From: Reticulascus tulasneorum
Lineage: Eukaryota; Ascomycota; Sordariomycetes; Glomerellales; Reticulascaceae
Reading direction: 5' to 3'
Length of the DNA: 64,000 nucleotides
NCBI GenBank assembly: GCA_001557505.1
Contig: LSAX01000002.1
Coordinates: 3,968,001 to 4,032,000, forward strand
The notes beneath the pieces are model-generated. The model did no database searches. It saw nothing but the letters and a program-made list of their open reading frames with translations, and was not told where the DNA came from. Shown one piece after another: positions 1-64,000 of this stretch. The translations under genes and the position numbers were made by a program. Numbering within the stretch: the first letter of the stretch is position 1; the number at the start of each line of letters is the position of its first letter.

Positions 1-771
1 TCAGGCATTCGCAAGAAATTCGGATTTACACTCCCACAGCATTTCTTGTGGGAGGATAGAAGAGTTCGCATCGACATGAGGCGTTACCGGAAAGCCTAGC
101 CACGGGAGAGCAGACGGCAACCTTGGGGATGTAAGTCTTCGGGCACAACTGCCGAATGATCAAGTCTTTGCGTATGAAACATGCTCAGATTTGCCGCAAA
201 AATTGGTCGATAAAATTGGAGCGGAGGCCGGAGACCGTGGCCATCATGCGCAATAAGGCCAGCATTTTGTCGAGCCTTGATCAGTACAGATTCGCCCGGC
301 AGCACCGAGACCGTAGTCCCAACTAAAAATACCTACCCATAATTATCAGACGGTTTGTGCCAAGCACCAACGGCTGATTTAAGCTACCCATGCAAGGGTA
401 CATCTCAGCCACGTACAGCACAAGATCGTTTGAGCTGAATGAGCTATGACTAATCGTGCACCCAGACGGGGACTCCGCAAACGTAATCATCTTCTACGCT
501 GCTTGGCGTCCGTTTTATAAGGCAATTTAGTGAGATATTATCAGCTTGCCCCCCCAAAATTACCGATCGACACCAAATGCCTATTTAGGAAAGGCTCTTC
601 AATACGATGATAGAGCCAGCATATATATCTGCGACTGTTAGCGGACACTCTCCAGAAATTCAGTCCATCTAGCAGCAGCAAAATTGACCAAATATCCACA
701 TTCACGACCTAAACTTAAATCAAAGACGAGATATCATTATTTATATACATAACCGCGGTTTTTCAGCCAAA
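1..771. other. intergenic, no gene seen
   Basis: No open frame here has coding character. A small perfect inverted repeat (8-base arms at 31-38 and 47-54, 8-base loop) lies near the left edge. An AT-rich TTATATA stretch at 741-747 sits just upstream of the next gene. Confidence 0.5.
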
Positions 772-1297
772 ATGAGGACAGCCAAGGACATCCTCGAAGG
801 TTTCTACCTAGATGAATCTCTCTACGTATCAAACAAGGCTAGCGGTAAGGGTGATGACCCTTCTGGGGTTATGCGCTGGGTTTCCCCAGAAGTCAAAACC
901 ATCCAGTCGGCAGATCTAGCATGGGGTGGAATCTGGCATGGCCATAAAGGCTGGGGAGAATGGTATATCCACAACTACAACTCGCTCTAATTCAGAGTGT
1001 GCTCACTACAACTGCAGGTTCTCCACAATGAGCAAGAACTTCTCTCGCCTCGAAGTTCATAATGCTGTCATATATGAGCCGAGCGGCAGCGACGCTAATG
1101 ACAAGCCAATCGTTGAGCTGTTGGTCCGCACGACCCTGTCCGTCACGGTTCTGGGTACAGGTGAGGAACATACTGGCCCTATGTTACAGATCATCACGAT
1201 CGATCGCGAAAATGAGGTCATCAAGGAGGTTCAGCCGCTTGTGTGGGATATTGGAGGATTGAATGAGAAGTTGAGGAGGGCTGGGCTGATTCAGTAG
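772..1297 (+). CDS. SnoaL/NTF2-like small protein
   Basis: Two exons, 772-962 and 1018-1297, with a 55-base GT-AG intron (963-1017) encode 156 residues. The phases match exactly: TG at the end of exon 1 joins G at 1018 to form a Trp codon. The length, a Gly/Trp-rich motif around residues 52-64 (AWGGIWHGHKGWGEW) and a beta-rich C-terminal half fit the NTF2 fold of SnoaL-like polyketide cyclase or isomerase-type proteins that are common in fungi. No catalytic residue can be assigned with certainty, so the substrate is unknown. It is an isolated gene with no biosynthetic neighbours. It begins at the first ATG after a TTATATA stretch. The gene structure is firm; the family call is by fold-like pattern only. 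Confidence 0.68.
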
Positions 1298-2349
1298 ATG
1301 GATAGGCTGAGAGGTACAAAATAGAGGGTGACGTCTGTACACCTGATAGAGTATACCAATAGAGGCAGCTTGCTCTCAGACTCAATGCACTAAAGTGCTT
1401 ACAGATGTTCTCCACTTTGACGGGGTTATTCTCTCCTGACACAATGACTAGACGCAATTGACTTCTAGTGCCAACCTTGCTGCTCAAATTGGCAATTCAC
1501 AGGTCAAGCTTCGGTGATCTCGTTTGACCCATCTCAAGCACCTCGCGATCTCATCACGAGATGCAGCGTGCTTAATCGCCGGCTATACGTCGATGTGTTG
1601 CTGGTGAATTGCCTCTTTGTTTCAGGGTTAGGTGTTGAGGCGCTGGGCACTCTTGGAAAAGGTGGTGTCTGTGAGGCGGGTCGGCACGGGGGGCTCTGCA
1701 AGTGTCCCCATAGCGTAGGTAGTTTAGGTTCACTGATAACTTTGTTTGACGATTCTGTTGCGTCTCTTCTGTACGCTGATTGATGATTATTCTAGATTAC
1801 CTTTGCTCTACGAAGCATCCCGTGCTACCTACTTTAAGAGGCCCGGGGTACTTGATCACTTCTGACGTCGCCACCTGTTTGACCTCTTCAGTCTTGGCGA
1901 CAGCCTCACAGTATCGGCTGTGTGTATTCATGCAGGTGAGATCTCGATATGGGATATAGGCTCCAAAGTATCGCCTGCTGTCCAGATCTTGAACACCTCC
2001 AAGATATCAGTACTATCTGGTCTGACTGGAAAAGCAGGTCGCGATGGATGCCCAGGATAAAGGGATATATACAGTATTCACACCTGTTTGTTTGTCTGTC
2101 AAGCGAGGACTTACGCTACACCCCCACAGTGCCTCGGCAAGTACCTAAGAAAATATAGCTGTGATATTGCGAAGACTTGTATCCTACACCTTGTCGCACT
2201 AAATTTTGAGGTATTACGCTTACAAACAAACAAAGGGGGGAGTGTATAGCGAGTGACCTGCCGGCAGTGACTGGGGTTTTGGGTAGGTAGTGTGTTTACG
2301 AAGTACTGGGCGACAAAAAACTTTTGCGAAGACCCAAGAAGGGGGAAGG
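1298..2349. other. intergenic, no gene seen
   Basis: Several short open frames on both strands show no recognisable protein and no consistent splice structure. Nothing else was identified. Confidence 0.45.
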
Positions 2350-2359
2350 AAAAAAAAAA
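2350..2359 (-). terminator. RNA polymerase III terminator of tRNA-Lys
   Basis: A run of ten T residues on the minus (sense) strand begins 15 bases after the tRNA discriminator base. This is a strong Pol III stop signal and supports the tRNA being a complete transcription unit. Confidence 0.85.
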
Positions 2360-2409
2360 GCACTCGGGAATTGAGCCCGATATGGGGGTCGAACCCATAA
2401 CCTTCAGAT

Positions 2410-2435
2410 GTCTAAGGTTCCGATTGGAGATCCTG
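2410..2435 (-). other. canonical tRNA intron
   Basis: A 26-base insert lies between positions 37 and 38 of the tRNA, directly after the anticodon CTT and A37. This is the standard site for introns removed by the tRNA splicing endonuclease in eukaryotes. Confidence 0.9.
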
Positions 2436-2454
2436 TAAGAGTCTGACGCTCTAC

Positions 2455-2514
2455 CTGAATAGGTGTTAGTCTTAATTGTTCGAATCACATTTTTTTTTCA
2501 ATTGTGATGCTTAC
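2455..2514 (-). other. spliceosomal-type intron in tRNA D loop
   Basis: A 60-base insert in the D loop begins GTAAGC and ends TTCAG. It contains GACTAACAC about 10 bases before its 3' end, which is a perfect fungal branch-site motif. Removing it joins AATCG to GTAGAGC and restores the D arm exactly. A perfect 6-base inverted repeat (ATCACA and TGTGAT) flanks an A9 run inside the insert. GGTA occurs at both boundaries, so the exact junction can slide by a few bases. The features are those of an mRNA intron, not of an endonuclease-type tRNA intron. Whether it is spliced cannot be seen from sequence. Confidence 0.8.
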
Positions 2515-2532
2515 CGATTGAGCTAATCGGGC

Positions 2533-3394
2533 GACTTCGTTGAAGACAGAGGGAATGATTACATCTCATAAAGGTTAACCAGACACGCATGAAAAGTGGT
2601 TACCCCTCCAGATTGTGGCCTCAGGCAGCTATTGGGATGGTCCAATCAGAACACTACGAACGGGTGACACCGTTAATTTGCATCGCGTTTGGTATTATCA
2701 CGCCCTGCCCTGCACCCGCGTTCATTCAAATGTAAGTAGGCCCCAACTTCATGCAGTTACTCCTCGTACTTGGTGAATGGTTCGAGCTTCCTGGGCCTAT
2801 CTATGTTGTGTCACGCTGTTATCGTCGTATTGAGCTGACGATTCGTGTGAGTTCTTCATGCTGCGTGTAGCGGGTTTTTCTCACGCTTTTGGGGCTCTGC
2901 TTGTTTCACTCAGGCTTGATGTCTGTTGGAAGCATCGGATCTGTTGGTTCGTGGCGAGATATGTTCTTGGTTGAAGAGTTTATTCCCGCGCCCCTCGTGG
3001 TTATTTCAAACCGTATCTTCTCGCTGATGTACGACACATCATCATCATCACGGTCGGATTATGTATCTTCTCACGATTTCTCTTCCCGACTGATCCTTCA
3101 CAGACTCTAGTTTATATACCTGAATGCAGAAAAATCTAAAACATGGCGTCTTGAGGTCCAAAAATGGCATCTCCTATCCCACATGGCCAACGTAATGGCC
3201 ACCTTTACGTGATCTTCCCAACACACAAGGTGAAGTACTTCCCAAGTATTTGCCTGGTTCAGATTTCGCCTCTGAACAAAAGTATCAACAACAATGAAAT
3301 CGCAATCTTTTGTGCATCTTGCTATCGTAAATGATGGTGGGCAGTCAATATGGCAACGGCTTGCCCCAGCCTGGTGGCGTCTAGTAACATATCC
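2533..3394. other. intergenic, no gene seen
   Basis: This interval lies between the tRNA and the 3' end of the next gene. Short open frames are present but none resembles a protein family. Confidence 0.45.
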
Positions 3395-4609
3395 TCACTT
3401 CCAGTGTTCAACATACTTGAAACTCTTAGTGCCGCTGGCGGTACCGGTGTCGCTGACATCATGCCGCTCAGATATTCGCTCTAGTCGTAACTTCTTCGTT
3501 CCCATGTCAAAGCACCCTTCGGAGGTTTTCTCGTCACACAAGGGCCAGAGCTGGTGCTCACACATATTACAATACAGCTTATCCGTCATAGAAACAAAAT
3601 CAGGACCCCACGATGACGAGCTTGCGCACAAATTCTTGGCGCTATGCCCGCCATGCTCACTGATGACCAACTCATTGACGCATCTCTCGTGCTTGGCATG
3701 TTCTCGCCGAGCCATGCCGCGCCTTTTCCCCAAACTCCCAAGATCTATCTTGTCGGAGAGCTCCAGCTCCGACGGGTCAATCAGAAGTTTGGGCTGTGTG
3801 AGGGGTATATATGGTGCGTTTGGATCAACGAACCGTTTGTCGCGGTCGTACCAGAGAGTGACGTTGTTGTTAGGTGTCCCGGGAACAAGGCAGCGCATAG
3901 TATTCCCGTTGATCACCCGCTCAAAATCGAGATCGGATCCGTTGGGATGCTTTTGCAGAATGAAAGGATAATACGGTGTACAGGAATCCGGAGTGGTGGT
4001 CTTCCAGAATTGCTGGCGAGCTGGAGCACTACACAGCGTCATGTTGTTTAGGCGATACTGTTTAGCAAGCACTGCCGCCTTTTCTTTCTCCGGTGCAGCA
4101 AAATCAGTGAGTTTCATGCTAACGCCCCCCATTAAGTGACTATCGCCAGCCCGGAACCAGACGCAAGGGGGGCGATAGTCTGTCTGCGGGAAGATATCGG
4201 GACTTTCATACCAAGGAACGCCGCATTCCCGCCCGAGACCTCCGTTCCAAGTGCGAAAGTCCCCAGAAGCCGCAGTAACTGTCACATAGGAGATGCACAC
4301 ATCGTCCTCTCCGGTCGCAGTAATCTTTAGGTACTCCGGGCTTATCTGGGTGTTGACTTCTCGGTCGTAGAACGCTCCGCCTTTCATGAACGCAGGATCT
4401 CTATTGCTCCCGATTAAGTCTCCACGAATATCATAGAGAGTCACGGCAGGAATATCTCCGGCTGGATCGGCGGCGAAGTCGTCAATTTTCCGGCCACCGA
4501 CTCCAATTCTGACAATTGCTTTCTTTTCCTGCCGTTGTGGGAACAATTGTGCAATAAGTGGGACAGATATGGCAACCTCGGCGAGGAACACTGCGTTTAG
4601 CAAGGCCAT
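3395..4609 (-). CDS. secreted protein of unknown function
   Basis: A single exon encodes 404 residues from the ATG at 4609. The N terminus is hydrophobic (about residues 1-24, ending near QLFPQ) and looks like a signal peptide. The mature part has many cysteines, including a C-terminal group in which CNMC, CDEK and GCF motifs are closely spaced, as in disulfide-bonded extracellular proteins. Candidate N-glycosylation sites (NMT, NVT) and dibasic KRR are present. The pattern resembles a family of hypothetical secreted fungal proteins of about 400 residues, but I cannot name a domain or activity. It stands alone between the tRNA and another secreted orphan. The long open frame and coding character make the gene itself very likely. 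Confidence 0.75.
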   Translation of the reverse strand: MALLNAVFLAEVAISVPLIAQLFPQRQEKKAIVRIGVGGRKIDDFAADPAGDIPAVTLYDIRGDLIGSNRDPAFMKGGAFYDREVNTQISPEYLKITATGEDDVCISYVTVTAASGDFRTWNGGLGRECGVPWYESPDIFPQTDYRPPCVWFRAGDSHLMGGVSMKLTDFAAPEKEKAAVLAKQYRLNNMTLCSAPARQQFWKTTTPDSCTPYYPFILQKHPNGSDLDFERVINGNTMRCLVPGTPNNNVTLWYDRDKRFVDPNAPYIPLTQPKLLIDPSELELSDKIDLGSLGKRRGMARREHAKHERCVNELVISEHGGHSAKNLCASSSSWGPDFVSMTDKLYCNMCEHQLWPLCDEKTSEGCFDMGTKKLRLERISERHDVSDTGTASGTKSFKYVEHWK

Positions 4610-5171
4610 AATTGTGTAACGAGGGGAGCTCTGAAGAACAGAATAAATAGAATTGTGGTGTAAGGTAGATTTAGATGTATGGTGGATGTAGTCAAAATGT
4701 AATATAAGTTCTCGAAATGGGAATTGGTAGAGGGAAGACAGTATGAAGAGTAAACGAACTTGTTAATGTAAATGATGACTCTCTCCTCTATTGAAACAAG
4801 GTGGGATGGGTGAGCTTTATATTTTTCTTGGTGATTTATTCAGAGAGTAGTTGGGTAATTATCTAAGGCGTGCTTTCAGTTGATGAGAGAACGCGACACA
4901 CGGTTGGCCGACGCTGTTGACCCAAGAATGCCTTGATCCGGCTGGGGAGCTCACAAACCTCGAGATCTTATTTTAGCATCACATTTGGACATGATAAGTT
5001 CATGACACGTTGCATGTTTTTGGGCTGATATTCGTGAATCCTGTCGATGCAGATGCGTGGCGGCAACACCGCCTCCTTGAAACCGCTGACATTTACAGCC
5101 TTGACAAACTCGGACTCAGTCTCACAACGCCCAAATGAACATTGCTATCTGCCAACAGACAAATCTAGTCA
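4610..5171. other. intergenic, promoter side of the secreted gene
   Basis: Non-coding region upstream of the minus-strand gene starting at 4609. No specific regulatory site is recognised. Confidence 0.4.
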
Positions 5172-5573
5172 ATGTCATGGTTGGCCACTTTCTACGCCAT
5201 TGTCCAGGCCAGGCCATTCCTGTTCATATTTGCCGCGCGACTATGTGTGGCGCAGGCTTCCGCGAAAGCTGGGCAAGCCAACTTCCCTTTTGACGTCCAC
5301 GATCTCACCAAGATTCCAGTAACACATTTCCAGAATCACCAACACTTTCTAAATGCCCAGAAAAGCCCGGGCAAACAGCCCAACAGCAACGGGATACAGC
5401 CTCCGGGATCTTGTAGATCCGTGCTCCTGGTTTTCATGGACCAACGCAAAGAAACGAGTCCCCGCCCAACTAGATGGGGTATTGAACCACTCAGCATCCG
5501 TTTCTATATCTTCGGAAGAGAACTTTTGAGCCTAAACACCACGGTCTGCTCATCCTCCGGCCCCGGCGTTTAA
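5172..5573 (+). CDS. doubtful small ORF
   Basis: An ATG-initiated frame of 133 residues begins with a hydrophobic stretch (FLFIFAARLCVAQA) that could pass as a signal peptide and cleavage site. The rest has no recognisable domain and few cysteines. A GTAACA donor and a CCCAG acceptor within it would permit a short intron of about 45 bases. It may be a small secreted protein or chance. I lean slightly against it. Confidence 0.2.
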   Translation: MSWLATFYAIVQARPFLFIFAARLCVAQASAKAGQANFPFDVHDLTKIPVTHFQNHQHFLNAQKSPGKQPNSNGIQPPGSCRSVLLVFMDQRKETSPRPTRWGIEPLSIRFYIFGRELLSLNTTVCSSSGPGV

Positions 5574-6148
5574 GATAGCTTCGTCAGGCTGAAAGTAAGC
5601 GCCGACCTAGCCAACTGCGGGAACATGTGTTGGCCAGTCTGCTTCTATTTGAGTCGTCGTCATTGGAGACAAGATGGGTCAAGGTCAGCAAAGCATACCT
5701 CTGATATCCAGCCTTCTTACTCAAAGTCTCATGGCCGCACTCTGGTCGGCATTTGCCAATGCGGACAAAGAAGCTTTGCCACAAGGACAGATATTGAGTA
5801 GGAGATCGGAAGTGTCGCTTTAGCTCTAAGGACATGGCTTAACGTATTCATGTTATCTAAGGTACATATGTTTTGATCCCGTCTGCTTTGGCAGACACAT
5901 TGTAATGGCGTCGTGTATATAAATATACGCTGTCTGCATCCTTTCATGTAAATGTCCAGATTGCCTTCATTTTTGACCTAGAACCTGGAGTTATTGAACA
6001 AATCAACTTTCCCTGTTTACTATTCCTCGTACCCCTTTCGACTTCATTCTACCATATATTCTTCTAAATACCACTTCCAATTCATAGGCACTGTTGGCCT
6101 GTAACCTTTACCGCAATCTCGTGCGGTAAATACCTAGACGCGTTCACA
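5574..6148. other. intergenic, no gene seen
   Basis: Upstream region of the next plus-strand secreted protein gene. The 150 bases before its ATG are C/T-rich, as is usual for fungal 5' leaders. Confidence 0.4.
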
Positions 6149-7481
6149 ATGCGTTACCCGATCCCCATCTGTCTCATATTCCTTCTATGGATCGTCCCCA
6201 GCCCTGTAATCGGGAGGGCTTTCTCACTGCTTGAGCAGAACAAGCCTGAACGCCAACACCATACAGCTAAAGGTTCGGCAATTATCGATTCCCCTTGACA
6301 GCTTGCATGTTACAACTATTTCACAGCACGAGAAGCTAATATATACTTTCATTACAGATGTCCTGAGCCAACCCTCCCAAAGTCTCCTCCCACATGGAGG
6401 AGAAATGAAAAAGCGGTCCCCTCGACCCTCGCCTTTTAGGGGTGGCCGGCGACCGGGAAGCAATGACGGGGCAAGTGACGGCTCCGGAAACGACAGCAGC
6501 AACCAAAGTCCCGGCGACCAGGAGCTCGGCGGTGACCAGAGCCCCGATAGCCAACTCTCAGATGACTATCAGGATAGTGTTATAACACCGGAACGCAGCG
6601 GTAGCCACGATGATGACAGCTCATCAGCGGGAGAGGGCCCGTCAAACGCGATTCCGGCCGAGCGACCCATTTTTCGCGTCCCAGGCTTTCTACAAAAAAA
6701 GGATCCTCCTGAGAATGTCCCATCTCTAACCATGGCAATGTGGATGGAGCGAGAGCAAAAAGTAGGCTTCGTGCCTCCCGAGACTGGGAACTGGTTCTTT
6801 TATTCAGGTGATATCCCAGATCCTTTCCTCTTGAAAGACAACCTTGAGAACGCGATAATACGCAACCCCAAAAGCTCTATCTATGACCCAAGCAATCAGG
6901 GAGCATTGTTAAGCTGGAGATCTCCATACAAGGACTATGATATGATTGATCACTTCGAAATTTCCATATCAACAAACATTTGGATGAAAAATGCGATCGT
7001 CTCCCAGAGACTAGGCCAAATGGCCAGGGGGCGCGCTCACCTTGTCTTGCTACCCGATGCTAGTCTCCAAAGGCCATACCCGGGCTCTGATGACTCATAT
7101 TGGAACGACTTCGAACTGTGGGAACTTACTAGGCCGAATGGCAATGTGGATGTAATCTACCGATATAACGCCTTAGATCTTACCGCCGATCCGGAGATCA
7201 TCTGGCGCAGAGGAGACGAGCAAATGGGGAATGTGCCAAACTACGACAACAAGCATGCAGGCTATCCCTATAGAGCCCCGGTAGACCCCGTGCCTGGAGA
7301 TGACACATCAGGGGGCAGCTCACCAGTCTCCCCGCCCCCGTCTCCGCTGCCCCCAGCTCAACCCGGCGGAAACGGAGGAAGCCAGGGTCAAAATACGCCT
7401 GTTCCCGACGACGAGTCGAACTCGATATGCTGCGGGCCCTTCGATTCAAGCTGTTGTGTAATATTCAGAGCACGGTTGTAA
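6149..7481 (+). CDS. secreted orphan with disordered N half and CC-rich tail
   Basis: Two exons, 6149-6272 and 6358-7481, encode 415 residues. The 85-base intron has an unusual GTTCGG donor but a clear GCTAAT branch site and TTACAG acceptor, and it is required to link a good signal peptide (residues 1-23, MRYPIPICLIFLLWIVPSPV) to the long open frame. Residues about 45-150 are Ser/Asp/Gly/Asn-rich and probably disordered. Residues about 160-345 look folded and are rich in Trp and Tyr (GNWFFYSGDIPDP, SYWNDFELWEL). A Pro/Ser-rich linker follows, then a short tail with paired cysteines (ICCGPFDSSCC). I do not recognise a family. The YSGD motif recalls ADP-ribosyltransferase-fold secreted proteins, but the catalytic set cannot be confirmed, so no activity is assigned. 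Confidence 0.72.
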
Positions 7482-7901
7482 CTAGTTGCTCTAACTACAC
7501 ATGGTGGACATTGTGCTGGAATTGTGTTTGATTTATGCTGTGCTGCAGGAGATTTGGAATATGTAGTTTTCTTGCACCTTGATGGTGCATAGTTAGGGCT
7601 AGATTGTGTTCTTTGCTGCTATTGAAGCTGGATTTCATTTCCGCGCGAGCCAAGCACGGGCTTGTCCAATGCCAAATTGTAAATGCGAATAAGCGCCCTC
7701 GCCAGGCTGCATCACATGCGGCCCACCACACCACCAGCCGGGCATCGATAGGTATGGGTGTTGGCTGTTGGCTCTGATGCGTCATTAAACGGACTAGTAC
7801 ATATATAGACAGCAACACACCAACTACAAGTCAACAGATTTGACAGCTCTTCGGCCATCTACCTTTTCGGTGACACAACACACTTGGATACTGCGGTTAC
7901 A
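7482..7901. other. intergenic, promoter of F-box gene
   Basis: A 420-base non-coding interval between two plus-strand genes. It contains a TATA-like element, listed separately. Confidence 0.5.
7799..7808 (+). promoter_or_regulatory. TATA-like element upstream of F-box gene
   Basis: ACATATATAG lies about 95 bases upstream of the ATG at 7902, a plausible distance for a fungal TATA box. It is assigned by position and sequence only. Confidence 0.35.
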
Positions 7902-8942
7902 ATGGACGACAACATGATCTTAGAATCAGTCAACGTCATCTCTACCCTGGATGCCCAGCCAGTCCAAAACATGGATGAATACGCATGCAGAGACCGACCA
8001 ACCTACTATCAACAGTATATGGTGCTCCGTGACATGCCTAAGATCGCAAGGCAGTATCGTCTACCGAGAGAGAGACATATATCGGGTGATGTGTCCCTTG
8101 GGATTTTAGATACCCTTCCAGTCGAGATTATTGAAAAGGTGATCATCCACCTCGACATTATCTCTATCCTGCACCTTCGGCTTGCATGCAGCCGGTATAT
8201 GGGAATTATCAATCAGTCACGCGAATTCCGCGCCGTGGTTTCGTTTCCCATGGCTCTGTCTGCTATCACTGCTATCAGAGCTCGTTCTTTCGATCTAAAA
8301 ACTTTGGCAGCATCTATCTGGGATCCAAGCTGTCGCGGCTGCCGCTGCCGATATGGTGGTTATCTCTACCTCATTACGGGCGAGCGTGTTTGTGATTATT
8401 GTATCCGATGGAATATGGAATACAGCCCCAAGCGATATAAGCAGGCTTTGGAGTGTATGACTCGAAAACAGATTTTGCTACAGCCACGCGTGGTTGTCAT
8501 TCCGGGCACGTACGGCCAACGTGGCTCTCGCTGGTACCATTCATACAAGAAGCGTGAGTGGCTCTTTCATGTTCCAAAGGAACAGGCAAAGGGGCACCAC
8601 GACCAGGTTTATTGGGAGAACTCCGAAAGGGGTTGGAAGCCTGTGGAAGCAGAGCCCGTGAGGCCGGTACCTGAGTTGTTCATGGCTACCATCCCCGCAC
8701 CGTGGTTTGATTCTGATACGGGGAGCTACGAAAAAGCTTTCTCTTGTCTTGCATGCGAGGACATGTCTGAATCTGCAATTGCGGCCAAGAACATGACGTG
8801 GAGGTTTTTTAGCGAGACAGATCGGAGGTATACTCGGGACGGCATGCGAGAGCATGTTGAGGAACATGGGCTAATATATAAAGGAAGGGATGGACGATTA
8901 TTCCATCTTAAGGCTCCTTCGGAGGAACCTGTTGCGACGTAG
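7902..8942 (+). CDS. F-box protein with zinc-ribbon-like cysteines
   Basis: A single exon of 346 residues starts at the first true ATG, 7902. The F-box lies at about residues 66-110 (DTLPVEIIEKVIIHLDIISI followed by LRLACSRY). In the usual SCF arrangement this segment would bind Skp1 and the rest would select substrates for ubiquitination. A Cys cluster follows at about residues 145-172 (CRGCRC, VCDYC), with another CxxC near residue 285 (CLAC). This layout is common in the many lineage-expanded F-box proteins of Pezizomycotina. The substrate cannot be predicted. Confidence 0.8.
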   Translation: MDDNMILESVNVISTLDAQPVQNMDEYACRDRPTYYQQYMVLRDMPKIARQYRLPRERHISGDVSLGILDTLPVEIIEKVIIHLDIISILHLRLACSRYMGIINQSREFRAVVSFPMALSAITAIRARSFDLKTLAASIWDPSCRGCRCRYGGYLYLITGERVCDYCIRWNMEYSPKRYKQALECMTRKQILLQPRVVVIPGTYGQRGSRWYHSYKKREWLFHVPKEQAKGHHDQVYWENSERGWKPVEAEPVRPVPELFMATIPAPWFDSDTGSYEKAFSCLACEDMSESAIAAKNMTWRFFSETDRRYTRDGMREHVEEHGLIYKGRDGRLFHLKAPSEEPVAT

Positions 8943-9904
8943 AAGAGTTTAGTTAGCATGAAACTTTCTTGTTTATTCGCCGCTGACTGAACTTGTTGAA
9001 CAACTTAGTCCTAAGACTTGGAATATCATACCATGTACCGGGATAGAGGTTAGGGAAGTAGGATGTAAAGTTAAATGCTAAGACGAAGAAGTATCGCACT
9101 GCTTCAGTTCGCATATCGTGGAATTCCTGGGGATGATGCTGGTAGCCGGGGTGAGGTTGAAGGATATGTTGTCCAACCAAAACTCTACAACTACAAACGG
9201 CCTGCGAAATCACAATAGTTCAGCCACGCCATATTTCGTTTCCCCCAGTACGCCCGGACCAAGAAACTTACGCTGAATTGGATGACTGCGAACGGCCATT
9301 CTTTGCAAGCCGGTTTATGCGGACGAGATGGCTTCTGCCTTGCCGAGAAGCTGGTTCAAGAACGTCAAGACGCGCTTGACATGAGATCATCTCTTTGAGT
9401 ATCCGTAATATTGCTATCCTTGCTTTCAATATGGCACAGAGACACCGCCCAAGGATGACTGGTTCTGGTCCTACTACACCTATTGTCTGCCATGCACTTC
9501 CTTTCAGTGATCATGCAACGATTATGACGAAGTCCTTGATGCATGATGTTTCACCATCTTTCTTCTTCTTTTGAAGTCGCTTTCATCCTACATATCTGTC
9601 TAGTTTGGAAATGACATTGGGCTATCTCTAATTATCTCCTGATTCCTTGATGAACAGTTGACATCCAGCCTAAGAAATTGCGAACAAGGGAGAACTCGTC
9701 TCGGAAAAGCTGCACGTGTTTGTTTGAGCGTCGTCATCCTACGTATCATTAACAACTGTCCTCACCCAAGAAATGTGGCTAGGATCATACCTCTGCAAGA
9801 TTTGCATGAACCAACAAGGTGTGTTCCGGTGATATGATGAATCGAAGTCATTTGTGAAGTCCAATTTCCTAGCTGGATTGCAGCTTTGGGCCAGCAGTAC
9901 TGGT
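8943..9904. other. intergenic, no gene seen
   Basis: The interval lies between the convergent F-box and GNAT genes. Only short open frames without recognisable content are present. Confidence 0.45.
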
Positions 9905-10465
9905 TCAAACGGGCCCAGCTGCAACAGGACCTGCACTCAAATCCTTTTCCATCTCAACAAAATGAAGGCCCTCCTCGATATCCTCGCCGGCGTGTCGCTC
10001 GTACGGAAAGGGTGCCAGCTCGCCTGTTTTGAAATAACCACGGCGTGTGTACCACAAGATAAGCTCCTCGCGCGTTGAAAGGGCGTCCAGCCCGATCTTC
10101 TTGACGCCCCAGGTCCGTTGACAATAGTCTTCGGCATAAGCAAGGACCTGGCGCCCAACACCGCCGCGCTGGCGACGCTGGTCCACCGCGACCATCGAAA
10201 GGCGAGCAAGTTCGGCGCTGCGCTTGAAAACTTCAACGGAGGCCACAAGGCCGTCGTTGTCGGTGGCGATGAGGATCCCTCCGTTAGTCTTGGCAATCTG
10301 GGCAGCCACTTCCTCGACATGCACACTGAAGCTCGACCCGAGTTTCATGTCCGCCGTCCAATTGGGTCTGCTATCTTCGGCGCGGAACGCGGCCTGCACC
10401 AGTTGCTGGATTTGAGCAGCATCGTCCGAGGTTGCAAGGCGGAACTTGAGGTCGTCGGCAGCCAT
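9905..10465 (-). CDS. GNAT-family N-acetyltransferase
   Basis: A single exon of 186 residues starts at the ATG at 10465; further upstream the frame stays open but lacks an ATG start and homology-like content. The acetyl-CoA binding core is visible: a beta-4 strand followed by the pyrophosphate loop QRRQRGGVGRQ (about residues 95-105) and an amphipathic helix, then motif B with YTRRGYF. The family transfers acetyl groups from acetyl-CoA to small amines, antibiotics or proteins; the acceptor is unknown. It lies at the edge of the metabolic block that follows and might belong to it. Confidence 0.85.
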   Translation of the reverse strand: MAADDLKFRLATSDDAAQIQQLVQAAFRAEDSRPNWTADMKLGSSFSVHVEEVAAQIAKTNGGILIATDNDGLVASVEVFKRSAELARLSMVAVDQRRQRGGVGRQVLAYAEDYCQRTWGVKKIGLDALSTREELILWYTRRGYFKTGELAPFPYERHAGEDIEEGLHFVEMEKDLSAGPVAAGPV

Positions 10466-11006
10466 ATTGGTGAAAGTTTGCTTGGATTTTGCGAAGCCGA
10501 TGCAGCCTTTGATACGGTACTTGTCAGAGCGATAGGTAAGAGGCAACGTGAAGTCCTGTAATGTGTTTACTTGGAATAGTGAAGTCAACACCGATCGAAT
10601 GGGTTAGAGCATGTCCTGCGATACCTGGCGATTAATATATTGAATCTTGAACTGGGAAAGGCGCTACTGACGAGCGGGAAAGGCGTTGTTGACTAAAGCA
10701 CCTTCTGATTGTGGAACCCATACGGACTATCTGCGCTCGCGATATGGGGGCCCCACTTTAAATTTACTGCTCCCGCGATCGTGGTCTTGATCCTCCACGC
10801 CTTTTCTCTCATCGAGGGCGAGCAGATAGACACACGACAACATTTCCCTCCTCTTTCCTTGCCTGGGCCATCTATTTTTTGGCCCACAAGGGCACCAAGG
10901 TGGACGATTCAGACGGCTGGGGAACTTTTGTGTCACAGACCTGAAAGGATTTGTGACCATGGTAGATTGCATAAACATGCGGCATTTAGTCCTAAATGAT
11001 CAAGCT
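10466..11006. other. intergenic
   Basis: This holds the promoter of the GNAT gene and the 3' flank of the next minus-strand gene. No feature is recognised. Confidence 0.4.
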
Positions 11007-12155
11007 CTACTTGGTCGATGGGCTCAGGAGTGTTCTCAAAGTTTTCGAAACTGCGTCTCCGACCTCACTGCAGCTCGACTTCCCCCCCAGATCCCCCGTT
11101 CTGATTTCCAGCCCACCCGCCCCTTTGACGTCTAACACATGAGTGACAGCCTTCTCAATCGCTGCAGCCTCGTCTGTGAGCAAACAAGAATACCTCAGCA
11201 GCATAGCAAGACTGAGAATCTGGCCCACCGGATTTGCAAGCCCCTTTCCGGAGATGTCAGGGGCGCTGCCATGCACAGGCTCGTAGATTCCGTTGCAACG
11301 CCCCTGGCCCGGTATGCCCGATATACTTGCACTGGGTAAGACGCCGAGGGTGCCGGTGATGCCACCAGAGATATCGGATATTATGTCGCCAAAGGTGTTA
11401 TCTGTGTGAATCACTCCGTTGAATTTCCGCGGATCCTTGACCATTATCATGGCCATGCTATCCGCGAGCTGGTTCCGGAGCTCAATGTCCGGGAACTCCT
11501 GTTGAAAGACACCCTCCGTGACTCTCCTCCAGAGCCTCCCGCTGGCGAGCACGTTGGCCTTGTCCGCGCTCCATACCACCGCTGGGCCTCCTTGGCCATT
11601 GCCATCGCGACCCAGGATCCTTGCTATGGCTGCGCTGACACGTGCTAAGCGCTCAACCTCTGGCCTGGAGTAAACCCAGAGATCAGATGCAATGTCTGGC
11701 TCTTCTCTTTTCTCGCCGAAGTACGCACCGCCACAGTTCTCGCGGACAACGATGAACTTGGTCCCGATTACCAGCTCAGGCTTTATTGGCGACGCATCAA
11801 CCAAAGAAGGAACCAAGATTTCGCAGGGCCGGATGTTTGCAAATGCTTCAAGGTGATGCCTGAGTTGAAGCAAACCCGATTCTGGGTTTGGTGATGCATT
11901 TGCCCACTCGGGACCGCCGACACTGCCGAAGAGCACTGCGTCGCTTGATTTGGCCAGATCCAACACAGCCTGGGTGACGGGCACTCCATGCTTGTCTATG
12001 CTGCATCCACCGGCAAGGTCGACGGTGCGGTCGAATCTAAGATTAGGGCGGCATTCCTCAACGACATCGAGCACCTTGAGCGCCTCAGCCATGATCTCAG
12101 GGCCGACATGGTCGCCCGGGAGGACCAAAATGCGATATGACTTCTGTTCTCCCAT
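11007..12155 (-). CDS. 3-isopropylmalate dehydrogenase-like enzyme
   Basis: A single exon of 382 residues starts at the ATG at 12155. It belongs to the beta-decarboxylating dehydrogenase family (NAD-dependent oxidation and decarboxylation of 2-hydroxy diacids). Family landmarks are complete: LPGDHVGPEI at the N terminus, the Arg pair in LLQLRHHLEAFANIRP, VVRENCGGAYFGE with the catalytic Tyr, DKANV with the catalytic Lys, HTDNTFGDIISD with the metal-binding Asp residues, and the EPVHGSAPDISGKG loop. The LLxLRxxL motif is of the isopropylmalate type, not the tartrate/D-malate type. It is divergent from an SDR gene across a shared 629-base promoter and sits in a block with a transporter, aldehyde dehydrogenase and regulator. 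It may therefore be a pathway-specific paralogue and not the housekeeping leucine enzyme; that point is inference. Confidence 0.92.
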   Translation of the reverse strand: MGEQKSYRILVLPGDHVGPEIMAEALKVLDVVEECRPNLRFDRTVDLAGGCSIDKHGVPVTQAVLDLAKSSDAVLFGSVGGPEWANASPNPESGLLQLRHHLEAFANIRPCEILVPSLVDASPIKPELVIGTKFIVVRENCGGAYFGEKREEPDIASDLWVYSRPEVERLARVSAAIARILGRDGNGQGGPAVVWSADKANVLASGRLWRRVTEGVFQQEFPDIELRNQLADSMAMIMVKDPRKFNGVIHTDNTFGDIISDISGGITGTLGVLPSASISGIPGQGRCNGIYEPVHGSAPDISGKGLANPVGQILSLAMLLRYSCLLTDEAAAIEKAVTHVLDVKGAGGLEIRTGDLGGKSSCSEVGDAVSKTLRTLLSPSTK

Positions 12156-12784
12156 GGTTGCCAAACTTTCAGCACTTTGGGGGCTTAGCCTTCGGCTATG
12201 ATGGTGATTAATCGGATAGGTATTCCTAGAACTGCAAACCACAACTTTCTGTCTGGTATGTCAATTTAGTACCCCGCAGTCCATCTGACTCTGCGCTTGG
12301 TCCGGTCCGGAGGTGATGTTGCTGACCGTGTGATCCCTACGAAATCACGACTCAGAAAGGAACAATAATCTCCAATCAGATGACGAAAAATAGGCATAAA
12401 TCTCCTTGCCTAGCTTGCCTACATCCCAGGAGAAAACTTCATGGGTCCATGGGGCGTGGCACAATCCGCCGGAGTGTACCACATTGGCTTGAGTTTGTGC
12501 CTGCACTGCTTTAGCGTGTGCCCCCTCATTTTCCAAATGCGGGGTCAGATGCCATCCCTGGCTGGTTACCGGTCCGGAGTTCGATGAGAGGCGATGTAGT
12601 AAGTGAAGTAAATGCTTCCCAAATCCATATGGAAGAGGGCAATTCATACGCCAAAATCCTACCTACAGCTGACTTCCTACAAGACTTGACAGATACAGGT
12701 TCGATATCATAGGTCCCGGAATAAGTGCTAGGCTACGTACGACCTTTGTCACAACCATCCTGACAAACTATCCACGAGGACAAT
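12156..12784. promoter_or_regulatory. divergent promoter with repeated 11-mer
   Basis: The 629-base interval separates the divergently transcribed dehydrogenase and SDR genes. The 11-mer CCGGTCCGGAG occurs twice on the plus strand, at 12302-12312 and 12569-12579. It contains CGG triplets in direct orientation (CGG-TC-CGG), the kind of half-site bound by Zn2Cys6 proteins. This makes it a candidate operator for the nearby regulator; binding is inference. Confidence 0.4.
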
Positions 12785-13679
12785 ATGGCGGACCGCTTGC
12801 AAGGCAAGACTGCCATCGTGACTGGAGCTGCATCTGGGTTTGGAAAAGGAATTGCCGCCAAGTTTGTGGCCGAAGGCGCCAAAGTCATCATCGCAGACTT
12901 GTCCGAGGAGGCGGGACAAGTGGTCGCCAAAGAGCTAGGGTGTGCTTTCTCGAGGGCGGACGTCACCAAATCGGAAGACTGGGAGCGGCTCTTGAAGCAG
13001 GCAATCGACAGCTACGGGCAGCTCGATATTGTCGTGAACAATGCCGGCGCCACTTATGTGAACAAGGCCACCGAAGAGGTGACGGAGAAGGACTTCGACC
13101 TGGTCATGAACGTCAACGTCAAGTCAATCTACCTCTCCACAAACGTGCTGTTACCATACTTCCTCCGCGAGAAGCGTCCTGGATGCTTCATCCAAGTGGC
13201 ATCAACGGCTGGAACTCGACCCAGGCCCCGCCTGACGTGGTATAACGCATCCAAGGCAGCGGTGATCAACGCCTCGAAAACGATGGCTGTCGAGTACGGA
13301 CCGCAGCAGATTCGCTTCAACACGGTATCTCCGGTAGTAGGGAGCACTGGAATGTTAGTATTACCCCTTTTCAAGCTGGTCCGCCTTTCATTTTGCTAAT
13401 CCAGAATGGTAGGACACATCTCTTCATTGGCAAGCCTGACACGGAGGAGAACCGCAAGCAGTTCGTGGCGACAATTCCCCTCGGAAGAGGGTCGACGCCC
13501 GCCGATGTTGCGAATGCCTGCTGCTACCTTGCCAGCGATGAGGCAGCGTTTATCACCGGCGTAAATATAGAGGTAGGCTATCTAGAACTCTTCCCTTCCC
13601 CTTCCATTATCCATTCCCTTCTCCATGACACGCAGAAGCTCACAAGAATTTACAGGTTGATGGGGGACGATGTGTGTGA
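12785..13679 (+). CDS. short-chain dehydrogenase/reductase
   Basis: Three exons, 12785-13353, 13413-13572 and 13656-13679, give 250 residues. Intron 1 uses a GGTAG acceptor, the only nearby AG that keeps the frame; intron 2 leaves a tiny last exon encoding VDGGRCV, the classic SDR C terminus. Motifs: TGAASGFGKG (cofactor-binding glycine motif), NNAG, catalytic Ser in QVASTAG, and Tyr/Lys in WYNASK. The acidic Asp after the second strand (IIADLSEE) favours NAD over NADP. The sequence is in the FabG-like glucose/ribitol dehydrogenase subgroup of classical SDRs; the substrate is unknown. It shares a promoter with the isopropylmalate-dehydrogenase-like gene. Confidence 0.9.
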
Positions 13680-14271
13680 GACGGCAGACGGAGCAAGGGA
13701 TGTAGTTTTGAGACCATGACCGACAGTCGGATTACTAGATAATGTAAGAATAGACTTCATGATTCTGCTGGTTGTGTTCCATTGACCCCTATCAACGGGC
13801 TGGGCGCCAAAATGGGGGCAGATTCTGACTTTCGGCAATCGACAGACCAACCGCGCCTTTCGGTATTCCCGGGATTTCTTTTTTCCTGCTGCGAGTGTCT
13901 GGGGATCATAGGACTACTAATTAGGTAGAGCGAGGCAGCAAATGGAGGTGTCCTATTACATAATGCTGCTTTTCATCCTCCCAAGACGTCTAGTAACACA
14001 TGTCGACTCATAGTTTTGGTTGGGGTCGTGTTTTGCGACACTAAAAAGAGCCCTAAAAGATTTCCGGTTAGCGCTCAAGTTCCCCGCATTGAGGTGTGAC
14101 TGGGCAGGCGCCGACTTACCTAGCAATTTTCCGACCTCATGCCCATCCCGTCTCCAAGACTTAAATCAATACAGAGTTGGACCTCGAAGCTAGAAAGTCT
14201 GACTCTCGGGCATATCCACATCGGCAGCTTCAATCTTAGGGTTACGTTAGGCGAGGGAGTTCGAAAGAACC
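13680..14271. other. intergenic, promoter of transcription factor gene
   Basis: Non-coding. A good second copy of the 11-mer found in the divergent promoter upstream was not seen here. Confidence 0.4.
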
Positions 14272-17139
14272 ATGGCTGATCCTGAGTCAACAGAAGATAG
14301 CCCGCAGGTACGTCATTCGCTTCCAACTTCTCCCCACGATGTCGTCGAAAGGCTGACAGAATCAGACGTCTCTGAATTGCACACATTGTGGCAGGACGTT
14401 CAGTCGCCCAAGCCATCTCCACCGCCATCGGTTGACACATCTTCCTCCTGCTCGCAAGATCCTTACACCATGTTTTCAATGCGGTAGAACTTTCTCAAGG
14501 CATGATGTTTTGCTCCGTCACTTGCGCGGCGCTCATCGGGTTGACATCTCTGTAAAACGGTCCGCGCAGAAGTCATGCTTCCGCTGCGTGAGCAAAAAGC
14601 TGAAGTGTGATCGTGCCGAACCATGTCACGCATGCTCTGGAGTCCAAGCGCAGTGCCTATACCCTTCTTCGAATGTCGGCTCCCCGGCCGCTGGCACATC
14701 TGCTAGAACAAGCAGACCACAGTTCGCTGATACACCCGGCCAGCTGCCCTCTACGGACCGCGGGACATCTCAATTTCAAGCTTACGCCGCAAGAGACTCT
14801 GTATCCGGACCCTTGGCGTTGAATACACCAGACCCTACGAGTGGGGAAAGCTCCTTCTCACCAACCAGCAGCCAGGACGACCACTTCAGTAGAGGCGCCT
14901 CTGACTTCACTAGCAGTGTCCCATATGATCCTTCAGTGCTCGATGAACCATTCGGCGTGCTATTGCCAGGTTCAGATGAATACTTCAACTCTGATAACAC
15001 TGCTCTGGCACCGCCATTGGCACCGTCATTGGCCGCTTTATCACAGCAAGATTTCCGCACCAGTTCGTTTGATTGGTTAGATTTCGACGTACCGGACCTT
15101 CCTGTTGATTACAACAGTTTGTCCGCCAGCAATGAGCAGGATCAAGCCCAGGTTTGGCAATCCCGGTCATCATATGAACCGACGTTGGCCAAGTTTAGCC
15201 AGCCTTCCTTGCCAAGAATATCTTCAACTGCCCCAGGAACATCTATCCCAGTACGAAATAACTTGACACTACAGACACTTGAACCGCCGCGGGTTGTGCA
15301 ACCCTGGCCGTTCGACCAAGCACAAGACTCAACACCACACAGGTACCTTCTGCCGCCGTTACGCGACGTTCTGCAAAGCACTTGTCGGACAAGCGCATGG
15401 GAACGGAGCTCAACGTTGCAAAGTCTCGTACAGCTGTTTTCGGAGACCCACCTTCCAGAACTGGACCAGGTCCAAGACTTCAACGCGACTCATGCTACAG
15501 GTCTCCTTCAACGTCTGCTTGATATTTACTTCACGAGGTTTCACAATATCCAGCCAATCATCCACCTCTCGACTTGGAGCATGTCAGGATGTCCAACGGT
15601 ATTACTTGCTGCTATGGCTTGTGTCGGCGCCTTGCTATCGGATAACATCGAGGATTACGGACTATCGTGGTCTCTAAGTGAGATTTGTCTTCCCATGATT
15701 ACCTGGCTAGTGAGTCTTCCAAAGGGGAATCGCGCAAGATTCTACCACCTTCGACGGAAATTATGATACCGTTGAATGCTAACTGAAAGCAAGGGTGCAT
15801 CTGATAGCACAAACTACCGTGATATATCATATCTTAACGCATTATGCTTGCATCAGATCTACTCGCTAGGATCTGGAAATCGACAACTCTATCAGAACGC
15901 AGACCGATCTCGGGGCACACTCATCGGGAGTTTGCGAGGCATGGGACTTCTAAGTTCGCGATGGGGTGTTGCAGAAGATGAGGGTCAAGACCCCAAACCC
16001 TTGAACACGGCAGATCCTGCAACCCTGAATATAGAGTGGTTAGCCTGGAGTGGCCGGGAACAAGAGTGCAGAACGGCATGGGCATCTTTCGAGTACGACT
16101 GTAGCCTTTGCACCCTCACTAGCCGGCGAGGAGCAGTGGATCTTGGCGAGCTGCCTAGAAAGCTGCCTTGCGCCGAATCACTTTGGGACGCTCCATCGGC
16201 ACAGGCATGGCTGGCCCTCCGATCCCGCTCAACGCCCCATGCCTGCAATCCACCGCTTTTTAGGGTTCTCAACTCGGTGCTGGCTGGGAAGGACGTTCCG
16301 AAGAACCTCGGCACTTGGGCCAAGAGATTATGCGCGCAAGTTATAGGACGACTTCTTTGGGATCTAAAGCAACTCGAAATTATCGCCATGCCTGAAAATT
16401 TTGGTCTTACCACCCTGTTGACGGCCCACCAGCAATCGAAGTCATCGCTGCTACAGGCTTTGGACAAGCTGCTTGCCTCGATGGATTCACCAGCGTCTAC
16501 GGCTGAGCTGATCAGCTACAAGTGGGTCAACCAAATTGTATCCCACATCTGAGATGTTACTGATTCCTTCGAAACAGCATCACTGGCTTGCTTTGCCATT
16601 ACTCGCACTTGTATGCTGCAGAAGATGTCATGGATATTGTCGTGTACATTGTACGAAATGTTATCTCAAAAGGCTCGAAGCAGGGCATGGATCTAGAGGC
16701 TGCCCAGCATCGTCTTCGGCTAGCCTTTGCCAATGACCCTCGGAAAGCTCGAAGGCTTCTGTGGCATGCGGCCCAAATTGTTGCGCTCGCCAACGAATAC
16801 CTCGTCTCGGCCCCGTGCGAGATCATGAGGGTTTTTATGGGCTATATCTACATCATCGCTTTCGCCGAATATTGCCCTCGAAGTCCCTTGGCAGCCGGAC
16901 ACAAGCCGAGAGTGCGGCTAGATCTGCCCAACCACCAGTCGTCGCAAGAGCGTAGTGCTTCTGAATGGATCCACCACGGAGGTCCAGCAAGCCTGGGTTC
17001 CGTGGCAAATATCTGCGAGGGTGGATGCGTGCCAACCATCAGCCAGGATGCCCAATTGTTGCTGCAGCAACTTAATCGCTGGGGATTGGCGGAGAAATTC
17101 ACAAAGATTCTTCAAACGCTCGAGTGCACTGGGTTTTGA
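14272..17139 (+). CDS. transcription factor: two C2H2 fingers + Zn2Cys6
   Basis: Four exons, 14272-14307, 14360-15709, 15794-16521 and 16578-17139, encode 891 residues. Starting exon 2 at 14360 restores a first C2H2 finger (CTHCGRTFSRPSHLHRHRLTH), followed by a second (CFQCGRTFSRHDVLLRHLRG, final His after Ala), then a Zn2Cys6 cluster with C-x2-C-x6-C-x5-C-x2-C-x6-C spacing (CFRCVSKKLKCDR...). A Ser/Pro-rich acidic linker leads to a fungal-specific transcription factor domain from about residue 330 to near the C terminus. The third intron uses a GTGGGT donor, needed to keep frame into LLCHYSHLYAAED. Factors combining C2H2 and Zn2Cys6 fingers are known in Pezizomycotina and often sit beside the metabolic genes they control. 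Its position in the middle of this enzyme block suggests it is the local regulator. Confidence 0.88.
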
Positions 17140-17383
17140 TCTGCAACCTCCTTTGATAGTATATAAATACGTATCTAGCCCTAACTCTTCCAGCTAGTTG
17201 GCAATACAGACATGTATCTCCGTGCAAACCGAACCAGATGTTTACTTCATACATGGGTGGATATTTCCTAACCTCCCCATCATCAAATCCAGACTTGGCC
17301 CAATTTGTGGCGTCACTGAAATTAGCCCACACATTTTGTGCGACTGAGGAACCTCAATGTTCGAACTCGCTTGAACCCCATGC

Positions 17384-18415
17384 TTAGAATATCGCAATGC
17401 AATTCGGGGGACTGCTAACACCTCCGGGCATATTCAGCGGAGCGGCTGTGACGAAGAACTCCCACCTCTTCTCCTCTTGACATAAGCGGCTGAGCTCCTC
17501 GAGATCGAAGAGTTCCCCAATCGGCATGCCCCAGCCAGCAAGGAGGTACTCGTGCATGAAGACTCCTGGCACCTCAGCTTCCCCATCTCGTGGATATGAT
17601 TTCTTGGGGGGGTATATCTCAAAGGAGATAGCATCTCCTGCCACGGCGGAAAAGCCCTCATTCCATATCCATCTCAACATTTCTTCTGTGCCTTCAATGC
17701 CAGCATGTTGGGGACTGGAACTTTCAGCATATGCCAGTTTATCCAATGCAGTCATTTGTGTATCCCATGTTCTTGTTACCCCGATCCGAACGAACAGAAT
17801 GTCGCCCCGACGGAATGTAACGTTCTGCTCTTTCGCAATGTCCAGCAGCACGGAAAGTGGCACAGCGTGATCTGAGAAGGTTTCGTAGCTTATCGAGTGC
17901 CGTTGAGCATATTCGACGTAGTCGAGCAGGACACCTCGACCACATATTCCTTCGCGTGCCCAATGTTGCATGCCGATGCGAGTATTCTTTCGGTTTTCGA
18001 TCTCAGCCCCCGTCACTCCGCCATAAAATAGCCGCTGCTTCGGATTCTCTGCTGTAGGGAACGGCGCCGAAAAGTGCCGCAGACCGTCCCACTGCGACGA
18101 CTGTTGGGGATTGAAGATGTACACGTCGTCATACGCGGAACCTCCGAATAGTGAGATGATGTGGTGTTGTGTCGGCGCGCGGTTAAAGTTTGCGACGTCG
18201 AGTTTCGTCATGTCCCAGTTGACCGCGACTCGGCGACCAGTTTTGATGCAACTCGATGCGGCCGCGGCTACAACATCGGGAGTGAGGAGCACGAGTCGGC
18301 CCAGGCCCTCGTTTCTTGATCCAACTGGGCCATTCCACACTCTGCGCGGATCAGGAAGGGAGTCGAAATCGGTATCTTGTGGTGGTTTCTCATGAACTGT
18401 TTGGAGAGAACCCAT
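17384..18415 (-). CDS. cyclase/hydrolase family protein (PF04199-like)
   Basis: A single exon of 343 residues. The sequence matches the fungal branch of the putative cyclase family that includes kynurenine formamidase and isatin hydrolase: SQWDGLRH (Gln-Trp-Asp-Gly-Leu-x-His) around residue 108, GVLLDYVEYA, the GDILFVRIG strand and the FMHEYLLAGWGMPIGELFDL segment near the C terminus. Bacterial members hydrolyse amides or lactam-like rings with metal ions bound by His/Asp residues. The classical HxGTHxD signature is replaced by the fungal QWDGLRH form. No signal peptide is seen. It is convergent with the transcription factor and in the same direction as the MFS gene, consistent with a hydrolytic step on an imported compound. 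The substrate is not predictable. Confidence 0.85.
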   Translation of the reverse strand: MGSLQTVHEKPPQDTDFDSLPDPRRVWNGPVGSRNEGLGRLVLLTPDVVAAAASSCIKTGRRVAVNWDMTKLDVANFNRAPTQHHIISLFGGSAYDDVYIFNPQQSSQWDGLRHFSAPFPTAENPKQRLFYGGVTGAEIENRKNTRIGMQHWAREGICGRGVLLDYVEYAQRHSISYETFSDHAVPLSVLLDIAKEQNVTFRRGDILFVRIGVTRTWDTQMTALDKLAYAESSSPQHAGIEGTEEMLRWIWNEGFSAVAGDAISFEIYPPKKSYPRDGEAEVPGVFMHEYLLAGWGMPIGELFDLEELSRLCQEEKRWEFFVTAAPLNMPGGVSSPPNCIAIF

Positions 18416-19022
18416 CTTTGATGCCCAGACAAGCAGATCGGTTTGATAGCCTTTGTTTCGAGCACTGTGGCAGAAAAATGTCGAGAAGTTGGAGTGTATC
18501 CAATAATGGACGCGGTGTGCCTAAGTACGCAGGGACAGCTCTTGACATTGGCAATAATTAAGAATCGTGCCGCTTGGCTCTCATTATACTAGCCTGCCCA
18601 GCGTAACCCAACTCGGCATCGACATTAAGGTGGCCCGTCCGGTCCCACTCGCGACTCCGGGGCTCCCCGCAACATGCTGATCATGCACCCCACACATTGG
18701 CACGAGGTCTGATGAGCATGGCAACACTAGCTACCAAGCTACTGGCTCGGTTGTGGTAGTGCAGTGAGTCGATGGCAAAATTAAATGGCCACCCATCTGG
18801 GCCGGACAGGGTAACAGAAGACTGCTGTTGATATCCTCCTAGGATCTTTCGGGCAGCTGTTAGGACAGTGACATTAATGCTCATCGCAACTACTGCGTTC
18901 ATCTCAAAGTTGCGGCTAGTAATATGGTTCATTATAGCTATGACAGATAATACGATCAAGACGAAACATAACTGCCTTTGTTGCCCTAGTTCTGGCCAAT
19001 GCTAGTAGTTGACTTGTGAAGT
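18416..19022. other. intergenic, promoter of cyclase-family gene
   Basis: Non-coding. It contains CCGGTCC at 18639-18645, a partial match to the repeated 11-mer in the dehydrogenase/SDR promoter; a match this short can occur by chance. Confidence 0.35.
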
Positions 19023-20917
19023 CTATTTTACCTCGTGAACTATACCGTCATCAGGGCTCGACTTCTTCTCCGCTGCGCTTTCCATATGCACCACGTCTGC
19101 CGATTTCAGGAACTCGTCCAATTCTTTGCGCTGTGAATCAGAGACGTCGGTGACGTGGACTGCAACATCATCCCCGAACCGAGCAGATATCTCTTCCAGC
19201 GTGAGGCGGGCAGTCTCGGGGAAGTACAGGTACACGATGGGGATGAATACAATACACCAGACTATGATGACGAGGTAATACTTCCATCCAACATTCACGA
19301 TACCGATGGGAGCAGTCTGCAGGAGAATGATGGTCGCCGCAAACTGCCCGAACATCGAGAACCCCATGCCGATTGGGCGGATTTCTGTAGGAAAGATTTC
19401 GGAGACATAGATGTACATGGTCGTGTCACATCCAGTTCTTGAATGATGCCATGTTAGTGCTGTTTATACCAGGAATCAGGAAAATACGCACCCTTGGAAA
19501 GCAAGGTATAGGAAAATGAAGAATACGCCAGCTGCATTGCCTCCCTTATTGCCCGTGCCTGCATACTGCGCAATGCATGCTGCCAGGCCGCTCGTCGTGA
19601 TTAGACACCCGAATAGGCCAATCAAAAACATCCAGCGTCTTGAGTTGACCTTGTCATGAAGCCAAGCACCGAGAGGGTTGTAAATCACGCCTGGTATCAC
19701 ACGTTAGCATGAATTCATTCCTGGTCTGAGCATCGCAAATATGCGTTTCATACCTGCTGTTGTAAGCCATAACGCAGATAGCAGTAGTGGCATGGAGCCA
19801 GTCTGCCCCAGGTTCGTGTATAGTATGACAGAATAGTTATTCTTGGAGATGTTAGTCTCCTAGACTTCGGTGCCTCAAGTCCATGTGGAGGTGGGCTTAC
19901 GATAACAAGAGGTCCGGCAAACTCAGCACCCCACTGAGTGAGAAACCCAATAATCATACGCTTGCGGTAACTCTTCTTTTTGATGACGGCCGTCCAGGGA
20001 CCGCAGCCAATAGCCTTGAGCTTCGCCGCATCCAGCGCTATCTGCTCCCTGACTTGATAGATTTCTTCCCTTGCTACAAGATCATGCGGATCTTCAGGCG
20101 AGCGTCGGAGATTCTGGATGACTGTCCAGGCCTCTTCGATCTTGCCTTTCTGCAAAAGCCATCGTGGCGACCTAGGAATCCAGATGGACGTGATCAGAAG
20201 GACAAGAGGAGCCAGGCACTGCATGCAAAGCGGGAACCGCCACGCAAAAGATGGATTGCTGTCGGTCGCAAAATAGCAGGCATATCCGAGCCAGCCGGAG
20301 AGCATGTAGCCGAAGACGAGGAAAATAGCATGATGGCCTACGAGCCAGCCACGTTTCTCTGGGGGTGATAGCTCCCCCATATACATGGGACACACAGTCA
20401 CGAGGATTCCGATGCCCAACCCAGATATAACGCGTCCCACTTGAAACATTCTGCCATAGCCAATCGTTAGCCCCTTCCCACTTTGCAATATTTGGAGGAA
20501 AGCATTGTACGTACGCCAGATTTGCAGCACCACCTTGTAGCGCACCTCCGAGCAGAGCAAGGGCTGCTCCGATCTGGATAGAAACCTTGCGACCCAGAGC
20601 AGTCGCCGCCCACATGATGAACAAACTGCCTACCGCTCCACCCGCGCTGTAGAGTCCGTTGGCCGTGGATATCGCCGATGTTGTGGTCGTAGCATATCCG
20701 TCCTCGCCCTGCAACGGCAAATTGAAGAATTGGTACCAGCCCGGCTGGCCAATGGTACTTCCTATGACGGATGAGGAGTAGCCATAAGTCTGCAATCTAC
20801 GTCAGCAGGAGCGATCTTGCTTGCGAGTAGCATGCGAGGGTGACCTACGAGCGAGCCAAAGGCGACGGCCACAGTGACTAGTCGATTGTAAGAACTTGTA
20901 CGCTTAGAGCGAGACAT
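19023..20917 (-). CDS. MFS sugar-porter family transporter
   Basis: Six exons in transcription order: 20917-20849, 20789-20515, 20450-19901, 19841-19754, 19690-19492 and 19437-19023, giving 531 residues. All phases close. Sugar-porter landmarks are present: the loop after TM2 (ALGRKVS), RVISGLGIGILVTVCPMYMG with GELSPPEKRG, the IPRSPRWLLQKGK motif (PESPRWL equivalent), NNYSVILYTNLG in TM7, and FPETARLTLEEIS (PETKG equivalent). About 12 transmembrane helices are expected in the plasma membrane. Known members of this fungal group carry hexoses, lactose, quinate or other polyols; substrate cannot be read from sequence. It faces the aldehyde dehydrogenase gene across a 688-base promoter, which supports a shared catabolic role. 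Confidence 0.9.
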
Positions 20918-21605
20918 GTTGATTGTCGACATTGTGATTGGCGGTGCTTATCGTGATTTTTACCATCCGTTCTTCGCCTTGGTCCTTGCAGGTGAACAGG
21001 AATCGGCAATTGAAGATAGAACTTTATGAAGTTTTGAACCCGAGGCCAAGGGCGTGGCCTGATATCTTTGCGGGGCCCCATGTTTTCTCATATGCCTCCA
21101 CATGGGATGCCTTAGCGTCATTTCACAAACTCCTAACCGGTTTCCAGGCATGTCATCGCCCTATTCTCAGTCTCAATCCAAGCGTTCCACAGGGGTAGCT
21201 TGAGAGAGGTTGGGGAATGGAAGCTGCCCCGCAGCCAACTCCGAAATGGGGTCCGGCAATGCAATAACCCGGAGCGTGCCACTCGCACATGATCTTGAGG
21301 GAAGTGGTGGAGATGAGTGTGCGGGGAAGCCCTGTATCGGAGCTATGCTTGGAGACTTCATGACAGCCGGGCTCCGGTCTCTGACGTACGCTCAGGCTCG
21401 ATCCAAAGTGTGAGCCGTCCGTAGGCGGCTGTGTTGACTCGAGGGTTACGTTTACTGATCAGGGCTGTTGGAAGATTTTTCTCTGTAGAGAATTATTCGG
21501 ATTTGAAGGAATTTTGTTGTTGCTCCTAACTGTCAGACCCGTGCATTCTAGCTACCTGCACTTCTCATTTATCTCCTTCCACATCTCAGGTCACGTCTTG
21601 TCACC
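20918..21605. promoter_or_regulatory. divergent promoter, MFS / aldehyde dehydrogenase
   Basis: A 688-base shared upstream region. GGTCCGG occurs at 21250-21256, matching part of the repeated 11-mer upstream of the SDR. A 7-base match is weak on its own. Confidence 0.35.
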
Positions 21606-23186
21606 ATGGTGAGCGCAACGTCGAATGGCAGCGACAAGGTCGAACTCCCGTTCGAACTTACAGATTCTGATCTCCTGCATGATGCATGCTATGTAAATGG
21701 CGAGTGGGTGGCCGCTCGGGACGGCAAGAGGTTCCCGGTATTAGATCCTGGTACCGGCAGAGTCTGGGCTTCATGTCCAGACTGCACGAGGGATGACGTC
21801 GAAAGCGCAGTACAATCAGCGTATGCCGCATTCAAAATCCATTCGATCACCAGCCCGAGAAAACGCGCACAGATGCTTATGAAGTGGCACCAACTCATTG
21901 TCGCTGCGAGGGATGACCTTGCGAAGATACTCGTCCATGAGACTGGAAAGCCGCTCAGCGAGGCATATGGAGAGCTGGATTATGCAACCAGTTTTACGTG
22001 GTGGTTTACCGGCGAGGCAGAAAGAATCCATGGCTCGACGTTCACCTCGGCGCTGCCTGGTCGCCGTGGCATGGTGATTAAGCAACCGATTGGCGTGGCG
22101 GCCGCCCTCGTTCCGTGGAACTTCCCAGTAGCCTTGGTGCTGAGGAAAGCGAGCTCAGCACTCGCTGCTGGTTGTACGATGGTAGTAAAAACATCTCCAG
22201 AGACACCACTCACCGCGTTATCCCTCGCATATCTGGCTACCAAGGCTGGGTTCCCGCCCGGTGCACTGAACGTGTTAACCACGAGCCTTGAAAACACCCC
22301 AGCAGTTGCCGAAGAGTTGTGCTTGCATCCTCTTATCAAAAAAGTTAGTTTCACGGGCAGCACTCGGGTGGGGAAGATTATTGCTGGGCTTTGTGCGAGG
22401 AATCTGAAGAAGACGACACTCGAGCTCGGTGGTAACTGTCCGTTTGTGGTCTTTGATGATGCCAATCTTGACCAAGCCATCGCACAACTCATGGCTCTCA
22501 AGTGGCGACATGCTGGGCAAGCATGTGTCACCGCCAACAGGGTGTACGTGCAGAGTGGAGTCTATGAAGCTTTTGTAAAGAAGTTGGTGGATGAGACGAA
22601 ATCACTCAAGCTAGGACATGGTATGGCTGAAGGAACTACGCTTGGGCCCCTCACAACACCACGAGGTCTCGATAAAGCAGAAGAGCTTTATGCCGATGCA
22701 ATTCAAAAAGGAGCGACTGTCGTTTTCGGAACGGGCCAGCGCGAGAGAAACATTGGTGGATACTTCATGGCCCCAACCGTGCTGACGGGCATGACCGATG
22801 ATATGCTTATGAGCCACGAAGAGATATTTGCTCCGGTTCTAGGTGTCTACAACTTTGAGTCGGAAGATGAGGTAGTACGAAGAGCAAATGACACTCCATT
22901 GGGCCTGGCCAGCTACGTCTTTACAAAAAATAGCGACAGGCTATGGAGGCTCTTTGAGAAATTGGAAGCGGGCATGATAGGATTGGTTCGTCACACCGCA
23001 TTTACAAATGAACTGCATAGAAAACTAACATTATTACCCTAGAACACTGGAAATAGCTCCGCAGCAGAAGCGCCATTTGGTGGAATAAAGGACAGTGGAT
23101 ACGGCAAGGAGAGCGGGAAGGATGTGGCCGTGGAGGAGTATCTTATCACCAAGACGGGTACACTTACAGTGGAGGATCACTACTAG
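21606..23186 (+). CDS. succinate-semialdehyde dehydrogenase-like aldehyde dehydrogenase
   Basis: Two exons, 21606-22985 and 23043-23186, encode 507 residues. The intron (GTTCGT donor, CTAAC branch, CCTAG acceptor) restores the C-terminal NTGNSSAAEAPFGGIKDSGY and KESGKDVAVEEYL segments. ALDH motifs are complete: VPWNFP (cofactor site), FTGSTRVGK, catalytic Glu in LELGGNCPFVVFDD and catalytic Cys in GQACVTANR. The sequence is closest to the GabD/UGA2 type, which oxidises succinate semialdehyde to succinate with NAD(P). A pathway-specific aldehyde is equally possible given the neighbours. No mitochondrial presequence is obvious. Confidence 0.92.
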
Positions 23187-23252
23187 CCTTGCTCCGGCGA
23201 GGCATAAAACATGCAATGTCGGATTGAGGTCTTCATAACTAACCAATTCTTC

Positions 23253-24731
23253 CTAATTCAACCCGCTTCGATGATGTGCATAATGTGTCATCTTATCGCA
23301 CATAGCAATGATGACGCTCCCAATAGCCATCAACGATGCCAATTGTCCGAAACTCTGAGACTGATGTTCAGGATTATCGCCTTCTATCCACCCAGACTTC
23401 CTCACCCATTCTCGAGTTCTGAGAGTCGTGATCACCACAACGAGGGTGAACACGGTACATGTCAGCCAAATAGCCCAGCCGATAATGAGTTTGAAAATCG
23501 ACACAGGTTGTGGACAGACGTCTTCCATCGGCTCAGGTTCGCTGCTCACCCAGGCAGAAAATGCTCGGACGGCTTGTATGAGAAGCACAAGAACAGTGGT
23601 AGTGACTAAGAAAATCCAAAACGCAAAGTCCAGGCATGCCAACGGAGAGCGGTTGAGTGGTCCGACAATGTCATATTGCTGAGCAGTCAAGGGATCAAAA
23701 CTCTTCTTCCCGAAATCCTTGTCAAGGAAACAAGCCGCCTTGAGCAAGATTAAGCTGTCATGCCTGCTAGACGGCGGACCTGTGACGAAGGCTTCCGCAG
23801 TGTAACCACGTTGGCGTTTGATGTTAAATACGTAACCGAGGAAGCCGTGCAGAACGGAACCGCATAAGACTCTGAGTACGGCGGCAGCTCGAGCGTTCCA
23901 GAAATTTCTGATTAACGCGAGTGACAATAGAAAGTTGCTAGCCGCGAGAAGTGTGAGGTTGACGCCGATCTGGAAGTGATAATGACTCGTTTGGCATTTT
24001 CCTAGAAGCCCGAAGTAGATGAACAACGCCAGTGTGAGAAGTATCTGCGAGTCTGGGACGCAATACAGAGCCGCCTCTAAGATATCGTATATTCTTTCTG
24101 ACGCGGCTTTGGGTTGAACTGCATGGTATGGACCGGAGACATGCAATTCAGCTACGGTATGGTGCGCTTCTTTGTGTGGCTGCATATTGTAACGAGCGTC
24201 TGGGCCCCATTGCGGATTGCCATAAGGTCCACCTCGCTTGGTACGATGGGCCGAACCGCCGTATGGGTTTTGGGGCCGAGGACGCGGCAACGGAACGAGC
24301 CTAACCCATCTAGATGTCCGAAATATTAGCATTTATTGGGTTCGATTATCTTGGAGTATTTTAATACAGGGCAGAGAGGTGAAGTGCAAGTACATACTTG
24401 TTGGAAGATAAGTCTTGGCCTAGAGAAAGAAGAATGGTTAGGCTGCAGGTGACGACAACGGCGGTTGGAACGAAGAAAGCCATGATAGTCTTCAATACTA
24501 TTTATTAGCTTCCCATACGATGAAATGAAAAGAGACACGTGAAGTGGGAATACGGACCCCTATTCCGGCAATGTCCGCATCAGGTTCGAACTCTCCACGT
24601 TTAATCCTCCCCAACCCGACAACAAAGTTATTACCCGGATCAAATGTCGGAGTACAATCGACCGTGATGTTTTTCTTGCTACAAGACTTGACAATCTCGA
24701 AGCTTGAGAGTGTGCTGGGGATGCTTCCCAT
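23253..24731 (-). CDS. seven-helix membrane protein of unknown function
   Basis: Three exons, 24731-24554, 24497-24398 and 24309-23253, give 444 residues. The phases fit uniquely; the first intron gives DADIAGIGVLLKTIMAFF. An N-terminal segment of about 58 residues with cysteines precedes the first helix (residues about 60-85). A basic, Pro/Gly-rich loop follows, then six further hydrophobic stretches (for example ILLTLALFIYFGLLG, VNLTLLAASNFLLSLALI, FAFWIFLVTTTVLVLLIQA, IIGWAIWLTCTVFTLVVVI). The count of seven and the DxDIAGIGV signature are seen in an uncharacterised group of fungal membrane proteins. Any receptor role would be speculation. It ends 67 bases from the convergent aldehyde dehydrogenase gene. 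Confidence 0.78.
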
Positions 24732-25633
24732 TGTCAAAGATGGGCGTCCAAAGCGACTAGGCAGATGAGTTGAATATTATTAAGATCTCACTTCGAAATG
24801 AAGAAGAGGTAAAATGGGTTCAATTGTGCGTGAAGCTGTATCGGCTTGGTCCTAGGTGATCGAATCCACGTCAACAAGCACAGGAGGATTGATCTATCTT
24901 ATACACAAGGGACGTGTGAACAAGAAGGCAAGGCTATAGAGCCGTAATCACCAATTCTGCAGTTCGGTCTAATCTGTTGGCCTAGCCAAGCTTTGCGTCG
25001 CACAGGTAGGATTGTGGCCGCATGCTTCATCCGTATTGATACGGCTGGCGAAAGAAATGAAGTCCCAATTGGTAGAAATCATTCTCTGTCGGTCTGTGTA
25101 ACCCCCTCAAACACCAAGGCTGGCCGAGGTGGAGGGCACAGCCGCCAGCCCGATCCATCTTTATCGCAGGTGGTCAGAAACTCAGCGTCACATTTCGTGT
25201 CTTGACAGAAGGCTGAAACGGACCCCAAAGTGCACTTTCAATCAGTGGGCACGTGTGTCACCACATTTGGGATGATAGACAGTAGAACGCTGCTCTGAGC
25301 TTTGCCACGATTCGCGGGCTTGGATGAGATAAGGAGCTCGTTTTCATGGAATTGATACAGAGCCTTACGCCAAGGTCCTCCATCGTCTATATTTGGCCGG
25401 CACAGAAAGCCCCTGCGGACTCCCATACGGTGCCAGAAAGTTGATGCAGAATATTGCCAAATCCTGTACAGCCAGGTATGGTACTGTCTCTATATTAAAT
25501 CGAAAGGCGTAGTGCCGGGGAATGCAGTCTACTATCGAGCAGGGCGGAGGCTTTCTCTCGCCACCAGAGCTACTCGATGCCACAGTTGTGCCTCTGATAC
25601 ACAAAGGGCCGAAATCCTTCCACTCTTTGACAA
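24732..25633. other. intergenic, no gene seen
   Basis: This contains the promoter of the membrane protein and the 3' flank of the FAD oxidoreductase. Short open frames do not resemble known proteins. Confidence 0.45.
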
Positions 25634-27100
25634 CTATTTCAACAGATAGTTCTTATTTCCGATAGCCTTGTCCCACATCGTTTCCAAGATTCCCCTCACT
25701 GGCCTCCTCTTTCCGGCCCCCGTTCCCATGTCCGCCTTCAACTTCTCGTACACCGACGGCAATCCTTCGGCTCGATACTTCTTCCTCATCTCATCGTAGG
25801 TGGGCTTATGGTATATTTGCCAAAACTCATCCTCTGTGTAATAAGTACGGGCGTATAGCAGCTTCGCTCCCAGAAGCTCCGCGCTTTTCATCTCCAACTT
25901 GCGGTTGAGCTCGTAAAAGGCTTTAGGGTCCCGTGGGCCGCGGCCGTACACACCGACAGCGAAGATCCTATGGTCGGCCACCTCGTTGACGCGCGGACTG
26001 AACCGAGAGGTCAATCCGATTTCACGTGCCGTCTTGCAAGGCGCTAAAAATATTTGCAGCTCTGGCAATGTCTCGTTGACGAAGGCGATGAACTCCTTGA
26101 CCGTGTTTGAGGGGATGCCAAAATCCTGGACCACGTATTCGTTGGCGAGGCCTGATTTGTGGAGTGCATGGTAGCAGGTGCGGCTGTCGAGGAACGGGTC
26201 GGCCAATCGCCGCGTGACAGAGTTCATTGGGACGTGGAAATGGCTGAAGGCGAGCTTGGCTCCCCAGAAAGCACCGTGGTCGTAGCGGAAGAGATAGTCA
26301 GTCGTGTTCATGTAGATCGAGGTTGTTTTCTCTGCGTTTGGCTGCTTCTTGAGGATGTCCTCGATCGTGTCGGCGAACCAGTGAACCTGCATCTTGCGAA
26401 GAACCTCGCCAGGAGATGGCGGCGCATCGACAAATCGACCGAACATGATCACGATGCATCCCTTGCGGAAGTAAACACCGTCAATGAAGTGAATGGATTC
26501 ATCTTTGGTGGCTTCCTCAAACTTCTGATGCGCAGTCGAGACATCCTGGACGAGCTGGATGTCCACTTGGACGTAGCGCTTGGCTGGGATGAGCTCGACA
26601 GTGAGCAAAGTGACGATACCGAACGTGCCGAGGCTGCCAGCAGCGTGGTCGAGGAGATCGGCATTATGAGTGCGGCTCGCCGTCTCCAGCGTACCATCCC
26701 CGAGAACAATCTCAATGTCCGGGACGGTGTTGTTGAAAAGGCCGTAGCGATACATGCTGCTCTCACCCGAGAAGCCAGAATACCCACCACCGACAGTAAT
26801 TCCCTTGAATTCCATGACGATTTTTGGAATGACGTTGTGCTTGAGAGTATGAGCGGCGAGCGCGTCCATAGGCACCTTGGGCTCGGCCTGGACGGTCATG
26901 GTCTCCAGGTTGACGGGGAACAGGCGGTCCATGTCGCTGGTGTCGACAATGGCATCCCGCTTGAACGAGAGCGGCCGAGTTGAGCTTGTGGAGCCATGGT
27001 ACACTCGGAAATGCTTCTTGTTGTCGTGAAAGTGCTTGACCTGTTCCTGGATGCGGGCCACGGCCACTTTGTGCTCCTCAAGCAGCTTGGTGTCGGACAT
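25634..27100 (-). CDS. FAD-dependent oxidoreductase, DHCR24-like
   Basis: A single exon of 488 residues from the ATG at 27100; upstream codons in frame have no ATG. The FAD-binding (PCMH/FAD_binding_4) core is at about residues 50-190 with the characteristic ITVGGGYSGFSGESSMYRYG and LGTFGIVTLLTVELIP motifs. The C-terminal half (FWGAKLAFSHFHVPMN, LLGAKLLYARTYYTEDEFW) matches the delta(24)-sterol reductase group. Family members reduce or oxidise C=C bonds in sterols and related lipids. No N-terminal membrane anchor is visible, unlike animal DHCR24. It is followed on the same strand by a LaeA-like methyltransferase, which hints at tailoring of a common small molecule; that link is inference. Confidence 0.88.
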   Translation of the reverse strand: MSDTKLLEEHKVAVARIQEQVKHFHDNKKHFRVYHGSTSSTRPLSFKRDAIVDTSDMDRLFPVNLETMTVQAEPKVPMDALAAHTLKHNVIPKIVMEFKGITVGGGYSGFSGESSMYRYGLFNNTVPDIEIVLGDGTLETASRTHNADLLDHAAGSLGTFGIVTLLTVELIPAKRYVQVDIQLVQDVSTAHQKFEEATKDESIHFIDGVYFRKGCIVIMFGRFVDAPPSPGEVLRKMQVHWFADTIEDILKKQPNAEKTTSIYMNTTDYLFRYDHGAFWGAKLAFSHFHVPMNSVTRRLADPFLDSRTCYHALHKSGLANEYVVQDFGIPSNTVKEFIAFVNETLPELQIFLAPCKTAREIGLTSRFSPRVNEVADHRIFAVGVYGRGPRDPKAFYELNRKLEMKSAELLGAKLLYARTYYTEDEFWQIYHKPTYDEMRKKYRAEGLPSVYEKLKADMGTGAGKRRPVRGILETMWDKAIGNKNYLLK

Positions 27101-27841
27101 TGTGGATATGCCGGTGCTGCGGATCAATCGGATTCTCCTGCAATGCTAATAGGACAATATTCTCCGCCAATGGAAGTAGGTTTGCTCCGGAATTCGCAGA
27201 AGGTCAGGTGTAGGAAGTGGGAAGGAAATGAAAAATTCGCGGTCCTCAGAATGTTTATCTGTGAAATTGAAGAGGTTGGCGAGGCTAGCTTACATGCCCA
27301 GGCTACTAAAAGCGGGAACGCGTGTCCCTGAAACCCACTGTCAGATTTGATCCAATGGCGCCCCAGTAAAAGCGCCATGAAAGGATCCAAATGTGCCCAG
27401 GGTCTTCTTGAAGCAACAGAAAAAGATGCCAGGTTTCGATCACAAGAAATTCATAATGGCGGATGCTGGCTTTAGTATTCATATATTTCGTCTGTACGAG
27501 CAAAAACTGCTGCTGCTTTCATCTCTGCGCCGATGAGGTGATGCTGCATCATTGAAGCCAAGCCTGGAATGATTTAGAGCGACGACCAGAGGTAGCCTGA
27601 GGTGGGGTCTCTTCGCTGAAATTGGATCGAAACTTGACCCAGGATGCCATGGAATGATCTTCTGTCGGGACCCTGCTTGGGAGCCCTGCAGGTTTCTGCA
27701 TAGCAAAAGATTGAAGAAGGGAGTGCGATGGTGGGAGATGACCAGCCCGAGCATGTCCCTTCAGGGTCTATTTCAGAATAACTGATTGAATAACTGATTT
27801 GCGGAAACACCGGCTTGGCACATGCGTACGCTCCTCCAGAT
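27101..27841. other. intergenic
   Basis: The promoter of the FAD oxidoreductase and the 3' flank of the methyltransferase gene. No feature is recognised. Confidence 0.4.
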
Positions 27842-29205
27842 TCATGTCGATTCGGGCTTCCTCCCATACACAAAGTATATCTGACCATAGCTATGGATTT
27901 TCCGGTTCTGCAAATCCGCTTTGACCTGTATAAGGAAATTCTCCAGTCGCTCGGCGTCCCATCCCAGCACACGGGTGAAGACAGCATTGCTCATCGACGG
28001 TATTCCTTCCAGCAGATTCTGTGTCGAAATCGCAGCCAGCAGCTTATTCTTCCTCCCTTTGGCCCACGGATTGCACGGCACGTAGATGCGATGCTCAACA
28101 ATGTCGACGAATCCAGCTTCGCGCATGTACTGGCCCCAATTGACACTGTCCTGAATGTTTCGACCGATTCGTTGCATTCCCTGGACCAACAGCTGGTTCC
28201 ACTCTCCCAGGGCGGTGCCATCGAGGGAGCCATCGTCACTGCGCATAGGAAGACAGGGGTCCTGAAGTTCAAAGTAGCCGCCGGGGGCCAAGGCGTCGAA
28301 AATCTTGCGGGCCATCGCGCGGTTATCTTTGAAGCAGGTTACGACTGCTCGGGTGTGGATGTAGTCGAACTTGTGAGTGAACATCCAATCCTCCTCCGCG
28401 TCATCGACTTCGAAGCGACAGTTGCTGGGGATACTACGAAAGATTAGTATTTGAGATTACCTGTCGATGGAGTCTTCTTGGCCAGCTCACTAGTCAGGTT
28501 GGATGGGGCTCAGATCCGTCCCGGTGACAATTGCTTCAGGATGCTCCTGGGCTGTTACAGTTAGAGAAATTTCTATAGGAAGTGAAGTTGTAACGAGAGT
28601 AACTTGTACCATATTCAATTGCCCAGAGCCCTGTACCAGTGGCTAAATCCATCACTTGCTTGGGGTTCGAGACAGGTGCCAGGTTCAACCGACCATCCAG
28701 CATGATACGAAACGACTGATGCTGAAGATCTGTCATGGAATGAGCCATTGAAGTAAGTCTCCGGGGTTAGTTTAAGCTTCCTACCTAGGCGACTCTGTTC
28801 TCTGTCATCATTTGGCAACATGTATTCTATCATTGTTCAATATTGCGTGCACGGATAGATCCCAGATACAGCCACTCACTCCCAGAGTTGTAAGCATGGT
28901 AAGTTCGCCCATTCTCTTCAATATAATGGTAAATGCTGGACCTCAGCGATTGCGTTGAGCTCCTAATGCTTCAGTCAGACACTGTCGAGCTTGTGCTTGT
29001 GTTGCCAGCCTGATTGATCTCACCGTGAGCTCGTGGTCGTGGACCCACCATCACCACTCCCCTCCTATTTAGTAGTGAGCTTTGTAAGCTCAAAACGGAT
29101 TCGAGTCTGTTGGCTACTTACACTAGATGTATCGGTGCCGATCTCTAGATTGGACTGGGGTTGTGCATCATGTCCGAGCGGACCAGAGTCGCCTGATTGG
29201 GACAT
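27842..29205 (-). CDS. LaeA-like SAM-dependent methyltransferase
   Basis: Seven exons in transcription order: 29205-29122, 29064-29024, 28941-28880, 28826-28785, 28729-28610, 28551-28491 and 28433-27842, for 333 residues. Every junction is in phase. Order: Ser-rich N terminus with TTTSSRSSIYHYIEENGRTY (typical of this family), YMLPNDDREQSRLDLQHQ, SAM motif I VMDLATGTGLWAIEYA (about residues 102-117), GTDLSPIQPDYIPSNCRFEV (the acidic post-I region), DYIHTRAV and PGGYFELQD. Fungal relatives include the velvet-complex regulator LaeA and many dedicated tailoring methyltransferases. Position beside a DHCR24-like gene favours a local tailoring role, but global regulation cannot be excluded. Confidence 0.9.
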
Positions 29206-29902
29206 TATAATGTCTTGGCAAGGTAACTGTCCTCTTGCACAATTGTTCGATCTCGGTTGGTGAAATAGCTCTGCTTGCTGAAACGCGATTCAGTATCGTC
29301 CCAAACTCGACGCGACGAGATAGACGAAATCGCTTTGGATGAGATGTCGTCGGTATTTTACCGCACAGTACCTCCTCAACTGGGCCATCGTGCTTTGAGC
29401 TAGGCCACTTTTGTAGTAGCTTCATTAGGGAGGTGGACAATGAGAATCTACTGCGTCTGGCCACCACTGATAGGTGCATATGTATGTGAGTATCAGGAGC
29501 ATGAGCTCTAAGCATTTGTCATATTGCTAGCAAAGACATTCTTGGCCGTCCACGTCTTGGCAAGGCCTTGCATTGAATCGTTTGGCACAAGCAGGGTGCT
29601 GTATGTTACACCTGCTCAACAACCAATCCCATATTACCAATATCGCCTGCCTTATTTTGAAGAGGCACAAAGAGGATGAATCAGATGATCAACCAAAAGC
29701 ACAGCCCCACCAAAAACCATCCCCACCCATATCCAGACGCGGATAAGCGGCACTTCGAGGAGTTGCCAACCACCTCCCCCCTCCATTTTCTCGGGCATCT
29801 TGTCAACCGTTTGGTCGAGCTCGCAAAAAGCGCTTCACTCACTGCTACCAGGTGCTGACTCAACCTGGGCTATCATAAAACTCAAAACCGTATCATCACA
29901 GA
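29206..29902. other. divergent intergenic region
   Basis: The region lies between the divergent methyltransferase and GFA-domain genes. It is non-coding and no site is recognised. Confidence 0.45.
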
Positions 29903-30948
29903 ATGGATGCCTCTGATGGTCGCCAGACGTACAAGGGAAACTGCCATTGCGGGGCCAACCGATACGAGATTCGGCTGCCAGACAATCCGATCATATCCAC
30001 ATGCGACTGCAGGCTCTGTACTAAAAAGGGTTATCTATGGTCGTATGATGCAGTTGGGTCTTTGAAGGTAGTCCGAGGCGGGACGTCTGCTACCTTGACG
30101 ACGTACAAAACTTCAAACGATCAGGATTTAGAACATCATGTGAGATATAACACTTTAGGCCTCGGTTTGTGTAGTTACTGAGAATTGACCAAGCCAAGTT
30201 TTGTTCCATTTGCGGGACTGGTATGACCGGTACTCATTTTGCCGGCCCAATCGCAGGGAAGCCTGGTTACAACGTTGGTTTTTAGACTTCGACCGGAAAC
30301 AAAGTACAATGCTTACCTAGCCCAGGTTAGGACGCTGCTGGAGCCTCATCCAATTGGGGAGCTCCAGTTGCCGGGTTATAAACCAACACATGGACTGAAA
30401 AGCGGACTTGAAGACGCCTCGACGATTAGTGAGAGAACAACCATATCCACCGAAGATCATCTCAAGTTATACACGGGATCTTGCGACTGTGGTGCAGTTA
30501 AACTTGCCTTGAAATCTCAACCGTTGTCGGAGGCAGAGATAAAGGAGGACAACTGCAGCACCTGCGTCAGAGTAAGTCTCGTGTTCAACCCATGCTCATC
30601 TGGCATCATCGCTGACTCGTTCTCTCTTTCCAGAAAGGGTATGTTGGAGTCTACCCACACAACTCTCAGGTTTCGATATCTGGTCGAGAGAACACGACAG
30701 AGTATTCTTGGGGTCGCAAATTCAGCAGCGATTCCTTTTGCAAGACCTGTGGCGTCCATTGCTTCTCCGATCTTCACGGCCCGCCGAAGGAGATCATAGA
30801 CAGATTGCCGGAGGCGAAGAAGGAGTTTGTGCGAAAGCAAGGCGAGATACAGCCTATCAACGTTCGCATTCTAGATGAAGTTGAGTGGGATGAACTTGTT
30901 ATTGCGTTTTCGGATGAGGGCACAGAAGGATACACACTATCTGATTAG
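29903..30948 (+). CDS. tandem GFA/CENP-V (Mss4-like) domain protein
   Basis: Four exons, 29903-30139, 30199-30273, 30326-30571 and 30634-30948, encode 290 residues; all introns are phase 0. Two zinc-binding Mss4-like units are visible. Unit 1 (about residues 10-105) has GNCHCGANRYE, STCDCRLCTKKGY and FCSICGTGM. Unit 2 (about residues 155-260) has GSCDCGAVKLAL, NCSTCVRKGY and FCKTCGVHCFSD. The prototype, glutathione-dependent formaldehyde-activating enzyme, catalyses S-hydroxymethylglutathione formation, but most fungal relatives are uncharacterised. The double-domain form may act as a built-in dimer. Confidence 0.88.
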
Positions 30949-31485
30949 GTTTGCCGTAAAACCCCCATTATATTCGTGTGGACTTTTGCACATTTTTAGA
31001 ATCTCCACAACTTTGTTTCTCATTAGTGAGGGTTTGATCTCAGAATTTGGTTTATCTTATCGTTAATTTAGACATTTTACTTTGGCGTCTTCTATGCATC
31101 CGACAGGAGAATAGTGTCTGGTTGGTAATTGCGCAAGTGCCAGTGGACGATTGCTTGCTAGTTGGGCTGTTGGTATGTCTCGCTCTAACCGTAACGACGC
31201 ACGATCGCTGAAGCGCTGGGATATAGAGGATCTAGAGCAGTATCCTAGCATTGACCGGACATTTTGTGGCACACCGGGACGGCCTTCCGGGTGGCGTTGC
31301 GGGAAGCAGACCTGATACTCCGGCTTACTGTGGACCATACCGATCCGTTGAAGGCTAGTGCTCGTGGCTATTGTCCGGTATGAGTATATCATTATTGAAA
31401 CACTGGTTTCAAACTATCCAGAGTCCTCTCGACCCTCAAACCCTGACTCACCAACCTTGGCTTGCCTGGCGGTGAACTATTCGCG
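30949..31485. other. intergenic, no gene seen
   Basis: Between the GFA gene and the broken hydrolase. No feature is recognised. Confidence 0.45.
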
Positions 31486-32583
31486 ATGGTGACAAGATCA
31501 GCCCACGTCTTCAAGACAGTCGGTACGTTGGACATCCTACTCGACGTGTACACGAAGAATGCCAACCAGATTTCCGAATTCTCCGATCCAAACCTGACGG
31601 TGTTTCTGTGGTTTCATGGAGGCGGGCTTGTCGGCTTCAATCGCCAACTTCTCCCCATTCATGTTGTCCAGTCATGCCTGATGCGTGGCTGGCCGATCAT
31701 AAGTGCGGACTACAGGCTTCTCCCGCAAGTCACTGGAAAGGAGCTCATAGACGATGCCCAATACGCATACGCATTCATACGAGAGAAACTTGTGGGAGCC
31801 ATCACCGGCTCGAATAGGAGGGTGAATAGCATCGTTGTCGGCGGCGGGAGCGGTGGTGTGTGCTGACCTCAATTGCCGTGGAAGGCGTGTAGACTAGGGA
31901 CTCGCTGACAGGAACAGGAGCCTATATCACCATGGTCGCCGCACATTATTTAGCCCCTCGCCCCTTAGCACTATTCACTTACTAAGGCGGCGGATCCATC
32001 CAGAATGACTTCTTCCAATCATCCCAGTACCATGAGTCTGACTTCTCCAAGCTTGCTTCTCAGGAGGAAGTGCAGCACTCTCTCGATGAGCCAGTTCACA
32101 CGGGTGAATGTACTGACCACTACAGTCTATGCCTGCGACCCGGATGACCTACTGCCAAACCTACAGCGGAACTTGCAAGGGGTTCAGCCGTCGTTGACGC
32201 CAGAGAAGCAGGAATGGAGAAGCGTGTACTTGTATCCGTACTTGAGGCAGAAGAACCTTTATCCAAAATTGATGGCGGGTGTCGACAAGGATCTTGATAG
32301 TGAGAGCTGGAAAGACTATCCTTTCAGTATCTCAATTCAAGGAATGGAAGATGTGGACGCGCCATATGATATGGAACAACAGGTCATTAGTAAGTCTAGC
32401 TGCTGCTGACAGGAAGTGATGCGCTAATTGAGACAGAACTAAGCTCGAGGATGTTTTAGTGTGCCGGGTAAAGGGCACGCTTGGGACACACGTCTGTATC
32501 TCGGCGACCCAGACTTGCAAATTTTCGAAGAAGCGTGGGTTGAGCTGGAAAGGATAGTCAAGGCAAAGACTGGCCAAACCTAA
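31486..32583 (+). pseudogene. alpha/beta-hydrolase pseudogene
   Basis: Recognisable coding blocks of a lipase/esterase-type alpha/beta hydrolase run from the ATG at 31486 to TAA at 32581-32583. Block 1 (31486-31855) has the oxyanion-hole motif WFHGGGLVG and nucleophile elbow VVGGGSGG. An intron (31856-31911) leads into ITMVAAHYLAPRPLALFTY, where an in-frame TAA at 31983-31985 interrupts. The same frame continues with family-like sequence (NDFFQSSQYHESDFSKLASQ, HTGECTDHYSLCLR) to about 32130, after which the frame changes by one base (LLPNLQRNLQ...). A last intron (32390-32443) precedes VPGKGHAWDT with the catalytic His. The stop and frameshift together cannot be removed by plausible introns; an assembly error would have to occur twice. 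Confidence 0.75.
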
Positions 32584-33489
32584 TGCAGGACATTGCGAGC
32601 ATGGGACCTGAATTAGGAGCCACTATCACGAGTATTTGTAATAGATTTTGTCAAAGTACTCGAATATTATAGATATTCTAATTCTAGCTTTTGGAATGAA
32701 AATCCCAGCGACACTCTCTAACGGGATATGTCGTAGCGGAAAGGGTCGGCCGCCGCGATAACGAGAATAACCTTCGCATTTCAACTCCCCTACCTAGTTC
32801 AGAATACTACTTACCCACCCATTCACGAGCTGCCCCTATTTGCATTGGCCCAGTTCGTCCCCACAATAGAGGTAGAATAAATCTAAGAATGTGCGACGAG
32901 ATTTCTCGAAAAGGAACTGTCTTAACCATCCTGGTGAAGGTTCAAGTCGCAAAGTTGGGGACTCCTGTTCTGTCGATTCTGCGTATGCCGATCTTGGAAG
33001 TTGACCAGAATCTCCTTGAGCTTGGTTAGACACTCTGACCGACCATGCTGATAGTCTCATTCTGGGCGGCCGCTGGTGCCCGAGAACATGGATGCGATTT
33101 GAGCCGTATTCCCGTTTTCTCACACCACTCAAGGAAATATGGGGTACAAGTGGGCAGTATATGAATGGAGCTATTCGCTGTTTGACAATCTTTGTGGGTT
33201 GGCAATTGGTTGTTCTTACATACGTGCTGACATTGTTAAAACCGGAGAGCACCAGAACCCAATTTACTTGTCCGAGAGAATTAGCGTTCTTGCGGCGATT
33301 AGAAAGGATGTATGGCAGCACGGCAAAGCGGCATTGGAACAAAAATTTAACTGAATATGGCTGACGCAAGCGCAGACCTCTGAATTATATCAACTAATAT
33401 CCCTTTGGGATAGGATAAGTGGTATCTAGGTAGGAAGAACATCTTTTTCGTCGTCTCCTCGTACATGATTTCGAATCATCTCTATATCT
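32584..33489. other. intergenic, no convincing gene
   Basis: Overlapping open frames of 70-177 codons on both strands at 32836-33369 lack recognisable motifs or splice structure. Confidence 0.4.
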
Positions 33490-35903
33490 CTAGCACGATC
33501 CAGCCGGGCAACCAAGCATGGTTCCCTTAACATCACCCGAGACACCAGCAAGCTGCAGGATGGCTCCAATGACACCACCCATACCCTCACCGGCAATCAT
33601 ACCGGCAGCGATGGCATAACCATACATCTCCCAGCTAGCGTGATTCCACTTGCGCCATGCCCATGCGATACATGCACCGAAGAGAGCGGCGTTGACGAAA
33701 ACCGGGCCAGGGAGGACGAAGGACAGAGCGATGGCACCCCAGTTGGGGAGGTACTCTCGGTACTTCTCTCGGGAGCCGACGAGGTAGTAGTGGCGGAAGA
33801 TTACCTGGAGAATCGAGACAACACCCATGACGATGGCGAAGATACCGGAGTTGAGGGGGATACCGACATTTGGGTCGGTGACGGCCTGCGCGACGGCAGC
33901 CCAGGCGGAGACGGATGGGGTACCGAAAGCGCAGTGCACGATGGTGGCGTCGGTGATACACGGGTAGGCGGAGGTGAACAGGACGAACATGCCGGGTCCC
34001 ATCCAGACGGAGACGAAAGTTCCGATGGCCTGGGCGATGAACTGCTTGTTTGGTGGGGTTCCGAGGAGGAAACCGGTTCGGAAATCGGAGGTCAGGGCGG
34101 TGGCAACATCGGCAGCACCGGCGGCGAGGCCACCGGCAATCAAGTTGATTTTCTGGGCATGCTTCATCTCGAAATGAGAGCCACTGGTGGCGCCACCGAT
34201 GATGAGCTGAGATGCCTTGGCGGCGGCGGTCAGAGGAGTTTGATCCGTAACGGCACCGATCTGGATGGCCAGGAAGGAGAACAGGAAGGACAGGAGGAGA
34301 GCGAGAATGGTGATTCCGACGTTCATCTCCCACTGGAGGGCCATGATGATGATGACCATGATGGTGGATGCGAACAGACCAGTGACCCAGATCCAGGTCT
34401 TGACCTGCTGTGCCGGTGTTGCCGGATCGTCAATCATCATGGGGTCTCGGATGACGACGGCCTCGGCGCGCTTGCGGAAGAATTCGACGCGCTTGCCTCG
34501 CTTAGTGAGAATCTCGTCGATACCTTCGCAGGCTCCCTTCCATCCGGCTTGGAGACCGACCCAGATGACCTTCCACTGGACCAACAGCTCGGCCATGGAA
34601 GAGCAGACCATGATCATGACACCGGGCCACAGGAGCCAGTATCTGGGGGATGGAGTTCGCTGGCCAAGCTTGCTCAGAGAGTAGAAATTGGTGTAACCAA
34701 CCCAGTCCGGGTCACCGGGAAGGGCCTCGATACCGATGCACTCGCCGTAGTGGACCAGGACAGGTCCGATCAATGCCCAGGAGATGACGGCACCACCGAA
34801 CATGGACAGAGCAGAGTTCATACCGATAAGCATACCACTACCGATGAAGGCGGTGGTCCATTCGAAGTACCAGCCCCAGGATTCAATGTTCATGGCCCAC
34901 GAGGTGTGGCCACTCCATATGTGAATCCAGGTGAAGAAATGCCAGTCGTAAAGGATGCCGATGGCGTAGTAGGATGCGACTCGGTGGACGATGCAGATGA
35001 CGAAAGCCCACATCAGGGCGCGGAGCTTGCTGACAGCATCGCGGGCACCGGTGAGACCAGCGTGCATAGATCGGATGGTGAGGGCAGTAGCAGTCGCTGC
35101 AACATGTTAGACCCCTGATTCAATTTGAATGAAGAACCGGGAAGGGTTCGGAAGAAGCAAAAAAACCTACAAGTTGGGAACATGAGTCTAAGCTCTCGGG
35201 CAGTTCGAATGATGAAGAACTTTCGCAGGGGGGTGACGAAGAAGAGACCGAAGAACGAGCAGCAGATGGTCAGGGTGAAGATCTTGCCAATGTCGGACTT
35301 TGGCGTGCCACCGTCCATAACGTCGAGTCGGTACATGGCAGGGAGACCAGCGACGAAAATACCAACGACACCTCCGGCACCGGTGGCCGCGGCCTGGACG
35401 ATGCTGTTCTCCTGGGGACCGAAGTTGCCGCCGATGATGGGTAGACCGCCACCGGCGGTGGAAAGAACCTTGAGGATACCATAACCGAAGATGGCGCCGA
35501 ACATGGACGCAATGAAGGTGAATCCAGTCTTGAGACCTGAGGGAGAGGGAAAACATGGGTGTTAGTGGTGGGGGGGGGGGCAACATCTCGGATTTGCGCG
35601 GGGTGTGTCTCAAGACTCACCTAGATACAAGTTGGAGGCATTGACGAGCGAGCCGAGGACGATTCCAGTAACAAGAGCTCGAACAGTCAAGATATGTTCC
35701 TCGTGAGGGAGGTCGGCGTCCATCTTGAGCGGGACATAGAGATCCTCCTCGGTCTCAACCTCAGTCGGCACCTTGGTGTCGACGATGGGCTCGGTCCATT
35801 CTCCACCTATGCCGCCCTTCTCATCAGGGTGGACTTGCACATCCTCGTGGCTCTCCGGAGTGCGCTGTCTGTCGACAGGCACCTCCCTCTTCTCGTCGGC
35901 CAT
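33490..35903 (-). CDS. OPT-family oligopeptide transporter
   Basis: Three exons, 35903-35621, 35536-35171 and 35096-33490, encode 751 residues. The acidic cytosolic N terminus (about residues 1-75) is followed by about 14-16 hydrophobic segments. OPT signatures include [26 protein letters not shown] without long breaks, [19 protein letters not shown] (conserved GPQEN), [20 protein letters not shown] and [12 protein letters not shown]. The GPQEN form and this architecture fit the YSL/metal-chelate-like branch of the OPT family, which moves small peptides or metal complexes with protons; the exact substrate is unknown. Intron 1 contains a G10 run on the plus strand. The 5' leader has a purine-rich (GAA)n-like stretch around 35954-35974 (minus strand), common in highly expressed fungal genes. 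Strong GC-biased codon use creates a long antisense open frame. Confidence 0.92.
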
Positions 35904-38900
35904 TGTTAAGTGGTTTTATTGACGAAAAGGAAAGCGAAGAAACAAGTCTTTCGCTTCTTCTTCTTCTGCTTCTCTGTTTGGGTTGTCGAAACCTCGCTGT
36001 GTCCTTGTCGAGACAATAGACGGGAGGGAGAGAAGTGAATCGAAACAAGAAGGGAAGAAAGATTGCGGCAGCAAAGCACAATCAGGCCAGGCTACACTGA
36101 TGGCGGGGTGACTGACGGAAAGGAAGAGGGACACGGGAAAGCAGCGTCGCACGAGAATGTACAGCTGCACGCAGGTATGTATTTATCCTCGAGGCGAAAG
36201 CCCGGATGGGACCCTCGGTTTAATTAATTCTCACCTATTTTAAGGTCCGGGGGGGAGTCTGGGTGCGTCTGTCTCTGCTTGGGTACGTATCCGTACCATA
36301 CATTGCACATTGCATACCACCCACATTCTGCTCCTCACCATCCCTGGCCCCTTGGCCTTGACCTTTGACCCAACGTAGCAACCCATATTCAAAATGGATC
36401 AGCCCACTGAGAATGGGAAGCTGGTTTGTGGTTGTATTTCCAAAGATACGGACGACGGGGGCAAGATTGGATTGGCTGGTGGGGGCTCACCTAGGGGGGT
36501 ACGAAGTAGGGGGAATTGGAGACTTGCAAGTTCAAGCTGATTGCCGCTTTCGAGTGAGTCTCTCTCTGCCCGACATGGGTATGTACTTAGAAATCCACAC
36601 TCGACTGGTCTGCACGAGCCTCACATTCAAAGATTCCCTGCAGCAGGCTGCATGCATCCTTGACCTCCATGGCCTGACCAGGCAGATCCCTGGCCAGCCT
36701 CCCCAGTCGTCAGTCCCCAGTCCCCAGTCGTGGGCGAATCCTTCCTAGGAGAGTGGGAGAGTACACCAGTGAGCCATTTCGTCGAACCTTGGCTTGCTCG
36801 CTGAATGAAATGGGCCACGAATCGCGATTCTTCAAAGCCAGTCAATACGCGAAGCAGATGATTCTTTTTTATTTTCGTGCAAAAGATCAGCAAAACGTTC
36901 GGGAGGATCATCGGCATCTGCTTCTCTGCGGAACGGCCGCACCCATTTGACTGGCTGCTGGAGACTCGATCTTCCAATCATTTCCCCTGATTGATACGTG
37001 CTTATTAGCGGAAGTCCTGGACGAGGCACCTTTGTTTGGTTCGTTCGCAAGCCCGCTAGAAAGGGGACAAGTAGGTCAGCGTCCTACGTATGGGAGGGGA
37101 GTACTTTTGGATGGTGGCCGGTAGGCAAGCAAGGGGCCTATCAATGCCGAAAGAGGCAGGTGAGGAGCCACAGGCCCCGGATGCCACTGAAAGGTTCGCC
37201 ACGAACGGGTTGCAATTGGAGATTGGGGGGCAACTTAGTGGAGAGCGAGCGCCGATGCCGTTTGTGGTATTCTTCTAGAACGCCGCCGATGTAACCTCAC
37301 GTCCTTTAGGGCCTGATGGGGACCAGCGAGGCCCTCACGCCTTCAAGCCCTTTCGGCAGCGCTGTGAAGTGTGGGGTCGGTCAGTTGAGTCTCTCTTCGG
37401 GGCAATAAGCCATACGTAGTCCGTAACTCCTAACGAATTGTTGAGCGTCGCCACGACTCATCTCTCACTGCTGTTCAATCGTCCTGACCGATCCGTTTGG
37501 CGGCGAGCATATCGGCCAGTGGGCCAGGTATTGTTCTTCGCACCTAGCTAGCCTCTGGCACCCGTCGCTGTTTGGGCCTACGCAGCTGGCAGCATGCGGG
37601 CTAGAATCGTGGTGGATTCGGGCATTTGAACCTTTTGAATGCCAGCCATTAGCGTCATGCCGTTTGCGCCACAAGCCGCGGGCAATCGACGCGATTTCAT
37701 CACCAAGACCGCACATCGTAACTGGTGCGCAAGCAGCAAACTGGCTCGTGCTCGCCACTCTTGATCTGTCGCTAATCTCACTGAAAATGGACAAGCTTCG
37801 GCCGGATACCATCAACAGTGGCTTGCCTCCGCTCTGGGGGGGCCACACACCTCTCCCAAGGTCCTCGCCGCTGCTTCGTACAGGCATGGTTACGCGTCTC
37901 CTAATCCTCCTGTAGTGACCAGCGATATGCCTATAGGGGGTTCGCCGGCGGCACTAACCCGCTCACGCCGCTTAGCAAAAGATGCACGCTAGAAGGGTAC
38001 GAAGGGCGCCTGTTTTTGTTCTCTGGTGGAGTGAATGGTCGGATAACATCCTCTGCCAAGAAGCTTAGGCTTGACTGTACTGGTAAAACATCCAGTGTCA
38101 TGAAGCGTCAGATCGGATCGCTGACCTGTGCTCTCCGCTGATCAGAGATGGCGGCGACATAATCGGCCAAGCACCATTCGTCCGCATCTCTAGGAAACTC
38201 GAATTCCTTCCCACTACAAAAGTGCGCCGATAACAAGCCGCAGCTATAGCCTATCAACTCGTTTGAAGCGAGGGGCCCGTAATTTGGCTCCCCAGTGCGT
38301 GCCAAGCGATGGGTACAGCAGCTGGATGTGACAGGAAACAGTGGTAGAGGTTGCACCACCACCAGCCCAAATTGCCATGTTAACATGTGCGACCAACAAG
38401 CATACCACCACCACCGCACTATGTGGAAATCCATCCCCCCATCGTACCAGCGAATCTGTACGGTAGTGCAGGTAGCATGATCTTTGGGTTCGAATTCGCG
38501 ATGCATAATTTCACAGTCCCGAAATGGGACACCAGCGGGCCCTGCCGCTTCTGTGCTCCCACATCATTATGCTGCGGTGCATTGATTGCCCCCAACATTA
38601 AATGTTTAATTATGTCACCGAAACTTTGCAAGCCCGTCCAGTTGCTTCAGTGAGCATTCGCAAACATCAGCACAGTTGGAGGCGAGGCAAGGCGGGCCAG
38701 GACTGAAAAGCTAAATGTCGTTCTTCCTAGGTTGGACGTTGGTGGCTAATTTCCCCCGCAGTGAAACGGGATTTATGTCCGGGTGCATAAGTCATATGGC
38801 AGCCACAAGCTAATAAGTTACGTTACGAACTAGCCAAACAATTTTCATGCTAAAGTGTGCCTGCATGCAGTGAGGTTGCCTTTCCGCCTCCCGACCCTCC

Positions 38901-41900
38901 AGCATGGCTTGGTTGAGCTTAGCTCTGCTAGCTGGGCTAGGCGATATTGGAGAGGAATCTCCGCTGGGGGATGATTTGAACCGAGAAACCCATCGCCTTG
39001 CCTTGCATACCAACATGCCATGGCATCCCATCCCATGGGACATGGGCCTGGGGAAGACGCGGGCCAGGATCTGCTAGATCACGGATAGCTACCAACGCGC
39101 GAGAAGTCCACCACGGCAAACACGGATACGCAGACCGACGAGCTGGTGATAGTGTGCACGGCAGCATAGAGGGACGGTATGGACCCTCGATTCTCCCCAT
39201 TCTGGTTCGAGTGAACGGTGTCATTGCAGCTGGACATCGCTGACCCAAGAGAAAGGTGCATTGCCAAGGTGAATCTTGTATGAGATGACGATGTATGATC
39301 CGATTCACAGGATGGATGCCACTTTGGTGACAATTCGGAGGAGGGGTGCATACTCGTCCTGGCTCCCTAGCTCAATAGATACCGAGGTGGATGTGTTCGA
39401 TTTTGTTTGCGCAGACGGATCCCCCAAGGCACATGACAGGTTTCTCCTATGTAAGTTATTATATCAACCGTAATATCTGCTGTACTCTTTTTCACGTAAT
39501 ACTTCAAACGTATCTACGTGCAACTGGAAGCAGTTAGCAGTCTCACCATGTAGAAGGAAGCTCGCTGGCACTTTTGAAATCCCCACCATCCATCAGCGTC
39601 TAGATCGGGCAACTGGCGTATGCGTCGCCTCCACAACCCCCAATAAGTCTCCGATCTGTCACTAACAGACGCCCTGTAATCCGTAGCATCCCTTCTCCTG
39701 TGCCATCCCTCAGCTCTCAAACTCACTAACAAAGTGCACTAAAGTACCGCGGGCCAGCTAGGAATGCCTAGCGTTGAACTTCCATGGAATAATTACACCC
39801 ACCAGCAGAGACCCTGAAACCCACTGAACAGGAAACCGAACCGCTGTGTCAGACGACATGAAGCCATGTTGAAGGCAGAGAGAACCCCTCTTGGCTGTAG
39901 GGCTAGGCCAAGGCAAACTTAAGGGATGTGCAGAGAAAACGTCGCACCTCTTCTGCTTGGCATTGCGCAAAACCACCTGACAAGACGGGACAAGAATATT
40001 AGGCTTCCAAGACAAACCTTATTTAGGCTCCTGCGTATTTCGGTATCAATCAACGAAATTTGTGGAAACATATGAATCGCCGGCCGCGGATTCGAAGCCC
40101 TGGAATTCTGTTCGAGAGCAGACCTTATACGTGTAATCCGTGCCAATCTGAATGGAGAAGCTCCCTACTGCATGCACATGGAGGTTATTCGTATGCACAG
40201 AGCCGGGTCTTTTCCGGCGGAAGGCTAGGCCTTTAAACCAGACTCCACCGTGTCCTCATAATCGCCGTAACGACCAAGAGTGGCCAGGGGGTGCGTGGAA
40301 AGATATTCCTTCGCAGCGTTTTTGCTCAGCGGGCACAGTCACTGGCTGTTCAATCCTTGAGAATGCCTAGCAAGGAAGTATTGTGCGTAGGAGCCCCGAT
40401 GGACCCAGTACCGCTGCATTGGAATCCTGCCGTAGTGGCTACCTGCTTTATGCGACATCAAGCCTCCCAAAATAAGTTTGTACATACCTTGCCCAACCAC
40501 GAAACATTGCACGATCATTATCTATGGTTCTGACAGCCAAGGCGTTCCCTGCAAGGCTTTCCCGTATTCAGGCCTGGATCGGAGGGGAATCCAGCCCAGG
40601 GCGGCCTCGACTTTTGGGAAGTTCGCGTGTGCTCCATTCCGATTACTTCGGGAACCTAATAACCGCTCCACTCCACGTATTGCTTTGCCTGTGACATTTT
40701 GACTCACCACGCTTGTTCTGCTTAGTGTAGTACTTTTGGCGCGTGCCAAGACCCATCAGTCTTTGTCTCCGAATTTGGCGTTATTCGGTATCAATCCATG
40801 CCTTCGTGAATCCTGGGTTGCCCTAGCCTTGCCTGGTCGTCTACTAATGCACGTAGAGTAGCAATGTGTCACTCCTGGATGCCGTATGCTGGTTCGGATC
40901 GCTAGCCGCACTATTGGGTCCTTTGATTTAACCAATGGTCTTGGCTCTCACACCAACGAGAGTTGTTTTGACGACCTTTGTTCGTTGTCGGTTCGGGGAT
41001 CCGAACACCTGAACGCGTTATCGTCGCCCGATGATAGAAACTTGGCATCCGCCGCCTCTTCCGCATCCTCGACGCTTCTGTCAACATTCTCTGACTTCAA
41101 CGGTTGAGGATGTGATGGAGACACTTCGAGATGTCGTGTTTGGGAGTGTGGTGACGATCTGGATTGCCAGTGGAAGTTAACATCTGTCCGTCACGCCCAT
41201 TGTGAAATCCTGTTTCCTGCCCTGCATTCTAGTCCTGCCAAGCTCTGCCACTCCCGCTATTGCCATTTCTGCTTCGTCGGAGTCATACAGCATCTTGGTG
41301 CAGGATCCTCCTGATATAATCTTTACCTAACCACCGACTGCATCATTCATGTTGTTTCCCGGATCCCTCATCAAAACGCTCTAAATGGTCAGTTGCAGAT
41401 CATGCAATCAGCGTTGACCATCTACCTAGGTACTCTTCCAACCCTTTCCCAGTTCTATGAACACCGAAGGTTGACATCAAGTTTGCAAGTGGCCGAAGAT
41501 TAGCATAATGGTGGCAGCAACAAATGGATAATGGACATAGGAATCCCCCGACAATGTCGATTATCATCGCTACTCCGATCGCTGATTCAACCGTCAAGCA
41601 AGCCGACCTGAACGCTCTGTGGATTCTGATCCTCCGGCAACTTTCGGCATTCACCGACTCACCTTTGTCTCTGGTAGATTCCCAATTCTCCAACGCTAGG
41701 CTGCAGGAGTGTCTAGATTACATCAAAAGAACCTGTCATGGATGTCGTTTGCTCCGACTCAACCCCGAATCGCCACTCAAACATTCAACATGATGATTCG
41801 AACTTTTGTTCCCTGCGGTCCAGAACATGACGAATCAGAACCCCAGAACCGGATGGATTATGAGTGGGCAATGAAACAAGCTTGAAGTGAAGTCAGATGA

Positions 41901-43407
41901 AAGTCTCCGTATTGCTCGTGCATCAAACCTTGGGGCTCGGGTCTGTCTTCCGCCCTCAGTACCAAGGCAGAGTCTTGCAGTACGTCGTCACATTTAAGCC
42001 TCAAACTTTGCGTTGTGCATGAAATAGAGCTGGCGATCCTGCTTACGGACATTATCTCCTTTATACGAGACTTGACGTTCAACATGCCCATATCGTCGCT
42101 GCTGTTACGGACGTGGTGCCTATGACTAAGAGTTGCCTAGCCTCCCATCTTTCTCTTTATGTTGGTGTTGGTGACTTGTTACCAAAATCACGGTAGGGAG
42201 GCTTCCCAGCAGTTCTCTTCTGGTTTCATATCTACAAGCCATCTAGTGATGCGACGTGCTTTCTTGAATCGTCTGTACTCTACATACGCATAATTCTGCT
42301 CAAACAAGCGACTGATTTACTCTAAAAAGAATAGTTCGCGATAGAATTGGCATCTGATTCTGGGGGTCATACCCTATAGCTGCAAGGGAGTCTCTTATTG
42401 CCTTCGACATGGAGGAGGATGATGATCCTGCTACTCAAGAGACACATCCGACACAGCTTGACCAGCAACCATTATTTATCTAGCAATATCGAGGACAAGC
42501 CTCAGATTTCTTTCTCAAGAGATTCAATCTTTTTGATGATCATCATTGGTGTCTGGTTTTTGAAGCCCCCAGTTCCCATTTCCTCCCCTTTAAAGCATCA
42601 CAACTGACAAAGACAAAAGCTTATGCAGAAACGTCATCACTCACTCATCGTCTCAAACTCAGGAAGTAAACAAGCCCACACACTTTCCAGCTTGGAACCT
42701 CAACTCTGGCTGTCTCTGTTCACCTAAGGCAAAGCCTTCCATTATTGATAGCCCGGCATTATGACTTCTTTGGAATACTCACCATAGCCATGCTATGTAA
42801 CAGATTATTGACACTTTTACGACCAGCCAATGATGAGCAATCAGCATTCGAAGGATCTCTGATAATCACGGAGAATAAAGCAAGGCTTTTACACCCAAGT
42901 TCTTTGTAGGTTAGCCAACTGCATAAAGGAGATTACTTCCCACGAAGCACAGTCCAGTTCTCTATCGAATAAAGGCCCTCCATTCCAGATAGGTTTCAAG
43001 CATTTGTAGATAAAAGACAAAGAAAGGAGGGAGCTCACCTCTTTGATGTCGTTAAAGAGATTCAAAGATTTCTGGCGATGGCCAGGCGTTTTAATGGGCA
43101 AAGCAATGTGGGTGTATCACGTGGTCTCTAGAGATATCTGTCCTACTGCAGCTATTCTCTTCTGACGTACCAAGGCACTACCACACCCTCCACAAAAAGC
43201 CAAAACGCTTTCGCCAAGTTGAAAGCACTAAGTTTGCAAACACCATGGCGTGTTTGTCTAGCTAGAACTGAATCGGAGCTTGGACTTCGATCTCTCCAGT
43301 TGCTCAAAGCACGAGGATAATGTAGGGACCTTCCAGGAAGTAGGCGCTGGTATTAATGATTTGTTTTAACACTCTAACATTCTAATTTAAGTAGAAGATT
43401 TCACCCA
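35904..43407. other. 7.5-kb gene-free interval
   Basis: From the OPT start to the 3' end of the cellulase gene I find no reading frame with recognisable protein content, no tRNA cloverleaf and no clear transposon ends. The base composition is mixed and not strongly AT-rich, so heavy RIP decay is not evident. A short imperfect direct repeat of CCCCAGT units lies at 36701-36731. The interval may be long regulatory DNA, non-coding RNA genes or degraded sequence. Confidence 0.45.
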
Positions 43408-44624
43408 TTACGATGTTGCTGTGAGAGAGGGATCCGCATTCTGCACGAGCATCTCGACATAATCATTGAACCATGCTCCCGCCCTGGTTGCGCCGGTCAT
43501 TCCACACTGTCCATCGCTCTCGCCACCTGGCTTGATCCATACGATGCTATCGACGTTCGTGTTGTTGACAGGCGTGCCGGGAGCGATGCCGAATCCAGCA
43601 GGGGAAACATTGCACCACTCACCCCACTCCTCGCGAGCGCCAGGCAGCGCAACACGGCCCTGGTCGACGATGAATCGAGAAGGCAAGCCCTCAGCCTCGA
43701 GGAAGGTGGATAGGGAGGAGACGTAGTGCGACTCGTCCCAGGAGTTGCTCCACTCGGTGTAGTTCTCGCGCGGGTTTGCGTGGAACGGGTTGTAGTTGGA
43801 GACGTTGGTGGAAAAGCCACGGATCTTGTTGGTGCCGTTGCCCGCCAGCTGGACGACCTTGGCGAACTCCTTGGCCGCTATGAGATGGTTAGTTGTTGGC
43901 ATTGGAAGACTTAGAGACTGTTCTTACTTAGAGGCAGGTTATCATCCCAACCCAGCCAGCCACCGTGGGCGGCATCGATGTACAAATGCACATTGTCGAA
44001 CTGCAGGTTCGCGATCGCGTACGCAATGCCCTCCTCGTACACCGGCGCCGCCTGCGCGCAGAACGGCACCTTCATATTCGTGATCACATTGCCCAGCGAA
44101 TCGGGCTCAAGCACGATTGCGAACGTTAGATCCTTGGCTGCGGATACCTTCTCCGCGTACGGCTTGATGAACTCGTTCTTGTAGATCTCCATACCGCCCT
44201 CGGTGCTGCTCAGCTCGCCTGCGCTCTCGCCTGCACTGCAGTCCCTATCGGGAAGGTTGTACAGCACGAGGCCAACGATCTGCTCCTGGCCCGAGGCTGC
44301 CTGCTCGGCGCGTGCGGCAGTGATGGCGGCGTCGATGTTCTTGAGGCCAGCGCGATCCGAGACCCAGACGAAGGTGCCGGTCTTTTGAATCGTGCGCACC
44401 TTGGCGGCACTCGCGGCGTCTCCCTTGGCGGTCAGGGACGTGAAGGTTTGCTCGAGCTTGGTGGCCCATGCCGGGTTGGCGAAGAGCTTCTTGCCATCGA
44501 AGGGGTTAGGTCCGCTGGGAATGGTGCTGTTTTGGCGCTTCCAGGATGCGAGCGGTGCTCGACCGGGGGCTGCGGATACAGCGCCAGCAGCGGAGAGGGC
44601 AGCGAGAAGGGAGAGAAGATGCAT
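43408..44624 (-). CDS. GH6 cellobiohydrolase, no CBM1
   Basis: Two exons, 44624-43928 and 43877-43408, separated by a 50-base intron with an ACTAAC branch site, give 388 residues. A signal peptide (about residues 1-19) is followed by a KR site (SWKR|QNS) suited to Kex2 processing. The GH6 catalytic domain covers the rest: the YNLPDRDCSAGES motif holds the Asp of the catalytic network, and IVLEPDSLGNV holds the proton-donor Asp; YIDAAHGGWLGW, GFSTNVSNYNP, FIVDQGR and WIKPGGESDG follow. The enzyme cleaves cellobiose units from the non-reducing ends of cellulose outside the cell. There is no cellulose-binding module or linker, unlike T. reesei Cel6A, so it resembles the short GH6 forms. Confidence 0.93.
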
Positions 44625-47600
44625 AGTTGTGATTGTCTGTACAAGAGAATAGACGGGAAGGGCTGCAGCCAGTAGTCTTTGACGAGACAAGCTTCGAAAG
44701 GTAGCCAAAAACTGGGTGAGAGGCAATGAGAATCTATCGCTGCACTTCTTTCAAATCGACAACCCACAAGCGAGCTCGTCGACCGTCTTATACCCCTTCA
44801 GATTTGCGTCTCCCAGCACCGGATACTTCCCTAAATGCCCATGCCATCATCGAAGTGGATCTCGGAGCACGACGAGGCCAAGTCCGCCCTCTCAGGAACG
44901 GAACGAGAAAACAAATGGACCAGAGATCGCATTCGTGGGCCCAAGCCTCTATTAAGTGGATCGCTGGGCCTGGCATGATTGACGGAGATCGTACCGCCGA
45001 ATATCCAAGCGCTGGAAGATTAAGATGTTTAATATCGGTCGCGGCAGATAGATTGGGGGTTTTTCTTCGGCTGAGATAACCGGTCCCGTGGCGACCCCAC
45101 CGGATCTGGTTGGAGATCCTCCGTCTTGGTTGCATTAAACTGGAGCTTGCGATATTGCCATGGCTGCCCGGGTTGGAAATGATCACTATCGTGCCACGCG
45201 AGCCGTGGTCCGGAATTGCCAGACCGGGTGATTTGGGATGGAGGCATGGCCAGGTTGGGATTGATTGATTGCATGCGAATACCGGTGGGTATGCTGCTTC
45301 ATCATCTGATTGCCGGGAGGCGTGAGTGACAAGGCGCCAAATTTTCTAGGGCAACTTTGGAACTCAACGGGCTTGGTAGAATTACACCTTTCTACCTTAC
45401 TTGATGATGCATGGGGGAAATTGAACTTTCGTGCCGGTGCGGCAAGGTTCCGCAATAAGACAGCCGCTGTCGATGAGCATGTCTGTGGCAATGTGCATTT
45501 GAATCTCCGATATTCTGTAAATATCATATGTTCCAGGGGTTTGCCAGTTAGTAGTGCTGATTGAGGCTCTGCTTCAATTGTTAACCTTACCCCGTGCAAT
45601 ATGACATCGTCGGGAGGTCATTTATACCCCTGTTTCTTGGCTATGCAACACATTTCAACTTCGTCCAAATATCAGGAACGACCCGTTTTCGTCCAGATGA
45701 TGGATGTCACACTCTTCTCATATTTACTTCGGCGACACTTCGGCAGGAGCTCGGACTGATAGCTGGGCGAGAATATGGTGTTATTATGCTCATTCTGAGT
45801 GCAGGCAGGTGCTGCATATTGTGCTCGGGCTCATCTTGGCGTCGTCCGCGCTCTACATGCCAGTTGGGATCTGATTCCAAGATTATGCCCCTCAATATAC
45901 CCAAAGACGTGTAAAACCCCTTCCAACAGCTGCCGAATGAATTATGGCTCCCATATTAAAGGTGTGTGCGGTAAGCTAGGGTTGGTTGCAAGCTTGATTA
46001 TTGGGATGAGTGGTCTGCTTGCGAGAGCTATATAGTTTCTTTCAATAAAGATACTGTTCTTTTTCGGCTCTACACCGACTTGGTTCGGCAAACCGGCAAT
46101 GCACTGCTGTCTATATCAGCGTTCATCCTTCAGCGACGCTACCACGTTTTGAACCTCGACTCCAGTCTCGGGCTTCTGTCAATGAAATATCGGAGTGATT
46201 CGACAGAAGGGCATAACCAAATGAACAACATTGCTTGAGAGACAGTCGTCGTACTATAGAAGTCATCCCCCTTTGCGAGTTTGTTCAACATCTGGGCAAG
46301 CTGGCCAAATACCGGGATCGGGACAGCGACTTTGGTAAGCCGATGGTACACAAGTATTGTCGCATATATTTCTTAGCCGGTCTGCCTAGTCCGCTTTCGC
46401 AGTCGAGTACAGTTTTGAAACCGACGACTGGGATGGAGCCGTACATCGAGAAGCGTGACAGCATGACGCTTTCTTTAACCACAATACTCTAGTCAGCACC
46501 CGTGAATGTGTCGTCAAGCCGTCGGTCACTTGACGGGCTACGAAAAGTGACTTATCGTGGTTGCGGTTCAAGCCATCAAGCATGACAGGTTAGAAATTTA
46601 CCTTCCGGAACTCAAAATCTTGGCCTGAACTTTGTAGATCTAGCGACTGTCCCCTGAATATCCCTCTTCTCCTTTATGCTCCTAACACAGCATCCAGCTA
46701 TTACGTGGTCCAACGCTTGGTTCCAATACGAATACAGTTTGTCCTCTTTTCCCTCTGAGTTTAGCATTCTAGATTAGTACAGCCTAGCTTGAGCTGAGAT
46801 TGACTACCTACGGCACTAACACACCCGCTGGGGGCGGCTGGCAACACCACTAATGACCTTAGTCCCGTTCATACAGTGAATAAAGATATTAGTCACAAAA
46901 TTCCATTTTCGGAAAAGTTCCGAGTAGTCATTTGAGCTCAAGAATCAGATCCGATTGTTTAGTTTGGCTCCCACTGTAAGAGCAAATGTGACCCTGATGG
47001 GGCAGTATGCCTCATCATCACGTTTTATAGCGACTCTTCAAGATGTTAATACACAAGACTTCATCTACCATTTACTCCTTTTAGATCTCAAACTTGTCTG
47101 GCATTATCGTTGGGCTTTTATTACAATGTTGGAAAGCTTGAATATACTGATATTCCACTGGTCATGGTTTCTGAAGGTGCGGATTGCGAAAGAATATGCA
47201 GATCTCCTAGCACAATGGCATCTTGCCACTCTCGAGGAGGGCTCAGAACAATGGAATATCAAGTGGCGATACATCGTTCATTTCTGTTTTCAGGGCAGAC
47301 GAATGCTCTAGTCCTGAGTAGTGATAAAACAGCACCGGCCTGTTCCGCCTCTTCAGTCCATCCCCAATGCAGAATTTGTGACGCTCTGCTTATTACATAT
47401 CCGAGTCCTTGGACCAGGTTCCTCCTTATAGAAGAAAGGCCCTAGCCTAAATCTAGCTCTAACTGCCTGCTTCTTCGCAGAGAAATCATAACCATTGGTC
47501 AATTTTAGGCCACAAAGTCACCTTACCAGGAACAATTGGTAACAAAGAGCCAAGTCAAAGCATATCTGGAAACTTTAAATATTAGCTTAAGCCCTCGGAT

Positions 47601-48698
47601 TGGCTTATTTAGGCGACCAGGTGATTTATGCTTTCTAGCAGTGTGCATGACGTAATGTCCAAGCCTTGACGTGGGTAGCACGACACATTCCGTCACTCCA
47701 TCACCGGACTGTCACGGAACGTTACCCGTTCGCCAGACCGCCAGGCTAGTTATTGATAGTTCACTGGACTGCTAGGTGAGGTAGGCCGCCACAACGTCCC
47801 CAGCTCGCTTACCCAGATGTGGACCATCGATCTGCAATGGCCAGTCCGTTCGGAAGAGTCAGACACGAACCATTCCTCCCATCTACCCTTGCGGCTCAGC
47901 TGATGCGAATGAACTGCCATACTCAGCAGACTAAGGCAGCTTTACTGTTGCTGTTACCTTTTTTGAGCGGTCCGCTTCTGGGATAAACAAACGACAATCG
48001 CAACGACATTACAGTTGATATCCGCACATTCTTTTCAACGACACTCGTTCGATATCCAATATCTTCAAGCAAGTCAAAAGCATCCCACAACGAACCCATT
48101 AATAAATAAGGTTCTGGACCATTTGTACTTCTTGCACTACAATATTTTTAGATGGGGTTTAGTAAGCTTTAGTGTTAACCAACCTGCTGATCTCTTTCCC
48201 CATCTCGTGGTTCTCAAAACCGTTGACCTGAGCTTCACGATTCTCCCACTACACCCCTAAGTGTATGGATGCCTGGAAAGTTTAAACATGATGAGGAGGG
48301 ATGCTTGCTTATGTTTGCGGAAATGTTGATGTCATCAGGTTATATCTTGGCCAGCGCTATCACTCACATCCATAGTAGATTGTTGAACACGGCCGCTTTC
48401 ATCCAACAGCCGTCTGTGTTGAGAGGCTGGCGTAAATGCCAATTTGGTTACCCGCGCTGGTGACGGTGGCATGTGCAATAGAATTGATTGGAATTAAAGA
48501 GATTTGACAGTAGTGGCGAATGTGAAATTTGCGAGTATAATTATCCTGTTGTCCGCCTACTCATCATCTTCAATACCACTCAGATAACATCTACATCAAC
48601 ATACAGCAGGCAATACTTCAAAGCTACACAGCCGCCTCCAATACTATCATCGCATATCAATAATAACCGTCTTCCCTTCACAGACTTCATAATTCATC
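44625..48698. other. 4.1-kb divergent intergenic region
   Basis: This lies between the cellulase (minus) and HsbA-like (plus) start codons. Scattered open frames up to 137 codons show no recognisable content. Long upstream regions are common for regulated secreted-protein genes; no CreA or XlnR site is claimed. Confidence 0.45.
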
Positions 48699-49524
48699 AT
48701 GAAGCTTTCCGTCATTCTCGCCATCGCCCCCTTCGCATTCGCTATCCCAACCTCATCTCCTGAGAAGCGATGGTGGATTTGGCAATCCAGTGGCTCTTCG
48801 ACGTGCGGGTGGGCAGGTTGTGGGCCAACAACTCCTGCTCCTGCTCCACCAACTTCCAACCCGCAAGCAATCGTAGACTCCATTCTCAACACCGTGAGGA
48901 CTTTAGGAGCCACGACTACGACCAGTACTGCTGCCATCAGTTCAGTAACCCCTATGAGATGCTTTTGCAGTTCTGGTTGCTGACTATCCATTTGTAGCTG
49001 GTGCTCTTAATACGATTAGGAATGACGTCAATACCGCGTCCCAACAAGTCGGTACAATAAACACAAACTACAAGGCTATTAGCGATGCCTTGACTGCGGC
49101 TGCTGCAAGTATTGTATCCACGACTACTGGCGGCGCTGGTATCGCGGAAAATGTCAAGAATTGGACAAAACCGCAGATTCAACAGCTCTCTGACGCTCTC
49201 CTGCTGGCCTGCAATGCTATTCAGGCCATAGATGGCACCATCAAGCTCGCAACTTCATGCTTGACACCAGCAGTCCTAGGCCAAATCCAGCAGGCAATCA
49301 CAAATGTCCAGACCGCCATTCCGAAGTTCGTCACGCCCCTTTCCGAATTCTCGTATAAGGTTGGAAAGGTTTCGTCGCCTACTCTATCTCTTTCCATCCT
49401 TGGTCTTGGGGACGTCGTGAATTCGCTCCTTTCGGCTGTCCTCGCTTGCGGAGCTGGCAGCATCAATATCGCTGGTCTTGGCACTCTTTTGAACTCCATC
49501 AAAATTTCCCTCCATCTTGTTTAG
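48699..49524 (+). CDS. HsbA-like secreted cell-wall protein
   Basis: Exons 48699-48939 and 48998-49524, joined by a 58-base intron (GTTCAG donor, CTGACTAT branch, TTGTAG acceptor), encode 255 residues. A signal peptide ends near residue 16 (MKLSVILAIAPFAFAIP) and is followed by a dibasic KR and a short Cys/Pro-rich segment. The mature part is helical, Ala/Thr/Leu-rich and has the heptad-like spacing of hydrophobic surface-binding protein A and related wall mannoproteins (ALNTIRNDVNTASQQV, LSDALLLACNAIQAIDGTI). HsbA adsorbs to hydrophobic surfaces and recruits lytic enzymes. The family call rests on composition and overall pattern and is moderate. Confidence 0.7.
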
Positions 49525-50738
49525 TGAGAGGAAACTGCAACGAAGGTCAAACTTAATTAATGATGGAAATCATTTCTTTGGATGCGTGGTTTGCCCCATA
49601 TCTTAGCACAGGCCATAACACGACTGACGAATTACTTTCATTACTTGGTCAACAATAGACCCAGAGAGCTTCTTGTATTTATGACATATTTTACATAAAA
49701 CCAACCAAATTGAAAGGTTTCATGATCCATTTATAGAGCAATCGCGATACTTGGCTGCTTGTTCAGCACCTTGCCGCTAACCACTCCACAAACACAGCCC
49801 ACCCTTGAGCCCTGGGGGATAGAAAATATTTCGCTGGTTTGATGCTGTCCACCACCGCCCAACCTGACACCCTTGTTGGGCTCATAAAAGAATATCCTAA
49901 GAAGAAGTTTATAGATAAGGAAGAGGGTTAATTCTAGATGTCACCAGTACCGGGCCAGTTCGTCCAGCATCTGGCCACGTTACAAAATGAGCTACAAATC
50001 ATTTGCGTATGAGGCTTTTCTCAGAATTTTGTATTCAAACTCTGCACATCTGAAATTAGATAGGTGACAATTCGTGGAGTCCACACTTTCAGGTTAAGCT
50101 GACATTTGCAGCGGCCTACAAAATCCAGAAGCCGAGTTTGGTGGTCTGCATGCCGTGATCAGGTAATCATGTACCTGATCAGTTTAAAATTTCTTATCTG
50201 CCAAGAGAATTCAATCGAGAACGTGTCAAACAGGATTGGGAATTTCGGTCTGGAATCCTTGAAGGGTGCACGCATTGCGGGTTCTGGATATCCTAGCACC
50301 ATGCCATGTGCCTCTGACAGTCAGCCGAATCCATCCAGTCGTAATAGTTCCACGGAGCACGTTCTCTGCAAGTTCAACCACAATGCAAAAGAATGGAACC
50401 TCATTCAAAAACGTTCACTCAACTGCATATGCACGTTCTTTTTCCCCTGAACGCCACTGGCAGACACCGTTGCAATCCACAACCCACAATTGAGCTAATC
50501 CAAGTTCGTGGGTTTTTAGAGCCTCCTCCAAGACCATAACCCTACCATGGGATGCATATTTGGGATGTCAAGGGCTGGCCGGCGCAAAGTTTCTTTCATC
50601 TTCGACAGGCTTGCTTTAAATCCTTGGCGATGAGAACGATGTCACAAATGACATGCATATATATAGTGCAATGAGCCTACTGTCTTGGTTTCGACTTGAG
50701 ATTGCAGATCTGGAAGACTAGACAGGCCGCTATTCAAG
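49525..50738. other. intergenic, no gene seen
   Basis: A 1.2-kb interval between two plus-strand genes; only weak short frames are present. Confidence 0.45.
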
Positions 50739-52027
50739 ATGCAGGGATCGCTGTTATCTGCAATTTTCTTCGCCGGGCTGTCTCTGCAGGCGGCCACGCC
50801 AAAGAGGAATGCCAATAGCACAAGCCATAGCAAGTTGGTCGGACCGCTCAGGTTCAATGCAGATGGAACTTTTCAAATTTCCATTTTCCAAGATCTACAT
50901 TTTGGAGAGAGTAAGTTGGCCGGGAAAATTGTTCATAGGATTGAAGAAAAGACTCGCTCTGATATGGAGTAGATGCCTGGGACACGTGGGGACCGCAGCA
51001 GGACATCAACACCGTCGGGGTACTGAACAAACTCCTTGACGCCGATCTCCCCGACCTAGTAGTCTTCAATGGCGACTTAATAACGGGCGAGAATACCTTC
51101 TCGGAGAACAGCACCGTGTATGTCGACCAAATGGTTGATCCGCTCGTCGAACGCAATCTTCCATGGGCATCAACGTACGGGAATCACGACAGCGACTTCA
51201 ATATTTCCCGAGAGGGTATCCTCGCACGGGAACAACAGTGGCTGAATGCCCGTACCAGGCAAATGGTCTTCGGCCCCGAATCCGGGGTATCGAATTACTA
51301 CCTGCCAGTGTACGCACCGGATTGTACTGACTGCAACTGCACACCTGAGCTTCTTCTTTGGTTCTTTGATAGCAGAGGGGGCTTCCTATACCAGCAGGAG
51401 AACGAAGATGGAGACCACGTGAGCCAGCCCAATTGGGTTGATGCAAGCGTCGTTGAGTGGTTCAAAACGACAAACGCCAAGTTTGTCAACAAGTTCCAGA
51501 AGACCATTCCCTCTTTGGCGTTTGTGCACATACCAACAAACGCATCACAAGCTCTCCAGACACAAATTGGTGTGAATCCTAACACCGAACCGGGCATCAA
51601 CGATGACTATATGCTCGCGCAGCAAGCGCAGGGCTGGTGTCCGGACGGCCGTAACGACGGATCCTGCCGGTACGGTGGACAAGACGTTCCGTTCATGCAA
51701 GCCATCACTACCACACCAGGCCTGATGGCTCTGTTCTCGGGCCACGATCACGGAGATACCTGGTGCTACAAGTGGGACAGCCTCGTACCCGGCATGACAG
51801 TTGAGGGCAATGGGATCAATCTCTGCTTCGGCCAGCACGCTGGGTACGGTGGCTACGGGAACTGGATACGTGGCGCCCGCCAGGTGGTTGTGACACAGGC
51901 CAAACTGAAGGACTTCGAAATCGAGACCTACCATAGGTTAGAGTCTGGTGATATTGTTGGTGCTGTGACGCTCAATGCGACGTATGGGGAGGATCAGTAT
52001 CCTGTGGTCCCCAATACCAAGAGTTAA
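50739..52027 (+). CDS. secreted calcineurin-like phosphoesterase
   Basis: Exons 50739-50910 and 50973-52027 give 408 residues. A signal peptide (about residues 1-18, MQGSLLSAIFFAGLSLQA) precedes the metallophosphatase core. Metal-binding motifs appear in order: DLHFGE (D-x-H), FNGDLITGEN (GDxxxG), TYGNHDSD (GNHD), VHIPTN and SGHDHGDTW (GHDH). Two metal ions are expected in the active site. It is most like the fungal Dcr2/secreted phosphatase group, which hydrolyses phosphate monoesters. A Cys-rich loop (CTDCNC) suggests disulfides, fitting secretion, possibly for phosphate acquisition. Confidence 0.9.
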
Positions 52028-53039
52028 TGTTCGACTTGTAACTACACCATTGTCACTCCAAAGCCCGGTTCAAATTAGAGACGCTCATATACGTTAGGTT
52101 GATATTATTCCGGTCGATTTCGGTCGGCCCCTACCCGGCTGGTCTGCAGGCACGGTTTGGCGCCTACCTGGGTGGTGGAGGGAGGAGAGTTCGGGTAACT
52201 TAGAATCAGCCAGCAATGTGACAGCATGCCCATCTACCTGGCTAACGCACTGCGAAAATGGGATAAGAAGGTTATGGCCTGCTTTGGTTATTGGCTTGCC
52301 CTATCATCTGTTGTCTGATCTGCCCATGGGTAGTGCGTCAAGAAAGGCTATTATTTACCATACATTTCCGCAGCTCATATTATAGCCCCCATAAGTGTGG
52401 CCGTACAGCGAGATCGTCGAATCAGACAGCGTTGGATATCCATTTCTGCACCCCAGGTATTGAACTTGATCCTAATCAACAGGCTGACAGGGATTGCTGG
52501 TGGCAATCGGTAGAAAACTTCCATCCACTCGGTCTTCCGAACATCAAGTGACCTTAACTTGGCCCACATACTGATCAAACGCCACGGGGCGGACGTTGTG
52601 TCAGATCTAATGCCCGACCCGCCGCTTGGTGTGACGCCAGCTGCTGATCGCCCAATCGTGTATGTTCATGCACTGCGCAGCCACACCCAATCAGTCCACC
52701 AAAACAGCGGATCTACAGGCCTATGTCGCGATTAATCTCATCCACCGATCGTCCAAAAATACGAGGGATTGAGGCTGAGACAAAAGATTGTCGAGGGCGA
52801 AGCTAAATCCAGAGTTTCGAATGACGTGAGATGCTGTGCTTAGGCGACCCTCTTCCCGCTGCGTTTTAATTCTAAATTCATAAACGCTTCGCATCTCTTC
52901 CTGATCTCGAACTTTATTTCTCCATCTCTGCGATATTCATTGTGCCAAGAAGTAAGCCGAGATCCCTTAAACAACCAAGTGCTTCCTTGGAATATATTTC
53001 AATCACATTCAGAAACACTTTAAACCCGTACCTACCGAC
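52028..53039. other. intergenic, no gene seen
   Basis: Non-coding 1.0-kb interval. The last 150 bases are C/T- and A-rich, like a fungal 5' leader. Confidence 0.45.
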
Positions 53040-53657
53040 ATGCCTGCCCTTCCAAACAGAGTCCCGGCGTCCTTACCGAGAGCCATAATAAATCTGGTCG
53101 CTCCTCGTCAGACTCTTTCGAAGTACGACTTCGACGATGACTTCAAGGATGCGCAAAACAGAGTCAACACGGGACGCACGGTCGTCACCGTCGGCGTCAT
53201 AATTGCCATTGTCGTTTCAGTCCTCGCATTCATCGCCTTCCTCGTGGCTGGTTGCTGTATCTACAAGAAACAAAAAGAACGTCGTCAAAAACGTGAGTTG
53301 GAGATGAAGAAATACTACGGCGATGGAACAGGCAACGGCTCGAGTGGGGGGACAGGTCTTCCTGCTGCAGGGGCCACGAATTTTGCATACGGCTACGGAG
53401 CCAGTCCTGGGTTTGGGTATGGTCGTGGCTATGGTTATGGTCCAGTTTCTGGCGAAGATGAAGCTCTCACGGGTGTCACCCCGGCGCATACTGCGGATCA
53501 TCATCATGATATACATCAGGATTCGGCCATCAAATCTGACAAAATTCAGACTGTGACGGGCCAGCATGAGGGAGGGTTCTCAAATTCCCACGTCGGAGGT
53601 CACGATAGTGGGACGTCGGGGGGTCATTCTGCAAGTCATAGTGGCGGCCAGTCGTGA
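53040..53657 (+). CDS. single-pass membrane protein, Gly/Tyr/His-rich tail
   Basis: A single exon of 205 residues. A short N-terminal segment is followed by one strong transmembrane helix at about residues 48-73 (VVTVGVIIAIVVSVLAFIAF...). A basic stop-transfer stretch (KKQKERRQKREL) then predicts a cytosolic C terminus. The tail is low complexity: Gly/Tyr repeats (GYGASPGFGYGRGYGYG) and a His/Ser/Gly-rich end. No enzyme domain is present. Comparable fungal proteins are uncharacterised membrane proteins, some suspected in wall stress sensing; no function is claimed. Confidence 0.7.
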   Translation: MPALPNRVPASLPRAIINLVAPRQTLSKYDFDDDFKDAQNRVNTGRTVVTVGVIIAIVVSVLAFIAFLVAGCCIYKKQKERRQKRELEMKKYYGDGTGNGSSGGTGLPAAGATNFAYGYGASPGFGYGRGYGYGPVSGEDEALTGVTPAHTADHHHDIHQDSAIKSDKIQTVTGQHEGGFSNSHVGGHDSGTSGGHSASHSGGQS

Positions 53658-53765
53658 CACCACATGGAAGAAGCCGTATACGAATGATTGATCGGCGGAA
53701 GTTGATAGCAGGCTCGACAAATTATACCCAATAATATAAATAGTGATCTATTTTGGATCATACAT

Positions 53766-55852
53766 CTACACAATCTTAAGAGTTACCCTCGTTTCTAGAG
53801 ATGTGTACCAACCATTGGGCTGATCATCAGCGATGCGATATTTCAGAAGGCCAATCCGCTCAAACACCGACGGATTCTCACTGATGCAACGCAATACGAG
53901 GTAAAACATCTCCCTTCTCCCTTCATCAGCCTCTTCGCCCTCCTCCGTCCACCCGATCTTCAGACAAGTCAAAGCAGCCTTTTTCTTCGCGTGAATATAT
54001 CCCCTACCTGCGGCTGCGAGTTGATAGTCTGCTTTGAAGCGTAGACGAGACTCTGATTCTGAATCATTTTCGCAGCCGACAATGATCAGTTTGTGTGTAC
54101 CTTGTTCTCCGTACGGGCGCACGATTGTGGCTGGAATCACAAGGCCACTGAGCACGATGTGTGCGTAGTTGATTCTCCCTGTCGGGTCGGGCCCGGAGGG
54201 TGAGCACAAAGTTTCTTCCACTTCGATGTAAGCACGCTTCAGCTTCGTGCTGAACTGAAAATTTGCATAAGAAGCACCAGATGAATAAGGAATAGTCGTG
54301 TGGTACGGACCGCCGGAAACCAATGCCCATGACCAAGTCGGACTATGCCATTCCAATGGCCTGGGTTGCTGCGGGTCGGTCGTCTCCCACAAGAGGTCAT
54401 CTGCAAGCGTGTCTTCCCAAAGTCCGGCCACATACTTCGACATCCTGTGCCGTTGCAACTGTTTCGCCGCTCCTGAAAATGCTGTGAAGATATCCTGGCC
54501 AAAGGTAAGATTCAGGCGTGAATATGCTGACACCATATCCCTCCACTGAGTCGCCCAAAAGTCCAGATCTAAGTTGATCGGCGTTGTGATCTGTGATGGC
54601 GAAAGAGTCCACTGGAAGAGAAAGCTCTTCCGACCTAGCATGAAATCTAGCATCTGGTAATTTTTATTGCTACATCGGGAGCACTCGCACACCCGCTGCT
54701 CGAAGCATTCCCAGACGACCTCAGCGTGCCCGAAATGAACGACACGCGGTGAAAGGAGTCGTTCTTGATACACCCAGCCTCGCTTAAGCAGAGGCCAACT
54801 TCCGTGCTCTATGAATCGTCGGGCTCGTGCATGATACTGGTTATTCTCGATATCTACTAGAGATATGTCTTTGGCCAGAAAGGAAGATGTATCCATGAAG
54901 CAACCGCCTGCGGATCCCTTACTATTTGACGCAGCAAATGTTACACGCCCGTTCTGATATATACTCGCCATGAGCGCGGACTCGGTTTCCCAGTCTTTTG
55001 CATCGTCCTGAATGATACAGAGTGAGTCGATCCATATATACGGAATCTGAAGAGAACGCGCAACCTGGACTGCATCTTGGAAAGTTTTGGGGAGGATCTC
55101 GAGAGGTATCCCGGCCTTGTGATCTTTGTAATTCAGTGTTAGGGTACGGAGCAAAGGTTTCGTTCCCCAGCAATGACTTAGGCAGGCGTATGTGCCACGC
55201 TGGCCAGCAGATTCAACCAGCCTGACGAATCCGCGGCCCTCCGACGTCACGGTAGTAACGTCCAGAACTCGCTTGGGTAAAGGGGAATCTAGGTTCGAAG
55301 GGCATCCCGAGTTTTTCCAATGGCTATCATTGCAAATTTGCATCCAACTTCGTAATTGGGACAAAGTTTCTTCCGATCCAGTGTTTCCGGATACCGAGGT
55401 CGCCGCGCTAAGTGCCTCGAACGGTGAAGGTTTTCCTGATCGATCGACATTAGTGATCCTGCAAAAGAATAATACACCGCAGCACAGTCACCTTCGATCC
55501 CAAACAACTCCAAATCCAAATCCAAATCAACACCTGCTCTTAACCTGCAGCAAGACCCTGGTACAGTATCCCCTTGCAGAGACACTTTGAAACCCGGGGA
55601 AGTCACATCCTCCCCAAATTTAAAAACTGCATCCAAGATTAACATGCATCCTGGGCATGTTTTGGAGCCTGCTGATTGCAGTAGTTCAGTTGGATCAATA
55701 GATTTGTAGCGAGTGGCCAGATCTTCACATACCCCGCAAGGGTTCCTCTCGACGGAAGCACTCGGAGTCGGTGAATCCTGCGAGACCGCGCCGATTTCTA
55801 GGTCTGATACAGCCGTGGCGAGTTCGGGGGTGGCATCTACATGATGAGACAT
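53766..55852 (-). CDS. HET-domain protein
   Basis: Exons 55852-55492 and 55435-53766, joined by a 56-base intron (GTGACT donor, CACTAAT branch, GATCAG acceptor), give 676 residues with a continuous ELFGIEGKPSPFEAL junction. The N-terminal quarter has a cysteine pair pattern (CGVCEDL, CPGCMLI). The HET domain spans about residues 190-340: YACLSHCWG, LPKTFQDAVQVARSL, YIWIDSLCIIQDD and NGRVTFAASN. HET proteins trigger cell death in vegetative incompatibility in some fungi, and most paralogues are of unknown specificity. No WD or NB-ARC partner domain is fused. Confidence 0.92.
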
Positions 55853-56278
55853 ATTTTATTGTGTAGTAGCACCTCGCGAAGCCTGAAGATTGGTACGTGT
55901 GGGGTTCATGGAGAACGCCTCCTCTGTTCCTGCGATAAGTCAAGGCACTAATCAATTAGAAGTGGACCCGGATGGATGATTCGCCCGAAAAGCCGCTCTG
56001 AACGCCAGGTATGAACACAACGCACGACGATCCTCCCGCGGCCGCGGACGTAGAATGATTTTAAGCTAGAAATTCATACATGCCAAAGCTCCATCGTGTT
56101 ATGTCGAAAAGGTTTTATGCGAGTATTTAACCGTGTATCATCTAACTCAAAATCCTCACCAAGAATAGTTTTATATTTGAGGAATGGTTCACTGTTCCAA
56201 ACACTCAAGATCTGAAAACGCCATAGGAGCTCTCTAAGAGCCTGACCTACCTGCCCACCTCGTAGATCATCCGCGCCT
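55853..56278. other. intergenic, no gene seen
   Basis: Promoter of the HET gene and 3' flank of the next minus-strand gene. Confidence 0.45.
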
Positions 56279-57259
56279 CTAATCGAGATGGACAGTTGCC
56301 ACTTTGCCTCCACCAGTATAATTCCCAGTGAAGAACTGTTCGAAACCCCCCGTCACCGAAACAAGTAACGTTTGCCCCATGCCGCCTTTTGCCCATGCCG
56401 CAGCTGTCGGGCCTAGTAGCGCCGTGCTGTTTGGACCGCCGGCAATTGTGATTGGCGCAGAACCGTAGGCCGTTTTGCTTACGAAGCCGATCCCGTTGAT
56501 GGGTCCGGACTCGGCAATATAGACATCTCCATTTAGGTCATTGACAATAAAGTCATCAGCGGGCGTGGGCGTGGTAACAATTTCCGGGTGGCCTTCGAGA
56601 ACGACTTCTGTGCCAGTAGCCTTGATCCTCGCCACGATCTGTTGGTTTGTGTTGCTAAAGTAAAGGTGGCCTCGAGAGAGCTTAACACCATTCACACCAA
56701 AGCGAATGCCAACCGGCTGTGGCTTTAGTAGCGGATGGTCGAAGTAGGTGGTCAGTTGGAGCGTCTCCGTGTTAAGTCGGTACACAAATCCGCCGTAGCT
56801 ATCTGCAATTAGCACGTACGGCGTGTTTGGCACGGTTGCTATTCCGTTTGGCTGCGCAATTGTTCCAAGGGCAGCGACCTCCTTGACGATCGCCCTGCCA
56901 CACTTATCAAAAGAGAGACGGTGGATTGCGTACGACCCAGGTATGGGGCCTATTTTCTCAAACGAGAAGTTGCCTGTAACGACAAAAAACACATCTGGTG
57001 TTGAGGATTCCGCGATACCGCAGGCGCCGGTCGTGTTTGGGAAGATGTGCAAGAGCCTCGGCGTCGAGTTTGGGATGGGTGCAACTTCATAGATGTGTGG
57101 AAAGGTGTAGACAGTGGCGAGAATAGATCCTGATGGCCGGATTGAAAGGTTCTCGACCTCAGAGCCTAGAGGAAAGTCCTGGCTTGCTTCAATTAGAAGA
57201 CCTTGAATGACCGGTAAAAGGATGGCCACGAGGCAGAAGTTGAGCATGCGTATAGCCAT
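56279..57259 (-). CDS. secreted SMP-30/beta-propeller-like protein
   Basis: A single exon of 326 residues from the ATG at 57259. The N terminus (MAIRMLNFCLVAILLPVIQG) is a signal peptide. The mature protein has repeated blade-like units with short motifs such as PNGIATVPNTPYVLIADS, RGHLYFSNTNQ and NGDVYIAESG. These are typical of six-bladed propellers related to gluconolactonase/SMP-30 and strictosidine-synthase-like proteins. Several N-glycosylation sites (NST, NTT, NFS) fit secretion. Such proteins hydrolyse lactones in characterised cases; the catalytic residues cannot be assigned here. Confidence 0.82.
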   Translation of the reverse strand: MAIRMLNFCLVAILLPVIQGLLIEASQDFPLGSEVENLSIRPSGSILATVYTFPHIYEVAPIPNSTPRLLHIFPNTTGACGIAESSTPDVFFVVTGNFSFEKIGPIPGSYAIHRLSFDKCGRAIVKEVAALGTIAQPNGIATVPNTPYVLIADSYGGFVYRLNTETLQLTTYFDHPLLKPQPVGIRFGVNGVKLSRGHLYFSNTNQQIVARIKATGTEVVLEGHPEIVTTPTPADDFIVNDLNGDVYIAESGPINGIGFVSKTAYGSAPITIAGGPNSTALLGPTAAAWAKGGMGQTLLVSVTGGFEQFFTGNYTGGGKVATVHLD

Positions 57260-58239
57260 TTCATGGACGAGCTCCGAGTTGCCGGGATGCAAACAGGTAC
57301 TAGATGACTAGATTCCATCCGAAGGCCAGGCAAACTGCCCCTTATGTAGTTGATCAAAAGGTGGATGTCAAAAGGGCACAGCGAGTCTCTGTCGGCTGAC
57401 ACGTCAACAAACAATTCGTCATTACCAAAACTCCTGAAAAAATCTTTAATTTCCTATACCAATACCTGAACAATGGAAGAATTGCCCCGGATGTACTAGA
57501 TTACTATTTTGATACTGTTTCCTGGTCGGAAGATCTGCACTGCTCCAGAGCAAATCCTGATCTAAGTATTCCTTGGATGTAGGCTTAACCCAATGTGGTG
57601 CAATGCGCGACGAGCCTTCTTGTGGCTGCACTGCAGCAGGCCCCCACACCAATATTTAGCTACGTTATAAGAACTTGGCGTAGGATTACATCCTTGACAT
57701 CCTGCCATCGTCTTCTCTTGTTGAATCTAAAGTTGCAGCCTAGTCGGGGGTCGACTGGGCCGAGACGGCCAGGCGTCAGCGCACATAGTGCATTGCATAA
57801 AAATTCAGGATCAATGTCACTTTGTAGGGGCCACTTAGGGTATCTGAACACTCCATTGATAGTGTAATAAAATGCTACCAGCTAGTTAAGATATGAAGGC
57901 CTCTCTACTGGCCTTATAAAGCCAGATTCTATGCGCAGCGCTGATACGCAACACAAGGAGCTTCCTGTTCTGGTGACTAGACTCAGGAGAATCTGTCGAC
58001 CTCTAACCTGCGGCTAGACAGCTAATAATTACTATTAACCGGCTGGCAAGATAAATGAATAGCAGAATGGTGTTGATCCATAAAGTGAAATACAAACTCC
58101 TTCCCTTGTATACAACTAACTGATCCAATTTCAACATCATAAGTTCTACGATGGATATTTGAGTTCTCCTGGCCAAAGACGAAAGAAACACCGATGTACC
58201 TTGTACAAAGCGACCTTGTGTTTAATTGACTTCAACTCC
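57260..58239. other. intergenic, no convincing gene
   Basis: A 980-base interval. Overlapping open frames at 57595-57867 on both strands lack recognisable domains. Confidence 0.4.
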
Positions 58240-59756
58240 TCATTCAGGTAATGAGTTTATCCATTTGTATGTGGTCCATAAACCCTCGGCAATGACCTGT
58301 CGACCTTTGCTCGTTAGCAAATTCTGCATCCATGCGCCTTCGACCGAGTCGTGACGGCGAAGCCTCGTCCAGGCGGCGGAGAAGGCCCAGTGGACGATTG
58401 GTGAGTCGCTTGCGTCTAAGCGGCGTCTTATGTGCAAATAGTGCTGAATGCAGCGGCAAGTTTCCCTAGCTGCAACCCGTTCATCGGCATGACATGTACT
58501 AGCAGTCCCATGTTGCTGCGAAATCTTTCGAGTAGCAGACTCCTCGAGCGGTAGAGACGCAAGAATTTTCAACACGTACATAAGTGCCAAGTTATACAGC
58601 ATCAGCATGACCGCGGCAGGGACGTTCGGATTCGTCGCAGCTGAGGCCAAAGACAGCTCGAAGTCCCCATTGTGTGTGAACTGTGATTCTACGAGTCCAG
58701 AAGGACCTGTGGAAATGTCGCAGCAAGGACTTTTGAGATCGGTATCCCAGCGCCGTCTCCACTCGTGGAGATGAATAAGAAGGCAATATGCTCGTCGCTC
58801 TATGTCGTCTCTCTGCTCCCTCGCATTGATAGGATCTGCATTCCAAGCTGATGACATGGCGTCGCACTCGCTCTGCAGGATGCTACAGTCTGCTAGGACA
58901 TCAAAGAGATCTTGCTCCTGTAGCTGTTCGTAGGAGGAATTCGTTCTCATGGCTTTCTTCCAATCTGGTTTGGCGAGGATCGAGGATTTCCGGGTCTGCA
59001 GGGCGGCAAAGAGAATCATGAAGCGTACGCCCTTGCAGAACCCGGACGATTTTGCAGACCAGAATGAGTAGGGATCTTGAAGATCTACCAGACTTTCCAG
59101 TCCCATCATATGTGCCAAATAGTTGTCTGGGCCGGTGGGCACCAACAACTCGGATATGGACAATGCAGCCACGGCGACAATGACTTCGTCACGAGTGTGC
59201 TGTGTTGCATCTGATAATACCTGGTTGAGTTGCTTCAGGGCAACACCGTGCATAGCGTAGCCTTGTCCTGTGATGTCAGCCTGCCGGTGCTGGACGCCGA
59301 AATGAATCGTAGCGAAGCTCAGGATGGCCTGATGCGAGACTTGACGGCTGGCGACAGCGGCGCCAGAGGATACGAGGTCGATGGGTTTGATGTTTGTTAT
59401 GGCGGATGCAATGAGGCCATCGCGTATAAGGTGCGCCTGGGCGTAGCAGATGTATACATCGAACCCGACGATCCTGGGCGAGGCAGACAGCGGTACAGGA
59501 GCATCCTCCGGTAAGGATGTCCGTGTCCGCGTCGTCCTGGGCTGTTTTGGCTTCTCGTGGATGAACGTAATGCCCTTAGGGCCTTCGCATTTGAGGTCCA
59601 AGCTTTGACATCGCCTGCAGATGGGATAGTTCTCATCTTCGGGATAGTTTAGTCAATGGTCATATGCATCTCAGATAGGAAGGAGGGCTTACCGCATTTG
59701 ACACGCCGTCGCCGACAGGTCGAGCAACCCCTTGACCGCCCGCTAATGTTCACCAT
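58240..59756 (-). CDS. Zn2Cys6 transcription factor
   Basis: Exons 59756-59693 and 59636-58240 encode 486 residues. The intron splits the zinc cluster, as in many fungal factors. The spliced cluster is CSTCRRRRVKC followed by DENYPICRRCQSLDLKC, giving ideal C-x2-C-x6-C-x6-C-x2-C-x6-C spacing at residues 11-38. A long C-terminal region (about residues 90-480) is mostly helical and resembles the shorter fungal-specific regulatory domain (PF11951-like) rather than PF04082. It is divergent from the dienelactone hydrolase gene, so regulation of that gene is plausible. Confidence 0.9.
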
Positions 59757-60426
59757 GGTTAAACGGCGCTGTCAATGCGGAGACTTGATCATGGTTGATA
59801 ATAAGAAGAGTTTCACAGGCCTGGCTGGATCCGCGGACAAAGGCGCCCCTCATGCATCTCGTCCCACACACACTCGAGTCTGTCTAAAGCGATCCTGCGC
59901 TAAACCGCATGCGGCTCATTGCGCGAGCACCCTAGTCATCTCCATGGAAGTGGGACGGAGCTTCATATTCGTGAAAGTGGCTTGCCCCAATGCATTTCAA
60001 CCTTAGCTGAACTAGTAGGTCCTGGCGAAATCGACAATATGGTCCTGCCTAGCTGGTCCCTCGCACGCATATAATCGACACTTACCCTCTCTCTCGTTCT
60101 GGTGGACTGCCCAAGCAGATTCGCACCCGATGTAGAGGTAATTTGAGACTATGTACATGGACAACTACGGCAAGCATACGTCTCCATTCAAAGTCCATGC
60201 GTCCTTGGGACAAAAGACTTCCCATTGCCTTCTACAATCTTGATCGTCGGTTTCGCCCCTACACACTCACTCTCACTCACAGTGACCGTCCTCAGTTGAA
60301 GCACGAACTGAAATCGACTACCACTCCACTCGGGCCAAGGCATTCGTCTCTGAATGACTTTATAGGCGCAATATTGTATATCGAGCTGCTGAACCGCGCA
60401 ACCGCCCGAGCCTCTTTGTCATCAAC
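59757..60426. other. divergent promoter, Zn2Cys6 factor / DLH
   Basis: A 670-base non-coding interval shared by the two divergent genes. No specific site is recognised. Confidence 0.4.
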
Positions 60427-60838
60427 ATGGAACCTTGCCATGAATGCATCAAGGTGCAACATGTGACTCTAAACTCTGTGTTGAGGCAGCTACTGATAAC
60501 AATTCAAGGGCACCATTCACGAAGGCCAGCCCCAGGGCAAAGAGGAACTAGTCCATGGCCTCAACACTTATGTGGTGGGAAACCAAACCAACCCCCGCGC
60601 CATTGTGGTCATGTACTCGGACATTTTCGGCCTCCTGCTACCCAACAACAAGATCATCGCCGACGCGTACGCCAAGGGTGGCGAGTATCTGGTCTACCTG
60701 CCAGACTTCTTCGAAGGCGACCCCGTCCCGCTCAAGGTAGCCGACGTGATGATCCCTGTTGATGCAACCAAGCTGTCTACCTTCACCAAATATACAGGTC
60801 TTCTCGCCAGTGTGCCAACTTTTGTCATGTGGTCGGGG

Positions 60839-60894
60839 CAGCGCTGCCGCAAATACAAATCCAAATCAAACAAATCGAGTATTGGCAGAGTAAC
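60839..60894 (+). repeat. left terminal inverted repeat of the MITE
   Basis: Begins CAGCGCTGCCGCAAATAC. It differs from the right repeat at positions 8, 23 and 43. Confidence 0.93.
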
Positions 60895-60985
60895 CAGACT
60901 ACACCCATGTATAGAGCAGGGATCTTGGCCAATGGGAATAAGTTATCACATCCTAAAACGTAGGGTTACTAGGGTGTAGACATTA

Positions 60986-61041
60986 GTTACTCTGCCAACA
61001 CTCGATTTGTTTGATTTGTATTTGTATTTGCGGTAGCGCTG
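60986..61041 (-). repeat. right terminal inverted repeat of the MITE
   Basis: Reverse complement begins CAGCGCTACCGCAAATAC. It is directly followed by the second copy of GGTCGGGG. Confidence 0.93.
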
Positions 61042-61538
61042 GGTCGGGGAGACACAAGCACGTGTCGACTGACAAGGTCTGCGTGGAATTCCTGCAGAAG
61101 CTGCGCCGCAGCACCCCCAGAGGCCAGAAGATCGGCATGGTCGGCTTCTGTTGGGGAGGGAGGTATGCGGTCCGAGCCGGGCTGGCTAGCAACACAATCG
61201 ATGTCGACGGCGAAAAGGTGCCGCTGGTAGATGCGGTGGTGGCGCTGCATCCGAGCAACATGGTCGTCCCTGAGGACGTTGAAGCGTTGGCCGTGCCTAC
61301 TAGCTTCGGCTGGGGCATCGAGGACAGTGTCGTGAGCTTTGACCAGAAGGCCAAGGTAGAGGAGACACACGCCAAAGTCGCGGCTGCGGGAGGCAAAGTG
61401 CCTATCACGGAGCACAAGACCTATACGCCTGGTCGTCATGGATTCGGTGTGCGAGGCAACCCGGACGACCCAGCGGAGAGGGCGTGCCTCGAAGGCACGG
61501 AGAAGCAAGTGCTGGACTGGTTTCGGCGTTGGCTCTAG

Positions 61539-62152
61539 CCATGCGCCATATCAATGTTCCGTAATCTAACTATTTCACGTGCATGGCAAGTAGGCGCGCC
61601 CTTACTGTACTAGATAATGCGTAGGCATATTGCCTTTGTGCAAGTCTTCAATATGAATATACTCGTTTGTCAGTCGCTTCTTGGCTTCATTGCATTTAAC
61701 AGCCTGGAAAACACGGCGATCGCTATGGGTCAATCTTCGCCTGCCGCTTTATGTCAGGCGACCTCTACGCTGCCGATAACTCATCGGCTAGTTTCACGGG
61801 TAGAACATATGCGGGTGCAGAGTCCATGTTAGGTCCTTGTCAGACCTTTGCCTACATTGCGGCTAATAACTAATTATGCGAAAACTAGAGTTGAGAAGAG
61901 CTGCTCGAAGCCAAATTAGTGTTCATAGAACGAAAGATGTTTAAGTTCAGTAAACAAGTAGGACTACGTGGCAGGTGCGTTACAGCAAGTATATCACTAT
62001 AATCTGGCTCACGCCTGAAAGCACATCGACTGCAATTGTAGCTGGAGCAGAGAGTTGTTGCAAATATAATGTTGAGAGGCACAAACACGCGGTCTATAAA
62101 TTTAAAGATCTATCGTCCTAGGAAACCAAATCCATCGCCGATGTTGCTATAG
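61539..62152. other. intergenic, no gene seen
   Basis: 3' flanks of two convergent genes; nothing recognised. Confidence 0.45.
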
Positions 62153-63256
62153 CTATCCCACCACAATACAAGGCCCATACTCCAACACTCCTATGTTACT
62201 CCCCGAGCCACTGTACGGTTGACCAGTTCCTTGGATCTGGCCCGCCGGACATGTGAGTGGGTCCGGATTGGGATTCACAGTTGGGAGCCCGCTCGAGGTT
62301 GGTGTGAGATCTAGTTGACAAATATTGCCCGGACCAATGCCTGCAAAGAACTCAAATGCAACACAGTTGGTCGTGCTGTAGCAAGCGTTGCAGCAGCCAA
62401 TTTTGTCGAGGTTATAATTGTTGAGTGTGACTTGTTGAAGATTGAAGTTGTTATAGTTATTAAGGTTATTGAAGTTGTTAAAGTAAGCAGAGGAGCAAGT
62501 GGATATTGTGGGGACTGCAGCTGTGCTTGTAACCGTGGACACTGTTGAGGTGAAGGTTGCAACAGTCGTCGTGACTAGTGCCGTGATTGTCTGGATCGGT
62601 GTTAGTATTTCGGTAATCAGAGCTAGACGGCGAGGCGAGGGAGCGGGAGAGTATAGTGATAGGCCGAATATTCTTACCGAAGCAGGGGCGGTCACAACGC
62701 TGATTGACCGGACGGTGGTTGCGGAGGGCTTGATCGACAGACATGAGCAGGCAGCGGAGATCTGTGCCGAAGCAAAAGCTACGAGATAAGGTGGAATTTT
62801 CTTGGCAGCGCGCTCCTCAACCAGGTCGCGCTCTTCAATCAGATCACGCTCTTCCCTTCGAGGAACTCCATGAGGCGCATTGTAGATGTATGTGTAGGCT
62901 GGCGGTGTGACTGTGGTAGTAGCCGTGACTAAGGTAGTAACCGTTACTGGATTTGGTACAGATGTCGTTCCCGGTGGTGGAATAACAGTAGACGTCTACA
63001 ATTCGTTAGCAATCGAAACTCGATGTTCACGGACTGCAAAATCTCATACGTCAAAGACCACAGATGTCTGGACAGGAATGGATATAAACGAGCTGCAAAA
63101 CGACGTTGCTGCAGCGTTGTAGACTTTCAGAACCTTGACAATGACGTCGACTGCTGAGCAAACATTAACAGCACGATCTTCGAGTTCAAGCGTTGGTGCT
63201 GCGAAGACAGAGCTGAGCAATATCAGCCATATGGCTGCGAAAGAAGAGTGTCTCAT
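62153..63256 (-). CDS. secreted Thr/Asn-rich protein with apple-like Cys segment
   Basis: Exons 63256-63050, 62995-62678 and 62590-62153, all phase 0, encode 320 residues. Introns have clear branch sites (GCTAAC, ACTAACACC). A signal peptide (about residues 1-20, MRHSSFAAIWLILLSSVFAA) is followed by a first Cys-containing segment, a Thr/Val-rich stretch (VTVTTLVTATTTVTPP) and a charged duplication (ERDLIEERDLVEER) next to a basic site. A second Thr/Val tract leads to an Asn-rich region (FNNFNNLNNYNNFNL) and a Cys segment (GCCNACYSTTNCVAFEF) resembling PAN/apple-like folds. This layout is common in uncharacterised extracellular fungal proteins, probably O-glycosylated and wall-associated. Confidence 0.75.
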
Positions 63257-64000
63257 GGTTATTTCGAAAGCTTTGACAAGGTGAGATGGTCTGGATAGGG
63301 AGGTAGTTGAGGTATGAGCAGATTTTACAAACAATCAAACAAGAAATGAGGTTCTCCTGTCTCTAGATATAGGGCAAACGATGCAGAAAGATTTTCGCAG
63401 ATAGTATGCAATGCCAACTCTCATGTTTGGATCATTCGTATGAGATCCTCTACATCGTGTCAAGGTCGACCGAATAGGAGACGCCACATGCGTGTTGTCA
63501 ATTCTCACCTGGGTCTATGTGGCTTGACGGGCAAGTCCGTAGCTCCCTTTCAGTGCTGCTGGGGAACAAGCCACAGGCGCGTTAACTTATTTAGAAGTAA
63601 CACAAAGCTGAAAGCTGAGGCGACAGAAATGAACGAATTAGTCTGTATTGGGCTTCAGTCGCCACCCACGTGGCTTGCAACTTAAGAATCCCATCGTATT
63701 TATTGCACAGTCGCATCAAAATCATGCCACCAAATCGTACCACGAACTCAAGCCACGCTACGCAGACAGAATCTTAGGATACCTAATTATGTAACATCCG
63801 CGGGCGGCCGCTCGTATTGACTTTTCTCTTGAAGCCCCATTGGATTCCCAACGTCCCTGACGCGATTTCGCCCAATTCCCAAACCAATTTTTAACTTCAC
63901 GCTAATATAATTCGTATGGCTTGTCCGGGCTGGTTAGCTTGCTATCTCATCTTCATGGATATCTCATTCCGAACCCTGTCTTCAATTTGAGGGTGTCCCA
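63257..64000. other. right-end intergenic sequence
   Basis: Promoter side of the secreted gene and the window edge. No gene recognised. Confidence 0.45.

Follow-up and report, generated by a model that had tools for sequence, protein, structure and literature searches.

The window analysed here is a stretch of 64,000 nucleotides (C2:3968001-4032000) from the 42.8 Mb, 35-contig assembly of a filamentous ascomycete. Among its protein genes are a 3-isopropylmalate dehydrogenase gene (window positions 11007-12242, minus strand), whose best match stands at 84% and is followed by Verticillium, Microdochium and Xylariales proteins at 77-81% among the 120 matches listed, and a GH6 cellulase gene (43911-44726 and beyond, minus strand). 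An F-box protein has two distant matches, one of them from Apiospora.

A lysine tRNA gene with an insert in its D loop

Near the start of the window lies a tRNA-Lys(CUU) gene, here termed Lys1, which is interrupted twice. Its component parts, all on the minus strand, are as follows.

2374..2532, minus: tRNA-Lys(CUU) gene, 159 nt as encoded and 73 nt without both introns; identified by RF00005, by its sequence and by ARAGORN, which gives Lys(CTT) after excision
2515..2532, minus: exon 1, 18 nt, positions 1-18 (acceptor 5' strand, D-stem 5' strand and D loop to G18); the same in the paralogue on contig C1
2513..2525, minus: A box, TAGCTCAATCGGT, the final GT being the opening bases of the intron
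2455..2514, minus: ectopic mRNA-type intron, 60 nt, between G18 and G19, GTAAGC...GACTAAC...TTCAG; a homologous insert is present in the paralogue
2484..2508, minus: possible hairpin, ATCACA ... TGTGAT, between the 5' splice site and the branch
2465..2470, minus: presumed branch motif ACTAAC, with the branch A at 2466, 11 nt from the intron 3' end
2436..2454, minus: exon 2a, 19 nt, positions 19-37, with the anticodon CUU
2410..2435, minus: canonical 37/38 intron, 26 nt (17 nt in the paralogue)
2374..2409, minus: exon 2b, 36 nt, positions 38-73 (18 + 19 + 36 = 73 nt)
2385-2395, minus: B box, GGTTCGACCCC, inside exon 2b
2350..2359, minus: presumed Pol III terminator, a run of ten T on the gene strand

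The original prediction placed a 60-nt minus-strand insert, opening with GTAAGC, carrying ACTAAC and ending in CAG, at 2455-2514 in the D loop of this gene, and held that its removal together with the 26-nt intron at 37/38 restores a 73-nt cloverleaf. The insert is borne out by the sequence and by Rfam, which matches Lys1 unaided (RF00005; 46.1 bits, gathering score 29) and places two insertions in it, the first in the D loop and the second in the anticodon loop. The cloverleaf is likewise recovered: without both introns the gene is 73 nt long with all stems complete, and once the 60-nt insert is removed ARAGORN reports Lys(CTT) with a 26-nt intron. At default settings ARAGORN returned no match in the window, and with introns allowed it misread the unspliced gene as Ser(AGA).

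The element TAGCTCAATCGGT, which we take to be the A box of Lys1 from the A-box consensus, is left unbroken by the insertion because the intron opens with the very GT that the A box needs. The longest T run inside the gene is two. The combination of GTRNG, branch motif and terminal AG arose in 6 of 200,000 shuffles of the insert. Five adjacent cut positions, GT-AG among them, yield the same mature tRNA; the boundary of the Lys1 intron is therefore not fixed by its DNA alone, and it is the other loci, described below, that fix it.

A whole-genome search with the Lys1 gene returned a sole relative, a second Lys(CUU) gene (Lys2, locus L002) at C1:384089-384238. The exons of the two genes are identical at 73 of 73 positions. 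Lys2 carries a 60-nt insert at the same site of its D loop, which agrees with that of Lys1 at 47 of 62 aligned positions, and GTAAG, CTAAC and TTCAG are retained in both; its 37/38 intron measures 17 nt against 26 nt in Lys1. The blastn similarity stops 6 nt beyond the 5' end and 23 nt beyond the 3' end of the gene, while the 5' flanks agree at 37 of 68 aligned positions (0.54), which is slightly above shuffled pairs (mean 0.44, maximum 0.52, n = 200) and thus not fully random. The presence of identical exons beside diverged introns points to selection on the tRNA.

The possible hairpin of the Lys1 insert has a counterpart in the paralogue (GTCACA ... TGTGAC), the two differing by one compensatory change from an A-U to a G-C pair. 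It is weak in both inserts, with folding z values of -1.5 and -1.8, and 15 of 200 and 10 of 200 shuffles, respectively, fold equally well. In the trailer (window 2360-2373), the first 13 nt (CAATTCCCGAGTG) are the same in Lys1 and Lys2, and this segment could pair TCGGG/CCCGA with the 3' acceptor strand, in competition with the acceptor stem.

Lys1 and Lys2 are the only Lys(CUU) genes found with the joined 73-mer and with GTAGAGCNNNNGACTYTTA at up to one mismatch, and neither search revealed an intron-free copy in the assembly. In six window ORFs, lysine is encoded by 86 AAG against 28 AAA codons, making AAG the main lysine codon. The original prediction had reasoned that many intact CUU genes elsewhere would make Lys1 a dead copy; these were searched for in the assembly and none was found. 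Its alternative suggestion, that the gene had been silenced very recently, is disfavoured by the other Lys(CUU) gene, with its identical exons and the same kind of insert, and by the mRNA-type inserts of eight further tRNA genes at other places. A match to GTAGAGCNNNNGACTYTTA with at most one mismatch was also absent from the genome for Lys(UUU), the gene for which may have another sequence or carry an interruption at a different place.

Interrupted tRNA genes across the assembly

B-box sites were listed genome-wide with GGTTCGANTCC and GGTTCGACCCC, and all listed nuclear ones were examined. To these were added 30 of the 90 GGTTCAANTCC sites, which occur near the control level (90 versus 81), and the nuclear matches of the tRNA model. 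Contigs C8-C11, C13, C14, C24 and C26-C31 were left out as probably mitochondrial; they are small, hold repeated, near-identical tRNA clusters or B-box pairs, and are probably mitochondrial pieces or concatemers. Genes were accepted on T-stem and acceptor pairing or on ARAGORN, with splice motifs ignored, and the interrupted loci were likewise found by DNA similarity (the second Lys gene), by B box and acceptor pairing, or by ARAGORN, and not by splice motifs. The survey is incomplete: some of its regions reach only about 190-200 nt upstream of the B box, so that longer genes would be missed, and its systematic part is confined to the B-box patterns given.

The uniform scan produced 21 candidates, three of which (L072, L115 and L159) are without a downstream T5 run and look like chance occurrences. 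The 18 that were kept, together with L174, L180, L193, L204-L207 and L016, L030 and L058, make up 28 distinct nuclear tRNA genes, L091 being counted once (it has two identical copies). In this incomplete survey, 10 of the 28 possess an insert of 52-60 nt outside 37/38. The sites of these inserts, in position numbers assigned in this analysis, range from 15/16 to 35/36:

Leu(AAG), L084: insert at 15/16
Lys(CUU), Lys1 and L002: insert at 18/19
Arg(ACG), L069: insert at 19/20
Leu(UAG), L089: insert at 20a/21; the anticodon is UAG after splicing
Leu(CAG), L117: insert at 23/24
Leu(AAG), L144: insert at 26/27
Thr(UGU), L174: insert at 29/30
Arg(UCU), L085: insert at 34/35
Ser(AGA), L180: insert at 35/36

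L084 and L144 are the two genes labelled Leu(AAG)a and Leu(AAG)b below. The 5' ends of the inserts read GTAAGC, GTAAGT (twice), GTACGT (twice), GTATGT (twice), ATAAGT, GTAAGA and GTACGA, and all ten inserts share T2, A3, G5 and A-2. Nine begin and end with GT-AG, and one, that of Leu(CAG), with AT-AC (ATAAGT, ACTAAC). Every insert contains a YTRAY motif whose A lies 10-14 nt from the 3' end, with further YTRAY matches in four (Arg(ACG), Leu(AAG)a, Leu(AAG)b and Ser(AGA)). The 3' ends that depart from YAG are AAG in Leu(AAG)a and Thr(UGU), and AC in Leu(CAG). When the inserts were shuffled, the full GT-AG signature appeared in 0-28 of 200,000 trials per gene, a form of the test that the AT-AC insert of Leu(CAG) itself fails.

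The ten genes have 7/7 acceptor pairs and full T stems, and their tRNAs have mature lengths of 72-83 nt. A 37/38 intron of 10-26 nt is found in eight of them as well, and each of the ten is followed within about 40 nt by a run of five or more T, with no such run inside the gene. As U2-type spliceosomal introns, the inserts present ends of the kinds used by that class, which are GT-AG and, rarely, GC-AG or AT-AC, with the fungal 5' splice-site consensus, the branch distance and a restored sequence upon removal; as nuclear tRNA genes, their hosts present the cloverleaf, the A and B boxes and the T-run terminator. A scan of the window for mRNA introns was noisy and only one intron from it was used, that of the GH6 gene, which is 50 nt long (GTAAGA...CAACTAAC...ATAG) and runs from 43927 on the minus strand, 5 nt past the part that can be aligned with a solved GH6 protein. 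Because this intron has the same form, at least one mRNA intron of the genome looks like the tRNA inserts.

Two further members of the 28 have long inserts. L053 (contig C1 near 1596317, minus strand) is tRNA-like and 137 nt long, with a possible 13-nt intron at 37/38 and an insert of about 65 nt in the variable region that starts with GTAAGT and has no AG or AC 3' end giving a good tRNA; it is perhaps a decayed Gly(CCC) copy. L161 (contig C32 near 574883, minus strand) is tRNA-like and 106 nt long, with an insert of about 34 nt; its acceptor stem and T arm are intact, it has no pairable anticodon arm, and it is probably a pseudogene. No GT-AG or AT-AC cut gives a good tRNA at either locus, and both are left unexplained by a spliceosomal reading.

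A search for the A box joined to GTANG hit 24 places compared with 22 in the reversed control. Three of the 24 were already known, and 13 others were examined and had neither a B box nor an ARAGORN tRNA. The Lys D-loop intron pattern had no match in viral contigs and three bacterial matches in prokaryotic contigs, which were taken as chance.

Excision of the inserts and competing explanations

The effect of excision was assessed by a scan that was blind to splice motifs, in which every possible deletion of 40-75 nt within the 5' portion of a gene was ranked on structure only, using a simple tRNA-structure scoring of our own (481-1326 distinct products per gene). In eight of the ten genes no product outscored the proposed one. 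The latter was the sole best for Leu(CAG) (of 1097), Leu(AAG)b (of 1286) and Thr(UGU) (of 1095), where the cuts lie in or adjoin stems; for Ser(AGA) it was joint best of two among 793 products; and for Leu(AAG)a, Lys1, Lys2 and Arg(UCU) it was joint best among 6-226. In Arg(ACG) and Leu(UAG) it held the second rank with ties, one product scoring slightly higher. The ties with the GT-AG product thus number 6-226 in six genes (Lys1, Lys2, Arg(ACG), Leu(AAG)a, Leu(UAG) and Arg(UCU)). Where structure fixes the product, the cuts that yield it include GT-AG or, in Leu(CAG), consist of AT-AC alone. Between two and five equivalent cuts, obtained by a slide of 1-4 bases, exist in seven of the ten genes, and a single cut only in Leu(UAG), Leu(CAG) and Arg(UCU).

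ARAGORN, run with introns allowed, reported the expected tRNA after excision in nine of the ten genes and '???' for Leu(CAG). Prior to excision, it assigned another isotype in six (the Lys genes as Ser and Pro, three Leu genes as Arg, Arg and Val, and Arg(UCU) as Thr) and already the same isotype in the other four (Arg(ACG), Leu(CAG), Ser(AGA) and Thr(UGU)), so that excision changes the call only in the six. The Arg(UCU) gene L085 is a case in point: it has an Arg-like body, which matches L075, another Arg gene in this genome, and its anticodon, apparently UGU, becomes UCU once the insert is removed. At the Rfam gathering score, the unspliced forms of Lys1, L085 and, barely, L069 (30.9 bits) were recognised, and those of L084, L089, L117 and L144 were not, L002, L174 and L180 being outside that run.

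In Cyanidioschyzon merolae, ectopic tRNA introns belong to the endonuclease/bulge-helix-bulge (BHB) class; the inserts described here, in contrast, show ends and branch motifs of the spliceosomal type and lack a strict BHB. It is nevertheless conceivable that they are ectopic tRNA introns cut by the Sen endonuclease, as in archaea and C. merolae, and that their GT-AG appearance is accidental. This reading, which we regard as highly improbable, draws on the D-arm introns of C. merolae nuclear tRNA genes, described in the part of that study used here (PMC9602550), and on the ordinary 37/38 introns that accompany eight of the ten inserts. Sen-dependent excision, which the original prediction named as the outcome that would refute a spliceosomal route, was looked at through strict BHB geometry: a 4-bp central helix was found in none of the ten genes at any equivalent cut, the best having three of four central pairs with incomplete flanking helices. 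Moreover, the inserts lie at 15/16 to 35/36 and not at the eukaryotic 37/38, are 52-60 nt long where the accompanying 37/38 introns measure 10-26 nt, and share ends, G5 and branch distance in ten of ten cases, which cutting by Sen leaves unexplained.

The interrupted genes might instead be silenced copies, with other, intact genes supplying these tRNAs. Dead copies may indeed exist in this genome, as L053 and L161 look decayed and have long inserts, and the tRNA survey is incomplete. Against this, all ten genes combine complete acceptor and T stems and a downstream T run with coherent tRNAs after excision, and both Lys(CUU) genes found are interrupted, with identical exons next to diverged introns; we would give silencing only a very slim chance. 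The least probable of the alternatives is that the tRNAs are processed from longer Pol II transcripts, with ordinary pre-mRNA splicing followed by release of the tRNA, which would give the spliceosome access without any link to Pol III but sits poorly with the T runs, placed downstream of and never within the ten genes, as in Pol III units.

Three further candidates were rejected. An isolated pseudogene is at odds with the second Lys copy and the eight additional genes. For a group I or group II intron, the only matches at the Rfam gathering score in the window and 36 loci (L002, L174 and L180 not among them) were to tRNA. A single mobile intron family that had spread was rejected too: the Lys inserts alone are clearly alike, at 76% identity, and the closest other pairs are at about 60%.

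A putative spliceosomal step in tRNA maturation

The inserts are thus very probably U2-type spliceosomal introns residing in the Pol III transcripts of nuclear tRNA genes and excised by the major spliceosome. The dependence of a Pol III transcript on the spliceosome, which was originally proposed for Lys1, is supported at the level of DNA. We also consider it likely that the major spliceosome is needed by 10 of the 28 nuclear tRNA genes seen, about one third, with both of the Lys(CUU) genes found among them; that these introns, one of them a U2-type AT-AC intron, were gained repeatedly and at different sites, from position 15 to inside the anticodon; and that translation therefore relies directly on two unrelated splicing systems, both of which act on the same Pol III transcripts.

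In the proposed sequence of events, spliceosomal introns would have entered nuclear tRNA genes of this filamentous ascomycete, and Pol III would transcribe the tRNA from the A and B boxes. The major spliceosome would then read 5' GTANGN, the YTRAY motif 10-14 nt before the 3' end and the terminal AG, and remove a lariat of 52-60 nt. In the AT-AC case, the first and last intron bases would have changed together; these two bases are known to pair, and the AT-AC ends of Leu(CAG) fit with this. Next, in the eight genes that have a 37/38 intron, the tRNA would fold, and the Sen endonuclease and tRNA ligase would take out that intron. The Sen enzyme requires a folded tRNA body. This requirement, along with the supposition that the D- and T-arm introns of C. 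merolae are removed before the anticodon intron (in the part of PMC9602550 used here), suggests the order in which the spliceosome acts first and Sen second.

How do these genes compare with known systems? Canonical eukaryotic 37/38 introns occur in eight of the same ten genes and differ from the inserts in position, length and sequence ends. The C. merolae nuclear tRNA introns, reported at 12/13 and 53/54 in the section of PMC9602550 drawn on here, share with those of this fungus a location outside 37/38. The introns of fungal U3 and U6 genes are spliceosomal and also interrupt small structured RNAs. According to the portion of the 2017 paper considered here (PMC5832005), U3 introns carry GTRWGT, RCTRAC and YAG, the fungal branch motif ranges from about 6 to 36 nt before the 3' splice site, and no small structured RNAs apart from U3 and U6 were known to carry introns frequently; that portion names no tRNA host, unlike the situation here.

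Furthermore, the nuclear rDNA of lichen-forming ascomycetes contains spliceosomal introns, one of 57 bp, and yeast spliceosomes removed one of them correctly from Pol I transcripts, as stated in the part of PMC8527467 used here. Like the tRNA inserts, these introns are short and spliceosomal and lie in a structured, non-coding RNA not made by Pol II. The lichen host, however, is an rRNA made by Pol I, whereas here it is a tRNA, presumably made by Pol III, of 72-83 nt when mature and with a second splicing system on eight of the ten transcripts. The inserts would thus be a further case of ectopic spliceosomal introns in structured RNAs, a kind already known, with tRNA as a host class that we did not find described. 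Among the literature matches listed, which covered few subscription journals, there was no report of spliceosomal introns in tRNA genes.

The spliceosome is normally kept apart from tRNA processing, tRNA splicing being carried out by protein enzymes and mRNA splicing by the spliceosome. A 2026 review, in the part used here, treats tRNA splicing as independent of the spliceosome (PMC13149111). Genes of the type described above are missed or misnamed by tRNA finders, as illustrated by ARAGORN, which called the two Lys genes Ser and Pro; for tRNAscan-SE 2.0, the relevant part of its description places the search for non-canonical introns in archaeal mode (PMC8450103). More cases may lie unseen in fungal genomes. 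The finding, if true, would make intron gain testable in a setting where exons are very short, fixed by structure and without a reading frame. It would also mean that tRNA precursors are natural substrates of the spliceosome, and that in this fungus changes in spliceosome activity would affect the production of Lys, Leu, Arg, Ser and Thr tRNAs.
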